Of a stretch of DNA of 64,000 bases, positions 1-64,000 are shown piece by piece. This DNA comes from Bradyrhizobiaceae bacterium Ga0074131 (GTDB lineage Bacteria > Pseudomonadota > Alphaproteobacteria > Rhizobiales > Xanthobacteraceae): positions 24,488 through 88,487 of the forward strand of contig LNEC01000018.1 in NCBI GenBank assembly GCA_001464035.1. Direction: 5' to 3'. The notes under the pieces were generated by a model that was given only the letters and a program-made list of their open reading frames with translations, did not search any database and had not been told where the DNA came from. The position numbers and the translations under genes are program-made. Position 1 is the first letter of the stretch. Every line of letters starts with the position of its first letter.

Positions 1-307
1 CCGCCAGCGCCAGTACGCAGCTTACCAGCGGGGCCAGCAGAAACACGCCCTTGTTGGCGCCGGAGGGAATGATCGGCTCCTTCAGGACGAACTTCAAGAG
101 ATCGGCGAAGGACTGGAACAGGCCCCAGGGACCGACGACGTTGGGACCGCGCCGGATCTGCACCGCCGCCCAGATCTTGCGGTCTGCCAGGAGGATGTAC
201 GCGATGGCGATCAGGAGCACCACGAGCAGCAGGACGCTCTGCGCCAGCATGACGATCAACGGCCACAGGAAACCGGTCCAGAAACCGCTTGGAAAAAATT
301 CAGTCAT
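1..307 (-). CDS. nuoH: NADH-quinone oxidoreductase subunit H (N-terminal part, runs off window edge)
   Basis: Minus-strand translation from ATG at 307: [89 protein letters not shown], typical NuoH N-terminus; directly downstream of nuoG. Confidence 0.95.
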
Positions 308-311
308 CGGC

Positions 312-2384
312 TCACTCCGCCGCCGTCAGCATCTGCCCGGAGGCCAGACGGGAACATTCCGCCATGATCGCTGACGCGCGCGCGATCGGGTTGGTCAGGT
401 AAAAATCCTCAACGGTCTTGAACGGCGCCTTCTCGACGCTGCCGCCCTTGCCCGCGAGCATCTTGATGTCGTCAACCCTGCCGGGCTCGATCTGGTCGAT
501 GCGCATCAGATGCGGCACGGCCCTGAACATCGCCTGACGCAACGCGGCCAGCGAATCGTAAGGCAGCTTCCTGGCCAGCACATCCGAGAGCGCGCGGACG
601 ATCGCCCAGTCCTCGCGCGCCTCACCCGGCGGGAATGAGGCGCGGTTGGCCATCTGCACCCGGCCCTCGGTATTGACGTAGATGCCGGATTTTTCGGTAT
701 AGGCCGCCCCCGGCAGAATAACGTCGGCGCGATGTGCGCCGCGATCGCCATGGGTGCCGAGATAGACCACGAAGGTACCGTCGGGCACCCCGATTTCGTC
801 GGCGCCGAGCAGGAACAGCACGTCAAGCGTACCGAACGTTGTCATCTGCGCCGCGGTCAGCCCCCCCGCGCCCGAGCCAAAGCCGATATCGAGCGCCCCG
901 ACCCGCGAGGCGGTATCGTGCAAAATGCCAAACCCGTTCCAGCCCTCCTTGACCGCGCCGACATCCAGCGCAAGTTTGGCCGTAGCCGCCAGAACCGCCC
1001 GGCCGTCATGTCGTGCGGCGGCACCTGCTCCAACCAGCACGATCGGGTTCTTGCCACCTTTCAACACGTTTGCGAAGGCATGTTTGCCCGCGGCGAGTTC
1101 GCTCAGCGAGTCCGTACCCGCACCGAGATAGTCGTATCCATAAGTAAGGTCGGCCCTGGCACCGATCACGCCGATCTCGAGCCGGCCGGTGCGCCAGCGC
1201 TTACGAATGCGCGCGTTGAGGACCGCCGCCTCCTTGCGCGGGTTCGAACCCACGATCAGCAACGCGTCGGCCTGCTCGATGCCGGCGATGGTCGGGTTGA
1301 AAATGTAGGACGCGCGCCCGGCCTTGGCGTCAAATGCGTCGCCGCCCTGCACCGCCAGATTGGCGGAACCGGATTTCGCCAACAGCTCCTTCAGCGCGAA
1401 CATCTCCTCGACCGCGGCGAGATCGCCGGCGATGGCGCCGATCCGCTTGCCGTCGATTCGGCCGGCCTTCGCTGCAATGGCAGCGAACGCTTCCGGCCAC
1501 GATGCTGCGCGCAGCTTGCCGTTTTCCCTGATGTAAGGTCGGTCGAGCCGCTGGGTGCGCAGGCCGTCGACGACGTGTCGGGTCTTGTCGGAAATCCACT
1601 CCTCGTTCACCGCCTCGTTGACGCGCGGCAGGATCCGCATCACCTCGCGGCCGCGGGTATCGACCCGGATCGCCGAGCCGACGCCGTCCATCACGTCGAT
1701 CGATTGGGTCTTGCCGAGTTCCCAAGGCCTGGCTGCGAAAGCATAGGGTTTCGACGTCAACGCGCCGACTGGGCAGATATCGACCAGATTGCCCTGCAGT
1801 TCCGAGGTCAGCGCCGATTCCAGATAGGTGGTGATCTCCATGTCCTCGCCGCGGCCAGTCGCGCCCATTTCCGGCATGCCGCAGACTTCGGCGGCGAAGC
1901 GAACGCAGCGCGTGCACTGGATGCAGCGGTTCATCGAGGTCTTGACCAGTGCGCCGAGATACTTGTCCTCGACCGCGCGCTTGTTTTCGGCGAACCGGCT
2001 GGTGTCGACGCCGTAGCCCATCGCCTGATCCTGCAGGTCGCACTCGCCGCCCTGATCGCAGATCGGACAATCCAGCGGGTGATTGATCAACAGGAATTCC
2101 ATCACGCCTTCGCGCGCCTTTTTCACCATCGGCGAGCGGGTCGAGATTTCCGGCGGCTCCCCCTTGGGACCGGGACGGCAATCGCGAACCGCCCAGGCGC
2201 AGCTGGCCACGGGCTTCGGGCCACCCTTCACCTCGACAAGGCACATCCGGCAATTGCCAGCGATCGACAGCCGTTCATGATAGCAAAAGCGCGGAATTTC
2301 CGCGCCGGCCATCTCACACGCCTGCAGCAGCGTGAAATCCGCGGGGACATCGATCTCTTTGCCATCGATGATGAGTATGGTCAT
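312..2384 (-). CDS. nuoG: NADH-quinone oxidoreductase subunit G
   Basis: 690 aa; 2Fe-2S N-terminus ([19 protein letters not shown]), [25 protein letters not shown]; nuo operon context. Confidence 0.97.
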
Positions 2385-2468
2385 TGCCTCAAGTCTTTCT
2401 CACCTTGCCGTCCGGAGCGGTGACGCCGAACCGTCGCACTTCCGAATTGATCCGCCATCGCCGCCTCC

Positions 2469-3794
2469 CTATTCCGCCGCGACCATGTGCGCTGGATCGC
2501 GAACGCCGCCGTCATCGACATCCGCCTTGTGCGAATACTGGTCGATGCGCTCCTCGATCTCGTGACGAAAATGGGCGATCAGGCCCTGGATCGGCCACGC
2601 CGCGGCGTCGCCGAGCGCGCAGATGGTGTGGCCCTCCACCTGCTTGGTCACTTCCAGCAGCATGTCGATCTCGCGCTTGTGGGCGCGGCCCTCGGCCATG
2701 CGGGTCAGCACCCGCCACATCCAGCCGGTGCCCTCGCGGCACGGCGTACACTGGCCACAGCTCTCGTGCTTGTAAAAATACGCAATCCGCGCGATCGCCC
2801 GGATCAGATCGGTCGATTTGTCCATCACGATGACGGCGGCGGTGCCGAGGCCGGAGCGCAGTTTGCCGAGGCTGTCGAAGTCCATCGGGGTATCGATGAT
2901 CTGGTCGGCCGGCACCATCCGCACCGACGAGCCGCCGGGAATTACCGCCTTGAGATTGTCCCAGCCGCCGCGAATGCCGCCGCAATGCCGCTCGATCAGC
3001 TCGCGGAACGGGATCCCCATGGCTTCTTCGACGTTGCAGGGCCGCTCGACATGGCCGGAGATGCAGAACAGTTTGGTGCCGACATTGTTGGGCCGGCCGA
3101 TGGCGGCGAACCACGCCGCGCCGCGCCGCAGGATATCCGGCGCCACCGCGATCGACTCGACATTGTTGACGGTGGTCGGGCAGCCGTAGAGGCCGACATT
3201 GGCGGGGAATGGCGGCTTCAGCCGCGGCATGCCCTTCTTGCCTTCGAGGCTCTCCAGCAAGGCGGTCTCTTCGCCGCAGATATAGGCCCCGGCGCCGTGG
3301 GTGACGTAAATGTCGAACGGCCAGCCGTTGATGTTGTCCTTGCCGACCAGTCTCGCCTCATAGGCCTGATCAACAGCGGCCTGCAGATGCTCGCGTTCTC
3401 TGATGAATTCGCCGCGCACATAGATGTAGCAGGCATGCGCGCCCATCGCGAAGCTCGCGAGCAGGCAACCCTCCAAGAGCAGGTGCGGATCGTGCCGCAT
3501 GATCTCGCGGTCCTTGCAGGTACCGGGTTCGGATTCGTCGGCATTGACCACAAGATAGCTCGGCCGGCCGTCGGTCGATTCCTTCGGCATGAACGACCAT
3601 TTCAGCCCGGTCGGAAACCCAGCCCCGCCCCGTCCGCGCAGGCCGGACGCCTTCATCTCATTGATGATCCAGTCGCGGCCCTTGTCGATGATCGCCTTGG
3701 TGCCGTCCCAGGCGCCACGGCGGCGCGCACCCTCGAGGCCCCAGTCGTGGAGGCCGTAGAGGTTACGGAAGATGCGGTCCTTGTCGTCGAGCAT
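2469..3794 (-). CDS. nuoF: NADH-quinone oxidoreductase subunit F
   Basis: [35 protein letters not shown] motifs. Confidence 0.97.
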
Positions 3795-3812
3795 GGAGCG
3801 AGATTCCTGAGG

Positions 3813-3998
3813 TCAGCGATTGGACTGCATGTAGGCGCAGCCGCCGAAGGTAAGGGCCCACAGCAGGCTGGAATCGAGCGACGCGTCCGGCGCATATCGC
3901 TGCAGCAGGAAAATGAATGCCGCGGCCGCGACCGTATGCATCGCGATATAGTGCCAGTGTCGCATCGATCCCGCACTCTCCGCGCCATCCGCGTTCAT
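3813..3998 (-). CDS. hypothetical small membrane protein inside nuo operon
   Basis: 61-aa ORF with one hydrophobic segment; start overlaps the nuoE stop (ATGA-type overlap at 3995-3998). Confidence 0.6.
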
Positions 3999-4606
3999 GT
4001 TGTTTCCTTCAGCGTGGTCAATCCACCGACGGGGGCGGAGAACTGACGGTCGATTTGCGGACCCGGCTTGGGCGGATTGCCGGAGGCAAACCCGTCCAGG
4101 ACCTTGCCGAAGCTTTCCTTGGTCAGGTCCTCATAGGTATCCTTCCAGATCAGCACCATCGGAGCGTTCACGCAGGCGCCCAGACACTCGACCTCTTCCC
4201 AGCTGAAATTGCCGTCCCTGGACAGATGGAAGGGATCGTGATGGATGCGGCTCTGGCACACCTCGATGATATCGCCGGCGCCGCGGAGCCGGCACGGCGT
4301 GGTGCCGCAAACCTGCACGTGGGCCTTCTTGCCGACCGGCTGTAGCTGGAACATGGTGTAGAAGGTCGCGACTTCCAGCACCCGGATATAGGGCATGCCG
4401 AGCAAATCGGCGACAGCGCGGATCGCCGCCTCCGAAACCCATCCTTCGTGCTGTTCCTGGACACGCCACAGGATCGGTATTACCGCAGAAGCCTGACGGC
4501 CCTCCGGATATTTGGCGATCTGTTGCCTGGCCCAAGCAAGGTCCTCCGCTGAGAACGTGAAGTTCGCGGGCTGAAATTCCCTAGGTGCAAGGCGGCGGAC
4601 GGACAT
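3995..4606 (-). CDS. nuoE: NADH-quinone oxidoreductase subunit E
   Basis: [54 protein letters not shown]. Confidence 0.96.
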
Positions 4607-4619
4607 GGCTCTCAGTCTC

Positions 4620-5570
4620 TCAGGGCGCGCGGCGCGCGGCGTTCAGGGCGCTGATCCGGTCTTGCCAGAAGGCGCTTGCGGTGCCGAACACGTTGTAGCC
4701 GACGTGGGTTGAAACCTTGATGCGGTCGAGAATCGAAAGCTCGGTCACGGTTTCCAGCAGATTGCTGCGCGGATCGTAGACGATCAGCTTCAGCGGGGTT
4801 TGTTCGAGGATATAGCGCGACACGGTGTGATGGCGATCATTGCCGTGTTCCTCGCACAGGATGACGCTATCGCCCTGCAGCAGCCGGGCGCCACCCTTGA
4901 TGGCCTCGATCTCGACGCCCTCGACGTCGAGCTTGATCAGGAACTTTCCGCCGGGGGAAACCTTGCCGTCGTCGATCAGGTTGTCGAGCGCGATGACAGG
5001 CACTTCCTCGCCGCCGTCGACGCCGGCAATGCTGAATGCCTCATGCTTGGTGCCGGAGAGCCGCGCGGTGCCCCGCGCCGCGCCGATCGCGCACTTCATC
5101 GCTTCGAAACGGTCGCCGTTGAGTTCGGCGTTGTTCTTGAGCTTGGCGAAGTTCTGCGACGAGGGCTCGATGGCGATTGCCCGGTGCGATCCATAGGGCG
5201 CGCTGGAGACCAGCACCGACCAGTAGCCGTAGTTAGCGCCGCAATCGAGCAACGTGTAGTCAACATCGGCGGCGTGCCGAAACAGCAGTTCGAGTTCGTC
5301 TTCATACGAGAACGAGCGATTGAGCAGCTTGCTCCAATAACCATCGCCATAGGGAAACGCGAAGGTCGCGTCCGCATTCAGCTTGATGTCGATGTCCCGC
5401 TCCGGCAGCGTCCTGCGCAACAGGTTGGCGCACATATTGTAGCCGCGATGCGAGAACGTGGATGCCACCTTCGACCCCGTCGACAAGGCGAGTGCGGCCA
5501 AACGCTCCCAGGCATTGGCGCCCTGCAGCACGCCGGTAGCCCGGTCAAACTGAATCGGCGGCATTGCCAT
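4620..5570 (-). CDS. FkbM family SAM-dependent methyltransferase
   Basis: [56 protein letters not shown], typical of the FkbM family; start [10 protein letters not shown] overlaps the nuoD stop (TGATG). The longer ORF-track start is out-of-frame read-through of nuoD. Confidence 0.85.
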
Positions 5571-6763
5571 CACCGGTCGACCTCTCCGAACACGATATCG
5601 AGCGAACCGAGAATGGCCGATACGTCGGCCAGGAGATGGCCCTTGCAGATAAAATCCATCGCCTGCAGATGCGCAAAGCCCGGCGCCCGGATCTTGCATT
5701 TGTATGGCTTGTTGGTGCCGTCGGCGACCAGATAGACGCCAAACTCGCCCTTTGGCGCCTCGACCGCGGCGTAGATCTCGCCGGCCGGCACGTGGAAGCC
5801 CTCGGTGTAGAGCTTGAAGTGATGGATCAGCGCCTCCATCGAACGCTTCATCTCGCCGCGCCGGGGCGGCGCTATCTTGTTGTCTTCGACGACGACCGGT
5901 CCCTGCCCTTCCGGCGCGCGCAGCTTCGCGATGCACTGTTTCATGATACGCACCGACTGGCGCATCTCCTCCATCCGGATGCAGTAACGGTCGTAGCAGT
6001 CGCCGTTCCTGCCGATCGGAATGTCGAAATCCATCTCGGTATAGCACTCATAGGGCTGCGCCTTGCGCAGATCCCAGGCGGCACCGGAGCCGCGCACCAT
6101 GACGCCGGAAAAACCCCATTCCCAGGCCTGCTGCAGCGTCACCACGCCGATGTCGACGTTGCGCTGCTTGAAGATGCGGTTGCCGGTCAATAGCCGATCG
6201 AGATCGGCGACCACCTGCAGGAACGGCTCGCACCACGCGTCGATATCGTCGACCAGCTTCGGCGGCAGGTCCTGGTGCACGCCGCCGATCCGGAAGTAGG
6301 CCGCATGCATCCGCGAGCCGGAGGCTCGCTCGTAGAACACCATCAGCTTTTCGCGCTCTTCGAAGCCCCACAGCGGCGGCGTCAGCGCGCCGACGTCCAT
6401 CGCCTGCGTGGTGACGTTGAGCAGGTGCGACAGGATGCGGCCGATCTCGCAGTACAGCACGCGGATCAATTGCCCGCGCCGCGGCACGGCGATGCCAAGC
6501 AGTCTTTCCGCCGCCAGACAGAACGCGTGCTCCTGGTTCATCGGCGCGACATAGTCGAGCCGGTCAAAATACGGGATCGCCTGCAGGTAGGTCTTGTGCT
6601 CGATCAGTTTTTCGGTGCCGCGGTGCAACAGGCCGATATGTGGATCGACGCGGGCGACAACTTCACCATCGAGCTCCAGCACCAGACGCAGCACGCCGTG
6701 CGCGGCGGGATGCTGCGGTCCGAAATTGATGGTGAAGTTACGCAGTGCTGCTGCTTCGGTCAT
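5570..6763 (-). CDS. nuoD: NADH-quinone oxidoreductase subunit D
   Basis: [27 protein letters not shown]...[12 protein letters not shown]. Confidence 0.97.
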
Positions 6764-6765
6764 GA

Positions 6766-7380
6766 TCAGACTTTCGGTCCCGCCTTCTCATCGCCGGGCA
6801 GCACCGGATAATCGGCGCCTTCCCATGGCGACAGGAAATCGAACTTGCGGAATTCCTGATTGAGTCGGACAGGTTCGTAGACCACCCGCTTTTCCTGGTC
6901 GTCGTAGCGCACCTCGACGAAGCCGGTGAGCGGGAAATCCTTGCGCAGCGGGTGGCCATCGAAACCGTAGTCGGTCAAAAGCCGCCGCATGTCGGGGTGG
7001 CCGGTGAAGATCACGCCATAGAGATCGTAGCACTCACGCTCGAACCAGTCGGCGCCGGGAAAGACGTCGATGATCGAGGGCACCTGGGTGGTTTCGTCGG
7101 CCTGCGCGCGCAGGCGGATGCGTTCGTTCAGCGTCGGCGACAGCAGGTGATACACCACGTCAAAGCGCTTCTCGCGGCCCGGATAGTCCACCGCCGTAAC
7201 GTCGATGAAACTGACGAAACGGCAGCCGGGATCGTCGCGCAGGAATTTGACGACGTCGACGATCTTGTCGGCGTGGACCGCCACCGTGAGCTGATTGAAC
7301 GCGACCGAATGATCGGTCGCGGCATCCGGTAGCGCGTCAACAATCGTCTGCCCCAGGGCGTCGAGCCTGCCGTCGTCCAT
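6766..7380 (-). CDS. nuoC: NADH-quinone oxidoreductase subunit C
   Basis: [24 protein letters not shown]-like, [41 protein letters not shown]. Confidence 0.97.
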
Positions 7381-7389
7381 ACCAAACCC

Positions 7390-7986
7390 TCAGCGTTCGA
7401 TGGTGCCGATGCGCCGGATCTTCTTCTGCAGCAGCATCACGCCGTAGAGCAGAGCTTCCGCCGTCGGCGGGCAACCGGGCACGTAGATATCGATCGGCAC
7501 GATGCGGTCGCAGCCGCGCACCACCGAATACGAGTAGTGATAGTAGCCGCCGCCATTGGCGCAGGATCCCATCGAGATGACGTAGCGCGGCTCCGGCATC
7601 TGGTCGTAAACCTTGCGCAGCGCCGGCGCCATCTTGTTGGTCAGGGTGCCGGCGACGATCATCACGTCGGACTGCCGCGGCGAGGCGCGGGGCGCAAAGC
7701 CGAACCGTTCGGCGTCATAGCGCGGCATCGACATCTGCATCATCTCGACCGCGCAGCAGGCCAGACCAAAGGTCATCCACATCAGCGAGCCGGTGCGGGC
7801 CCAGGTGATCAGGTCATCGGTGGCGGTGACGAAAAAGCCCTTGTCGGAGAGCTGGTGATTGACATCCAGGAAATACGGGTCGTTGGCGCCGACCGGTCGG
7901 CCGGTCGAGGGATCCAGAATACCGGTCGCAGCCGGCGCGACGACCGGCGCAAATCCTGGCGTTGCTGCGGTAGGGCTCAATCCCAT
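7390..7986 (-). CDS. nuoB: NADH-quinone oxidoreductase subunit B
   Basis: [62 protein letters not shown]; start set at MGLSP. Confidence 0.96.
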
Positions 7987-8342
7987 TCGAGCGCGCCTTT
8001 CTTCCACTCATAGGCAAAGCCGACGGTCAGGACGGCGAGGAACACCACCATCGACCAGAACCCGGTCGCGCCGAGGTTCCCGAACGCCACCGCCCATGGA
8101 AACAGGAATGCCACTTCGAGGTCGAAGATGATGAAGAGGATGGCCACCAAGTAGAACCGGACATCGAACTTCATGCGGGCATCGTCAAAAGCGTTGAATC
8201 CGCATTCATAGGCGGACAGCTTCTCCGGATCGGGCTGCTGGAAGGCCAGCAGGAAGGGAGCGATCAGCAGCGCCAAACCGATCAGGCCCGCGACCCCGAC
8301 GAACACCACGAGGGGAAGGTAATCTTGCAAGATGCCGGTCAT
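7977..8342 (-). CDS. nuoA: NADH-quinone oxidoreductase subunit A
   Basis: [22 protein letters not shown]...[39 protein letters not shown]. Confidence 0.95.
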
Positions 8343-8697
8343 CGGCGGTGCCTTTAATTTCGCGGTTTCAAGGGCCGCAGATTCGTTGACTGGAATTGTT
8401 CTGAGGCTTAGCGCAGCGCAACAAGGGGCGCAAGACAAGCTATTTTTACGACTCCACCGCCCGCCACACGCAGCGGGATAACTCTGGCACGGCAGCGGTT
8501 GACGACCTTCAGCCCAGTTCTTTTTCGGCCTCGGGCATCCCGGCGCGCGTGTCCTTCAGTCGCCGCTGTCGCAGCGGTCACGACCAGGCCCGGTGCCCTC
8601 TTGTCGGTGCGCGCGGCGCGCTGACGTCGAGATTACGCCGGCAGGCCATTTGCCCGGCCCAGCCAGACCGACGGACGATAGCTGGAAACACCCGGAA

Positions 8698-8802
8698 ATG
8701 CCGACGAAACCATTTTGGGGAACCCACGAAGCCATCCTGAAACAGAGCGGGCGTATCGCTCTTGCCAACGACGACGGCAAAGTCGCCAGGAGGCTCAGAT
8801 GA
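8698..8802 (+). CDS. candidate 34-aa small ORF (MPTKPFWGTHEAILKQSGRIALANDDGKVARRLR)
   Basis: In-frame ATG at 8698; stop TGA (8800-8802) overlaps the ATG of the next small CDS (ATGA). Confidence 0.3.
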   Translation: MPTKPFWGTHEAILKQSGRIALANDDGKVARRLR

Positions 8803-8993
8803 ACCACTCAATTCACTCAGCAGACCGCTCCACCCACCTGAAGATCGTGGTCGTGGCCCTCGTGGCCGGCATCGCGGTGGCGGCTCTCGGCATCTTCGCC
8901 CGCACCGGTTCGGACAACACCCAGACCGCTCACGTCGTGAAGGTTGGCAAGCCCGTGGCGATAACCAGTTCCAATGCCTCGCTGGTCCGCTAG
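8799..8993 (+). CDS. hypothetical 64-aa single-TM protein
   Basis: MNHSIHSADRSTHLKIVVVALVAGIAVAALGIFARTG...; SD-like AGGAGG upstream; followed by a terminator hairpin. Confidence 0.6.
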   Translation: MNHSIHSADRSTHLKIVVVALVAGIAVAALGIFARTGSDNTQTAHVVKVGKPVAITSSNASLVR

Positions 8994-9029
8994 GACGAGC
9001 CGAAATTCCTCGGGGATAGGATGGACAAG

Positions 9030-9053
9030 GGTCGCCTTAGGGCGGCCTTTTTT
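9030..9053 (+). terminator. rho-independent terminator
   Basis: GGTCGCC-TTAG-GGCGGCC-TTTTTT. Confidence 0.75.
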
Positions 9054-9127
9054 CGTTTGCCGATGCGGGGAACGAAGCTTCGCCAAGCCATTGATTCCAA
9101 GCCATTGATCCGAAGCAACAGATTCAA

Positions 9128-9204
<77 letters not shown>

Positions 9205-9417
9205 GTGATTGCGAAAACCGCGCGAGGTGGGACTTAAAGGCGGGACCATTCCAAGTCAAGGTTGTTGCGAATCCCCCCGTCAGTCGGGCATTTTTGCGAT
9301 GCCGATGCAAATAATGGCTTGTTTGCAGGCAAAACAACGTAGTCAGTCCGCCCCCGAATCATTTAAGGCCTGCTACGTCTGGGTTTCCCCAGCCATCAAC
9401 AACGAGGAGGGCCGAAT

Positions 9418-9717
9418 ATGGCCAAGAAGGCAGCGACACCGACCACCGTCACGCTCAAGCATCTGGCGGCAGCGATCGCCGAAGACCAGGAATTGTCCAA
9501 GAAGCAGTCGGAAGCCATCTTGAATGATCTGGTCACCCGGATCACCAAGCACCTGAAGAAAGGCGAGCGCATCCGTATCGTCGGTCTCGGCATCCTGCAG
9601 GTGCGCAAGCGCGCCGCACGCATGGGCCGCAACCCGGCCACCGGCGAAGCGATCCAGATCAAGGCAAGCAAGAAGGTCGCCTTCCGCGCGGCCAAGGAAC
9701 TCAAGGAAGCCGTCTGA
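9418..9717 (+). CDS. HU family DNA-binding protein
   Basis: LSKKQSEAILNDLVTRITKHLKKGERIRIVGLGILQVRKRAARMGRNPATGEAIQIKASKKVAFRAAKELKEAV. Confidence 0.9.
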   Translation: MAKKAATPTTVTLKHLAAAIAEDQELSKKQSEAILNDLVTRITKHLKKGERIRIVGLGILQVRKRAARMGRNPATGEAIQIKASKKVAFRAAKELKEAV

Positions 9718-9742
9718 TCAGGCGCGTTTCAATTCTGGTTTG

Positions 9743-9780
9743 CGTCATTCCGGCACGGCCCGCGCGGCTCCGGAATGACG
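9743..9780. repeat. dispersed palindrome / possible terminator after HU gene
   Basis: Exact 11-bp arms CGTCATTCCGG ... CCGGAATGACG. Confidence 0.7.
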
Positions 9781-9817
9781 CTTCGCCCTTAATCTGGCCT
9801 TCGCGGCCGCCGCAGCG

Positions 9818-11080
9818 GTGTTGATCGTGGTTTCGCCCTTGGAGTTCACACACGCCGTGACCGAGCGCTTCCTGCGCTACGTGGCGATCGACACCCAGTC
9901 GGACCCTGCCTCCCCCACCTGGCCCTCGACCGAAAGACAGAAGGATTTGGGGCGCCTGTTGGCCAGCGAGTTGCAGGCGATGGGCCTGCGCGACGCCCAT
10001 CTCGACGAACACGGCTACGTCTACGCGACGATCCCGGCCAATACCGACAAGCAGGTCCCGGTGATCTGCTTCTGCTCGCATATGGACACGTCGCCGGATT
10101 GTACCGGCAGGGACGTCAAGCCGCAGATCGTCAGGAATTATCGCGGCGGCGACATCGTGCTGCCGGGCGACCCGACGCAGGTGATCCGTGCCGCTGACCA
10201 TCCCGCGCTGGGCGATCAGATCGGCAACGACATCATCACCACGGATGGCACCACCCTGCTTGGCGCCGACAACAAGGCCGGGCTTGCCGAAATCATGGAT
10301 GCCGCACATTTCCTGATCCGCAATCCGCAAGTAAGGCACGGCACCATCAAGATCCTGTTCACGCCCGACGAAGAGATCGGGCGCGGCGTCGACAAGGCCG
10401 ACCTGAAGAAACTCGGCGCCGATTTCGCCTACACGATGGACGGCGAAACCGCCGGGAATATCGAGGACGAGACCTTTTCCGCCGATGGCGCCACCATCAC
10501 CCTCGAAGGCGTCAGCACCCATCCCGGCTTCGCCAAAGGCAAGATGGAGCACGCGATCAAGATCGCGGCCGCGATCGTCGAGCGGCTGCCCAAAGATACC
10601 TGCTCGCCGGAAACCACCGAAGGCAGGCAAGGCTTCCTGCATCCGATCGGGATATCGGGAGCGCTGGAGAAAGCCACACTCGACCTGATCGTGCGCGACT
10701 TCACCGACGAGGGATTGAAAGAGAAGGAAGCTCTGCTGGAAAGCATCGTCCAGGACGTGATGAAGGACTATCCGCACTCGACGTATCGGCTGGAGATCAA
10801 GCCGCAGTACCGCAACATGAAGCAGGTGATCGATCGCCACCCCGAAATCATCGACAACGCGATGGAGGCGATCCGCCGCACTGGCCTCACCCCGCGGAAG
10901 ACTTCCATCCGCGGCGGCACCGACGGCTCACGGCTGTCGTTCATGGGGCTGCCCTGCCCCAACATCTTCGCCGGCGAGCACGCGTTTCATTCGCGGCTGG
11001 AATGGGTGAGCGTGCAGGACATGGAAAAGGCTGTTCAGACCATCGTGCATCTGGCGATGATTTTTGAGGAGCGGGCCTAG
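9818..11080 (+). CDS. pepT: peptidase T (tripeptide aminopeptidase, M20)
   Basis: FLRYVAIDTQSDP, CSHMDTSPD, TLLGADNKAGLAEIM, TPDEEIGRG, IRGGTDGSRLSFMGLPCPNIFAG; the true start may be slightly downstream. Confidence 0.93.
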   Translation: MLIVVSPLEFTHAVTERFLRYVAIDTQSDPASPTWPSTERQKDLGRLLASELQAMGLRDAHLDEHGYVYATIPANTDKQVPVICFCSHMDTSPDCTGRDVKPQIVRNYRGGDIVLPGDPTQVIRAADHPALGDQIGNDIITTDGTTLLGADNKAGLAEIMDAAHFLIRNPQVRHGTIKILFTPDEEIGRGVDKADLKKLGADFAYTMDGETAGNIEDETFSADGATITLEGVSTHPGFAKGKMEHAIKIAAAIVERLPKDTCSPETTEGRQGFLHPIGISGALEKATLDLIVRDFTDEGLKEKEALLESIVQDVMKDYPHSTYRLEIKPQYRNMKQVIDRHPEIIDNAMEAIRRTGLTPRKTSIRGGTDGSRLSFMGLPCPNIFAGEHAFHSRLEWVSVQDMEKAVQTIVHLAMIFEERA

Positions 11081-11168
11081 GCAGCGCCCGGACACAAAAT
11101 ATCGAAAACAACCCCATGCAATGGTGGAGAGGCCCTACTCAGATACCTCTGTGGGCCCAGCGGATCCC

Positions 11169-12029
11169 TCAGGAAGCCCGCGCCGTCACGATCCAGATCG
11201 ATCCGCCCAGCCGCACTTCCTGTCCGCTGGCGAAGGGCGCCAGCGCTTCGCGAATCGAATGCTGGGCAGCGGACCGCACCCCGTCGGGTTGACCTTCCAG
11301 CGCGCGGTTGGCCGGGCCGATCTCCAGCACGGCCTCGACCGCCGCATCGAGACCCCGGCCGATCGCGACATCGAGCGAAAGATTGCGCGGCTCCATGGCG
11401 ATCCCGGAAAATCCGGCCTCGGAGAGGATGCGGTGCACGCGCGCCTCGGATGCAAATGCAAAAGGACCGGGATCCTCGGGCCCCTGCTGCGGCAGCTTCG
11501 CCACGTGCCTGTAGACGGCCTGCAGCGGCGCCATCGCCCACGGATTGTCGCGCGGCTCGCGCCAGCAGGCGAACGCCAGCCGTCCCGACGGCCGCAGCGC
11601 CCGGCGCATATTGGCGAAGGAGAGCGCCGGTTCGGCGAAGAACATCACGCCGAACCGCGACGTCAGCAGGTCGAAGCTGGCAGGCTCGAATGGATAGACC
11701 GTGGCATCCGCCAGCACGAATTCGACCGGCAGACCTGCCGGCATGACCTGCCGCGCCCGCGCCAGCATCGGCGCCGAGATATCGATGCCCAGCACGTGCC
11801 CGGTCGGGCCTGCTTGCCGGGCCAGTTCGACGGCGATGGCGCCGCAGCCGCAACCGACATCGATGATCCGCTCGCCTGGCCTGACGCCGGCGCGGTCGAT
11901 CAGGATCTCGGAGACCGGTGCGAGCAAGACGTCCTGCGACGCCTGCCGGTCGGTCCAGCGCTGGCCGGCGGGTCCGTTCCAGTACGCGATCTGGTCCGCG
12001 TTGAGATCGTGACCCGTGGGTGTATTCAT
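11169..12029 (-). CDS. class I SAM-dependent methyltransferase
   Basis: IIDVGCGCGAIAVELARQAGPTGHVLGIDISAPMLARAR. Confidence 0.9.
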   Translation of the reverse strand: MNTPTGHDLNADQIAYWNGPAGQRWTDRQASQDVLLAPVSEILIDRAGVRPGERIIDVGCGCGAIAVELARQAGPTGHVLGIDISAPMLARARQVMPAGLPVEFVLADATVYPFEPASFDLLTSRFGVMFFAEPALSFANMRRALRPSGRLAFACWREPRDNPWAMAPLQAVYRHVAKLPQQGPEDPGPFAFASEARVHRILSEAGFSGIAMEPRNLSLDVAIGRGLDAAVEAVLEIGPANRALEGQPDGVRSAAQHSIREALAPFASGQEVRLGGSIWIVTARAS

Positions 12030-12035
12030 GACCCG

Positions 12036-12332
12036 CTATTTCGCCGTGCCATCGGCCTTGACCCGCTTCGCCGGAGCATCCTTCGCAACAGCCTTGGGCG
12101 CGACAACCTTGGGCGCGCTGTCGTTGCGTACGGAGCCCCAGGGGTCGGAAGCAGCCTTCTGTTCGGGAATGCGGCCCAGCGACCTCTGGTAGGCTTGCTC
12201 GGCTTCCTTTTCGGCCTTGATCTCGTGCGCCGGCTTGCCCTCGAGTTCCCCGTATTTGGGGATCGATTTGCTCTGGGCATAAGCGGGCCCGGCCATTAAC
12301 GCGATGACAAGTGCGGCGAGGAAAACCCTCAT
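12036..12332 (-). CDS. hypothetical secreted protein
   Basis: MRVFLAALVIALMAGPAYAQ signal peptide; Lys/Ala-rich C-terminus. Confidence 0.65.
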   Translation of the reverse strand: MRVFLAALVIALMAGPAYAQSKSIPKYGELEGKPAHEIKAEKEAEQAYQRSLGRIPEQKAASDPWGSVRNDSAPKVVAPKAVAKDAPAKRVKADGTAK

Positions 12333-12445
12333 GCGCGGACCTCCGGTTTGAACAGTCCGCCTGGTTGCTTCACAACTTCGGCGCGACAGCCTTCGCTTCA
12401 CGATCCCTGGCTTGCCCAGCCGAAGCTCGCAGAGCGAGCGGAGGA

Positions 12446-12522
12446 TGGTAGGCGGCGACGGATTCGAACCGCCGACCCTCTCGGTGTAAACGAGATGCTC
12501 TAACCAGCTGAGCTAGCCGCCC
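12446..12522 (-). tRNA. tRNA-Val(TAC)
   Basis: GGGCGGCTAGCTCAGCTGGTTAGAGCATCTCGTTTACACCGAGAGGGTCGGCGGTTCGAATCCGTCGCCGCCTACCA. Confidence 0.95.
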
Positions 12523-12629
12523 TCGCCGGCTATTTACCGCCCCGCGCCCTGTGAAGGCAAGCGACGGCAACGAAACACCAAGCAAAAGCGGCGCCCCTTT
12601 CGGGACGCCGCCATTGTTACATTGCAAGC

Positions 12630-15056
12630 TCAGTGCGCCGTCAGGCCGCCTGCCGCTTCGTCGGTGGCGTCGGTCTTGACCGGCACCTTGGTGTCTTCTT
12701 CCCAGACGATCGGCACCGGCGGCCGTACCAGGGCCTTGGCAACGACGTCGTCGAGCCGCGCCACCGGGATGATGGTCATCCCGCCCTTGATCGCATCGGA
12801 AATCTCCGTGAGATCCTTGGCGTTGTCCTCGGGGATCAGCACCGTCTTGATGCCGCCCCGGGCAGCCGCCAGCAGTTTCTCCTTCAGGCCGCCGATCGGC
12901 AGCACCCGTCCCCGCAAGGTGATCTCGCCGGTCATGGCGACATCGTGCCGGACCGGGATGCCGGTCATGATGGAAACGATCGCGGTCGCCATCGCAACAC
13001 CCGCCGAGGGTCCATCCTTCGGGGTTGCCCCCTCGGGAACGTGGACGTGGATATCGCGGCGGTCGAACAGCGGCGGCTCGATGCCGAAGCCGACGGCGCG
13101 CGAGCGGACATAGGATGCCGCCGCCGAAATCGACTCCTTCATCACGTCGCGCAAATTGCCCGTGACCGTCATCTTGCCCTTGCCGGGCATCATGACGCCT
13201 TCGATGGTGAGCAGTTCACCGCCGACGTCGGTCCAGGCCAGGCCCGTGACGATGCCGACCTGAGGCTCGCTCTCGATCTCGCCGTAGCGATACTTCGGCA
13301 CGCCGAGAAACTCCTCGAGGGACTTCTCGGTGACCTTGACCGACTTCTTCTTCGAGATCATCAGCTCCTTCACCGCCTTGCGGGCGAGTGTCGAAAGCTC
13401 ACGCTCGAGGTTACGCACGCCCGCCTCGCGGGTGTAGCGGCGGATCATCAACAACAAAGCGTCGTCGTCGATCGACCATTCCCTGGAATCCAGGCCGTGC
13501 TTGGCGATCGCATTCGGGATCAGATGCTTGCGCGCAATCTCGACCTTCTCGTTTTCGGTGTAGCCGGCGATCCGGATGATCTCCATGCGGTCCATCAGCG
13601 GCCCGGGGATATTCAGCGTATTTGCGGTCGTGATGAACATCACGTTGGAGAGATCGTAGTCCACCTCGAGATAGTGATCGGCAAAGGTGCCGTTCTGCTC
13701 GGGGTCGAGTACCTCAAGCAAGGCCGATGACGGATCGCCGCGGAAGTCGGCGCCCATCTTGTCGATCTCGTCGAGCAGGAACAGCGGATTCGAGGTCTTC
13801 GCCTTGCGCATCGACTGGATGATCTTGCCGGGCATCGAGCCGATATAGGTGCGGCGGTGTCCGCGGATCTCCGCCTCATCCCGCACGCCGCCGAGCGAGA
13901 CGCGCACGAATTCGCGGCCCGTCGCCTTTGCGATGGATTTGCCGAGCGAGGTCTTGCCGACGCCGGGCGGCCCGACCAGGCACAGGATCGGTCCGGTCAG
14001 CTTGTTGGCGCGCGACTGCACCGCGAGATACTCGACGATGCGGTCCTTGACCTTCTCCAGCCCGTAATGGTCGTTGTCGAGCACCGCCTGCGCTGCGACC
14101 AGGTCCTTCTTGACCTTGGACTTCTTGTTCCACGGGATCGACAGCAGCCAGTCGAGATAGTTGCGCACGACGGTCGCTTCCGCGGACATCGGCGACATCT
14201 GACGCAGCTTCTTCAGCTCGTGCTGCGCCTTCTCCCGCGCTTCCTTGGAAAGCTTGGTCTTGGCAATCTTCTCTTCCAGATCGGCCAGCTCGTCGCGGCC
14301 TTCGTCGTCGCCGAGTTCCTTCTGGATCGCCTTCATCTGCTCGTTGAGATAATACTCGCGCTGGGTCTTCTCCATCTGGCGCTTGACGCGCGAGCGGATG
14401 CGCTTCTCGACCTGCAGCACCGAGATTTCGCTCTCCATCAGGCCCAGCACCTTTTCCAGGCGCGCGGTGACGGACAACGTCTCCAGGATGCCCTGGCGAT
14501 CGGCGATCTTGACCGCCAGATGCGAGGCCACGGTGTCGCCGAGCTTGGCGAAGTCCGTGATGGCCTGCACCACGCCGACGACTTCGGCAGAGATCTTCTT
14601 GTTGAGCTTCACATAGCTCTCGAAGTCGGACACCACCGAGCGCGACAGCGCCTCGGCCTCGACCGACGTGGCGTCGGTGTCGGCGAGCGCGACCGCGGTC
14701 GCCTCATAGTATTCGGATCGGTCGGAGTATTTCTGCACGCGCGCGCGCTCGAGCCCTTCCACCAGAACCTTGACGGTGCCGTCGGGCAATTTGAGCAGCT
14801 GCAACACGCTGGCAAGCGTGCCGGTTTCATAGATCGAATCCGGACTCGGATCATCATCCGACGCGTTCTTTTGCGTCGCGAGCATGATCAGGGCGTCATT
14901 CTTCATGACCTCTTCCAGCGCGCGGATCGATTTCTCGCGGCCGACAAACAGCGGTACGATCATGTGCGGAAAGACCACGATGTCGCGAAGCGGCAGCACC
15001 GGATAGGAGTGGCTTTCGCCGTGAACGATAGATGGCCGGAGTTTGGGGGGCGTCAT
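12630..15056 (-). CDS. lon: ATP-dependent endopeptidase La
   Basis: [15 protein letters not shown], catalytic [14 protein letters not shown], 808 aa. Confidence 0.98.
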
Positions 15057-15362
15057 GGGCTTTTCCTTCTGTTGTGCCCCCTTGCACGCAGTCCGCGATT
15101 TTGCGCTACCGCCACAAGGTGCCTAGATATGCCGGTCGAACGGCCGCGTCGTGGCCGCTTGTTTCCGGATCGCTGGATCGGCGAATCCCACGTTCATGTT
15201 TTCATCACCGACAGCATTAGGTGGCTATCGACCATGGGGGTGTCAAGTCGCTGGAAAGAGCGCGCCAATTGGGGCTAACGCGAACAAGCGCTACACCACC
15301 GCGGCCGCCGAAACCCGGCAGCCTACGCTTACGAAATCTTCATTCGCCGGCGGCCGATACGA

Positions 15363-16637
15363 TCAGGCGCTGGCGCTGCTTTCGACGGCACGGTCGGAGC
15401 GATCGGCGTAGATGTAAAGGGGACGAGCGGTTCCCTCGACGACTTCGCGCGAGATCACGACCTCTTCGACGCCTTCCAGTCCCGGGAGATCGAACATGGT
15501 CTCCAGCAGGATGCTTTCGAGAATCGAGCGCAGGCCGCGCGCGCCGGTCTTGCGCTCGATCGCCTTGCGGGCGACCGCGCCAAGCGCTTCGTCGGCGAAG
15601 GTAAGCTCGATGTTCTCCATCTCGAACAGCCGCTGGTACTGCTTGACCAGCGCGTTCTTCGGATCAGTCAGAATCTTCTTCAGCGAAGCTTCGTCGAGAT
15701 CCTCCAGGGTGGCGACCACCGGCAGGCGGCCGACGAATTCCGGGATCAGGCCGTACTTCAGGAGATCCTCCGGCTCGACATGACGGAAGATCTCGCCGGT
15801 ACGGCGGTCTTCCGGCGCCAGCACCTGCGCTGCGAAGCCGATCGAGGTCGAGCGTCCGCGCGCGGAGATGATCTTCTCCAGTCCGGAGAATGCGCCGCCG
15901 CAGATGAACAGAATGTTGGTCGTATCGACCTGCAGGAACTCCTGCTGCGGATGCTTGCGGCCGCCCTGCGGAGGAACCGAGGCAACGGTGCCTTCCATGA
16001 TCTTCAGCAGCGCCTGCTGAACGCCCTCGCCCGATACGTCGCGGGTGATGGAGGGGTTGTCGGATTTTCGGCTGATCTTGTCGATCTCGTCGATATAGAC
16101 GATGCCGCGCTGCGCGCGCTCGACATTGTAGTCGGCCGACTGCAACAGCTTCAGGATGATGTTCTCGACGTCTTCGCCGACATAGCCGGCTTCGGTCAGC
16201 GTCGTCGCATCCGCCATCGTGAACGGCACATCGAGAATCCGCGCCAGCGTCTGCGCCAGCAGGGTCTTGCCCGAGCCGGTCGGACCGATCAGCAGGATGT
16301 TCGACTTGGCGAGTTCGACGTCGTTGTGCTTGGTCTGGTGATTGAGCCGCTTGTAGTGATTATGGACGGCGACCGACAGTACCTTCTTGGCGTGGCTCTG
16401 GCCGATCACGTAATCGTCGAGGACCTTGCAGATTTCCTTGGGAGTCGGGATGCCGTCGCGCGACTTCACCAGCGAGGATTTGTTTTCCTCCCGGATGATG
16501 TCCATGCACAGTTCAACGCATTCGTCGCAGATGAAGACGGTGGGACCCGCGATCAGTTTGCGGACTTCATGCTGACTCTTGCCGCAGAACGAGCAATACA
16601 GCGTGTTCTTGGAGTCGCTCGTGCCGACCTTACTCAT
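15363..16637 (-). CDS. clpX: ATP-dependent Clp protease ATP-binding subunit
   Basis: Zn-finger [19 protein letters not shown]...[23 protein letters not shown]. Confidence 0.98.
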
Positions 16638-17064
16638 TCTTATCTCCGTCCGCCGTTCGATCTCGTCCGCTCGATCGCCCCATTCCGGCACTTAGCCGGC
16701 ACAAGTTCTAGATAGAGCAAAATCCGTACCAAAAAAGACCCTAACTTCAGATACCGCTCGAATCGCGGCTAACTCGAATCCTCCGCGAGCATAGCCTATC
16801 CCCGCCAGCCAACCATGGTCGCACCCGACTATCAAGAATTCGCTAATTGTCCTGACACCCGGTACCCGTGACAATACCGTGATTTCCGGCCTTCACGCGA
16901 GGCGAACCTGTCGAAATCGCCCAAGCGTTGCGTGATTACCACGCCGCCAGACCAGCACGAAAGCGGAACTTCCCGCCCATCCGGGGCATAGATGTCCCAC
17001 CGGCGGCCGAAATTGCCCGCTGACGACGGGTATTCATGTCCAGGTAACCCACGCGTCGGGCAAA

Positions 17065-17697
17065 CTACGGCGTCTTCGCCGCCAGCTCTTCCTGGCGCTT
17101 GTCGATCACCTTGTCGACGATGCCGAAGTCGCGGGCCATCTCCGCGGTGAGGAACTTGTCACGCTCTAGCGCGTCCTCGATCGCCTTGAAGGTCTGGCCG
17201 GTGTGCTTCACGTAAATCTCGTTGAGTCGCTTTTTCAGGTTCAGGATTTCCTGGGCGTGCAGCATGATGTCGGTGGCCTGGCCCTGGAAGCCGCCGGAGG
17301 GCTGGTGCACCATGATGCGCGAGTTCGGCAACGAAAACCGCATATCCTTATGGCCGGCGGCCAGCAGCAGCGAACCCATCGACGCCGCCTGCCCGGTGCA
17401 AAGCGTCGACACCGGCGGACGGATGAACTGCATCGTGTCGTAGATCGCCAGGCCCGACGTCACCACGCCGCCGGGCGAGTTGATGTACATCGAGATTTCC
17501 TTCTTCGGATTCTCGGCCTCGAGAAACAAGAGCTGCGCGACGACCAGCGTCGACATGCCGTCCTCGACCGGTCCGGTCAGGAAGATGATGCGTTCCTTCA
17601 ACAGACGCGAAAAGATGTCGTAGGCGCGTTCGCCACGGTTGGTCTGTTCGACCACCATCGGCACGAGTTGCATGTAGGTTTCGACCGGATCGCGCAT
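17065..17697 (-). CDS. clpP: ATP-dependent Clp protease proteolytic subunit
   Basis: [25 protein letters not shown]. Confidence 0.98.
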
Positions 17698-17979
17698 TAA
17701 TCACCCAAGGGTTTGCAGAACGGTTGGTAGAAACTGGAGGCGGACATCCATCGACAAGGCAGGGGTATGGAATCTGCCGGCGTGGACGAACGTCCCGTGA
17801 TGCAGGACTTAAACGACAGGGCTCAGATATGGGCCAATTCCCCGGTAACAAGACCGGGCCAACGGCGTGCGGAATTCGCTGCAGTTGAAGCTGATTCGCA
17901 CGGCCCGGCATAGCGACGGATACCGTCGCCATGTCGCTTTCGCTCCTCAACCTTAACGCCGACGGACAGGCTGGTCGGG

Positions 17980-19326
17980 TCAGGCCGCGCTCTTCTCCTC
18001 GTCCTCGTCCTTGTAGAGGTCCTCGCGGGTGACCTTCTTTTCGGTCACATTGGCCAATTCGAGAATGAAATCGACCACCTTGTCCTCGTAGATCGGTGCA
18101 CGAAGCTGGGCGAGCGCGTTGGTATTGCTGCGATAGTAGTCCCAGACTTCCTTCTCGCGGCCCGCGCGGCTGACCTCGTCGTCGGTGACCGTGATCTTGT
18201 TCTTCTCGCCGATCTCGGACAGCACCAGACCGAGCCGGACCCGGCGGTCGGCGATCTTCTGGTACTCTTCCTTGGCCGCCTCCTCCGTGGTGTCTTCATC
18301 GGCGAAGGTCTTGCCGCCGGACTCCATCTCGGCCTTGATCGAGTTCCACATCAGATTGAACTCTTCCTCGACCAGCGACGGCGGCGCTTCGAAGCGATGC
18401 GCCTCGTCGAGCCTGTCCAGGAGCGTCCGCTTGACCTTCCGGCGAGTGGCGCCGGCGAATTCGGCCGCGAGCCGCTCGCGCGCGGCTTCCTTCAGCTTGT
18501 CGAGGGATTCGAGGCCGAGCGTCTTGGCGAACTCGTCGTCGATCGTGGTGTCCTGCGGTGCCTCGATCGCGGTGGCCGTGGTTTCGAACTCGGCCGCCTG
18601 GCCAGCGAGTTTCTCGCTGGCGTAATTCTTGGGGAATGAAACGTTCAGGGTGCGGGTTTCGCCGGCCGCAACGCCGATCAACTGCTCCTCGAAGCCGGGA
18701 ATGAATTGCCCGGCGCCGATCACGACCTGGATGCCCTCGCCGGCGCCGCCGTCGAACGGCACACCGTCGATGCTGCCCTTGAAGGAGATCGTGACCCGGT
18801 CGCCGGTTTCGGCCTTTACGCCTTCCTTGGCGCCCTCGCCCTTGGCGGCGTAGGGACGATTCTGGTCGGCGATGCGCTTGATTGCCTCGTCGACGTCGGC
18901 GTCGGTCACTTCAACGATCGGTTTCTCGACGGTAAAGCTCTTGAAGTCGGCGAGCGCGATCGCGGGCACCACTTCGATCGAGACGGTGTAGGTGAGATCG
19001 GATTTGCCCGAAAGGATGTCCTCGACCTGTTTGGCCTCTGTGGGCATCGTGATCTTCGGTTCGGTCGCCAGGCGAAAGCCGCGCTCGGTGAAGATCTGGG
19101 TGTTGGTGTCGCGGATGGTCTGGTCGATGGTCTCGGCCATCACGGAGCGGCCATACACCTTCTTGAGGTGGCTCACCGGCACCTTGCCCGGGCGAAAGCC
19201 GTTGAGGCGGACCTTGTCCTTGAGATCAACCAGCTTGGCGTCCGCCTTGGCATCGAGATCCGATGCGGGAACGCTGATCTGGAATTCGTGCTTCAAGCCC
19301 TCGGCGAGGGTTTCTGTGACCTGCAT
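17980..19326 (-). CDS. tig: trigger factor
   Basis: [27 protein letters not shown]..., [20 protein letters not shown]-like domain. Confidence 0.96.
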
Positions 19327-19498
19327 GGCGTCAATCTTCTTCCCGCTTGGTCCGGCCTCCGCGGCACGGACAGTGTCAATCTGGTCGCGCAAGGCTCAAC
19401 ACCTGCGCCGGTGGTTCGGCGGTCCCATTTCCCTTAGGGTATTTTACCCCTTTGGCAACAGGTCCTCCAGCAATCGTCATGCAAACGCTGTCAGCGCT

Positions 19499-19583
19499 TG
19501 GTGCGGGCGGAGGGACTCGAACCCCCACAACTTTCGTCACTGGAACCTAAATCCAGCGCGTCTACCAGTTCCGCCACGCCCGC
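19499..19583 (-). tRNA. tRNA-Leu(TAG)
   Basis: GCGGGCGTGGCGGAACTGGTAGACGCGCTGGATTTAGGTTCCAGTGACGAAAGTTGTGGGGGTTCGAGTCCCTCCGCCCGCACCA; long variable arm. Confidence 0.95.
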
Positions 19584-19904
19584 TGAGAGCATCCTGTCCG
19601 GCCGCAACGCCCGAGCAGGATTGCCGAAAAACGTGAAGCGGTTTTCGGGCGGCCAATCATGCTCCAAGTTAATGGAATTGATCACGTTTACGATCTGGAC
19701 GCGCTCATCCAAATTATACCCATGATCGCTGCGGCGGGCTTATAACATGGGCAAACCTGTTCGCAGCAAAAAAATGGCCCGGTTTCGAGCCTTGGGGGCG
19801 CAGTGGCGACACTGGACTTCTCGAGCCAAAAATGGTCCGCATTCGAGCTGCAACTGAGAATATCGAAAAACAACCCCATGCAACGTGGCAGGCAGCCAAC
19901 CCCT

Positions 19905-21227
19905 ATGCCGGATCGCATCCTCGCACTGGACCGACGCGAGCTCTTGGCCGGCCTGGGCGCAACTGCGCTAGCCCCGGTATTGCCATCAATCGCCGCTGCC
20001 CAGGGGCGGACGTCGCTGTCCCTGCAGGCCAAAGAAGGCGTCATCGCCTTGCGTCCGGGAGGGCCGGGTACGCCGGTCTGGACGCTCGAAGCACCGGCCC
20101 ACGGCCCCGGCCTCAGGTTCAAGCGCGGCGAGACGCTGGAGATCGCGTTCGGAAACCGCCTTCCGGTCCCCGCGATCACCAGCTGGCGCGGGATCGGCGG
20201 CGTTCCGGCCGCCGAACCGCTGGCCGCGCGGGCGCCGCTGGCATCAGGGGCGAAGGAAACCCTGATGCTTCCCTTGCGTCACGCCGGCAGCTTGCTGTGC
20301 GACCTTCGCCTGCTCGGCGACGGTCAGGCCAGGATGGCGCGCGGCTTGCCGCTGATCGTGGACGAGACCGAGCCAGTCGCGGTCGACCGCGACGAAGTGC
20401 TCCTGATCGAAGACTGGCGGCTGCGCCCGGACGGGACCGCGGTCGCGCCCGGTGTCGACCCCCAGGCCACGGAGCCGCTCTACACCGTCAACGGGCTGAC
20501 CACGCTCGACATCCCCGCCCGCTCCCATCAGCGGTTGCGGCTTCGCTTCATCAACGGTTGTCAACGCGCTGTTATCGCAGTCAAAATCGAGAACCACGAG
20601 GTCTGGGTAATGGCCCTCGACGGCCAGCCGGCCGAGCCGTTCCTCGCCCGTGGTGGCGCGCTCCTATTGGCGCCGGGAACCCGCATCGACGCGTTTGTCG
20701 ATGCGACCGCGACGGCAGGCTCGGCCTCATCCATTCTGCTGCATGACGGCAAGGAGGCCCGCCCCATCGCGCGCCTCGTTACCTCTGCGGAGCCACCGGT
20801 CAGGGCCGCACCGCTGCCCGCCGCCGCCCCGTTGCCCTCCAACGGCCTGCCAGCCCGGATGGATCTGAAAAGCGCGTTGCGGGTCGATCTTGCGCTCGGC
20901 GGACCGCCAGCCGATTGGGTGATCCCGGCTAATTTTGTGAATTCCGCCGCGCCTGCGTTCCGCGCCAAGGCCGGCCGCATTGTCGTGCTGGCCCTGACCA
21001 ACCGTGCCGCCATCGCGACCGTGTTCCATCTCCACGGCCATCATTTCCGGCTGCTCGACCGCCTCGACGACGGCTGGAAGCCGTTCTGGCTGGACACGCT
21101 GGCGATCGAGCCCGGGCAGACCCAGCGGATCGCTTTCGCCGCCGAATTCGCCGGCCGCTGGCTGATCGAACAGGTCGCGACCGACTGGGCGGCGCCCCGC
21201 CTCATCAGGTGGTACAGTGTCGAATGA
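19905..21227 (+). CDS. multicopper-oxidase-fold protein (cupredoxin), ligand-depleted
   Basis: Signal DRRELLAGLGATALAPVLPSIAAA (Tat-like); HLHGHHFRLLDR and cupredoxin domain layout; other canonical copper motifs absent. Confidence 0.75.
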   Translation: MPDRILALDRRELLAGLGATALAPVLPSIAAAQGRTSLSLQAKEGVIALRPGGPGTPVWTLEAPAHGPGLRFKRGETLEIAFGNRLPVPAITSWRGIGGVPAAEPLAARAPLASGAKETLMLPLRHAGSLLCDLRLLGDGQARMARGLPLIVDETEPVAVDRDEVLLIEDWRLRPDGTAVAPGVDPQATEPLYTVNGLTTLDIPARSHQRLRLRFINGCQRAVIAVKIENHEVWVMALDGQPAEPFLARGGALLLAPGTRIDAFVDATATAGSASSILLHDGKEARPIARLVTSAEPPVRAAPLPAAAPLPSNGLPARMDLKSALRVDLALGGPPADWVIPANFVNSAAPAFRAKAGRIVVLALTNRAAIATVFHLHGHHFRLLDRLDDGWKPFWLDTLAIEPGQTQRIAFAAEFAGRWLIEQVATDWAAPRLIRWYSVE

Positions 21228-21237
21228 GGAGCCGAGC

Positions 21238-22320
21238 ATGAGCGCCACCACTCTCACCATCAGCAGCGTCAGGGCCCGCGCCGTCGTCGCCCCGATCTCG
21301 CGCCCCGTCAAAAACGCCTTCGGCGTCATCGAGGCCGCACCGCTGGTGCTGATCGATGTCTCGACCGATCAGGGGATTACAGGGCGCTCCTACATCTTTG
21401 CCTACGCCCGGCTGACGCTGAAACCGCTGGTGCTGCTGATCGAGGAAATCGGCCGCGACCTCACCGGCAGGGCCATCGCGCCGTTCGACCTGATGGCTGC
21501 GATGGACGCCAAATTCCGGTTGCTTGGCTGGCAGGGCCTGGTCGGCATGGCGGTGTCCGGTCTCGATATGGCGTTCTGGGACGCGCTGGGCGGGGCGGCC
21601 GGCCAGCCGTTGGTCACCCTGCTCGGCGGCTCGCCGCGGCCGATCCCGGCCTATGACAGTTACGGGGTGGTCGATCCCAAAGCCGACGCGAAGGACCTCA
21701 AGCGCTCGCTGGATCAGGGTTTCAAGGGCATCAAGATCAAGGGCGGCGACGGCGATGCCGTCAACGACGAGCGGGTCGTAAGAGGGGTTCGCGAACTGAT
21801 CGGCCCTGATATCGCGCTCATGATCGACTTCAACCAGTCGCTCGATCCCGCTGAAGCGACCCGCCGTATCGAACGACTGGCGCCCTACGATCTGCACTGG
21901 ATCGAAGAACCGGTGCCGCAGGAAAACCTGCTCGGTCACGCCAAGGTCCGGGAAATGTCGCCGACCCCGATCCAGGCCGGCGAAAACTGGTGGTTTCCGC
22001 GCGGCTTTGCCGAGGCGATCGCGGTCGGCGCGTCTGATTTCATCATGCCCGATTTGATGAAGTGCGGCGGCGTCACGGGCTGGCTCCGCATCGCCGGCCA
22101 GGCCGAAGCCGCATCAATCCCGATGTCCAGCCACCTGTTCGCCGAGGCCAGCTCCCACATGCTGGCGGTGACGCCGACAGCGCATTGGCTCGAGGTGCTG
22201 GACCTCGCTCGCGCCATTCTGGGCGAGCCGATCGAGATCGTCGATGGCGCGGTGACCGCGCGTGGACCCGGTCTCGGGCTGGACTGGAACGAAGCGGCCG
22301 TGACGAAATATCTGGTGTGA
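21238..22320 (+). CDS. mandelate racemase/muconate lactonizing enzyme family (enolase superfamily)
   Basis: GFKGIKIKGG, LMIDFNQSLDPAEA, WIEEPVPQENL, QAGENWW, DFIMPDLMKCGGVTGW, MSSHLFAEAS. Confidence 0.9.
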   Translation: MSATTLTISSVRARAVVAPISRPVKNAFGVIEAAPLVLIDVSTDQGITGRSYIFAYARLTLKPLVLLIEEIGRDLTGRAIAPFDLMAAMDAKFRLLGWQGLVGMAVSGLDMAFWDALGGAAGQPLVTLLGGSPRPIPAYDSYGVVDPKADAKDLKRSLDQGFKGIKIKGGDGDAVNDERVVRGVRELIGPDIALMIDFNQSLDPAEATRRIERLAPYDLHWIEEPVPQENLLGHAKVREMSPTPIQAGENWWFPRGFAEAIAVGASDFIMPDLMKCGGVTGWLRIAGQAEAASIPMSSHLFAEASSHMLAVTPTAHWLEVLDLARAILGEPIEIVDGAVTARGPGLGLDWNEAAVTKYLV

Positions 22321-22359
22321 GCGGCTGGCGGCAACGCTGCAGGTCGCTGCCGCGCCGTC

Positions 22360-23880
22360 TCAGTAGTCGATCTCGAACGCGTCATAGAGCCGCCGGAACA
22401 CCGCCGGCAGCACTTCCGGCAGATCCTCCGCGATAAGACCTGGCCCCGCCTCGCGCGCGGCCTCGCCGTGCATCCAGACGCCGATGCTGGCGGCCTCGAA
22501 CGCCGAAACGCCTTGCGCCAGCATCGCTGCGATCATACCCGCCAGCACGTCGCCGGCGCCGGCGGTGGCAAGCCAGGGCGGCGCGTTGGAAGCGATGCCG
22601 GCGCGCCCGTCCGGCGAGGCCACCACGGTATCCGGACCCTTGAGCAGGACGACGGCGCCGCTGCGCTCGGCGGCTGCCCGCGCCCGTTCCAGTTTCGAGC
22701 GATTGGGATGCTTGTTGCTGATGTCGCTGAACAGACGCGGAAACTCGCCTTCATGCGGCGTCAGCACGACCTGCCGCGCGTGACAGGCCTTGATCGCTTC
22801 GAACAAGCGATCGGGGCCTGTTGCGAAGCTGGTCAGCGCATCGGCATCGAGCACGAGGCTCCGCTGCGCCGACAGCGCGGTAAGGACGAAATCGCGGGTG
22901 CGATCGCCGACACCGGCGCCTGGGCCGATCACGAGGGCGTTGAGGCGCTTGTCCGTCAGCAATTCCGCCAGTTCGACCACGCCGTCGACGGCGCGTATCA
23001 TCACGGCAGTCAGCGCCGCGGCGTTGACGGCCAGCGCGTCGCGGGGCGTCGCCAGCGTGACCAGCCCGGCCCCGGCACGCAGGCACCCCCGTGCCGATAA
23101 CCGCGCCGCACCGGTCGCAGCAATGTCCCCTGACACGACGACTGCATGGCCGCGGGCGTATTTATGGCCGTCGATGCGCGGCACCGGAAACGACCGGCGC
23201 CACGTCTGCGGAACGTTCTCGAAAGTCTGCGGCGCAATTTCGGCGAGCACGTCGGCGGCGATTCCGATATCGGCCACGCGTACCTTGCGGCCGCAATGCA
23301 TCCGGCCGGGCAACAGCAGATGCGCCGGCTTGCGCCGGAAGAAAGTCACCGTTTCGGTGGCGTTGATGGCGATGCCCATCACCGCGGCGGTGGTGCCGTT
23401 GATGCCGCTCGGCAGATCAATGCTGAGAACGGGGGCGCCGTTGGCGTTGATGGCCTCGATCATCTCATAGGGTTCGCCCTCGACCGGCCGGTTGAGGCCG
23501 GCGCCGAACAGCGCATCGATGATCAAAGCGGGCTTGCCGATCGCCTGCGGATTGAACGGCAGCACCGGATGTTTCCAGCCCTTCGCCGCCGACGCTGCAT
23601 CGCCACGCAGACTGTCCCGCTCACATACCAGGATGACCGACACCTCGCGGCCGCGTGCGGCGAGTTCGGCCGCTGCCACGAAGCCGTCGCCACCATTGTT
23701 GCCGGCGCCGACGACCACCAGGATCGGCCCCTCCTCCACCAGATCCATCGCGGCCTCGGCCACCGCCTGGCCGGCGCTGAGCATCAGCGCGAAACCCGGC
23801 GTACCCGCGGCAATGGTCAGCCGGTCGGCGCGCTCCATCTCAGCGGTCGTGAGAACTTCCATGCCGAAATCCCGATCCAT
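22360..23880 (-). CDS. bifunctional NAD(P)H-hydrate epimerase / ADP-dependent NAD(P)H-hydrate dehydratase
   Basis: VVGAGNNGGDGFVAAAELAARG (epimerase), VVLTPHEGEFPRLF, VLLKGPDTVVASPDG, LATAGAGDVLAGMIAAMLAQG (dehydratase); start uncertain (23880 or 23862). Confidence 0.92.
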   Translation of the reverse strand: MDRDFGMEVLTTAEMERADRLTIAAGTPGFALMLSAGQAVAEAAMDLVEEGPILVVVGAGNNGGDGFVAAAELAARGREVSVILVCERDSLRGDAASAAKGWKHPVLPFNPQAIGKPALIIDALFGAGLNRPVEGEPYEMIEAINANGAPVLSIDLPSGINGTTAAVMGIAINATETVTFFRRKPAHLLLPGRMHCGRKVRVADIGIAADVLAEIAPQTFENVPQTWRRSFPVPRIDGHKYARGHAVVVSGDIAATGAARLSARGCLRAGAGLVTLATPRDALAVNAAALTAVMIRAVDGVVELAELLTDKRLNALVIGPGAGVGDRTRDFVLTALSAQRSLVLDADALTSFATGPDRLFEAIKACHARQVVLTPHEGEFPRLFSDISNKHPNRSKLERARAAAERSGAVVLLKGPDTVVASPDGRAGIASNAPPWLATAGAGDVLAGMIAAMLAQGVSAFEAASIGVWMHGEAAREAGPGLIAEDLPEVLPAVFRRLYDAFEIDY

Positions 23881-24056
23881 GCGCCTCATCCTGAGGCATT
23901 TTTCGTCTTTCGCACAAACTTGATACTTTAAGACTGCATATCGAATGACCTGTTTGCCTATTTTGTAGGCTTCAGTATCATCAGCAGGCCGCTTCAAGCG
24001 CGGGTACATGCCTGTTAAAAGTCTGATAACACTTCAAAATCAGGCACCGTAACAAC

Positions 24057-24073
24057 TTGGCATAGACCCTGCT
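24057..24073 (+). promoter_or_regulatory. sigma-54 (-24/-12) promoter candidate for glnB
   Basis: TTGGCATAGACCCTGCTTTT: GG-N10-GC spacing, ~180 bp upstream of glnB. Confidence 0.65.
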
Positions 24074-24225
24074 TTTGGGGAAGCCGACTTAGGATCGTCG
24101 TGTTGAGCAGCAACTGAACGGGTGTGCCCGCTGTCCGGGCCAGTTGAACGGCTTCGCATGAGGGTCCTCACCACACCATCGACGACTTGCGCGCCACGCG
24201 CGACGTGCAACAAACCGCAGTCTGA

Positions 24226-24591
<366 letters not shown>

Positions 24592-24697
24592 TCGAGCCTG
24601 CGATATTGTGTTGGGCTTGGCCCAATTGTATTGAGCATCACCGACGGTCGCCGCCCGCGGCCCGATCACGACGACCTGCAAGCCAGAAGGGGTATTC

Positions 24698-26107
24698 ATG
24701 AAGACCGCCAAAGACGTCCTTAAATCGATCAAGGACAACGACGTCAAATACGTCGACCTGCGTTTCACCGATCCGCGCGGCAAGTGGCAGCATGTGACCT
24801 TCGACATCAGCATGATCGACGAGGAAATCTTCGCCGAGGGCACGATGTTCGACGGCTCCTCGATTGCCGGCTGGAAGGCCATCAACGAATCCGACATGAC
24901 CCTGATGCCCGACCCCGTCACCGCGACGATCGATCCGTTCTTCGCCGAAACCACCATGGTCATCACCTGCGACGTGCTGGAGCCGACCACCGGCGAGCCC
25001 TACAACCGCGACCCGCGCGGCATGGCCAAGAAGGCCGAGGCCATGGTCAAGTCGATGGGCATCGGCGACACCGTGTTCTTCGGACCGGAAGCCGAGTTCT
25101 TCGTGTTCGACGACGTTCGCTACCAGACCACCCCCTACAACACCGGCTTCAAGCTGGATTCGTCGGAACTGCCGACCAATTCGGACACAGAATATGAGGG
25201 CGGCAATCTTGGTCACCGCATCCGCACCAAGGGCGGCTACTTCCCGGTTCCGCCCCAGGACTCGGTGCAGGACATGCGCTCGGAAATGCTCGGCGCGATG
25301 GCCAAGATGGGCGTCAAGGTCGAGAAGCATCACCACGAAGTCGCCTCCGCCCAGCACGAACTCGGCATGAAGTTCGACACGCTGACGCTGATGGCCGACC
25401 AGATGCAGATCTACAAATACTGCATCCACCAGGTCGCGCACATCTACGGCAAGACCGCCACCTTCATGCCGAAGCCGGTCTATGGCGACAACGGTTCGGG
25501 CATGCACTGCCACCAGTCGATCTGGAAGGACGGCAAGCCGGTGTTCGCCGGCAACAAATACGCCGACCTCTCGGAGACCTGCCTGCACTACATCGGCGGC
25601 ATCATCAAGCACGCCAAGGCGATCAACGCCTTCACCAATCCGTCGACCAACTCCTACAAGCGCCTGGTGCCGGGCTACGAGGCCCCCGTGCTGCTCGCCT
25701 ACTCCGCGCGCAACCGCTCGGCCTCCTGCCGCATCCCCTACACCACCAATCCGAAGGCCAAGCGCGTCGAGGTGCGTTTCCCCGATCCGATGGCCAACCC
25801 CTATCTGGCCTTCGCCGCGATGGTGATGGCCGGCCTCGACGGCATCAAGAACAAGATGGATCCGGGTCCGGCGATGGACAAGGACCTCTACGACCTGCCG
25901 AAGGAAGAGCTGAAGTCGATTCCGACCGTGTGCGGCAGCTTGCGCGAGGCGCTGGAAAATCTCGACAAGGACCGCGCCTTCCTCAAGGCCGGCGGCGTGT
26001 TCGACGACGACTTCATCGACAGCTTCATCGAGCTGAAGATGACCGAGGTCGAGCGCTTCGAGATGACCCCGCATCCGGTCGAATTCGACATGTACTATTC
26101 GCAGTGA
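24698..26107 (+). CDS. glnA: glutamine synthetase type I
   Basis: [33 protein letters not shown], 469 aa. Confidence 0.98.
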
Positions 26108-26157
26108 TGTAGTTCGCGGGCTTCGGTCCGCGAATGTCACGGCATCGATATCTGCAA

Positions 26158-26183
26158 AAGGCGCCCTCAACGGGCGCCTTTTT
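26158..26183 (+). terminator. rho-independent terminator of glnA
   Basis: AAGGCGCCC-TCAA-CGGGCGCCTTTTTG. Confidence 0.85.
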
Positions 26184-26219
26184 GTTTCACCATTCCCGCA
26201 ATGCCGCGACGGTCGTTCT

Positions 26220-27389
26220 TCATGCCGGCTTCGCGGTCAGCCGCCTCAACGCCGCCAGCCCGAGCACCGGCCCGGGCACCAGCATCAGGAAAGCATACTG
26301 CGGTCCGGCGGTTTCGATCAGCCAGGCAAGCATCGCGATCGAAACGATCGTGATCGAGAAACCGATGCAATTGGCGATCGTCAGCGCCGAGCCGACCAGC
26401 CTCGGCGGGGCGAAACGGGCGTTGAGCGTGGAGAATTGCGGCGAATCGCCGGCAACGACCACGCCCCAGAACAACAGGAAGGCGAGGAACAGCGGCAACG
26501 GCGCCAGGAACGCCAGCGGCGAGACGAGGCAGCACAGGCCGGACGCCGACAATTGCATAAAGGCAACGCGCGCGCTGCCGATCCCCCGCGAAAGGTAACC
26601 GCCGACCATGCAGCCGAGAAAGCCGGTGGCGATCGCCGCGAAGCTCCACATCGAAACCGTCGCGGCGTCGCTGCCGAGGCGCGCCGCCAGCAGCACCGGC
26701 AGGAACGCGTAGAAGGCGTAAAGCTCCCACATATGGCCGAAATAGCCGAAGGCCGACGCCCGGAATTCGGCCGAGCGGAAGATCGTCGCGAATGCGGCCG
26801 GGTCGAACTTCGCGCCCGCTCTAAGATGCGGCCCGTCCGGCACGAGAAGAAACATTGCCAGACCGCCGGCGATCGACACCACCGAGATCGTTAGGATCAC
26901 GCCCTGCCAGGGCAGATCGCCGCCCAAGCCGCGGATGAGATGGGGAAGCGCCGTTCCGAGCACCAACGCCCCGATCAGCCAGCCGAGCGCGAGCCCGAGG
27001 TCGCGGTCGTACCAACCTGACGCGATCTTCATGCCTACGGGATACATGCCGGCGAGAAAGAAGCCGGTTGCGAACCGCGCCGCGAGCAGCGGCAGGAACT
27101 CGCCGCCGCTCGTCACCGTCGCGGCATTGGCCGCCGCGCCGGCGAGCGTGGAAAGGAAGAAGATGATACGCGGCGAATGGCGGTCGGCGATCGCCAGCCA
27201 GGCGAAGACTAGCGTGCCGGCGATGAAGCCGAGCTGCACGGCGATGGTGATGTCGCCGACGGCGGACGCCGGCAGGCCGGCGCTGCGCTGCAGGTCGGGC
27301 ATCACCGCATTGCCGGCGAACCAGAGCGACGTCGCGGCGAACTGCGAGATGACGATCGTCGGCAGGATGCGAGCAGGAACGGAGGGCAA
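26220..27389 (-). CDS. MFS transporter
   Basis: 389 aa, ~12 hydrophobic segments, MFS-like N-terminal LWFAGNAVMPDLQRSAGL. Confidence 0.85.
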   Translation of the reverse strand: MPSVPARILPTIVISQFAATSLWFAGNAVMPDLQRSAGLPASAVGDITIAVQLGFIAGTLVFAWLAIADRHSPRIIFFLSTLAGAAANAATVTSGGEFLPLLAARFATGFFLAGMYPVGMKIASGWYDRDLGLALGWLIGALVLGTALPHLIRGLGGDLPWQGVILTISVVSIAGGLAMFLLVPDGPHLRAGAKFDPAAFATIFRSAEFRASAFGYFGHMWELYAFYAFLPVLLAARLGSDAATVSMWSFAAIATGFLGCMVGGYLSRGIGSARVAFMQLSASGLCCLVSPLAFLAPLPLFLAFLLFWGVVVAGDSPQFSTLNARFAPPRLVGSALTIANCIGFSITIVSIAMLAWLIETAGPQYAFLMLVPGPVLGLAALRRLTAKPA

Positions 27390-27573
27390 GGCGGAATTCC
27401 CGTCATGACGTTTTGAATGGTTCCTAACACGCTGCGGCGCGCAGCAGCAGCGGTGGCTTATCCCTGGGACGTCCGACGTTCGCCCTCAACCTGTAAGGCG
27501 ACCTTCACCGGAGAGATACGACATGCGCACCCCACCCGTGATGGAATTCCCGATCGAGCTCTCGCGTCCGGCT

Positions 27574-27981
27574 TCAACCCGCAACACGAAACGGATTGAC
27601 GATACGCAGGCCGTCGCCGAGCGTCATGCCGTGTTGTATGTCCTCCGACCACAATGTGTCGCAGCCGGCGTGAATCGCCGAGGCGGCGATCATGGCATCC
27701 CAGGTCGACAGGCCATACCGCTCGGCAAGACCCAATCCTGCTTCGTGGATTTCCACGGTGATGGGATGAACCGTCAACAGACCGCACAGCAGCGCCAGAA
27801 GCGCATGCGTGTCGGCCCACGACATCTGCATCTTCCGGCGCGCGACGTTGGCCAGTTCGTTGAGCACCTGGACGCTGATGGCGCCGCCGGCTTCGACGGC
27901 GGCTTCGGCAAGGTCGGCCTTGGCGGCATCGCCCGAAGCCAGGTAGACGAGGACATTGGTGTCGAAAAAGCTAGCGGGCAT
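27574..27981 (-). CDS. PIN domain ribonuclease toxin (VapC-like)
   Basis: MPASFFDTNVLVYLASGD ... LNELANVARRK ... STWDAMIAASAIHAGCDTLWSEDIQHG; acidic PIN residues. Confidence 0.88.
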   Translation of the reverse strand: MPASFFDTNVLVYLASGDAAKADLAEAAVEAGGAISVQVLNELANVARRKMQMSWADTHALLALLCGLLTVHPITVEIHEAGLGLAERYGLSTWDAMIAASAIHAGCDTLWSEDIQHGMTLGDGLRIVNPFRVAG

Positions 27982-28201
27982 TTGCCTCATCCCGATCAAA
28001 CTTGAAATCGGCAGGCAGCCGGCCGCGAAAGGCGCGCAGACGCTTCAACAGGTCCTCGCGCCCGGGCTTGCGTGCGACGCCAAATTGCTTGCGATCGGCG
28101 ACATGGATTTCAATCTCGTCCCCCTCCTTGAGGCCGAGCGCTTCGACCACAACGGCAGGCAGCCGGATGGCAAGGCTGTTTCCCCATTTTGCGACCTGCA
28201 T
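27971..28201 (-). CDS. AbrB/MazE-type antitoxin
   Basis: MQVAKWGNSLAIRLPAVVVEALGLKEGDEIEIHV; overlaps toxin start. Confidence 0.9.
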   Translation of the reverse strand: MQVAKWGNSLAIRLPAVVVEALGLKEGDEIEIHVADRKQFGVARKPGREDLLKRLRAFRGRLPADFKFDRDEANAR

Positions 28202-28218
28202 CCGCTTCGCTCCCGCTG

Positions 28219-28244
28219 GATATACACGGACTTAAATGTATATC
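28219..28244. promoter_or_regulatory. operator palindrome upstream of TA antitoxin
   Basis: GATATACA-N10-TGTATATC, exact 8-bp arms, 18 bp upstream of antitoxin ATG. Confidence 0.7.
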
Positions 28245-28377
28245 TAGAGCCGATAGAGATCAAGGGTCGGATGCCGGCGCGGCTCGGCGGCTCCAATGAT
28301 GCAGTGCCTGGCTGCATCGGCAGAGCCAAGCTGCCCTCGCTGGATCGTACGGCGCCGCCCGCGGGCGCGCCACGCGG

Positions 28378-31300
28378 CTACTCCGGCCGCCGCAGGAAGC
28401 GATCACGGTCTTCCTGCACGGAATTCCGCAGTGTCAATGCCTCCCTCGCGGCGCCGACCGATCGATCGAGGCAGAGACGCAGCATGCGGGCGAGGTCCGA
28501 CCGCCGGTACGGCTTCACCAGCAAGCGGATGTCGGACGAAACCTGGCCGTGCCGGGTGAGAGCGTCGTACGTGTAGCCGGACGTGAACAGCACTCTCAAC
28601 GAAGGGCGCCGCAGTGCCATCGTTTCGGCGAGCTGTCTGCCGTTCAGTTTTCCCGGCATGACGATATCGGTGAACAGGAGATCGAATTCCGCCCCCGCAT
28701 CCGCGATGGCCAGCGCTTCGGCCGCGTTCGACGCCACCAGGACCTTGTAACCCAGGCTCTGAAGCTGAATGATCACGTAGCCGCGCACGCTGGGGTCATC
28801 CTCCACACACAGGATCGTTTCAGCGCCACCCGGCGCGTGCAGGTCTTCCGTCGACGGCTGGAGGTCTTCTTCCTCGGCCCTCGGCAAATAGAGCTGGAAA
28901 CTGGTTCCGCGACCTGCCTCGCTGCGAACCTCGATCGTGCCGCCGGACTGCTTGGCGAATCCGAATACCATGCTGAGCCCAAGCCCGGTGCCCTGGCCGG
29001 TTTCCTTGGTCGAAAAGAACGGCTCGAAGATTCGGTCCCGGATGGCTTCGGGGATACCGGTGCCGGTGTCGGTCACCTCGATGATGATGTAGTCGCCGGG
29101 ATGATCGACTCCCCTTGTTGCGCCGGCTTTCTCGTCCAGCGTAATGTTGCTGGTGGTGAACGTCAGTTTTCCACCGTCGGGCATGGCGTCGCGGGCGTTG
29201 ATGGCGAGGTTGACGAGCGCGGAACTGAGTTGGCCGGGATCGACATGTGCCGGCCGCAGGCTGTCGCTCAGGTTTGTCTGAATCTCGATCTGCCTGCCCA
29301 GCGTCTGCGTCAGGAGAAGCGCGGTTTCGTTGACGAGCGCATTGACGTCGATCCTGGTCGGACGCAGCGGCTGCTTGCGGGCGAACGCAAGCAGATTTGC
29401 CGTCAGTGTCGAGCCCCGGTCGGCCGCGTCGCCGATCAATGCCGCGATCTGCGCAAGCTCCGGTTTGTCCTGAACCGCCTCCGCCAGAATTTCGATCGTA
29501 CCGGTGATGACCGTGAGCATGTTGTTGAAGTCATGAGCGATGCCGCCGGTAAGCTGGCCCACCGATTCCATCTTCTGCGCCTGGAAAAGCTGTTCCGCGG
29601 CCGCCCGTTTCCTTGTGACGTCCCGGACGAACGCGTTGAGGATGTGGCGATCGCCGCGGCGCAAGGCCGTCAGCGACACTTCGACGAGAATTTCTCCGCC
29701 ATCGCGATGCACCGCAGGGGCCTCGAACCTGCAACCCGCCGCGACATCCTTCCTGGCCTCTTGCAGGAAACCATTGATCCGTTGCGTGAACTCGACGCGC
29801 CGCGAAGCCGGAACGATCAGATCGGTCACGCTGACGCCAACCGCTTCCGACCGTGCCCACCCCGTCATGGCTTCGGCCTGCGGGCTCCAGTCGAGGATAA
29901 TGCAGGTTTCGTCCGTCTGGACGAAAGCATCGAGCGCCGTCTTTACGATGGCCTGCGCCATCTGCTCGCTGTCGATCAGGGCCTGATGCGCTTGCCGCTG
30001 CTCGGTAATGTTGCGTAAGACGGCCACCGCCCCGCGCAGCGTGCCGGCTTCATCTCTCAGCGGTCTTGCATTCGCGACGAAGTATTCCGGAACGCACGCA
30101 TCTTCCGGTTGAACGATGAAATCCATGTCGTCCACGCTTTCGCCGCGCAGCGCCCGCGCCAGCGCCGAACCCGACGGCGGCAGGGGCGTCACGCCGTCCG
30201 GATGGAAATAGCTGAACCGGCGCGCGCCTTCGGCCGGATAGGAGCCCGGTTCTATCCCGAACAGGCGCCGGGCGGCGATGTTGACGATGGCGATTTGCCC
30301 GCGCTCGTCGGCCGACAGGACCGGATCCTTGATGCTTGCGATGGTATTTTCAAGCAGCGCCTGCTTCGCTCTGAGTTCGGCCGCCATGCTCGCAAATGCC
30401 CTGGCGAGAATGCCGATCTCCCGCCCGCCGTCCGAAGGCACCGTCATCAATGCGCCCCGCGACAGACCTTCAACCGCGAGGGTTATCTGCTCCAGCGGTT
30501 TGGATAACGACCTTGCGATTGCGACGGCGAGCAGCGCCGCCAGCAGGATCGCGGCCCCGCCGCCGATCTGCGCTGAACGGCTCACCGCTGCCAGGCCGGG
30601 ATCGAGTTTCGAGTAGTCGGAGGCGACCAGAACCGTCAGGCCGGAGTCACCGGCGGGCCGCACGGCCGCCCTGCCGACGCCCACTCGCTTGCCGCTGCTA
30701 TCCTCCCAGAAATCGCCTTTGCTGACGGAGTCGCCTGCCAGCGCTTGATCGAATCCCGGAAAATCATCCTGGATGCGCGCCGGGACCCGCACAGCGGAAG
30801 CAGGTTCGCGACCGCGGTCGGGATAAACCGCATGATCGCCGGCAGCGTTGACCAGAAACACCTGATTTTCGGCGCTCATCTCCGCCCGAATGCGGTCGAA
30901 CCACGGTCCGAGGTCGAGATCGATCACGCCGACGCCGAGCAATTTTTCGTTGGTGGACCAGAGCGGCACTGCGACGTGCACCATCGGATTGGCAGGACGG
31001 TCGGCACCGCCATTTTCCTGCAGCACCATTGGCGAGACGTAAACGCTGTACTTTGCCCGCTGGATCGCACTCTTGAAATAGTCGCGTTCGCCCACCTGCA
31101 TCAGTTCGGCGTCAGGGACGATCCGAATTGCGCCGTTCGGACTGTCCCGGACCACGCGAACCAGTTCTCGGCCGCCATCGGCCACGCCGATAATGCGGAG
31201 CTGGGCATATTCCGATTTTGCCTTCAGCACACGTGAGAGCCGTGCCGCAATGCTTTCGCGTATGTCCTTGTCGGTTTCCTGCACGAACGGGACGGCGGTT

Positions 31301-31539
31301 CTTGCGGCACCCAGCTGCGCCACACCGTTGGAATTTTGCAGCGATGACACGTCCTCGCCGACGCTGTTCAGCAACGTTTCCAGATTGGACGCGATCAGCA
31401 TGGCGTTGGTGGCAAGCCGATCGAGTACTCTTGGAAGCGCCGCGCCGGCGATCGAATGATACGTGATGAAGCTCAGAGCGGCGGTCGTCACCAGCACCAG
31501 CGACACCATGGCGAGCGCAAGCCTGGTCGATAGTCTCAT
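28378..31539 (-). CDS. hybrid sensor histidine kinase (Cache-HAMP-PAS-PAS-HisKA-HATPase-REC)
   Basis: MRLSTRLALAMVSLVLVTTAALSF TM; GGIAHDFNNMLTVITG H-box; DTGTGIPEAIRDRIFEPFFSTK, GTGLGLSMVFG; ILCVEDDPSVRGY...LLFTDIVMPG receiver. Confidence 0.93.
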   Translation of the reverse strand: MRLSTRLALAMVSLVLVTTAALSFITYHSIAGAALPRVLDRLATNAMLIASNLETLLNSVGEDVSSLQNSNGVAQLGAARTAVPFVQETDKDIRESIAARLSRVLKAKSEYAQLRIIGVADGGRELVRVVRDSPNGAIRIVPDAELMQVGERDYFKSAIQRAKYSVYVSPMVLQENGGADRPANPMVHVAVPLWSTNEKLLGVGVIDLDLGPWFDRIRAEMSAENQVFLVNAAGDHAVYPDRGREPASAVRVPARIQDDFPGFDQALAGDSVSKGDFWEDSSGKRVGVGRAAVRPAGDSGLTVLVASDYSKLDPGLAAVSRSAQIGGGAAILLAALLAVAIARSLSKPLEQITLAVEGLSRGALMTVPSDGGREIGILARAFASMAAELRAKQALLENTIASIKDPVLSADERGQIAIVNIAARRLFGIEPGSYPAEGARRFSYFHPDGVTPLPPSGSALARALRGESVDDMDFIVQPEDACVPEYFVANARPLRDEAGTLRGAVAVLRNITEQRQAHQALIDSEQMAQAIVKTALDAFVQTDETCIILDWSPQAEAMTGWARSEAVGVSVTDLIVPASRRVEFTQRINGFLQEARKDVAAGCRFEAPAVHRDGGEILVEVSLTALRRGDRHILNAFVRDVTRKRAAAEQLFQAQKMESVGQLTGGIAHDFNNMLTVITGTIEILAEAVQDKPELAQIAALIGDAADRGSTLTANLLAFARKQPLRPTRIDVNALVNETALLLTQTLGRQIEIQTNLSDSLRPAHVDPGQLSSALVNLAINARDAMPDGGKLTFTTSNITLDEKAGATRGVDHPGDYIIIEVTDTGTGIPEAIRDRIFEPFFSTKETGQGTGLGLSMVFGFAKQSGGTIEVRSEAGRGTSFQLYLPRAEEEDLQPSTEDLHAPGGAETILCVEDDPSVRGYVIIQLQSLGYKVLVASNAAEALAIADAGAEFDLLFTDIVMPGKLNGRQLAETMALRRPSLRVLFTSGYTYDALTRHGQVSSDIRLLVKPYRRSDLARMLRLCLDRSVGAAREALTLRNSVQEDRDRFLRRPE

Positions 31540-31760
31540 ACCACCGACCACCTGGTTCGCCTTGTTTCTGATGATTGCGCTCGTTGACCGGGAAACATGG
31601 TATTTACAGCACAGAACGACCCTCAATGCCGCCGGCTTCTTTACCTCAAAGCCGTGCCATCAACATCAATCTCCAACCCCCGTAGGATTACGGGGTCTGC
31701 CGCTTCCTGGATGAATCGGTACAACCCCGCCGGGATTCGCAGGCCCGTGGGGCCCGACGG

Positions 31761-32531
31761 CTAGCCGGTCCGCCGTTGCGCGACCAGTGCCGCCCCGAAC
31801 GCCTGAAACAGCGCGCGGTTGATCGGATTTCGCTGCGGATCGTACTCCGCGTGCCATTGGACGGCGAGTGCAAAGCCGGGTGCATCCGCGATCCGGATGG
31901 CCTCGATCGTGCCGTCCTCGGCCACGCCCTCGACCACCACCCGCTCGCCAGGCTCCAGGATGCCCTGGCCGTGAAGAGAATTGACGCGGATGGTCTCGCA
32001 ACCCAGCAGCGTTGCAAAGGCGCCGCCGGGAACGAGATTGACGTCATGGCGGTCGGCGAAAACGACCGTGGGATCCGGATGGATCTCGCCGGTCTCCAGC
32101 CGCGGCATCCGATGGTTCAGGCGCCCCGGCAAGTCGCGGATTTCGGGGTGCAGCGAGCCGCCAAAAGCCACGTTCATCTCCTGCAGGCCGCGGCAGATGC
32201 CGAACAGGGGTATGCCGCGGGCGACGCAGGCCTGGGACAGCGCCAGCGCCAGACCGTCGCGCTGCAGGTCGTAGGGTTCGTGGCTGGGGTGCGGTTCGGT
32301 GCGAAAATGCGTCGGGTGAACGTTGGCTCGGGCACCGGTCAGGATCACGCCGTCAACCACATCCAGCAGGGCGCCGATATCAGTAATTTCGGCACAGCCG
32401 GCGAACATCAGCGGCAGCGCGCCCGCGACTTCGGTCACCGCGCGCAGATTGCGCTCGCCGGTCATCTGCGTCGCAAATCGATCCTCCACGCGATAGGCGT
32501 TTGCGATCACCCCGACGACCGGCCTCCTCAT
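31761..32531 (-). CDS. gamma-glutamyl-gamma-aminobutyrate hydrolase family (class I glutamine amidotransferase)
   Basis: IPLFGICRGLQEMNVAFGGSLHPEIRDL, VQWHAEYDP, VNSLHGQGI. Confidence 0.9.
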   Translation of the reverse strand: MRRPVVGVIANAYRVEDRFATQMTGERNLRAVTEVAGALPLMFAGCAEITDIGALLDVVDGVILTGARANVHPTHFRTEPHPSHEPYDLQRDGLALALSQACVARGIPLFGICRGLQEMNVAFGGSLHPEIRDLPGRLNHRMPRLETGEIHPDPTVVFADRHDVNLVPGGAFATLLGCETIRVNSLHGQGILEPGERVVVEGVAEDGTIEAIRIADAPGFALAVQWHAEYDPQRNPINRALFQAFGAALVAQRRTG

Positions 32532-32658
32532 GGCATGGCTTCCAATCTCACGTCGCAAGTCTCGGGCAGACAAGTCTCGGGCAGACAAGTCCCGGTTGGA
32601 TCATGCCTGCCGCCCTGTACCGGATCAATATGCCACGCCGCGGCGCCGGCCTGCATTG

Positions 32659-33351
32659 CTATTTCCGCGTGAAAGCGTCCTTGGAATCGATGGCCTCGGC
32701 GCTCGGCAATCCCGCGGCCTGAAGCGCCCTGCCCGCGGCATCGCCCGCGCCGTTCAACCACGGCAACTTCGCCTCGATGCCGCGGCTCACGGGATCGCCG
32801 AGCGCGCCGCCGAAATCGAGCGGCCACACGCCGTTCGGCACCACCTCGGCCGACACGCCGCGAAGCCGGATGCCCTTTCCCAGCACGCCCTCGATATTGT
32901 CTGGCGATACCACGCGTGCCGTGGCGGGATCGGCAGGGTCGGCAAAGCTGACCAGCACCGGGATCACCTCCCCCGTCACGGGCACCGTGCCGGTCGCTCG
33001 GCTCATCTGATTGAAGGTGACGTTCTGGCCCGCGGCCTTGTAGGCGCGCAAGGCTACATAGTTGATCTCGTCGAGTTCGAGCGATTTGCCGGTATGCGCC
33101 AGCAGCGCGACCAGGTTCTTGCCGCCGCCGAGATCGACGAACACGGCATCGCCTTTGGTGCTGGTCTTGCCGCCGCGGCTGTAGCTTCGGTCGGGGTGAA
33201 CCGCCATGACGCCGGAAGCCGATTTGACGCCTTCAGGCGTTTCGACCTCGACGGTCAGACGGTATTTGTGATTGGGCCGGTTGATCCTGATCTGGTCGCC
33301 GATCACCAGCGCAGCCAGCAGCAGCAGCGGACCGACGAGTTTGAAGTTCAT
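32659..33351 (-). CDS. hypothetical protein with N-terminal TM/signal segment
   Basis: 230-aa ORF MNFKLVGPLLLLAALVIGDQIRINRPNHKYRLTVEVETPEGVKSASGV... Confidence 0.7.
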   Translation of the reverse strand: MNFKLVGPLLLLAALVIGDQIRINRPNHKYRLTVEVETPEGVKSASGVMAVHPDRSYSRGGKTSTKGDAVFVDLGGGKNLVALLAHTGKSLELDEINYVALRAYKAAGQNVTFNQMSRATGTVPVTGEVIPVLVSFADPADPATARVVSPDNIEGVLGKGIRLRGVSAEVVPNGVWPLDFGGALGDPVSRGIEAKLPWLNGAGDAAGRALQAAGLPSAEAIDSKDAFTRK

Positions 33352-33504
33352 TGCCGATAATCCCTCGCCATCCCGCGACCGGTATTTGAGGCTTCGCTTC
33401 GCACGGCCAATGCGTCAGCGTCAAACCGGCGCCGGGTCACGCTTGATCCCGGGCGCGTTTCGCTGAAGAGTGCCGCCGGAAATCGACTTGAAGGGGGATC
33501 ACAC

Positions 33505-34626
33505 GTGACAGTCTCGGCTGAGGATCGACTTCAGGCCCGCAACGATCTGGCATGGGCGATATCGGTCGGCGGTATCGGCGTCGTCACATTCGCAGCCCTG
33601 TTGCTGTTCACGTGGCATTTCGCAGCCGCGCTGTTTCTGATCTTCGCCGGCATGCTGCTCGGGGTCGCGCTCAACGCCCTGACCCATATGCTCGGCCACG
33701 CCGTCAGGCTGCCGCATGCGCTGCGGCTGACCCTCGTCTGCCTGGTGCTGGCGGGCATGCTGTCGGGCGTGGTCTTCCTCGGCGGCGCCACCATCGCCAA
33801 ACAGGCCACCGTGCTCAGCGATACGATCAAGTCGCAGCTGGTCAACGTCAAAGCCTTCCTGGAGAGGAACGGCATCGATACCAGTTATCTCGAGCTCGGC
33901 AATCTCGGCGCGCCGGCGGCTTCGCCTAGCCTGGAAGCGCCGGCAATGCCGGCCGCGCCGGTCCCGCACAATCTTCCGAGCGCCGGCGCCATCGCCTCCG
34001 GCGGCGGCGCCATCGTGAGCCAGACGTTGAAAGTGCTGCTCGGCACCGTCAGCGCCGTCGGGAATTTCTTCATCGTGCTGTTTCTCGGACTGGCGTTCGC
34101 GGCGCAGCCCGCCGTTTATCGGACAGGGCTGTTGTTCATGGCGCCGGCGCGGCATCGTGTCCGCGCGACCGTGATCGTCGATCGCATCGGCGAGACGCTT
34201 GAGCGCTGGCTGATCGCGCAGATCGTCACCATGCTCGCGGTGTTCTTCGTGACCTGGATCGGCCTGACCATCATCGGCATCCAGAGCGCATTCATTCTCG
34301 GTATCCAGGCCGGATTGCTGGCCTTTATTCCGACCATCGGCGCGCTGATCGGCGGCTTGATCGTGGTGCTCGCGAGCCTTGCCTCGGGATGGATCGCGGG
34401 GGCCAGTGCGTTCGTGCTGTTCATGGGTGTCCACGCGCTGGAAAGCTATGTCCTCACACCCATCATCCAGCGTCACGCGCTGGACATTCCTCCCGCCACG
34501 CTGTTTGCCTTCCAGATCCTGCTTGGCATCGTGTTTGGCATCTGGGGCCTCGCGCTGGCGCTGCCGCTGATGGCGATTGCGAAAGTCGTGATCGATCACT
34601 TCAAGGCTGAGGAAAATCTCGCCTGA
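33505..34626 (+). CDS. AI-2E family transporter
   Basis: 373 aa multi-TM; GIQAGLLAFIPTIGALIGG, ESYVLTPIIQRHALDIPPA. Confidence 0.9.
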   Translation: MTVSAEDRLQARNDLAWAISVGGIGVVTFAALLLFTWHFAAALFLIFAGMLLGVALNALTHMLGHAVRLPHALRLTLVCLVLAGMLSGVVFLGGATIAKQATVLSDTIKSQLVNVKAFLERNGIDTSYLELGNLGAPAASPSLEAPAMPAAPVPHNLPSAGAIASGGGAIVSQTLKVLLGTVSAVGNFFIVLFLGLAFAAQPAVYRTGLLFMAPARHRVRATVIVDRIGETLERWLIAQIVTMLAVFFVTWIGLTIIGIQSAFILGIQAGLLAFIPTIGALIGGLIVVLASLASGWIAGASAFVLFMGVHALESYVLTPIIQRHALDIPPATLFAFQILLGIVFGIWGLALALPLMAIAKVVIDHFKAEENLA

Positions 34627-34658
34627 CGCGGTCGCGGCCCCGCGCGGTGCTGCCGCGC

Positions 34659-34961
34659 TCACGCCGCCGAGGTCAGCACCGTCCGGGTATGCTCGACCTC
34701 GGGCGGCGAGGCGAAGTATTGCCCGACCAGCCCGCGCCATTCCGTGAAATTCTCCGAGCCGCGGAAATCGACGGTGTGGTTCTCCAGGGTTTCCCATTTG
34801 ACCATCAGGCGATAACGCTGCGGCTTCTCGATCGAGCGATGCAGTTCGAATCCGTGAAAGCCCCTGGAGCGGCCGAAGGCTGCGCGGGCCTTGGCCACCG
34901 CCGCCTCAAAATCCGTCTCGGAGCCGGGCTTGATGTCGATCTGCGCGATTTCGGTGATCAT
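34659..34961 (-). CDS. antibiotic biosynthesis monooxygenase family protein
   Basis: ITEIAQIDIKPGSETDFEAAVAKA...GFELHRSIEKPQRYRLMVKWETLENHTVDFRGS. Confidence 0.85.
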   Translation of the reverse strand: MITEIAQIDIKPGSETDFEAAVAKARAAFGRSRGFHGFELHRSIEKPQRYRLMVKWETLENHTVDFRGSENFTEWRGLVGQYFASPPEVEHTRTVLTSAA

Positions 34962-35064
34962 CTGGTGGCGGCCTTTCGCTGGGAATTCATGTCTCTAGCC
35001 CAGCCGCTTGCAAAGAAAAAGGGCGCCTTGCGGCGCGCCGGCCGGTCTTGTCGTCGCGCCAAGC

Positions 35065-35310
35065 CTAGCTGAACAGCAGCACCGTGCCGGCGGCCATCAG
35101 CGCGCAGCCGGCGAACATCAGAAGCGGCCAGCGGCTGCGCGGGGCGGCGTAACGGCCCTGCGCGCGTCGCTGCAGGATCAGCGCTGTCTCGTACTCGTCC
35201 GACGTGGAGAAAATGCAGGCGAACCCGCCGCGCGCCGATGCGGCTGCGGCTTCGAGCGACATCAGGGCGGCGTCGGCGCTATGGCTCGGACCTCTGTTCA
35301 TGGCCGGCAT
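35065..35310 (-). CDS. hypothetical small membrane protein
   Basis: 81 aa, C-terminal hydrophobic LLMFAGCALMAAGTVLLF. Confidence 0.5.
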   Translation of the reverse strand: MPAMNRGPSHSADAALMSLEAAAASARGGFACIFSTSDEYETALILQRRAQGRYAAPRSRWPLLMFAGCALMAAGTVLLFS

Positions 35311-35350
35311 GATATCGATGGAATGGTAAATGCCAGGTTACCGCCCACGC

Positions 35351-36577
35351 TTACGCAAGACTTGGAATACCCGGCTGCTGCCGCGGTTGGCGCGCGATGC
35401 CCGCGGTCTTGCGCCGCCAGTTTTCCAGCGACAGCGGCAACTCTTCCGCCGCCTCGACGCGATTGCGGCCGCCGCGCTTGGCCTGGTAGAGCGCGGTATC
35501 GGCCGCGGCCAGCAACACCTCGAGCTCGGTGCCGGCGGGCCCGCCTGCCACGCCGATGCTGACGGTGGTGTCGATCGGTCCGCCCTCATCGACGATTCCG
35601 GAATCGGCAAATGCCTCGCGGACGCGTTCGGCGGCGATGACGCCCTCTTCCAGCGAACAGGGCAGCAATGCGGCGAACTCCTCGCCCCCGATTCGTCCCG
35701 ACAGGTCGGTGATGCGCAGCCCATTGACCACGACGGCGGCGAACAGCTTGAGGATCTCGTCGCCCGCCGGATGGCCGAAGCGGTCATTGATCGACTTGAA
35801 ATGATCGATGTCGAAGATCATCGCGGTGACCGGGCGGCCGGCGTTGGCCTCGCGATCGATCACCCGCGCGCACGCCTCGGCGAAGCCGCGGCGGTTCAAC
35901 ATGCCGGTCAAGGGGTCCATCGACGCCGCCGTCTTGTGCGCGGTCACCGCGCGCTCCGACACCAGCATGAAGATCACGAACACGGTGCCGACCGCGTAGA
36001 GCACGAGTTCAATGGAGAAGATCGTCACCCAGATGCTGCCGGAGAACGCGGCATCGCGCGGATGCAGGAGATCGCCGAGCAGGATCGGCAGCATCAGCGC
36101 GAAACCGTGCGACAGCGGCACCACGATCGCCGGCCAGCGCTTTTGCAGCGTCCTGCGCCGCTCCGACCACAATTCGGCAGCCGTCAGCGCGGCGTACACC
36201 GCGACGATGCCGGCGCCGATCGTCATGCGCAGGGCGGAGGCTTCCGGCGCCAGCGTCGCGACGGCCGCGATCCAGACGATCGCGCCCAGCACCAGCCCCG
36301 GCCAATTCGGCTTGCGGCCGTGGAACACGCGCGAGGCGTTCCAGACCATGCCGCAGGCGACCAGGCCGACGGCGTTGAGCGCCAGCGAAAGCCCTTCGCC
36401 GAGCGTGTTGGCGGCGAGCGTCCACAATGCGACCGATGCTGCGCCGAGCAGATAGGCGGTGCCCCACCATTTCAACGCCGGGATGTTCTCCCGCTTGCCG
36501 AAGAACAGCAGCATGGCGCCCAGCATGGCCGCGACCATGGTGGCGACGAGATAAAGCGTGGAGGGATCGAGCGACAT
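35351..36577 (-). CDS. GGDEF diguanylate cyclase with N-terminal membrane domain
   Basis: AMIFDIDHFKSINDRFGHPAGDEILKLFA, GRIGGEEFAALLP. Confidence 0.93.
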   Translation of the reverse strand: MSLDPSTLYLVATMVAAMLGAMLLFFGKRENIPALKWWGTAYLLGAASVALWTLAANTLGEGLSLALNAVGLVACGMVWNASRVFHGRKPNWPGLVLGAIVWIAAVATLAPEASALRMTIGAGIVAVYAALTAAELWSERRRTLQKRWPAIVVPLSHGFALMLPILLGDLLHPRDAAFSGSIWVTIFSIELVLYAVGTVFVIFMLVSERAVTAHKTAASMDPLTGMLNRRGFAEACARVIDREANAGRPVTAMIFDIDHFKSINDRFGHPAGDEILKLFAAVVVNGLRITDLSGRIGGEEFAALLPCSLEEGVIAAERVREAFADSGIVDEGGPIDTTVSIGVAGGPAGTELEVLLAAADTALYQAKRGGRNRVEAAEELPLSLENWRRKTAGIARQPRQQPGIPSLA

Positions 36578-36738
36578 GGTCCACCGGAAGCTTGTGATGC
36601 GGGGGCAGCCGGCACGCCGGAAACGAAGAGCGCGCCGTCACCAGCCCGGACGATACGACCGCCGGTCTTGGAAATTCGTTCGCGCGCATATGAAAGTTTT
36701 CAGGAAAAACAGCGTCAACTGCTCGGCAAATGCACAGC

Positions 36739-36765
36739 AAAAAAGGGCGCCCGAAGGCGCCCTTT
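36739..36765 (-). terminator. rho-independent terminator of rplM-rpsI
   Basis: Minus: AAAGGGCGCC-TTC-GGGCGCCCTTTTTT. Confidence 0.85.
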
Positions 36766-36801
36766 CGCGATCCTGCAGCATTCGCTGCAAATTAGAAGCA
36801 A

Positions 36802-37278
36802 TCAGCGCTTCGAGAACTGGAACGACTTGCGGGCCTTGGCGCGGCCGTACTTCTTGCGCTCGACCACGCGGGAGTCGCGGGTCAGGAAGCCGCCCTTCTT
36901 CAAGACGCCGCGCAGATCCGGCTCGAAATAGGTCAGCGCCTTCGAAATGCCGTGACGAACGGCGCCGGCCTGGCCCGACAGGCCGCCACCGGCGACGGTG
37001 CAGATCACGTCGTACTGGCCCGCGCGGGCGGCGGCGACCAGCGGCTGCTGGATCATCATCCGCAGCACCGGCCGGGCGAAATAGACTTCGACCTCGCGGG
37101 TGTTGACGATGACCTTGCCGGCGCCGGGCTTGATCCAGACGCGGGCCACTGCGTCCTTGCGCTTGCCGGTGGCATAGGCGCGGCCCTGCTTGTCGACCTT
37201 CTTGACGTATTTCGGGGCTTCCGGCGTGGCCGGCTTCAGCGCCGACAACTGGTCGAGAGACTGCATGGTGTCGGACAT
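36802..37278 (-). CDS. rpsI: 30S ribosomal protein S9
   Basis: [25 protein letters not shown] ... [27 protein letters not shown]. Confidence 0.98.
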
Positions 37279-37279
37279 C

Positions 37280-37744
37280 TTATGCGGCCCTCATGTTCTT
37301 GCGGTTCATCGAAGCGATATCGAGCGGCTCGGGCTGCTGGGCTTCATGCGGATGCTCAGCTCCGGGGTAGACGCGCAAATTACCCATCTGCACCCGGCCG
37401 AGCGGGCCGCGCGGGATCATGCGCTCGATAGCCTTCTCGACCACGCGCTCGGGGAAACGACCCTCGAGGATCGACTTGGCGGTGCGTTCCTTGATGCCGC
37501 CGATGAAGCCGGTGTGATTGTAATAGACCTTGTTGTCGCGCTTGCGACCGGTCAGCACGACATGCGCCGCGTTGATGATGATGACGTGGTCGCCGCAATC
37601 GACATGCGGCGTGTAGATCGGGAGGTGCTTGCCGCGAAGGCGCATCGCGACCAGGGAAGCGAGCCGGCCGACGACCAGACCCTTGGCGTCGATCAGCACC
37701 CACTTCTTCGTGACCTCGGCGGGCTTGGCCGAAAACGTTTTCAT
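37280..37744 (-). CDS. rplM: 50S ribosomal protein L13
   Basis: [28 protein letters not shown]...[11 protein letters not shown]. Confidence 0.98.
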
Positions 37745-37898
37745 GAGAGGAAATCCGTGAAAGGGGACATCCGGCGCATCGGCGCCGAACTGCGCGGTTT
37801 CTAGATCGCTGCACCGCGCTCGTCAACGTCAAATGAGCTAAATTACATACGTAAATACAATAGCTTACAAATATGGTGCTATACTACCCTACAAAACA

Positions 37899-38327
37899 CT
37901 AAGCAGTTGGAATGGAATAGGTCGATGTCACGTGGGCAATCGGGTCCGGTGACGTTCCCGACAGCAGCTTGACCTCGCCGACCGCCAGCCGCTTGCCCAG
38001 CTTCAACAGCTTGGCCTCCGCGAGGATATCCTGGCCGGCCTGACCCTTGCGCAGAAAATTGATGTTGAGGTTGGTCGTCACAGCGAGGCCGATCGGGCCG
38101 ATCGCCGACAGCAGCACCACATACATGGCGCAATCGGCCAGCGCCATCAGCGTCGGCCCCGAAACCGTGCCGCCGGGACGAAGCATGCGGTCGCTGTAAC
38201 GCTGCCGCAGCAGGCAGGTTGTTCCGTCGGCGCTTTCGATGGTGGTGTCGCCGCTGCCGAAGGACTGCGGGAATTCGACACGAAGGAACTCCTCCAGCTC
38301 AGCCACGCTCATTTTCACGGTTGCCAT
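37899..38327 (-). CDS. PaaI family thioesterase
   Basis: MLRPGGTVSGPTLMALADCAMYVVLLSAIG hotdog motif. Confidence 0.88.
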   Translation of the reverse strand: MATVKMSVAELEEFLRVEFPQSFGSGDTTIESADGTTCLLRQRYSDRMLRPGGTVSGPTLMALADCAMYVVLLSAIGPIGLAVTTNLNINFLRKGQAGQDILAEAKLLKLGKRLAVGEVKLLSGTSPDPIAHVTSTYSIPTA

Positions 38328-38443
38328 GTCGCTCCTGCCAACTCGTTCCTGCATTCGTTCCGATCCAACTCTTTCCTGGCCTCGCCTCGCTTCGCGAGGC
38401 TTGTTACAATAAGGTGACGCACCTGCCCTAGTGGAAACTTCCG

Positions 38444-39268
38444 ATGCCTGCCCAAACCGCCCGAGCCGCCACGCCGCCATCCCCTGTCCTGCTGCGGGAG
38501 GCGCTTGGCAGCATCGCGGTGCTCACGCTCAACCGTTCCGCGGCCCGCAACAGCCTGTCGGAAGGCCTGATCGCCGAACTGCATGGGGCGCTGCGGGAAA
38601 TCCGCGACGACCAGCGCGTGCGCGCGGTGGTGATCGCGGCCAACGGCCCCGCCTTCTCCGCCGGCCACGACATGAAGGAACTCACCGCCCGCCGCGGCGA
38701 CGCCGATCGCGGCCGCGCCTATTTTGCGACCATCATGAACGCCTGCAGCGCCATGATGCAGGCGATCGTGCAGTTGCCCAAGCCGGTGGTCGCCGCCGTG
38801 CAAGGCGTCGCCACCGCGGCCGGATGCCAGCTCGTGGCGAGCTGCGATCTCGCCGTGGCGTCGGAGGCCGCGACCTTTGCCACGCCCGGCGTCGATATCG
38901 GGCTGTTCTGTTCGACGCCGATGGTGGCGCTGTCGCGCAACGTCCCGCGCAAACAGGCGATGGAAATGCTGCTCACCGGCGAGCCGATCACCGCGGCGAC
39001 GGCGCGGGACATCGGTCTCGTCAACCGCGTCGTGGCCGCCGGTACCGAACGTGACGCCGCGATCGCGCTGGCGCAGAAGGTTGCGCTGAAATCCGCCTAC
39101 ACCATCAAGCTCGGCAAGGAAGCGTTCTACCGCCAGGCCGAAATGAACCTCGCCGACGCCTACCGCTATGCCGCGGAGGTGATGACCGAGAACATGATGG
39201 CCCGCGACGCCGAGGAAGGCATCGGCGCCTTCATCGAGAAGCGCGCACCGAACTGGCAGGATAAGTAA
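38444..39268 (+). CDS. enoyl-CoA hydratase/isomerase
   Basis: AFSAGHDMKEL, VQGVATAAGCQLVASCDLAVASEAATFATPGVDIGL. Confidence 0.93.
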   Translation: MPAQTARAATPPSPVLLREALGSIAVLTLNRSAARNSLSEGLIAELHGALREIRDDQRVRAVVIAANGPAFSAGHDMKELTARRGDADRGRAYFATIMNACSAMMQAIVQLPKPVVAAVQGVATAAGCQLVASCDLAVASEAATFATPGVDIGLFCSTPMVALSRNVPRKQAMEMLLTGEPITAATARDIGLVNRVVAAGTERDAAIALAQKVALKSAYTIKLGKEAFYRQAEMNLADAYRYAAEVMTENMMARDAEEGIGAFIEKRAPNWQDK

Positions 39269-39269
39269 C

Positions 39270-39349
39270 CGTCATTGCGAGGGCAGCGAAGCAATCCATT
39301 GACGCGACGCGAAGGAAGAATGGATTGTTTCGCTGCGCTCGCAATGACG
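39270..39349. repeat. dispersed imperfect palindrome (CGTCATTGCGAG...CTCGCAATGACG)
   Basis: Inverted arms with internal GCAATCCATT/AATGGATTG; similar elements at 56827, 59533. Confidence 0.85.
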
Positions 39350-39368
39350 ACTGAAATGGCTGCTTGAA

Positions 39369-39953
39369 ATGAACCATGACGCCTACCCCGACAGCTACAT
39401 CCGCGAGATCCTCAACGGCGTGAAATCGATCGCGATGGTGGGCGCGTCGCCGGTCAATGTGCGGCCGAGCTATTTCGCGTTCAAGTATCTGGCGCAGCGC
39501 GGCTACGACATGATCCCGGTCAATCCCGGTCATGTCGGCAAGAACCTGCTCGACAAACCCTTCGTCGCCTCGCTCGCGGATATCGGCCGCCCCGTCGACA
39601 TGATCGATATCTTCCGCAATTCGAGCCACATCATGCCGGTGGTCGAGGAGGCGCTGCGGCTCGATCCGCCTCCAAAGGTGATCTGGATGCAGCTCGGCGC
39701 CCGCGACGAGGCCGCGGCGGCCCGGGCGGAAGCCGCCGGTCTCAAGGTGGTGATGAACCGCTGCCCGAAGATCGAGTATGGCCGGCTGTCCTCGGAGATT
39801 TCCTGGATGGGCGTCAATTCGCGCACCTTGAGCTCGAAGCGCGCGCCGGTGCCGACCCAGGGCATGCGGCTGTCGCTCAATCGAACGAGTGTCGGCGGCG
39901 GCGAGACCGCTGCCTCCGATCGGGCCGCGAAAAACAGGAACGACGCGACGTGA
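39369..39953 (+). CDS. CoA-binding domain protein
   Basis: SIAMVGASPVNVRPSYFAFKYLAQRGYDMIPVNPGHVG, VIWMQLGARDEAAAARAEAAGLKVVMNRCPKIEY. Confidence 0.88.
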   Translation: MNHDAYPDSYIREILNGVKSIAMVGASPVNVRPSYFAFKYLAQRGYDMIPVNPGHVGKNLLDKPFVASLADIGRPVDMIDIFRNSSHIMPVVEEALRLDPPPKVIWMQLGARDEAAAARAEAAGLKVVMNRCPKIEYGRLSSEISWMGVNSRTLSSKRAPVPTQGMRLSLNRTSVGGGETAASDRAAKNRNDAT

Positions 39954-40107
39954 TGCCGACGCGAAACAACTGCGTCGAAGACAGCGCTCTCCGAATCACG
40001 TGCATTCCGAGCACCTGACAGACTGCCGATCCGCCTTGACGGCAGAAGCCTCCGCCATCAGCATGCCGCGCGATTTCAGAACAGCCCCAGAAAGCAGGAC
40101 GCCCAGA

Positions 40108-41388
40108 ATGAACGATCGTCTTCCCGGTTTCGCCACCCTCGCCGTGCATGCCGGCGCGCAGCCCGATCCCACCACCGGCGCCCGGGTGACGCCGATCTAC
40201 CAGACCACGTCGTTTGTCTTCAACGATTCCGACCATGCCGCCTCGCTGTTCGGCCTGCAGGCGTTCGGCAACATCTATACCCGCATCACCAACCCGACCA
40301 CGGCGGTGCTGGAAGAGCGCGTCGCCGCCCTCGAAGGCGGCACCGCGGCGGTGGCGGTTGCCTCCGGGCACGCTGCGCAGGTGGTGGTGCTGCAGCAGCT
40401 GCTGATGCCGGGCGACGAGTTCATCGCCGCGCGAAAACTCTATGGCGGCTCGATCAACCAGTTCACCCACGCCTTCAAGAGTTTCGGCTGGAACGTGGTG
40501 TGGGCCGACCCGGACGATATCGGCAGCTTCGAGCGCGCCGTCACCCCGCGCACCAGGGCGATCTTCATCGAATCGATCGCCAATCCCGCGGGCTCCATCA
40601 CCGACATCGAGGCGATCGCGGCGGTCGCCGGCAAGGCCGGCGTGCCCCTGATCGTCGACAACACGCTGGCGACGCCCTATCTGATCCGCCCGATCGACCA
40701 CGGCGCCGACATCGTCGTGCATTCGCTGACAAAGTTCCTTGGCGGCCACGGCAATTCGCTCGGCGGAATCATCGTCGATGCCGGCACCTTCGACTGGTCC
40801 AGAGATAACAAGTATCCCATGTTGAGCGAGCCGCGCCCGGAATATCACGGCGTCAAGATCCAGGAGACCTTCGGCAATTTTGCCTTTGCGATCGCCTGCC
40901 GCGTGCTTGGTTTGCGCGATCTCGGCCCGGCGATCTCGCCATTCAATTCGTTTCTGATTCTCACGGGTATCGAGACCTTGCCGCTGCGCATGGCGAAGCA
41001 CTGCGACAACGCCAAGGCGATCGCGGAGTTCCTCTCGGGTCATGCGGCGGTGGCTGCGGTGAACTACTCCGGCCTGGCGGGCAACCCGTACAACAACCTC
41101 GCCCGCAAATACGCGCCGAAGGGCGCCGGCGCGGTGTTCACCTTCAGCCTGAAGGGCGGCTACGAGGCCGGCGTCAGCCTGGTGTCGAATCTGAAACTGT
41201 TCTCGCACCTCGCCAATGTCGGCGACACCCGCTCCCTGGTGATTCACCCGGCCTCGACCACCCACAGCCAGCTCGACGATGCCGCCAAGGCCAGGTCGGG
41301 CGCCGCCCCCGACGTGGTGCGGCTGTCGATCGGCATCGAGGACAAGGAAGATCTGATCGCCGATCTCGAGCAGGCGCTGGAGGGGTAA
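40108..41388 (+). CDS. O-acetylhomoserine aminocarboxypropyltransferase (Cys/Met metabolism PLP enzyme)
   Basis: TPIYQTTSFVFNDSDHAASLFGLQAFGNIYTRITNPTTAVLEERVAALEGG, VHSLTKFLGGHGNSLGG. Confidence 0.93.
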   Translation: MNDRLPGFATLAVHAGAQPDPTTGARVTPIYQTTSFVFNDSDHAASLFGLQAFGNIYTRITNPTTAVLEERVAALEGGTAAVAVASGHAAQVVVLQQLLMPGDEFIAARKLYGGSINQFTHAFKSFGWNVVWADPDDIGSFERAVTPRTRAIFIESIANPAGSITDIEAIAAVAGKAGVPLIVDNTLATPYLIRPIDHGADIVVHSLTKFLGGHGNSLGGIIVDAGTFDWSRDNKYPMLSEPRPEYHGVKIQETFGNFAFAIACRVLGLRDLGPAISPFNSFLILTGIETLPLRMAKHCDNAKAIAEFLSGHAAVAAVNYSGLAGNPYNNLARKYAPKGAGAVFTFSLKGGYEAGVSLVSNLKLFSHLANVGDTRSLVIHPASTTHSQLDDAAKARSGAAPDVVRLSIGIEDKEDLIADLEQALEG

Positions 41389-41462
41389 GCGTTTTCGCAT
41401 TCCGGAGCGAGGCGTGGCAATCGAACGACATCGAGGATGTGGCCGCGCTTGCGCAGATTGCG

Positions 41463-41557
41463 TAGGGTGGGCAAAGGCGCGCTTGCGCCGTGCCCACCAT
41501 CCTAACTCGCGTTGAAATGGTGCGCACGGCGCGAAGAGTGCGCCTTTGCCCACCCTA
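41463..41557. repeat. dispersed palindrome
   Basis: Exact 18-bp arms TAGGGTGGGCAAAGGCGC ... GCGCCTTTGCCCACCCTA. Confidence 0.85.
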
Positions 41558-41597
41558 TGATATTCCGTCTGCGGCTATTGCCAGAGGCCGGTCCGGT

Positions 41598-42683
41598 TCA
41601 GCCCGACGTGACCGGCACACCCATCTTCCGCTGCGCCGGCTCCGGCCGCGTCGCCAGTCGCTCGACCTGAGAAATCGCCAGCGTCAGCACCACCATCGCC
41701 ACGGCCTGGTGCGCCAAAGCGAGATCGATCGGCACCTGATGCAGCAGCGTGAAGACACCCAGCACCACCTGTAACGCGATGGCCGCCGCCAGCCACACCG
41801 CACCCTGGACCACGGCACTCCCCGCCCGCGAGCGAACGGCGTCGATCGCATGCAGGATCGCCAGAGCAATCAGCACGTAGGCGGCCATCCGATGCTCGAA
41901 CTGCACCATCAGCGCGTTCTCGAACAGGTTACGCCACCACGGCTCTTCGAAGAAAAGCCGCGCCGCCGAGGGAATGAATGCGCCGTCGATTTCGGGCCAG
42001 GTGTTGTAGACCCGGCCCGCGCGCAGGCCCGCGACCAGCGCGCCAAAATAGAGCTGCACGAAGGTCATCGCCAGCAGCGCGACGCTGGTGATCCGCAACC
42101 GCGCCGAGACCATGACCGGCGGCCGGTCCGCCAGCCGCCGCAGCGTCCACACCACACCCGCAAAGATGACGAGCGCCAGCACCAGATGGGTGGCGAGACG
42201 ATATTGCGACACCTCGGTCCGCTGCGTCAGGCCCGAGGCCACCATCCACCAGCCGACCGCGCCCTGGAGCGCGCCGAGGCCGAAGATCAGCCACAGCCGC
42301 CGCTTCAGCTCCGTGCTCAAGGCGCCGCGCCACAGGAAGAAGAGAAACGGCAACAGATAGGCCACGCCGATGACGCGCCCCAGCAGCCGGTGGCCCCATT
42401 CCCACCAGAAGATGGTCTTGAACTGGTCGAGCGACATGCCCGCATTGAGCTCGCGGTATTGCGGGATGGTCTTGTAGGCCTCGAAGGCCGCAATCCATTG
42501 CGCCTCGCCGAGCGGCGGGAGCGTGCCGGTGACCGGCTTCCACTCGACGATCGACAGCCCTGACTCGGTCAGCCGCGTGGCGCCGCCGACCAGCACCATG
42601 ATCGCGATCAGCGCGGCAATCGAGAGCAGCCACCACCTCACGGCGCGGCTATATGGTGCTTGCGTTGCGGAACTGGCGGACAT
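41598..42683 (-). CDS. ctaA: heme A synthase (COX15/CtaA)
   Basis: [55 protein letters not shown]. Confidence 0.93.
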
Positions 42684-42777
42684 CGACACTGCGCTTGAAT
42701 GAATCGGCGCGACCCTTATAGTCCGCCCCTTCCGGCACGCAACCCGCGCATCGGCAAGGAAGCTGCACATTCCCGTC

Positions 42778-42984
42778 ATGACCATCCGCACCCGCAAATT
42801 CGTCGGAACCCTCGCCCTGCTCGCCCTCGTGGTGGTGTGGTCGCTGTTGGGAATGACGCTGGCGCAGACGCCGTGGCTGGCGAGCTCCGGCCTGCTGCAG
42901 GCGGCCTTCTATGTCGTGGCCGGCATCGGATGGGTGCTGCCGGCGATGCCGATCATCAGCTGGATGTCGAGGCCGGATATCTAG
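42778..42984 (+). CDS. DUF2842-like small membrane protein
   Basis: 68 aa, two [22 protein letters not shown]. Confidence 0.75.
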
Positions 42985-43053
42985 GGCGTTTTAGCTTTGA
43001 ACTTCGGCGCGGGGCGAGGTGGACCGAGCGTCCGCGCGGGACAACTGAAACCA

Positions 43054-44106
43054 TCATCTCGACGCCCTGCGCGTCGGCGCCACCGGCGCGAAGGCGGCGC
43101 CCGACAGCAGCACGCGCATGACGCGCAGCGACCGCTGCCGGCCGTCCCAGGCAAGGCGCGGCAGCGCGTGCAGATTGGTGCGGTCCTCGGCGTGAACGAC
43201 GCCCGCCAGCGCCGATGCCGCACTGACAAAACCGGCCTCCTCGGCCATCTGGACATGCTTGCGCGCGAAGGCGGCGCGGTCGCCGAACGGATAGGCGAAA
43301 TGCCTGATGTCGCGGTGGAACGCGGTTTGCGCGACCGCCTTCCCCATCATCATCTCGCGTTGCGCGTCGGCGTCCTTCAGGTTGGACAGCGCGGGATAGT
43401 TGACCGTTGCAGTGCCGATCGTCACCCGGCGATCGGCCGCAAGCTTCGCCAGGTCGTCCCAGTCCATCGTGGCCTCGCGCGACAGTGCCGCGAGGTCGAC
43501 GCAATATCGCCCGCAAAGATCGTTGATCGCGGTCGACAGGTCCGGCGGCGCGAGCGTGCGCATCCAATCCGAAAGGAGCGCGTAGAGCCGATATTTTTCG
43601 GCGCCGGCGGCGACGTCGAAGTGCCGCTCGCGGCGATCCATCACCAGGCTGATCCTGCTCTCCCGCGCGATGATTGCTTCCAGCGCGAGCCACCAGGCCT
43701 CGCCGACGCGGTCCGGGAACGCGGTCGGCAGGTAAACCGTGAACGGCACGGCGTGCCGCGACAGCACCGGATAGGCCGACGCGATGATGTCCTTGTAGCC
43801 GCCGTCGAAGGTCAGGCAGACGAACCGCCTTGGCACGGGGGATACGACCGCGCGATGGCAAACTTCGTCCAATGAGACGATGTCGAACTTCCAGCGCTTC
43901 AATGCCCGGATCGTGCGGTCGAGAAATCCTGGCGTGACTTCGTGCGACCGTAGCGGCCGAAAGCCGCCAGCGCGCCGCGGCCGCACCCGTTCGAAACGCA
44001 AGACCACGCCGGCGCCGCCGGTCGCCCGCCCGCTCAGCCATGGCTGGCCGGTGAACCAGGCCAGTTCCAGCCGCAGCCTGGTCAGCAATCGGTTTTCGGA
44101 TGACAA
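43054..44106 (-). CDS. polysaccharide deacetylase family protein
   Basis: FVCLTFDGGYKDIIASAYPVLSRHAVPFTVYLPTAFPD, HFAYPFGDRAAF. Confidence 0.88.
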   Translation of the reverse strand: MSSENRLLTRLRLELAWFTGQPWLSGRATGGAGVVLRFERVRPRRAGGFRPLRSHEVTPGFLDRTIRALKRWKFDIVSLDEVCHRAVVSPVPRRFVCLTFDGGYKDIIASAYPVLSRHAVPFTVYLPTAFPDRVGEAWWLALEAIIARESRISLVMDRRERHFDVAAGAEKYRLYALLSDWMRTLAPPDLSTAINDLCGRYCVDLAALSREATMDWDDLAKLAADRRVTIGTATVNYPALSNLKDADAQREMMMGKAVAQTAFHRDIRHFAYPFGDRAAFARKHVQMAEEAGFVSAASALAGVVHAEDRTNLHALPRLAWDGRQRSLRVMRVLLSGAAFAPVAPTRRASR

Positions 44107-44236
44107 ATTTGCGTTCCCGGATGCGGCGGATCCCGCCCGACGCGGGCCGCATTGTCCTTACTCTTTGTTGACATTTCTTTGCAAAGGTCGGCCCAAGCTG
44201 AAAAATGTAAATAATCTCCTACAAACGGGTTTTGTG

Positions 44237-45430
44237 ATGACCATGGCCGCCGCGATCGAAGACCGAACGCCGGCGATGCCCACGCAGTCGCGGACGAGCC
44301 GCATCGCCAGCGTGGATGTTCTCGGTGATCTCGACCAGGCCGAGCAGATCTGGCGCGGCCTCGAGGACATTAGGCATTTCTCCACGCCGTATCAGCGATT
44401 CGATTTCCTCGCGCCCTGGCAACGGCAGGTCGGCGCGCGCGAGGGGCTTCGCGCCTTCATCGTGATCGGCTATGACGCCGAGCGTCGGCCGCTGTTGCTG
44501 CTGCCGCTCGCGCTCGGCCACGAGCATGGCGTTCGCACCGCAAGCTTCATGGGCGGCAAGCACGCCACCTTCAACATGGCGTTGTGGGACCGGGAGTTCG
44601 CCATTGATGTCCGCGCCACCGACCTCGAGGCGCTGACAGCGGCGATCCGCGGGCGCGCCGAGGCCGACGTTCTGACGCTGAGCCAGCAGCCGCTGACCTG
44701 GCGGGGCGTGCCCAACCCGATGGCGCTGTTGCCGCACCAGCCCTCGGCCAACGACTGCCCGCTGATGACAATCGTGCCCGAGGAACCGCCGACGGCGCGG
44801 ATCTCGAGTTCGTTCCGGCGCAGGCTGAAGGGCAAGGAACGCAAGCTCCAGGCGCTTGCCGGCTATCGCAACTACGTCGCGACATCGGACGCCGACGTCA
44901 AGCGACTGCTCGACTGGTTCTTCACCGTCAAGCCGCAGCGGATGGCGGAGCAGAAACTGCCCAACGTATTCGCCGATCCCGGCATCGAGGAATTCGTACG
45001 TGACGCCTGCATGGCGCAATTGGCGGGCGGCGGCCGGGCCATCGATATTCACGCGCTCGAATGCGACGACGAGGTGATCGCCATCTTTGCCGGCGTCGCC
45101 GACGGCCAGCGCTTCTCGATGATGTTCAACACCTACACGCTGTCGGCCAACTCGAAATACAGTCCCGGCCTGATCCTGATGCGCGACATCGTCGATCATT
45201 ATGCCGCATGCAACTATCGCGCGCTCGATCTCGGGATCGGATCGGATGACTACAAACGGCTGTTCTGCAAGGACGACGAGCCGATCTTCGACAGCTTCAT
45301 CCCGCTCAGCCTGCGCGGCCAGCTGGCGGCGGTGGCGATGTCGGGCGTCAACCGCGCCAAGCACCTGGTGAAGCACAATCCGGCGCTGTTCGAGCTCGCA
45401 CAGAAGCTGCGCGGCGCGTTCCACCGCTGA
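44237..45430 (+). CDS. GNAT-like protein of CelD/FemAB type (polysaccharide-associated)
   Basis: SSFRRRLKGKERKLQ, FADPGIEEFVRDAC, YSPGLILMRDIVDHY...LDLGIGSDDYKRLFC. Confidence 0.82.
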   Translation: MTMAAAIEDRTPAMPTQSRTSRIASVDVLGDLDQAEQIWRGLEDIRHFSTPYQRFDFLAPWQRQVGAREGLRAFIVIGYDAERRPLLLLPLALGHEHGVRTASFMGGKHATFNMALWDREFAIDVRATDLEALTAAIRGRAEADVLTLSQQPLTWRGVPNPMALLPHQPSANDCPLMTIVPEEPPTARISSSFRRRLKGKERKLQALAGYRNYVATSDADVKRLLDWFFTVKPQRMAEQKLPNVFADPGIEEFVRDACMAQLAGGGRAIDIHALECDDEVIAIFAGVADGQRFSMMFNTYTLSANSKYSPGLILMRDIVDHYAACNYRALDLGIGSDDYKRLFCKDDEPIFDSFIPLSLRGQLAAVAMSGVNRAKHLVKHNPALFELAQKLRGAFHR

Positions 45431-45450
45431 CGCCGAAGCAGCTGCGGCGT

Positions 45451-47712
45451 TCAGGCCGCCACCACCCGCGGGCCGGGCTCGACCTCGTCAGAAGGCTGCA
45501 CCTGCTCGCTCAGCATCGCGACGTCGCTGAACCCGACTGCCTTCAACTGATCGCACATCACGGTGCGGGCGTCCTGGACCATCGCCGCGTCCGGCACCAC
45601 CACGGCACGCGCCTGCGCCGTCAACAGTTCCGCCGGCAGATCGGAAGCCGTCCCTGCATCCACCACAACATGGTCATAGACCCGCAACAGGGCATCGATC
45701 GCCAGCGTCAGCCGCGGGGACTGCAGCAGGCTGCGGTCCGAACCTGGACGTCCCGAGGACACGAGGTGCGCGCGCGACAGCCGGTCCTTGGTGATCACTT
45801 GCGCGAACGACGCCTCGCCCAGCATCAGTTCCGCCAGCCCCGGCGCGGCCGGATCGACCGAAACCGCCGCGATCGCCGGCGACGCCGACAGATCGACCAC
45901 CACGACCCTGGCATGCTGCGCGAGCAGCCGCGCGAGTGTCAGCGCGGTCAGGGTGATGCCCTCGTTGGAGGCGGTGCCGAGCACGGTGACCTTGCGCGCC
46001 GCGTCGCCGGCGCCGCGCAAATCTTCGGCCAGCTGCTCCACTTCGGAGAGTTCGGGCGCGGGCTCGGGACGCGCTTCGCTGAATGCCGGAGCCGCAACGG
46101 GCTCAGGCCCGGACTCCAGTTCAAGTTCGGGCTCCGCGGCGAGCGCGACGGCCGCATCCGGCGCGCGCAGCGAGGCCGGCGCGGGCGCGAACACAGCCGC
46201 CGCGCGGGGCGCGGTGATGCGCAGCAGTTCGCCTGTCACGATCGCGCCGGCGCTGAGCATAAGGGTCGCCAACGTCGCGATCAGCACGATCGGCAGCTTC
46301 TTCGGATAGGCTGGGGTGTTGGATACGCTGGCGCGTGAAATAATCCGACCGTCGGCGGGCGCGGCGTCGATATTCTCGCGGGTGGTAGCCTCGCGGTATT
46401 TCGCCAGATAGGATTCCAGGAGGTCGCGTTGCGCCTTCGCTTCGCGCTCCAGCGCGCGAAGCTGAACGTCCTGGGTGTTGGTCGAACCCGCCTGCTTCTT
46501 CATCTGTTCGAGGCTGGCGCTCAGGCCTTCGACCCTGCCGCCGGCGATGCGGGCGTCGCTGTCGAACGAACGCGACAGCTTGCTGGCTTCTTCGCGAAGC
46601 TGGCGATCGAGATCGCCCAGCTGCGCCTTCAATTCCTTGATGCGCGGATGGTTGTCGAGCAAGGTCGACGACTGCTCGGCCAGTTGCGCGCGCAGCGTCA
46701 CGCGCTGCTCGGACAACCGCCGCGTCAGTTCGGAATTGAGCACTTCGGAAGCTTCGATCGGCTTGCCGCTCTGGAGCATTTCGCGAATCAGCCGCGCCTT
46801 CGATTCGGCGTCCGACTTCAGCGCGCGGGCATTGTTCAGTTGGGTATTCAGCTCACCCATCTGCTGGTTGGACAGGGTGGTGTTGTTGGTGCCGACGAAC
46901 AGGCTGGATTTCGAGCGGAAATCCTCCACCCGGGACTCGGCTTCCGCGACCTTCTTGCGCAGGCTGTCGATCTCGCCCGACAGCCACAGGCCGGCGGATT
47001 TGGCCTGCTCCTGCCGCGCATTTTGCTGCAGCACCAGATAGCCTTCGGCGATCGAATTGGCGACGCGCGCCGCCAGTTCCGGATCCCACGACTGGAACTC
47101 GATGACGATGACCCGCGACTTGTCGACCGCATAGGCCGTGAAGCGATCGTAATAGGCGTCCAGCACGCGCTCTTCCGGGGTCAGCGAGAACGGATCGCGG
47201 CCGATCCCGAACAGGGCCAGCAGCGATTTGAGCGGGGAAAGGCCCTGCAGCACCGGATCGAATTCCGGGCGCTCGGCCAGCTTGTTCTTCCGAATGATAT
47301 CGCGCGCGAGATCGCGCGACAGCAGCAACTGGACCTGGCTGGTGACCGCCTCGGCGTCGACCGAGCTGCGCTCCTCGTTGCGCTCGCCGTTCGGCCGCAG
47401 GAACACGTTCTCGCGGCCGTCGACCAGGATGCGGGCTTCGGACTTGTAACGAGGGGTGATCAGGTTGACAGCGGTCACCGACAGCACGGCGACAAGCAGC
47501 GTCGGAACGATGATCCAGCCTTTCTTGCGCGCCAGCGCCTGGCCCAGCGCGCGCAGATCGAGATCACCGCTCGAGGTTGCCGCGACCGGCTTATCGAAGG
47601 CAGGGGCCGGCCCGGCGGCCGCAGCCTTCCGAACCACGGCCTTCTTGACCAGAGCTTTCTCGACCAGAGCTTTGGCCTTGTCCTTGCCGGCACGCCAGAA
47701 CGCTAAACGCAT
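45451..47712 (-). CDS. Wzz/GumC-type exopolysaccharide chain-length protein with degenerate BY-kinase-like domain
   Basis: N-term Wzz domain, long coiled coil, C-terminal Rossmann-like domain VTVLGTASNEGITLTALTLARLLAQHARVVVVDLSAS. Confidence 0.88.
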   Translation of the reverse strand: MRLAFWRAGKDKAKALVEKALVKKAVVRKAAAAGPAPAFDKPVAATSSGDLDLRALGQALARKKGWIIVPTLLVAVLSVTAVNLITPRYKSEARILVDGRENVFLRPNGERNEERSSVDAEAVTSQVQLLLSRDLARDIIRKNKLAERPEFDPVLQGLSPLKSLLALFGIGRDPFSLTPEERVLDAYYDRFTAYAVDKSRVIVIEFQSWDPELAARVANSIAEGYLVLQQNARQEQAKSAGLWLSGEIDSLRKKVAEAESRVEDFRSKSSLFVGTNNTTLSNQQMGELNTQLNNARALKSDAESKARLIREMLQSGKPIEASEVLNSELTRRLSEQRVTLRAQLAEQSSTLLDNHPRIKELKAQLGDLDRQLREEASKLSRSFDSDARIAGGRVEGLSASLEQMKKQAGSTNTQDVQLRALEREAKAQRDLLESYLAKYREATTRENIDAAPADGRIISRASVSNTPAYPKKLPIVLIATLATLMLSAGAIVTGELLRITAPRAAAVFAPAPASLRAPDAAVALAAEPELELESGPEPVAAPAFSEARPEPAPELSEVEQLAEDLRGAGDAARKVTVLGTASNEGITLTALTLARLLAQHARVVVVDLSASPAIAAVSVDPAAPGLAELMLGEASFAQVITKDRLSRAHLVSSGRPGSDRSLLQSPRLTLAIDALLRVYDHVVVDAGTASDLPAELLTAQARAVVVPDAAMVQDARTVMCDQLKAVGFSDVAMLSEQVQPSDEVEPGPRVVAA

Positions 47713-47895
47713 CGCACACTCCCGCGGACGCTACCCGTCCACCCAACCCCGGTGATTACACTCCATTAAGGTTGCCGCTGGGTTAATCGGGCGGATAAGC
47801 TCTGGGGAACACGGGCCGAACGAACGCGTTCACGGTCATGCTTTGTTAACCATGAAAGCCCTTAATCGGAATCAACAATTCCTGTGGGCTGTCCG

Positions 47896-48543
47896 ATGCG
47901 AGGCGTGCGTACCGTCACTGTCTGTCTGCTGACTGCGCTCGCCCTGGCGGGCTGCATGCGCAAATCCGCGCCGGTCGCCGCGATACAGCCGGCGGATATC
48001 GACTCGATCACCTATGGCCAGAGTTACGGCGCCGCCCCTGCCCCGGTCACCTATGCCGCCGCACCGGCGCCCGTCAGATATGATGCGGCCTACCGGCTCG
48101 ACGCCGGCGACCGGCTCCGGGTCGTGGTCTACGGCCAGGAAGGTCTCACCAATACCTACGCGATCGACGCCGCCGGCGCCGTCACCATGCCCCTGATCGG
48201 TTCGGTGCCGGCGCGCGGACGAACGCCCGCGGGCCTCGCCGCCGACATCACCGCCAAGCTGCGCAACGGCTTTATCCGCGAGCCGTCGGTCGCGGTGGAA
48301 ATCGAGGCCTACCGGCCGTTCTTCATCCTCGGCGAGGTTGCAGCGCCCGGCCAATATCCCTACGTCCCCAACATGACCGTGGAGAGCGCGGTGGCGATTG
48401 CCGGCGGCTTCTCGCCGCGCGCCCGCCGCGACCGCGTCACCCTCACACGCGCCGACGCTTCGGGATTGATGCGTGTCGTGGTGCCGCTCGGCACCGCGCT
48501 CAGCCCCGGCGACACCGTGCTCGTCGGCGAACGCTGGTTCTGA
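47896..48543 (+). CDS. polysaccharide export lipoprotein (Wza/GumB family)
   Basis: Lipobox LALAGCMRKS; YRLDAGDRLRVVVYGQEGLTNTYAIDAAGAVTMPLIGSV; start may be GTG at 47884. Confidence 0.92.
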   Translation: MRGVRTVTVCLLTALALAGCMRKSAPVAAIQPADIDSITYGQSYGAAPAPVTYAAAPAPVRYDAAYRLDAGDRLRVVVYGQEGLTNTYAIDAAGAVTMPLIGSVPARGRTPAGLAADITAKLRNGFIREPSVAVEIEAYRPFFILGEVAAPGQYPYVPNMTVESAVAIAGGFSPRARRDRVTLTRADASGLMRVVVPLGTALSPGDTVLVGERWF

Positions 48544-48545
48544 TC

Positions 48546-49679
48546 ATGCCCCTGATTGAAGGTCAGCCGCTTCGTATCCTGCACGCGGTGCGGGCGCCGG
48601 TGGGCGGAATCTTCCGCCACATCATGGATCTCGCCAACGGCCAGGCCGATCGCGGCCATCATGTGGGGATCATCGCCGACAGCCTCACCGGCGGCGAGCG
48701 CGCCGAGAAGGCACTGAAGGAAATCGCGCCGCGCCTGAAACTCGGCGTGCATCGCCTCGCGATCCGTCGCGAGCCGTTTCCGACCGACATTCTGGTGTGG
48801 GCGCATTTCATGCGGCTGATCAGGCGGCTGAAGCCGCATGTCCTCCACGGCCACGGCGCCAAGGCCGGCGCCTTCATCCGCTTGAAGGCCCGCTCGACGG
48901 AAACCATTCGCGTCTACACGCCGCATGGCGGCTCGCTGCACTATCCCTTGAATACGCTGAAGGGCGCGATGTACAGCCGCCTCGAACGCGCGCTGATGAA
49001 CTCGACCGACCTGTTCCTGTTCGAGAGCGCGTTCGCGCGCGACACCTATCAGCGCACCATCGGCATCCCCTCGGGCCTCGTGCGCTGCGTGTTCAACGGC
49101 GTGACCGCCGACGAATTCGATCCCGTCGTCACCGCCGCCGACGCCACCGACGTGGTCTATGTCGGCGAGTTCCGGCACATCAAGGGCGCGGACCTGTTGA
49201 TCGACGCGGTCGCACGGCTGCGCGCCGACGGCAAACCGGTCACGCTGACACTGGCCGGCGACGGCGAGGAACTCGACCATCTCAAGGCCCAGATCGCGCG
49301 GCTCGGCCTTGGCGAGGCCGTCCGCTTCATCGGCCACGTCAAGGCGCGCTACGGCTTTTCCAAGGGCAGGCTGCTGGTGGTGCCGTCGCGCGGCGATTCG
49401 ATGCCCTATGTCGTGATAGAGGCAGCCGCGGCGGGAATTCCGATGGTGGCCGCCAATGTCGGCGGCATCCCGGAAATTTTCGCGGAGCATCAGGACGCGC
49501 TGTTCGCCCCCAACATCGTCGGTGCGATGGCGGACGCGATCGAAACCGCGCTGGAGGATCCGGAAGCCGCGCTGGCGCGCGCCAGATCGCTTCGGGAAAG
49601 GATCTTCGTGCACTTTTCGCAGAAGGCGATGGTCGAAGGCGTGCTCGCCGGCTACCGCGAAGCGTTTGCGGATCGTTAA
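48546..49679 (+). CDS. glycosyltransferase family 4
   Basis: PVGGIFRHIMDLANGQADRGHHVGIIAD, VVPSRGDSMPYVVIEAAAAGIPMVAANVGGIPEI. Confidence 0.93.
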   Translation: MPLIEGQPLRILHAVRAPVGGIFRHIMDLANGQADRGHHVGIIADSLTGGERAEKALKEIAPRLKLGVHRLAIRREPFPTDILVWAHFMRLIRRLKPHVLHGHGAKAGAFIRLKARSTETIRVYTPHGGSLHYPLNTLKGAMYSRLERALMNSTDLFLFESAFARDTYQRTIGIPSGLVRCVFNGVTADEFDPVVTAADATDVVYVGEFRHIKGADLLIDAVARLRADGKPVTLTLAGDGEELDHLKAQIARLGLGEAVRFIGHVKARYGFSKGRLLVVPSRGDSMPYVVIEAAAAGIPMVAANVGGIPEIFAEHQDALFAPNIVGAMADAIETALEDPEAALARARSLRERIFVHFSQKAMVEGVLAGYREAFADR

Positions 49680-50088
49680 ATGTCTTTACCGCGAATCGGT
49701 TATGTACCTCATCCCTTGTGCGTCGCACCAACTTCCCATCAGACGTAACCGACTTGCAGCAAAGAGAGCTTGCTCAATGCTCTCCGAAAAAGACGAAGCG
49801 TGCATGGTTTTGCTTTCGCGTTTCTTTCGGCGAAATCGTTGAGCTGGCGCAGAAGCCGTCCGCTATCCAGTCCGGCAAAGCCTCGAACAAGCGGGATCGG
49901 CCGCCCCCGCACCCTGAGAAGATCATGAGACAGTCGGCTGAGATTAACGGCGCGGGTAGGCCGGCAAACCTCACCATCCGAGTGTGCCAGTTTTCGGGAG
50001 CTTCCGCGCTTTGCGCTCCCCCTTGATCCTCGAATGGTGGTCGCGAATGGAATGCCAAAATGTACGTACTGTAGTTTTCTGCCATGTC

Positions 50089-51537
50089 TCACACAGGTAT
50101 GAAACGCCCCAGCCCCCCGTTCGGCTCAACCGGTTGCCTCCGAAAATTATCCTGCAGTGCATCTATTGCCCTAACCGGCAAGTCCCGCCGATTTCGACCA
50201 AATTTCTGCGGCACAGCTTGGGCAGTCACGAAGGCTGACTTATAGCTGCGGCCGCCCACAAGGGGCGCGCCCGCCGCGAAGATGTGCTCGATCCGATGGC
50301 CTGGAGGATTCTCAAGCTTGCCGTAAATGGTCAAGCCCCTGAAGCGCTTGAGATAGCCACCCATCTGCCCGAATGGGTCGGCTGAAAATGTTCGCTCGAG
50401 GCTTTCCTCCATCATCTCCTGGATTTCCGCGCCGGTAAGTTCGACGGTCGAGATCGGCGGATTGGTAGGAATGATGTTCCAGAGATCGTTGATGGTAACC
50501 GGGCCGGGTGGGATCGGCGCACCATATCGCCAGCCATTCGAAAACGCGATATCAGTCCCGCCGGCGTACGCGACCGCCGCAAGGAGAAGATCGTCCATCG
50601 GCGCGGAAAGGATAGTGTCGCGGTGCAGTCCGATTGCTGTATTGCCGACGATCTCTGCCAGCATGGCGCGATGGGGCCTCATTACTTCGTCCACCAAGCG
50701 CTGCATCGCATCATCCGGTTGTATAGAATCTTCGATGGGGATGAGCTGATGCTGCGCATCGATGATCCTGTTGCCGGCAACCTTAAGGTCCAGGCGTCCA
50801 ATAAAGGACCCATGGCAACCGGACTGGATGATGAGCGTGTTTCCGATCCGGGCGGGGCGTTCGAGCCGATTGTGCGTGTGACCGCTGAGAAGGACGTCAA
50901 TGCCCTTGACCGAGGCAGCGAGTTTGACATCTTGAGGAAAGCCCAAATGCGATAACACGACAATCAGATTGACGCTCTCGCCCAGCTTTAGCCGATCGAT
51001 CTCTGCAGGCAGTTCATCTAGGCCCAAGGTGAAGCGGAGGCCCTCGCTGAAATGTGGCGGCATACTTTTATCAACGATCGTGGCTGCGATGCCTATCACG
51101 CCGACGCGCAGTCCGGCGCGCTCCAGGACCACGGATGCCGGAAAGGCTCGTTCGCCGGTCGCCTTGTCGTAACAGTTGATGGCAAGCATTGGATGGTCAA
51201 GTCGGTCGACCAATTTGCGGAAGTGCGCGGGACCCCAAGCAAACTCCCAATGTGCCGTCATAGCGTCGATTTTCAGCGCGTTGACGAGCGGGATCAAAGC
51301 TTCGCCGCGACTAATGACGGCGGCGTATGTCCCATGAAACGTATCGCCATTGTCGAGAACCAGGACACCGCCAGGATTTTCACGCCGCGCAGCATTTAGC
51401 AGCGATGCGATTCGCGCGAACCCTCCCAGAGTGGGATACGACGCGTTACTTCCGCACCAGACAAGCTCCGGATGGGGCTCCAAGTAGCCATGGGTATCGT
51501 TGGCCTGAATGACCGTCAGATTGCAGGTTTGTGTCAT
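50089..51537 (-). CDS. SoxB-like / 5'-nucleotidase-family metallophosphoesterase
   Basis: VIQANDTHGY, DNGDTFHG, MTAHWEFAWGP (SoxB-type HWEF), VVLSHLGF, LLSGHTHNRLERPARIGNTLIIQSG, NGWRYGAPIPPGPVT; no signal peptide. Confidence 0.82.
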   Translation of the reverse strand: MTQTCNLTVIQANDTHGYLEPHPELVWCGSNASYPTLGGFARIASLLNAARRENPGGVLVLDNGDTFHGTYAAVISRGEALIPLVNALKIDAMTAHWEFAWGPAHFRKLVDRLDHPMLAINCYDKATGERAFPASVVLERAGLRVGVIGIAATIVDKSMPPHFSEGLRFTLGLDELPAEIDRLKLGESVNLIVVLSHLGFPQDVKLAASVKGIDVLLSGHTHNRLERPARIGNTLIIQSGCHGSFIGRLDLKVAGNRIIDAQHQLIPIEDSIQPDDAMQRLVDEVMRPHRAMLAEIVGNTAIGLHRDTILSAPMDDLLLAAVAYAGGTDIAFSNGWRYGAPIPPGPVTINDLWNIIPTNPPISTVELTGAEIQEMMEESLERTFSADPFGQMGGYLKRFRGLTIYGKLENPPGHRIEHIFAAGAPLVGGRSYKSAFVTAQAVPQKFGRNRRDLPVRAIDALQDNFRRQPVEPNGGLGRFIPV

Positions 51538-51956
51538 TTGACCCGGCTACGCTGGCGGAGCTTGCCTGTCCCAATGTCTGCAATTACTTCCTGCAGGGCA
51601 GAGCGGACGCTTGCGGCAATTTCGGCGAGCTTGGGGTTCTCGATTGCTTGCATGGATGCTACCGGATCCACCGCTGAAATTTCAGTACAACCCGAATCAC
51701 GCTCTTGCAGGACGACATTGCAAGGAAGCATGGTGCCGATTTTATCCTCAGCCTGGAGCGCCTGGTACGCCATTTTTGGGTTGCAAGCGCCTAGGATACG
51801 GTAAGGATGAAAGTCCACATCCAGCTTCTTCTTTAGTGTTTGCTGCACATCAATCTCGGTGAGCACACCAAAACCATGTTCCTTCAAGGCTTCGGTAGTC
51901 ACAGAAACGGCGGCTTCCATCGGCAAATCGACGGTCTTAGAAAAATGGTAGCTCAT
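51534..51956 (-). CDS. DUF302 family protein
   Basis: ALKEHGFGVLTEIDVQQTLKKKLDVDFHPYRILGACNPKMAYQALQAEDKIGTMLPCNVVLQE. Confidence 0.9.
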   Translation of the reverse strand: MSYHFSKTVDLPMEAAVSVTTEALKEHGFGVLTEIDVQQTLKKKLDVDFHPYRILGACNPKMAYQALQAEDKIGTMLPCNVVLQERDSGCTEISAVDPVASMQAIENPKLAEIAASVRSALQEVIADIGTGKLRQRSRVK

Positions 51957-52143
51957 GAGCGTTTCTCCAAGGCGCGATAGAATATGCGGGCTAGCTTTAG
52001 TGTTAACGCCATTCGACAGCTATGGTTCACTGACATCGCGAACATCGCGAATGGCTCGGGTCGAACGAAAGCACGCCGCCCCAGCCGCGGTCTAGTCGGC
52101 GGCAGCACACGGCCGTCGTGATGACTTCAGCCGCTACTGAGAG

Positions 52144-52632
52144 CTATTTCCTAGCTCGCCTTCGGACGATTCTTAGCACTCCTTTAGTGGGTTCGATGGT
52201 TAAGGCTAACGCCCGGTCGATTGCAACCGCACCCGATCCGTTAAAGACGAAATGAATCAACGCGCCAAGGATAGCTATATTCTTGAACAACGGCCCGGCG
52301 TGGCCCGGAGCCACGTGCATTGTAATCGTAATCGGCACGAGCGTGACGAAGAGTACAACAGATGACAGCTGAGTCAAAAATCCCGCGGCAAGCGCGAGGC
52401 CCGCCGGAACGAAAATGGCGCCGGAAACCCAGAGCAAAACAGATGGATTGCCGATCATGTTGATCGCATTTGCCCACGGCGATTCGGCTATCCGCTCAAG
52501 CATCTGACGATGCTCCACGAAATGTCCAAGCCCGCCAATGACGAAAATGAGGCTGAGGCTAACGCGAAAAATAGGATCCGAGAAACGGCCGTTTCTTTTC
52601 AGGAACCGCTGCAATGGCGCAATCAGTGTCAC
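52144..52632 (-). CDS. DoxX family membrane protein
   Basis: FRVSLSLIFVIGGLGHFVEHRQML...ISGAIFVPAGLALAAGFLTQL-type TM layout. Confidence 0.85.
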   Translation of the reverse strand: MTLIAPLQRFLKRNGRFSDPIFRVSLSLIFVIGGLGHFVEHRQMLERIAESPWANAINMIGNPSVLLWVSGAIFVPAGLALAAGFLTQLSSVVLFVTLVPITITMHVAPGHAGPLFKNIAILGALIHFVFNGSGAVAIDRALALTIEPTKGVLRIVRRRARK

Positions 52633-52684
52633 TCTTCAATCCTTGAAATGAATGGGCCGAGCGAAGGCCGGCTAACGCTCTCGT

Positions 52685-52804
52685 TTATCGACCAGAGGAC
52701 AGGTACTTGGCGAGCGCCGCACCTGCCAACACCAGCACCACGATGATGACTATCCATGTGAGGCCCATGCCAAACATCATTCCTCCGCCTGTACCGTCCA
52801 TCAT
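52685..52804 (-). CDS. 39-aa single-TM peptide, Gly/Met-rich N-terminus (not in ORF track)
   Basis: MMDGTGGGMMFGMGLTWIVIIVVLVLAGAALAKYLSSGR*; located between rhodanese-like and DoxX genes, same strand. Confidence 0.7.
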   Translation of the reverse strand: MMDGTGGGMMFGMGLTWIVIIVVLVLAGAALAKYLSSGR

Positions 52805-52839
52805 TGTCTTGGGTCCTTCTGTTCGATTGCGCTAGTACG

Positions 52840-53100
52840 TCACGATCCGACCCACGCCGCGCTTTCGGTTTCGCCGCCCCCCTTTTGCGTCGCGGGAAAG
52901 CCGCCGGCTACATGCGAGACGTTGGCGATACCAATGCTCTTGAACGTCTTTGTAGCCAGCGCTGACCGGTTGCCGGAAGCACAATAGAGCACCCGCCGCT
53001 TGCCGCTGCTCAACGGCTTGACATGGGTTGGGCTGTTCGAAAGCTTCTCGACCTCCGCTGTAGCCGCGGCGACGAGTTCTTTTGCGCTCTTAATGTTCAT
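52840..53100 (-). CDS. short rhodanese-like protein
   Basis: RRVLYCASGNRSALATKTFKSIGIANVSHVAGGF (CxxGxR active loop); ATGA overlap with upstream MBL gene. Confidence 0.8.
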   Translation of the reverse strand: MNIKSAKELVAAATAEVEKLSNSPTHVKPLSSGKRRVLYCASGNRSALATKTFKSIGIANVSHVAGGFPATQKGGGETESAAWVGS

Positions 53101-54008
53101 GGTGGTACTCCTTCATTCCAAGGCACGCCTTCGAGCGCTCCAAGGGGGATTTTGAGATAGCGCTGGCCGTTCGACTCCGGATCGGGCAGCCTGCCGCCTC
53201 GAATGTTCACTTGCAGCGATTGCAATATCAGTTTCGGCATAGGCAGTTTTCGGTCACGAGCCTGCCGAAGCGCCACGAACTCAGCTTCGGTCTTCGCCTC
53301 TTTGAGGTGAATGTTTTCAGATTTCTGCTGTCCCACCGTACTTTCCCAGGCGGGTTCGCGCCCGCCCGGTAGGTAGTCGTGTCCGGTGAAGACCCTGGTG
53401 TCATCTGGCAACGCAAGAATTCTCTGGATACTTCTCCAAAGTGCGTGCGCATCCCCGCCCGGAAAATCGGCGCGTGCCGTTCCGAAGTCTGGTTGGAACA
53501 GGGTATCATGAACGAAGATTGCATCTCCGACACCGTAGGCGATCGAGGCAAGCGTATGCCCCGGCGTAAACATCACCTCGACATCACAACTGCCGATCTT
53601 GAACCGCTCGCCGTCGACGAACAGCTTGTCCCATTGCGAGCCGTCGGTCGGGAAAGTGTCGGGGTAATTGTAGATTTCTTTCCAGAGCTTCTGCACTTCG
53701 ACGACCTTTTCGCCGATCGCAGTCGGGACGCCCGTTTTGCCCTTGAGATAGGCCGCTGCCGAGAAATGGTCGGCGTGCGGATGTGTGTCGAGAATCCATT
53801 TGAGCCTGTAGCCCTCCTTCCGCACATGATCGAGTAGCTCATCGGCCGACCACGTGGCTGTTGAGCCGGACTTTTCATCAAAATCGAGAACGGGGTCGAT
53901 GATAGCGCAGTGCCGCGTCTCGGGATCCGCGACAACGTACTGCACGCTGAAGGTGCGTTTGTCGAAGAACCCCTGGACAATTGGAAACCCCTGCAACTCA
54001 GACTTCAT
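53097..54008 (-). CDS. Blh-type MBL-fold hydrolase (persulfide dioxygenase-like)
   Basis: WILDTHPHADHFSAAAYLKGKTG, FTPGHTLASIAYGVGDAIFVHDTLF, VFTGHDY. Confidence 0.92.
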   Translation of the reverse strand: MKSELQGFPIVQGFFDKRTFSVQYVVADPETRHCAIIDPVLDFDEKSGSTATWSADELLDHVRKEGYRLKWILDTHPHADHFSAAAYLKGKTGVPTAIGEKVVEVQKLWKEIYNYPDTFPTDGSQWDKLFVDGERFKIGSCDVEVMFTPGHTLASIAYGVGDAIFVHDTLFQPDFGTARADFPGGDAHALWRSIQRILALPDDTRVFTGHDYLPGGREPAWESTVGQQKSENIHLKEAKTEAEFVALRQARDRKLPMPKLILQSLQVNIRGGRLPDPESNGQRYLKIPLGALEGVPWNEGVPP

Positions 54009-54042
54009 TATGCAACCGTCCTTCCCGAGTTAGGGGATTTTT

Positions 54043-54843
54043 TCAAGCCGCGACCAGCGTCGCCGTTCCGCGCACGACGACGTAGAGGCCGACCAGAATG
54101 ACCAGGCCAGCGAACGTCAGATTGAGTGCCTGCTTCCTTGCTGCGAGCGCTTTTCCGAACGCGACGCCGGCTATGCCGCCAACCAGGCCGCCGAGAACGA
54201 ACAGGCTGGCAATCGGCCAGTCGATCATCCCGGAGACGGCATAGCTCGCTGCAGTTGCCGCCCCGAACGCCGCGACGGCAACGAGGGACGTGCCAATCGC
54301 CATCGTCAGGGGCATCCCGGTCGCAAGCATGAGGCCCGGCACGATCAGGAAGCCGCCTCCAATTCCGAAGAAACCCGACAAAAGTCCGACCGCAAAACCG
54401 ATGCTCAGCAGCAACGGCAAAAGCCCGCGCGCTGTCGTCATCGACAATCGCACCTCCGGATTCCCCGCCGTACTCCGTTTGCGCAGCATGGTAATGCCCA
54501 CCAGGATCATCAGCGCGCCGAACAGGACCAAGAGTTTCTGCCCATCGAGCGCTTTGGCCACAGTGGAGCCCCCAACCGCCCCGAACACGCCGGCTGATGC
54601 AAAGACGGCCGCACAGCGCCATTTCACATTTCCGGCGCGGGCATGGCTCACCACGTTGCCGAGTGCGCTCAGGGAGACCGCAACGGCACTTGTGCCGATT
54701 GCCACATGTGGCGAGGTTACCCCGACAGCGTAAACCAGAAGAGGAACTGCGAGAATAGAACCGCCGCCCCCGACAAGCCCTAGCACCAGGCCAACAACTC
54801 CGCCCGAGACCGTTGTCGAGATGCCGACGGGAAGTTCCATCAT
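54043..54843 (-). CDS. TauE/SafE (TSUP) family permease
   Basis: GLVLGLVGGGGSILAVPLLVYAVGV, GFFGIGGGFLIVPGLMLATGM. Confidence 0.93.
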   Translation of the reverse strand: MMELPVGISTTVSGGVVGLVLGLVGGGGSILAVPLLVYAVGVTSPHVAIGTSAVAVSLSALGNVVSHARAGNVKWRCAAVFASAGVFGAVGGSTVAKALDGQKLLVLFGALMILVGITMLRKRSTAGNPEVRLSMTTARGLLPLLLSIGFAVGLLSGFFGIGGGFLIVPGLMLATGMPLTMAIGTSLVAVAAFGAATAASYAVSGMIDWPIASLFVLGGLVGGIAGVAFGKALAARKQALNLTFAGLVILVGLYVVVRGTATLVAA

Positions 54844-54870
54844 GGGCCAGCGACGCTCATTCGATCAATA

Positions 54871-54886
54871 ATTAGCACTTACTAAT
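54871..54886. promoter_or_regulatory. AT-rich operator palindrome upstream of the sulfur operon
   Basis: ATTAG-CACTTA-CTAAT, exact 5-bp arms in AT-rich block just upstream of TauE gene. Confidence 0.5.
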
Positions 54887-55254
54887 TTAGTATGTCCTGA
54901 TATTGATTCAAGTGCCCTCGCTAGGGTGAATCTGGTGGCCGGACCGTAAGCCAGGTTCCCCGGGACCGTAAAATCACGGATGCGCCGCGATGCCACCGAC
55001 ACAGCTACGGGTCGAGGTGCGCCTCCCGCCTTCAGCGCCATATCGCTCAGTCGCCGTCTTATCGCTCAGGTACCAACCGTGAGCTGCTGCTCAAGGGTAC
55101 CTTTTCTTAACCATTCCTTACCGGCGCTAACCGTTTCTTCCGATTTGTCCTTTATTCCAAGGCTGGGGAATTCCGCCACGGCGCGCGCATGCCTAGATGC
55201 CTGTGCAACAACGGGCTTGAACTAGCGGACTTTAATTAGCGGACCTGGACTAAA

Positions 55255-56805
55255 GTGGAACCGATCAACGCACGCCCCATGCTCGATGCCGCGGCCTCCG
55301 CTGCGGCGACTGCCACAGCGGATCGCCCGCCGGTCGAACGGCGCCGCCGGCTGTCGCAGGCCGCGCTTGCCGTCGCCAACCAGAAAGTCCGGCGGGCCTA
55401 TTCGCCGATCGTGATCGCGGGCGCGGTGCGGCTGGCCGATTTCGTGCTGCTCAGTGTGGTCGGCATCGCGATCTATGCCGGCTATGTGGTGCCGATCAGC
55501 GGCTTCTACTGGGAATATGTCGCAGCGATCTTCGGCATGACCGCCGCCGCCGTGATCTGCTTCCAGGCCGCCGACATCTACCAGGTCCAGGTGTTTCGCG
55601 GCCAGCTGCGGCAGATGACGCGAATGATCTCGGCCTGGGCCTTCGTGTTCCTGCTGTTCATCGGCGCCTCGTTCTTCGCCAAGCTCGGCGGCGAAATATC
55701 GCGGCTGTGGCTGTCGGCCTTCTTCTTCGTCGGCCTCGCCGCGCTGATCGCCGAACGGGTCTTCCTGCGGGCGGTGGTTCGCGGCTGGGCCCGCGACGGC
55801 CGGCTCGACCGCCGCACCATCATCGTCGGCTCTGACCAGAGCGGCGAGCAGCTGATCGAGGCGCTCAAGGCCCAGGAGGATTCCGATCTCGACATCCTCG
55901 GCGTGTTCGACGACCGCAACGACAGCCGCGCGCTCGATACCTGCGCCGGCAGCCCGAAGCTCGGCAAGGTCGACGACATCGTCGAATTCGCCCGCCGCAC
56001 CCGGATCGACCTCGTGCTGTTCGCGCTGCCGATTTCGGCGGAGACGCGGATCCTCGAAATGCTGAAGAAGCTGTGGGTGCTGCCGGTCGACATCCGCTTG
56101 TCGGCCCATACCAACAAGCTGCGGTTCCGCCCCCGCTCCTATTCCTATCTCGGCGAGGTGCCGACGCTGGACGTGTTCGAGGCGCCGATCACCGACTGGG
56201 ACCTGGTGATGAAATGGCTGTTCGACCGCGTCGTCGGCGCCTTTATCCTGCTCGCGGCGCTGCCGGTGATGGCGCTGGTCGCGCTGGCGATCAAGCTCGA
56301 CAGCCCGGGTCCAGTGCTGTTTCGCCAGAAACGGTTCGGCTTCAACAACGAGCGCATCGACGTCTTCAAGTTTCGCTCGCTGTACCACGACCAGGCCGAT
56401 CCGCTCGCCACCAGGGTCGTGACCCGGAACGACAGCCGGGTCACCCGGGTCGGGCGCTTCATCCGCAAGAGCAGCCTCGACGAGCTGCCGCAACTCTTCA
56501 ATGTCGTGTTCAAGGGCAATCTCTCGCTGGTCGGCCCGCGCCCGCACGCGGTGCAAGGTAAACTGCAGAGCCAGCTGTTCGACGAAGCCGTCGACGGATA
56601 TTTCGCGCGCCACCGCGTCAAGCCGGGCATCACCGGCTGGGCCCAGATCAACGGCTGGCGCGGCGAAGTCGACAGCGAGGAAAAGATCCAGAAGCGCGTC
56701 GAATTCGATCTCTATTACATCGAGAATTGGTCGGTGCTGTTCGATCTCTACATTCTCCTCAAGACGCCACTGGCGCTGATGACGAAGAACGAGAACGCCT
56801 ACTAA
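55255..56805 (+). CDS. undecaprenyl-phosphate glucose phosphotransferase (WcaJ/ExoY type)
   Basis: WLFDRVVGAFILLAALPVMALVALAIKLDSPGPVLFRQKRFGFNNE, SSLDELPQLFNVVFKGNLSLVGPRPHA; GTG start or ATG at 55279. Confidence 0.93.
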   Translation: MEPINARPMLDAAASAAATATADRPPVERRRRLSQAALAVANQKVRRAYSPIVIAGAVRLADFVLLSVVGIAIYAGYVVPISGFYWEYVAAIFGMTAAAVICFQAADIYQVQVFRGQLRQMTRMISAWAFVFLLFIGASFFAKLGGEISRLWLSAFFFVGLAALIAERVFLRAVVRGWARDGRLDRRTIIVGSDQSGEQLIEALKAQEDSDLDILGVFDDRNDSRALDTCAGSPKLGKVDDIVEFARRTRIDLVLFALPISAETRILEMLKKLWVLPVDIRLSAHTNKLRFRPRSYSYLGEVPTLDVFEAPITDWDLVMKWLFDRVVGAFILLAALPVMALVALAIKLDSPGPVLFRQKRFGFNNERIDVFKFRSLYHDQADPLATRVVTRNDSRVTRVGRFIRKSSLDELPQLFNVVFKGNLSLVGPRPHAVQGKLQSQLFDEAVDGYFARHRVKPGITGWAQINGWRGEVDSEEKIQKRVEFDLYYIENWSVLFDLYILLKTPLALMTKNENAY

Positions 56806-56826
56806 GTAAACCCGAGATGCCCGCAA

Positions 56827-56948
56827 CGTCATTGCGAGCCACCGGGTCGCGCGAATGCGCGCCCGATGGTAAACTCCGCGGAGCAATCCATCTTGCTGCG
56901 CAAAGAAAGAAGCTGGATTGCTTCGTCGCTTCGCTGCTCGCAATGACG
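56827..56948. repeat. dispersed imperfect palindrome
   Basis: CGTCATTGCGAG ... CTCGCAATGACG. Confidence 0.85.
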
Positions 56949-56993
56949 ATAAGGGCGTAGAGTTGTGTGAGTGTGTGAGTGCGTGAGTATCGA

Positions 56994-58259
56994 ATGGCGT
57001 ATGCGGCCACAGCCGGAAATTCCCTGCCGTCCATGACGGCCGCGCCCGGCGTGCTGGCGCTGCAGCGCGCGCTGGTGTGGCTGGTCGGCGCCTCCGGCGC
57101 GATCGTGTTCATCGAGCCCAGCCCCTACGAGCTGGCGACGCTGGCCGCGACCATCCTGTTCTTTGCCACCGGTCTGCGGCTCCGGCTGGTCTTCATACCA
57201 CTCCTGCTGCTGCTGTTCCTCATCAACGTCGGCTATTCGATCGCCGCCGTCCAGGTGATGGACAGCCCCGGGGTCGCCGGCTGGGTCGCGACCTCCTGGT
57301 ACATGGCGGTCACCGTGATCTTCTTCGCCATGGTAATGTCCGAAGACACCGAAGCCCGGCTCGACATGCTCCGGCGCGGCCTGGTCGCGGGCGGCCTGAT
57401 CGCGGCGACCGCGGCGATCGCCGGCTACTTCAACCTCGTGCCCGGCGGCTATGACCTGCTGACGCTGTATGGACGCGCGCGCGGCACCTTCAAGGACCCC
57501 AACGTGCTCGGGGCCTACCTGACCCTTCCGGCGTTGCTGGCGCTGCAAAGCGTGGTTTCCGATCGCATCGGAAGATCGCTCCGCAGCAGCATCGCGCTCG
57601 GCATCATGACGCTGGCGATCCTGCTGGCGTTTTCGCGCGCCGCATGGGGCGCGCTCGTCATCACCTCGGCCTTCATGCTGGCGTTGATGGTGCTCACCAG
57701 CCCCTCGCGCGCGCAACGCTCGCGCATCATCGTCATGACGGTGATAGCGGTCGTGACCGTGGCGATGCTGATCGGCGTGTTGCTGTCGTTCGATTCCATC
57801 AGCGAGATGTTCGAACAGCGCGCCAGTCTCGGCCAGAGTTACGACGCCGGTCGCTTCGGCCGGTTCGGACGGCATATCCTCGGCGCGGAAATGGCGCTGG
57901 ACCTGCCGTTCGGGATCGGTCCGCTGCAGTTCAACCGCTACTTCCCCGAGGACACCCACAATTCCTATCTGAACGCCTTCATGTCGGGCGGCTGGCTCGC
58001 CGGCGTCTGCTATCCCGCGCTGATATTCGTCACCATGATCATGGGATTCCGCCACGCGTTTGTCAGGGTGCCCTGGCAGCGCGCCTATCTCGCCATCTTC
58101 GCGGCGTTTCTCGGCACGGTCGGCATGAGTCTGGTGATCGACACCGACCACTGGCGGCACTTCTGGTTGATGCTGGGCGTGATGTGGGGCCTGTTCGCGG
58201 CGGCACAGTGCTACCGGGCGGCGACGGATCAGGCGCTCGCGGCGCCTGTGTCGGCTTGA
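56994..58259 (+). CDS. O-antigen ligase/polymerase-like membrane protein
   Basis: Multi-TM, RARGTFKDPNVLGAYL, GIGPLQFNRYFPEDTHNSYLNAFMSGG. Confidence 0.88.
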   Translation: MAYAATAGNSLPSMTAAPGVLALQRALVWLVGASGAIVFIEPSPYELATLAATILFFATGLRLRLVFIPLLLLLFLINVGYSIAAVQVMDSPGVAGWVATSWYMAVTVIFFAMVMSEDTEARLDMLRRGLVAGGLIAATAAIAGYFNLVPGGYDLLTLYGRARGTFKDPNVLGAYLTLPALLALQSVVSDRIGRSLRSSIALGIMTLAILLAFSRAAWGALVITSAFMLALMVLTSPSRAQRSRIIVMTVIAVVTVAMLIGVLLSFDSISEMFEQRASLGQSYDAGRFGRFGRHILGAEMALDLPFGIGPLQFNRYFPEDTHNSYLNAFMSGGWLAGVCYPALIFVTMIMGFRHAFVRVPWQRAYLAIFAAFLGTVGMSLVIDTDHWRHFWLMLGVMWGLFAAAQCYRAATDQALAAPVSA

Positions 58260-58313
58260 TCCGACGCGAACGTTCAACCCACCTCGCCCCGCTTGCGGGG
58301 CGAGGTGAAGAGA

Positions 58314-59498
58314 CTACTTCTCCACTGCAAACGTCAGGCCGGCGTTGTCGACCAGCCGCTTGATCAGTTGGTCGCCCATGGCGGCGCCCGGGGTCCAGAT
58401 CCCCGCGGCAACCTCCGGCGTGTCGCGCAACAGGCAGAGCGCGCATTCCGCGATCATCTTGGAGGTCGAGCCATAGCCGGGATCGCGGTCGCCCTTGACG
58501 GCTGCGCGGGCCTGACGGCCGTCGGGCGCGACGGCGACGAACAGGAGATCATACATGCCGTTCTCCCGTTCCTCTTTCGACGGCCCCTCGCCGGGCTTCG
58601 GGCCGTTGGTCGGTCCCATCTTCTCCGCATTGATCGCGGCCGCGACGCGCCTGGCGGCTTCCTCGCCCTTCTCGCCTGGTCCAGTCAGCATCATCTCGTC
58701 GTAGACAAAATCCCGGCCGTAGGGAAAGCCCATCAGGACATTCGAGCGGTGCACGTTGCGGGTGTTGATGGTCGCCATCACGAACGGCGCGGTCCAGGAT
58801 TTGAGCTCCTCGTCGAACACCGGCTTGTTGCCCGGCGGCTGCTTCGGCCCCTCAAAGCCCGGCGTCAGCGCGAACGGATTCCTCAATACCGCGACCAGGC
58901 TGAGATCTCGCGCCGTCGCCACGAAGGTCGCCTTCATGCTGGCCGCGGTGCCGCCGGAGAACGTCCCCTTCATGGCGCGGACGCGGCCCTTGACGCGGTT
59001 CGCCGGCGCGCCGAACGCCTTCTTCGCCTCCTCCTGCACGTAGAGCACGCCGAGTTCGAACGGCAGCGAATCGAAACCGCAGGAGAACACGATGCGGGCG
59101 CCACTCGCCTTGGCGGCGGCCTCATGGGTCTCGATCATCTGCCGCATCCACAAGGGTTCGCCGCAGAGGTCGAAATAGTCGGTTCCCGCCGCCACGCAGG
59201 CCGCGACCAATTCCGAGCCATAAAGCTGGTACGGGCCGACGGTCGAGATAATCGATTTGGCCTGGGCGACCATCGCTTTCAGCGAGGCGGGATCACCGCC
59301 ATCGGCGACGATCAAGGCGATGTCGGCCGGCGCGCCAATCGCGTCGCGCACCGCGGCGAGCTTGTCCTTGCTGCGTCCGGCCATCGCCCATTGCAGGCTG
59401 CCGTCGCCCTTGTAACGCGCGGCGAGATACTCGGCGACGAGCTGGCCGGTAAAGCCGGTGGCGCCATAGACGACGATGTCGAATTTCGACGAGGACAT
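58314..59498 (-). CDS. saccharopine dehydrogenase / trans-acting enoyl reductase family protein
   Basis: FDIVVYGATGFTGQLVAEYLAARY, STVGPYQLYGSELVAACVAAGTDYFDLCGE. Confidence 0.9.
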   Translation of the reverse strand: MSSSKFDIVVYGATGFTGQLVAEYLAARYKGDGSLQWAMAGRSKDKLAAVRDAIGAPADIALIVADGGDPASLKAMVAQAKSIISTVGPYQLYGSELVAACVAAGTDYFDLCGEPLWMRQMIETHEAAAKASGARIVFSCGFDSLPFELGVLYVQEEAKKAFGAPANRVKGRVRAMKGTFSGGTAASMKATFVATARDLSLVAVLRNPFALTPGFEGPKQPPGNKPVFDEELKSWTAPFVMATINTRNVHRSNVLMGFPYGRDFVYDEMMLTGPGEKGEEAARRVAAAINAEKMGPTNGPKPGEGPSKEERENGMYDLLFVAVAPDGRQARAAVKGDRDPGYGSTSKMIAECALCLLRDTPEVAAGIWTPGAAMGDQLIKRLVDNAGLTFAVEK

Positions 59499-59532
59499 AT
59501 TCGCATTCCCTGAGACGGCGGTTGGCATTTTC

Positions 59533-59618
59533 CGTCATTGCGAGCGAAGCGAAGCAATCAATTGGTGCGGCGTGCAACAAGATGGATTGCTTCGTCGCAA
59601 GTGCTCCTCGCAATGGCG
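59533..59618. repeat. dispersed imperfect palindrome
   Basis: CGTCATTGCGAGCGAAGCGAAGCAAT ... ATTGCTTCGTCGCAAG..CTCGCAATGGCG. Confidence 0.75.
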
Positions 59619-59625
59619 GTTGAGC

Positions 59626-60411
59626 TTATTTCTTGGCGTAGGAGACGCCCATGCCGGCGCGCACATCCGCCTGGATGCCATAGGGCGCGATCGGATAGCG
59701 CAGGCCGTTCTTGGCCAACTGCTTCATGCCCGTGATCGCCTTGGCGAGATGCGCGGGCTGCAGCGCCATGAGCATCTCCTCGTCGGGCACGCCGCCATAG
59801 CGGCGCTCGGCAAAGCACGGCAGCGACAGGCTGGGCTCGCCGGTCTTGAGCGCCCGCCCCCATGAATCGGCGCAGGCGGTCTCGCCGACCACGCCCCATT
59901 CGAACTTCTTGTAGCCGGTATACTGCAGCCCGTTGATGAGAATGATCATCTGTCCGGGCGTCGCATAGACGAGGCAGATGTCCGGCGGATCGAGCCGGCC
60001 GCTCGACAGCGGGCTCACCGCCAGCGCCTGGTAGTTTCCGTAGGGCACGACATCCAGCGCCTCCTGGCGCTTGCGCGCGTCGTCAGGCGTTCCATGCCAG
60101 ACGCCGACGTAATTCGTGCCCTCGAGAAACTTCTCGTCCCTTGGCGCGAGCCCGATCACGGCGCGGCACTGCGCGCCGACGAGATCGTCCGAGGTGATGC
60201 CGACGGTCCAGCCCAGCCGCGAGGCCATGCTGACGATCTGGTCCGTGGTGTGAACCGCGGTGGGCCGCCGGATCTTCGGGATCGCCGTCATTTCTTCCAC
60301 GGTGGCGAACATCTTCATGCCGATCACGGTGGTTTTCAGCCGGAGCAGGCCGTTCAGATCGGCCACCATGCCGGCCAAATCCAGCTGTTCCGGCGGCGTT
60401 TGCTGTTGCAT
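59626..60411 (-). CDS. DUF169 family protein
   Basis: 261 aa from MQQQTPPEQLDLAGM; KTTVIGMKMF, FEWGVVGETACADSWGRALKTGEPSLSLPCFAERRYGGVPDEEMLMAL. Confidence 0.85.
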   Translation of the reverse strand: MQQQTPPEQLDLAGMVADLNGLLRLKTTVIGMKMFATVEEMTAIPKIRRPTAVHTTDQIVSMASRLGWTVGITSDDLVGAQCRAVIGLAPRDEKFLEGTNYVGVWHGTPDDARKRQEALDVVPYGNYQALAVSPLSSGRLDPPDICLVYATPGQMIILINGLQYTGYKKFEWGVVGETACADSWGRALKTGEPSLSLPCFAERRYGGVPDEEMLMALQPAHLAKAITGMKQLAKNGLRYPIAPYGIQADVRAGMGVSYAKK

Positions 60412-60479
60412 TGGCGTAACTCCCAGATCGGCGGGCCAGGACGTCGCGCGCCGGTTCACGCAATTCTAGCCCGTTTGTT

Positions 60480-61355
60480 TCAACGTTGCGACAGCTGCTT
60501 CGCCTTCGGAGCCGGCCCCGGCAGCAAATCGTCAATCTTGCCGGTGGTTCGATAGGCCATCAGGCCCATCCATTCGCGCACCGCAAGGTCGGAGCGCACC
60601 AATCCGTCAGCGGCAACGGTGGAGAACGTCAGGAGGTCGGCGCGCGCGCCGAGCCTCCAGTCCACGGGATAGGCTTCCACATCGAAGCCGGCGTTGCGAA
60701 ACAAGCCTACCGATCGCGGCATGTGAAAGGCCGACGTCACCAGCAGCCATCGCTCGCCCGGTTTGGGAGCGGCCAGCGCTTTGGCGAGTTCGGCGTTTTC
60801 CAGGGTGTTTCGCGCGCGGCGCTCGATCAGCAACCGCGCTTTGGCGATGCCCAGGCCTTCGAACAGCTCGGCCGCGTAGTCGGCTTCCCTGGCATCGTTG
60901 AACACCAGGTTGGCGCTGCCGCCGGAATACACGACGCGCGCGTTGGGATAGCGATGGGCCAGCACGGCGGCCGCAACGATGCGGTCGCCCGCCGCGCCGA
61001 CGACGGGTCTGCCGTGCGCGAGCGAAAGATCGGCGTCGATCGGTCCGCCAAGGACGATGATGCCATCAGGCGCGCCGTTCGCCGCATCCCATGGCGGAAA
61101 GCGCGCCTCGAGCGGATAGAGCAGCAGCTTGCCGAGCGGAGACCAGGCGCACAGCGCCAGCCATACGGTCGCAGCCACCATCAGCCTGCGGCCGGCGGAT
61201 GCAAACCGCGTGGCCAGCAGCAGCGCGCCGGCGAGGCCTAGTCCGACCAGCAAATTGGTCGGCAGCAGGATGATGCCGAGGGTCTTGGACAGCAGAAAAA
61301 ACAAGCGAGTACCCCCAGGGGCGCAAGGCGCCGCGCCAATCACGCCATCCGTCAT
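60480..61355 (-). CDS. YdcF/ElyC (DUF218) family membrane protein
   Basis: GIIVLGGPIDADLSLAHGRPVVGAAGDRIVAAAVLAHRYPNARVVYSGGSANL, LIERRARNTLENAELAKAL, VTSAFHMPRSVGLF; start uncertain. Confidence 0.85.
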   Translation of the reverse strand: MTDGVIGAAPCAPGGTRLFFLLSKTLGIILLPTNLLVGLGLAGALLLATRFASAGRRLMVAATVWLALCAWSPLGKLLLYPLEARFPPWDAANGAPDGIIVLGGPIDADLSLAHGRPVVGAAGDRIVAAAVLAHRYPNARVVYSGGSANLVFNDAREADYAAELFEGLGIAKARLLIERRARNTLENAELAKALAAPKPGERWLLVTSAFHMPRSVGLFRNAGFDVEAYPVDWRLGARADLLTFSTVAADGLVRSDLAVREWMGLMAYRTTGKIDDLLPGPAPKAKQLSQR

Positions 61356-61472
61356 ACGCGGGCTTGACCCGCCTATCCATCTCTCTTCGTAATGTGCACG
61401 CTTCAAACGAAGATGGATGGCCGGGTCATCTAGCGCGAAGACGCGCTTCGCGCTACTGCCCGGCAACGACGA
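61350..61472. repeat. dispersed imperfect palindrome
   Basis: GTCATACGCGGGCTTGACCCGCCTATCCATC ... GATGGATGGCCGGGTCA ... CCCGGCAACGAC. Confidence 0.65.
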
Positions 61473-61508
61473 CTGAAGTCGATAGAACCGACGGGAAAGC
61501 CCTCCTCC

Positions 61509-62450
61509 ATGACGCATCATCATCTGCATTCCAGCCCCGAGACCTGCCACTGGGGTTTTTTCGAAGCGAAGCTGAAACCCGTCCTCACCATTGCCAGCGG
61601 CGACGAGGTGACTGTCGACACCATCAGCGGTGGTCCGGAGATGATGCCGGACAAGAGCCGGTTTCACGTGCCGCCCGAACTCGCCGAGGTTCATGCGAAG
61701 AATGAGCGGATGCTGCCGGGCCACATCCTGACCGGGCCGATCGCGGTGCAAGGCGCCGAACCCGGCGACGTGCTCGAGGTCGAGATCCTCGACGTCCAGC
61801 TGCGGCAGGACTGGGGCTGGAACATGATCCGGCCGCTGGCCGGTACCCTGCCCGACGATTTCCATGAGTTCCGCCTGCTGAACATTCCGCTCGATCGCGA
61901 GCGCATGGTCGGCCGGATGCCCTGGGGGCTCGACCTGCCGCTCAAGCCGTTCTTCGGCGTCATGGGCGTGGCGCCGCCGCCGGCCTGGGGCCGCATCACC
62001 TCGCTAATCCCGCGCGCGATGGGCGGCAATCTCGACAACAAGGAACTGGTCCCCGGCGCCAAGCTCTATCTGCCGGTGTTCGTGCCGGGCGCGCTGTTCT
62101 CGTGCGGCGACGGCCACGGCGTGCAGGGCGACGGCGAGGTCTGCGTCACCGCGATCGAGACCGCGCTGCAGGGCCGCTTCAGGCTGACGCTGCGCAAGGA
62201 TCTGCGGCTCGACTATCCCCGCGCCGAAACGCCGGATCATTACATGACGATGGCGATGGATCCCGACCTCGATCAATGCGTGGTGCGGGCGCTGCGCGAC
62301 ATGATCGTGCTGCTCGGCGAAAAGCGCAACCTGTCACGCGAGGATGCCTACACGCTCTGCAGCCTAGCCGCGGATTTGCGCGTCACGCAGACGGTGAACG
62401 GCTCCAAGGGCATTCACTGCATGATCGAGAAGGCGATCGTGCACGGGTAA
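61509..62450 (+). CDS. acetamidase/formamidase family protein
   Basis: TCHWGFFEAKLKPVLTIASGDEVTVDTISGG, HILTGPIAVQGAEPGDVLEVEI, SCGDGHGVQGDGEVC. Confidence 0.93.
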   Translation: MTHHHLHSSPETCHWGFFEAKLKPVLTIASGDEVTVDTISGGPEMMPDKSRFHVPPELAEVHAKNERMLPGHILTGPIAVQGAEPGDVLEVEILDVQLRQDWGWNMIRPLAGTLPDDFHEFRLLNIPLDRERMVGRMPWGLDLPLKPFFGVMGVAPPPAWGRITSLIPRAMGGNLDNKELVPGAKLYLPVFVPGALFSCGDGHGVQGDGEVCVTAIETALQGRFRLTLRKDLRLDYPRAETPDHYMTMAMDPDLDQCVVRALRDMIVLLGEKRNLSREDAYTLCSLAADLRVTQTVNGSKGIHCMIEKAIVHG

Positions 62451-62595
62451 ACGCGCACCGTGGCCGTGCGCCGAGCCCTGCACGGCCGCCGCCGCGCACC
62501 CATCGGACGCGAATCAGCAATTGACTCCAGTTTCAACCCTTAATAGACTCTAAATAGTTACTTTAAAGTACACCGAATTAGAGTTAGCGTTTCCC

Positions 62596-62796
62596 ATGGC
62601 TACTGAGAAAGCCGAAACCGACCGCGTTCCAGTCACGTTGGCGCTCTCGACCATCAGCTATCTCGAGAAGCTGGTGCGACAGGGCACCCACGGCACCAGC
62701 GTTCCCGGCGTCGCAAAGACCCTGATCGAGGAAGGCATTCGGCTCGCCATCAAGGACGGGCTGCTGGCCATCCGCGACAACGGCAGGACGTCCTGA
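62596..62796 (+). CDS. hypothetical 66-aa protein
   Basis: MATEKAETDRVPVTLALSTISYLEKLVRQGTHGTSVPGVAKTLIEEGIRLAIKDGLLAI; precedes gcrA-like gene. Confidence 0.7.
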   Translation: MATEKAETDRVPVTLALSTISYLEKLVRQGTHGTSVPGVAKTLIEEGIRLAIKDGLLAIRDNGRTS

Positions 62797-62844
62797 CGGG
62801 AAGCATCGACGCGCGGCGGTTCACCAACAGCGGGGACTGCCAAC

Positions 62845-63315
62845 ATGTTCGCGAATGCACCGACCTGGACCACCGCACGCATCGACCTCCTGAAAAGCCA
62901 TTTCGAAGCCGGCCTGTCCTGTCGCGAGATTGCGGCCAGCATCGGGGTCAGCCGCAACGCCGTGATCGGCAAACTCTCCCGCCTGCGTTTGACGCGCGAA
63001 ACCACCGGCGACGAACCGCCGCCGAACCGGCCCGCGAAGGAGCGCCGCCCGAAGCCAGGCCCGCGACGTCAGTACGAGATGCTGCGGGTCGTCTACCGCG
63101 AGAAGGATCCCGCCGATGACGCCGCGGTTGTGAGCGAGCATCGCTGCTCGCTGTTCGAACTGAACCAGGAGCGATGCCGCTGGCCGATCAGCACGCCCGG
63201 GGCGGAAGACTTCTGTTTCTGCGGCAACACGCCGCTCAAGGGCATGCCTTATTGCCGAGGACACACCCGCCTCGCCTATCGGCCGGGCTCCCGCCAGCGC
63301 GTCGCGCGCGGGTAG
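62845..63315 (+). CDS. GcrA cell-cycle regulator family protein
   Basis: WTTARIDLLKSHFEAGLSCREIAASIGVSRNAVIGKLSRLRL; C-terminal CRWPI...FCFCGNTPLKGMPYCRGHTRLAY. Confidence 0.92.
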   Translation: MFANAPTWTTARIDLLKSHFEAGLSCREIAASIGVSRNAVIGKLSRLRLTRETTGDEPPPNRPAKERRPKPGPRRQYEMLRVVYREKDPADDAAVVSEHRCSLFELNQERCRWPISTPGAEDFCFCGNTPLKGMPYCRGHTRLAYRPGSRQRVARG

Positions 63316-63925
63316 TCCAGGTCGGTTAGCGTCAACGGCTACCGCGCTCGTCGGCGCTCCACGATCCATCCACACGATCTGATTTTGCAGGAGTACGCTG
63401 CTATTGGCATCGATAGCGGCGCGCCGACCGCGGCTATCGCGTCAATAGTCTTAATATCTTCGGATGTGGACGCTTGCGTCTCCCCCTTCTAGCTCGCGAC
63501 CATTGTTTATCATCTTTCTTCGGGTAATTCGGCAGCTAAGAAGATCCCAAGAGATGGAAGGATACAAAACAAGCCAAAATAGCCCCAGAGATTGCCTTGT
63601 ATGACGTACCTCTTAAGGCTGCTTGCTCCGAAATAATCGACCTCTTGGAAAAAGAAGTTCGCAAAAAAACAGCAAAGGCAGTTGTACCAAGCAAATGAGG
63701 GCGTGTTTTCTGAATTTCTTCAGAAGAGGGCCCAGGCTACGCAAGATTGCCGCTCCAAACGTCGCCAGCGATGTTATGTACAGCCAGCTCAAGGGGATAA
63801 AGAGATTGTCAAACCTGATTCTGGCTACGGTTGCGGTCGTGGAGATAGGAAACGCTCCTTTGAACAACTCGCCGAAAAAAGGAGCGTGAATGATTTGCAC
63901 ATCTAGGTGTGGGCTTTCAGGAGGT

Positions 63926-63997
63926 TGTCCATTCGGCCCGGACCGGAAACTCTGAAGTCGCCAAACCACCAGCGATTCGCGGAGAACCGAATGGACA
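63926..63997. repeat. inverted repeat at window edge (possible mobile-element end)
   Basis: Exact 11-bp arms TGTCCATTCGG (63926-63936) and CCGAATGGACA (63987-63997). Confidence 0.45.
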
Positions 63998-64000
63998 CCC

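Follow-up and report, generated by a model that had tools for sequence, protein, structure and literature searches.

In Xylella and Agrobacterium, the bigR operon with its Blh protein brings together a repressor, a sulfurtransferase, an ETHE1-like dioxygenase, and a TauE exporter for sulfide oxidation (PMC5823870). The sulfurtransferase (DUF442 or rhodanese) is intact and fused to the dioxygenase in bigR/Blh and in MBL-rhodanese fusions (PDB 5VE3), and two conserved structural motifs mark the rhodanese fold, the active-site loop and, where the first strand ends, a DxR motif (review, PMC10135228). The cluster in the window (the whole 64,000-nucleotide stretch of DNA that we analyzed) is unlike these systems in that its rhodanese is unfused as well as broken and no repressor is left. 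Where a bigR-type operon holds repressor, sulfurtransferase, dioxygenase, and TauE together, we found the dioxygenase and TauE present, the sulfurtransferase broken, and arsR missing. The broken gene is a rhodanese remnant open reading frame (ORF) of 86 aa (52840..53100, minus strand; full-length orthologs, 129 aa), which we consider, with a probability of roughly 0.85, to be an in-frame-deleted, decaying rhodanese gene whose product is predicted to be a non-functional remnant.

The ORF, its sequence and strand, and its ATGA overlap with the adjacent MBL gene (53097-54008) were all as described in the initial annotation. The 86-aa protein matched Pfam Rhodanese (PF00581) with 31.1 bits against a cut-off of 22.2, and the best stretch, residues 5-70, corresponded to profile positions 32-98 of 102. 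Sequence and aligned columns place the retained active-site loop CASGNRS at residues 40-46 (52963..52983, minus strand), with residue 40 as the catalytic Cys. The overlapping gene encodes a 303-aa MBL-fold persulfide-dioxygenase-like protein of the Blh/ETHE1 type with an altered 3' end (53097..54008, minus strand; Pfam Lactamase_B), which scored 535.9 bits against NCBIfam Blh over the dioxygenase part, under the cut-off of 625. Also on the minus strand are genes for a TauE/SafE sulfite exporter (54043..54843), a DoxX-family protein (52144..52632), a DUF302 protein (51534..51956), and a 5'-nucleotidase or SoxB-like metallophosphoesterase (50089..51537; scoring 327 bits against a SoxB cut-off of 550). 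In these clusters, the SoxB-like 5'-nucleotidase is a recurrent neighbor of persulfide dioxygenase, DoxX, and DUF302. The 86-aa gene is a single-domain rhodanese gene belonging to a horizontally acquired sulfide/persulfide-oxidation cluster.

The nearest relatives found were the Bradyrhizobium plasmids NZ_CP025114 and NZ_CP044544 and a pair of Bradyrhizobiaceae MAG contigs; all four have the gene order seen in the window, with a 129-aa rhodanese. The plasmid of Bradyrhizobium sp. SK17 (NZ_CP025114, CWS35_RS37885) carries a single-domain rhodanese beside an MBL persulfide dioxygenase in an equivalent gene order and place, as do B. betae pBbPL7HG1 and the PARB1 and DeMMO1_5 MAGs. The rhodaneses of all four differ from that of the window in having 129 aa, an ordinary stop, and a retained DxR motif, and at the plasmid loci an ArsR gene and a membrane-type rhodanese gene stand upstream. 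The B. betae plasmid carries the cluster a second time; the rhodanese gene of that copy (L071, 1317-1682) is not shortened, yet it is interrupted by stops and frame shifts, reflecting either decay or sequencing error.

In the window, the cluster lies in a low-GC inserted island (49695..55106, no strand assigned) with a GC content of 0.54-0.61, compared to ~0.64-0.68 outside. The flanks at ~49694 and ~55107 adjoin in two relatives without the island (empty sites in L081 and L083), indicating that ~5.4 kb was inserted here. No exact target-site duplication (exact repeat of at least 10 nt) was found around the island. Its ends show an imperfect ~25-nt resemblance, which may be a degraded target duplication. 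Relative to the plasmids, arsR and the first, membrane-type rhodanese gene upstream of tauE are missing, with homology ending 15 nt upstream of tauE (position 54858). At the other end, only the start of a c-type cytochrome gene survives, a 5' remnant at 49800..49926 (minus strand, end approximate) that aligns to 9321-9544 of L064 within a coding sequence at 9314-9964; the plasmid relatives have the whole gene. The cluster is thus an acquired, low-GC, eroded island, with erosion at both ends. A search of the window's genome for a close copy of the lost membrane rhodanese elsewhere found none, the best match having 44% identity. The genome does contain other rhodanese-domain genes, including a 359-aa open frame matching both MBL and rhodanese, and this redundancy together with the lost regulator fits decay of the rhodanese gene studied here.

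DNA alignment with the nearest orthologs (L036, L037, L064, and L065) revealed a single clean gap of 141 nt in the window gene, equal to 47 codons and in frame, with the junction between codons 21 and 22 (53037..53038, minus strand). Because DNA identity outside the gap is ~92% and the Pfam match exceeds its cut-off, the gap far exceeds chance. The residues lost from the 86-aa protein, as found in the nearest orthologs, are ADAAVKLMDDPNVVFVDVRETNERRKTGVLKGSVHASRGFLEFHADP, and the initial annotation had come close in estimating the missing segment at ~45 residues. It had also taken the start of the protein as family-like, passing after ~15 residues to the next segment; on this detail our alignment differs, as family sequence restarts directly past residue 21, and NSPTHVKPLSSGKRR belongs to the family as well. 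Judging by the alignment, both flanks of the gap are ordinary ortholog sequence. An in-frame internal deletion, one of two options offered at the outset, was therefore demonstrated directly by alignment with near-identical orthologs. No direct repeat in the ortholog spans the deletion endpoints, and we rejected slippage between direct repeats as its origin.

The same DNA alignments revealed two further changes in the gene pair. The old stop TGA has become TGG (52852..52854, minus strand), extending the ORF by four codons (WVGS) up to a TGA at 52840-52842, and a 1-nt insertion near the 3' end of the MBL gene shortens the terminus of the MBL protein. In the full-length orthologs the rhodanese and MBL genes overlap by 11 nt, compared to 4 nt (ATGA) in the window, and the ATGA overlap is a by-product of the 1-nt insertion. 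Translational coupling had been read as a sign of function, a reading that lost its basis: the overlap was inherited from the full-length gene and so does not mark a specialized rhodanese-MBL pair.

Substitutions in the remnant, polarized with a more distant ortholog, were consistent with a loss of constraint. On the window branch we counted six nonsynonymous and two synonymous changes in the remnant, a neutral proportion, compared to 7:16 in TauE and 14:11 in MBL; the difference was nominally significant against TauE (Fisher p 0.043) and not significant against MBL (p 0.43). Five of the seven replacements relative to the ortholog (T19K, L83R, A97T, L100F, and A121G) fall at columns where full-length homologs show conservation of 90% or more, whereas at most 1 of 22 replacements did so between two full-length orthologs (p ~0.001), an enrichment that is weak when set against column composition alone (p 0.11). 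The Leu-to-Arg replacement lies in the strand running into the active-site Cys. Together, these counts suggest relaxed constraint on the remnant, as far as eight branch substitutions can indicate. Pairwise dN/dS values of 0.11-0.35 for the rest of the cluster imply that the other genes look constrained across the whole divergence, and the remnant's value of 0.235, being an average over the two branches, is little guide to the period after the deletion.

These separate changes also bear on the proposal that the organism carries a full-length gene and that an assembly or consensus error dropped 141 nt. The assembly is a draft of 23 contigs with 93.65% completeness, which would allow for such an error, but the endpoints lack a direct repeat that would collapse, and stop loss, an MBL indel, and conserved-site replacements would have to be explained as further changes in one gene pair, making this proposal improbable.

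The deletion removes one of the two motifs of the rhodanese fold, as the window protein retains the active-site loop and has lost DxR. On the full-length model, the deleted stretch comprises helices 22-26, 42-48, and 59-66 and strand 34-38. Structure prediction of the 86-aa protein alone, a check proposed in the initial annotation, returned no confident fold: AlphaFold2 gave a pLDDT of 53 and a pTM of 0.32 for the remnant, compared to 93 and 0.87 for the full-length ortholog with near-identical alignments, a comparison that could underrate the shortened protein if its fold needs a partner. Foldseek found no match for the remnant model in the PDB at E <= 0.001, whereas the full-length ortholog model matched 2HHG, RPA3614 of Rhodopseudomonas palustris, as the nearest solved structure (E 5.7e-14, TM 0.89). 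RPA3614 has the whole rhodanese fold, and the window protein aligns over the C-terminal part alone (residues 26-80). The complete alpha/beta rhodanese fold was thus predicted for the full-length control, with its PDB matches, and not for the 86-aa protein.

We found the short form in one genome. A search of 399 family genomes for the junction, tolerating two mismatches at most, recovered it in the genome of the window itself and in none of the other 398. DxR, absent from the window protein, was kept in all 50 of the other distinct intact homologs collected, and none of the remaining family matches bridged the junction. From these observations, the short form is, on present data, a single-lineage event. 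Widespread homologs of the same length, which the initial annotation had named as grounds for refuting its reading, did not turn up, and a same-length family was not recovered by a family-wide protein search, a genome-contig scan, a plasmid tblastn, or the junction pattern. One candidate second short form (L059), listed with 95 codons in the first match list, proved to have a full-length ORF.

The other option raised at the outset was a functional mini-rhodanese, in which the Cys loop and surrounding strands would serve as a small sulfur carrier docking on the coupled MBL persulfide dioxygenase, which would complete the fold by contributing the lost half. There are known enzymes in which MBL and rhodanese are fused (PDB 5VE3 and 3TP9), and the intact CASGNRS loop, the open frame, and the 4-nt overlap with the MBL gene would suit such a carrier. 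This option fared poorly against the loss of DxR (kept in every intact homolog), one central strand, several helices, and the stop, the lack of a confident predicted fold, the replacement of conserved sites, among them one that puts Arg into the strand running up to the active Cys, and the lack of a second genome with the short form; we regard it as quite improbable. A working half-rhodanese in the narrower sense would be a sulfur carrier of 86 aa, its Cys loop intact and its DxR half absent, that folds only against the co-translated MBL persulfide dioxygenase; it is very improbable, and apart from that intact loop and the open frame nothing favors it. By title and abstract, we found no relevant literature on truncated rhodaneses beside persulfide dioxygenases. 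It is scarcely credible that the remnant persists purely as a translated spacer holding ribosomes on the message or tuning downstream translation, with the protein irrelevant: the frame is still open and overlaps the MBL gene, and a conserved 39-aa ORF begins 35 nt downstream, but with ~8 substitutions on the branch a stop would in any case be unlikely to arise, and an open frame would thus need no selection.

Our results support a decaying rhodanese gene, probably a case of ordinary gene decay rather than a new miniature enzyme, despite the open frame, a deletion that is a multiple of three, and an intact catalytic Cys loop. A 141-nt in-frame deletion has probably broken the rhodanese of an acquired sulfide/persulfide-oxidation cluster, accompanied by stop loss and by loss of DxR with its strand and several helices, in an operon stripped of its regulator, first rhodanese, and most of the cytochrome gene. 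Since its start overlaps the MBL gene, the 86-aa product is presumably translated, but it would fail to fold into an active sulfurtransferase; from the loss of fold and motif, we infer that the deletion and stop loss are disabling. If the intact MBL enzyme still oxidizes persulfide, it would draw on persulfide from other sources or from the genome's other rhodaneses. The locus is a clean case of an in-frame deletion leaving an open, annotatable ORF with a family match above cut-off, one that automatic annotation would label a rhodanese. It serves mainly as a caution: after alignment with orthologs, the open frame, domain match, and ATGA overlap turned out not to imply a short enzyme that works.

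The 39-aa ORF downstream of the remnant, a conserved small membrane-type ORF (52685..52804, minus strand; MMDGTGGGMMFGMGLTWIVIIVVLVLAGAALAKYLSSGR), is absent from the gene tables of both plasmid records, and the MBL gene of the first cluster copy on the B. betae plasmid is likewise unannotated. The 39-aa ORF shows 97% identity to its counterparts in the plasmid and PARB1 relatives and is recognizable in Hephaestia (L039), and its dN of 0.012 compared to a dS of 0.107 suggests that it encodes a real small membrane protein.
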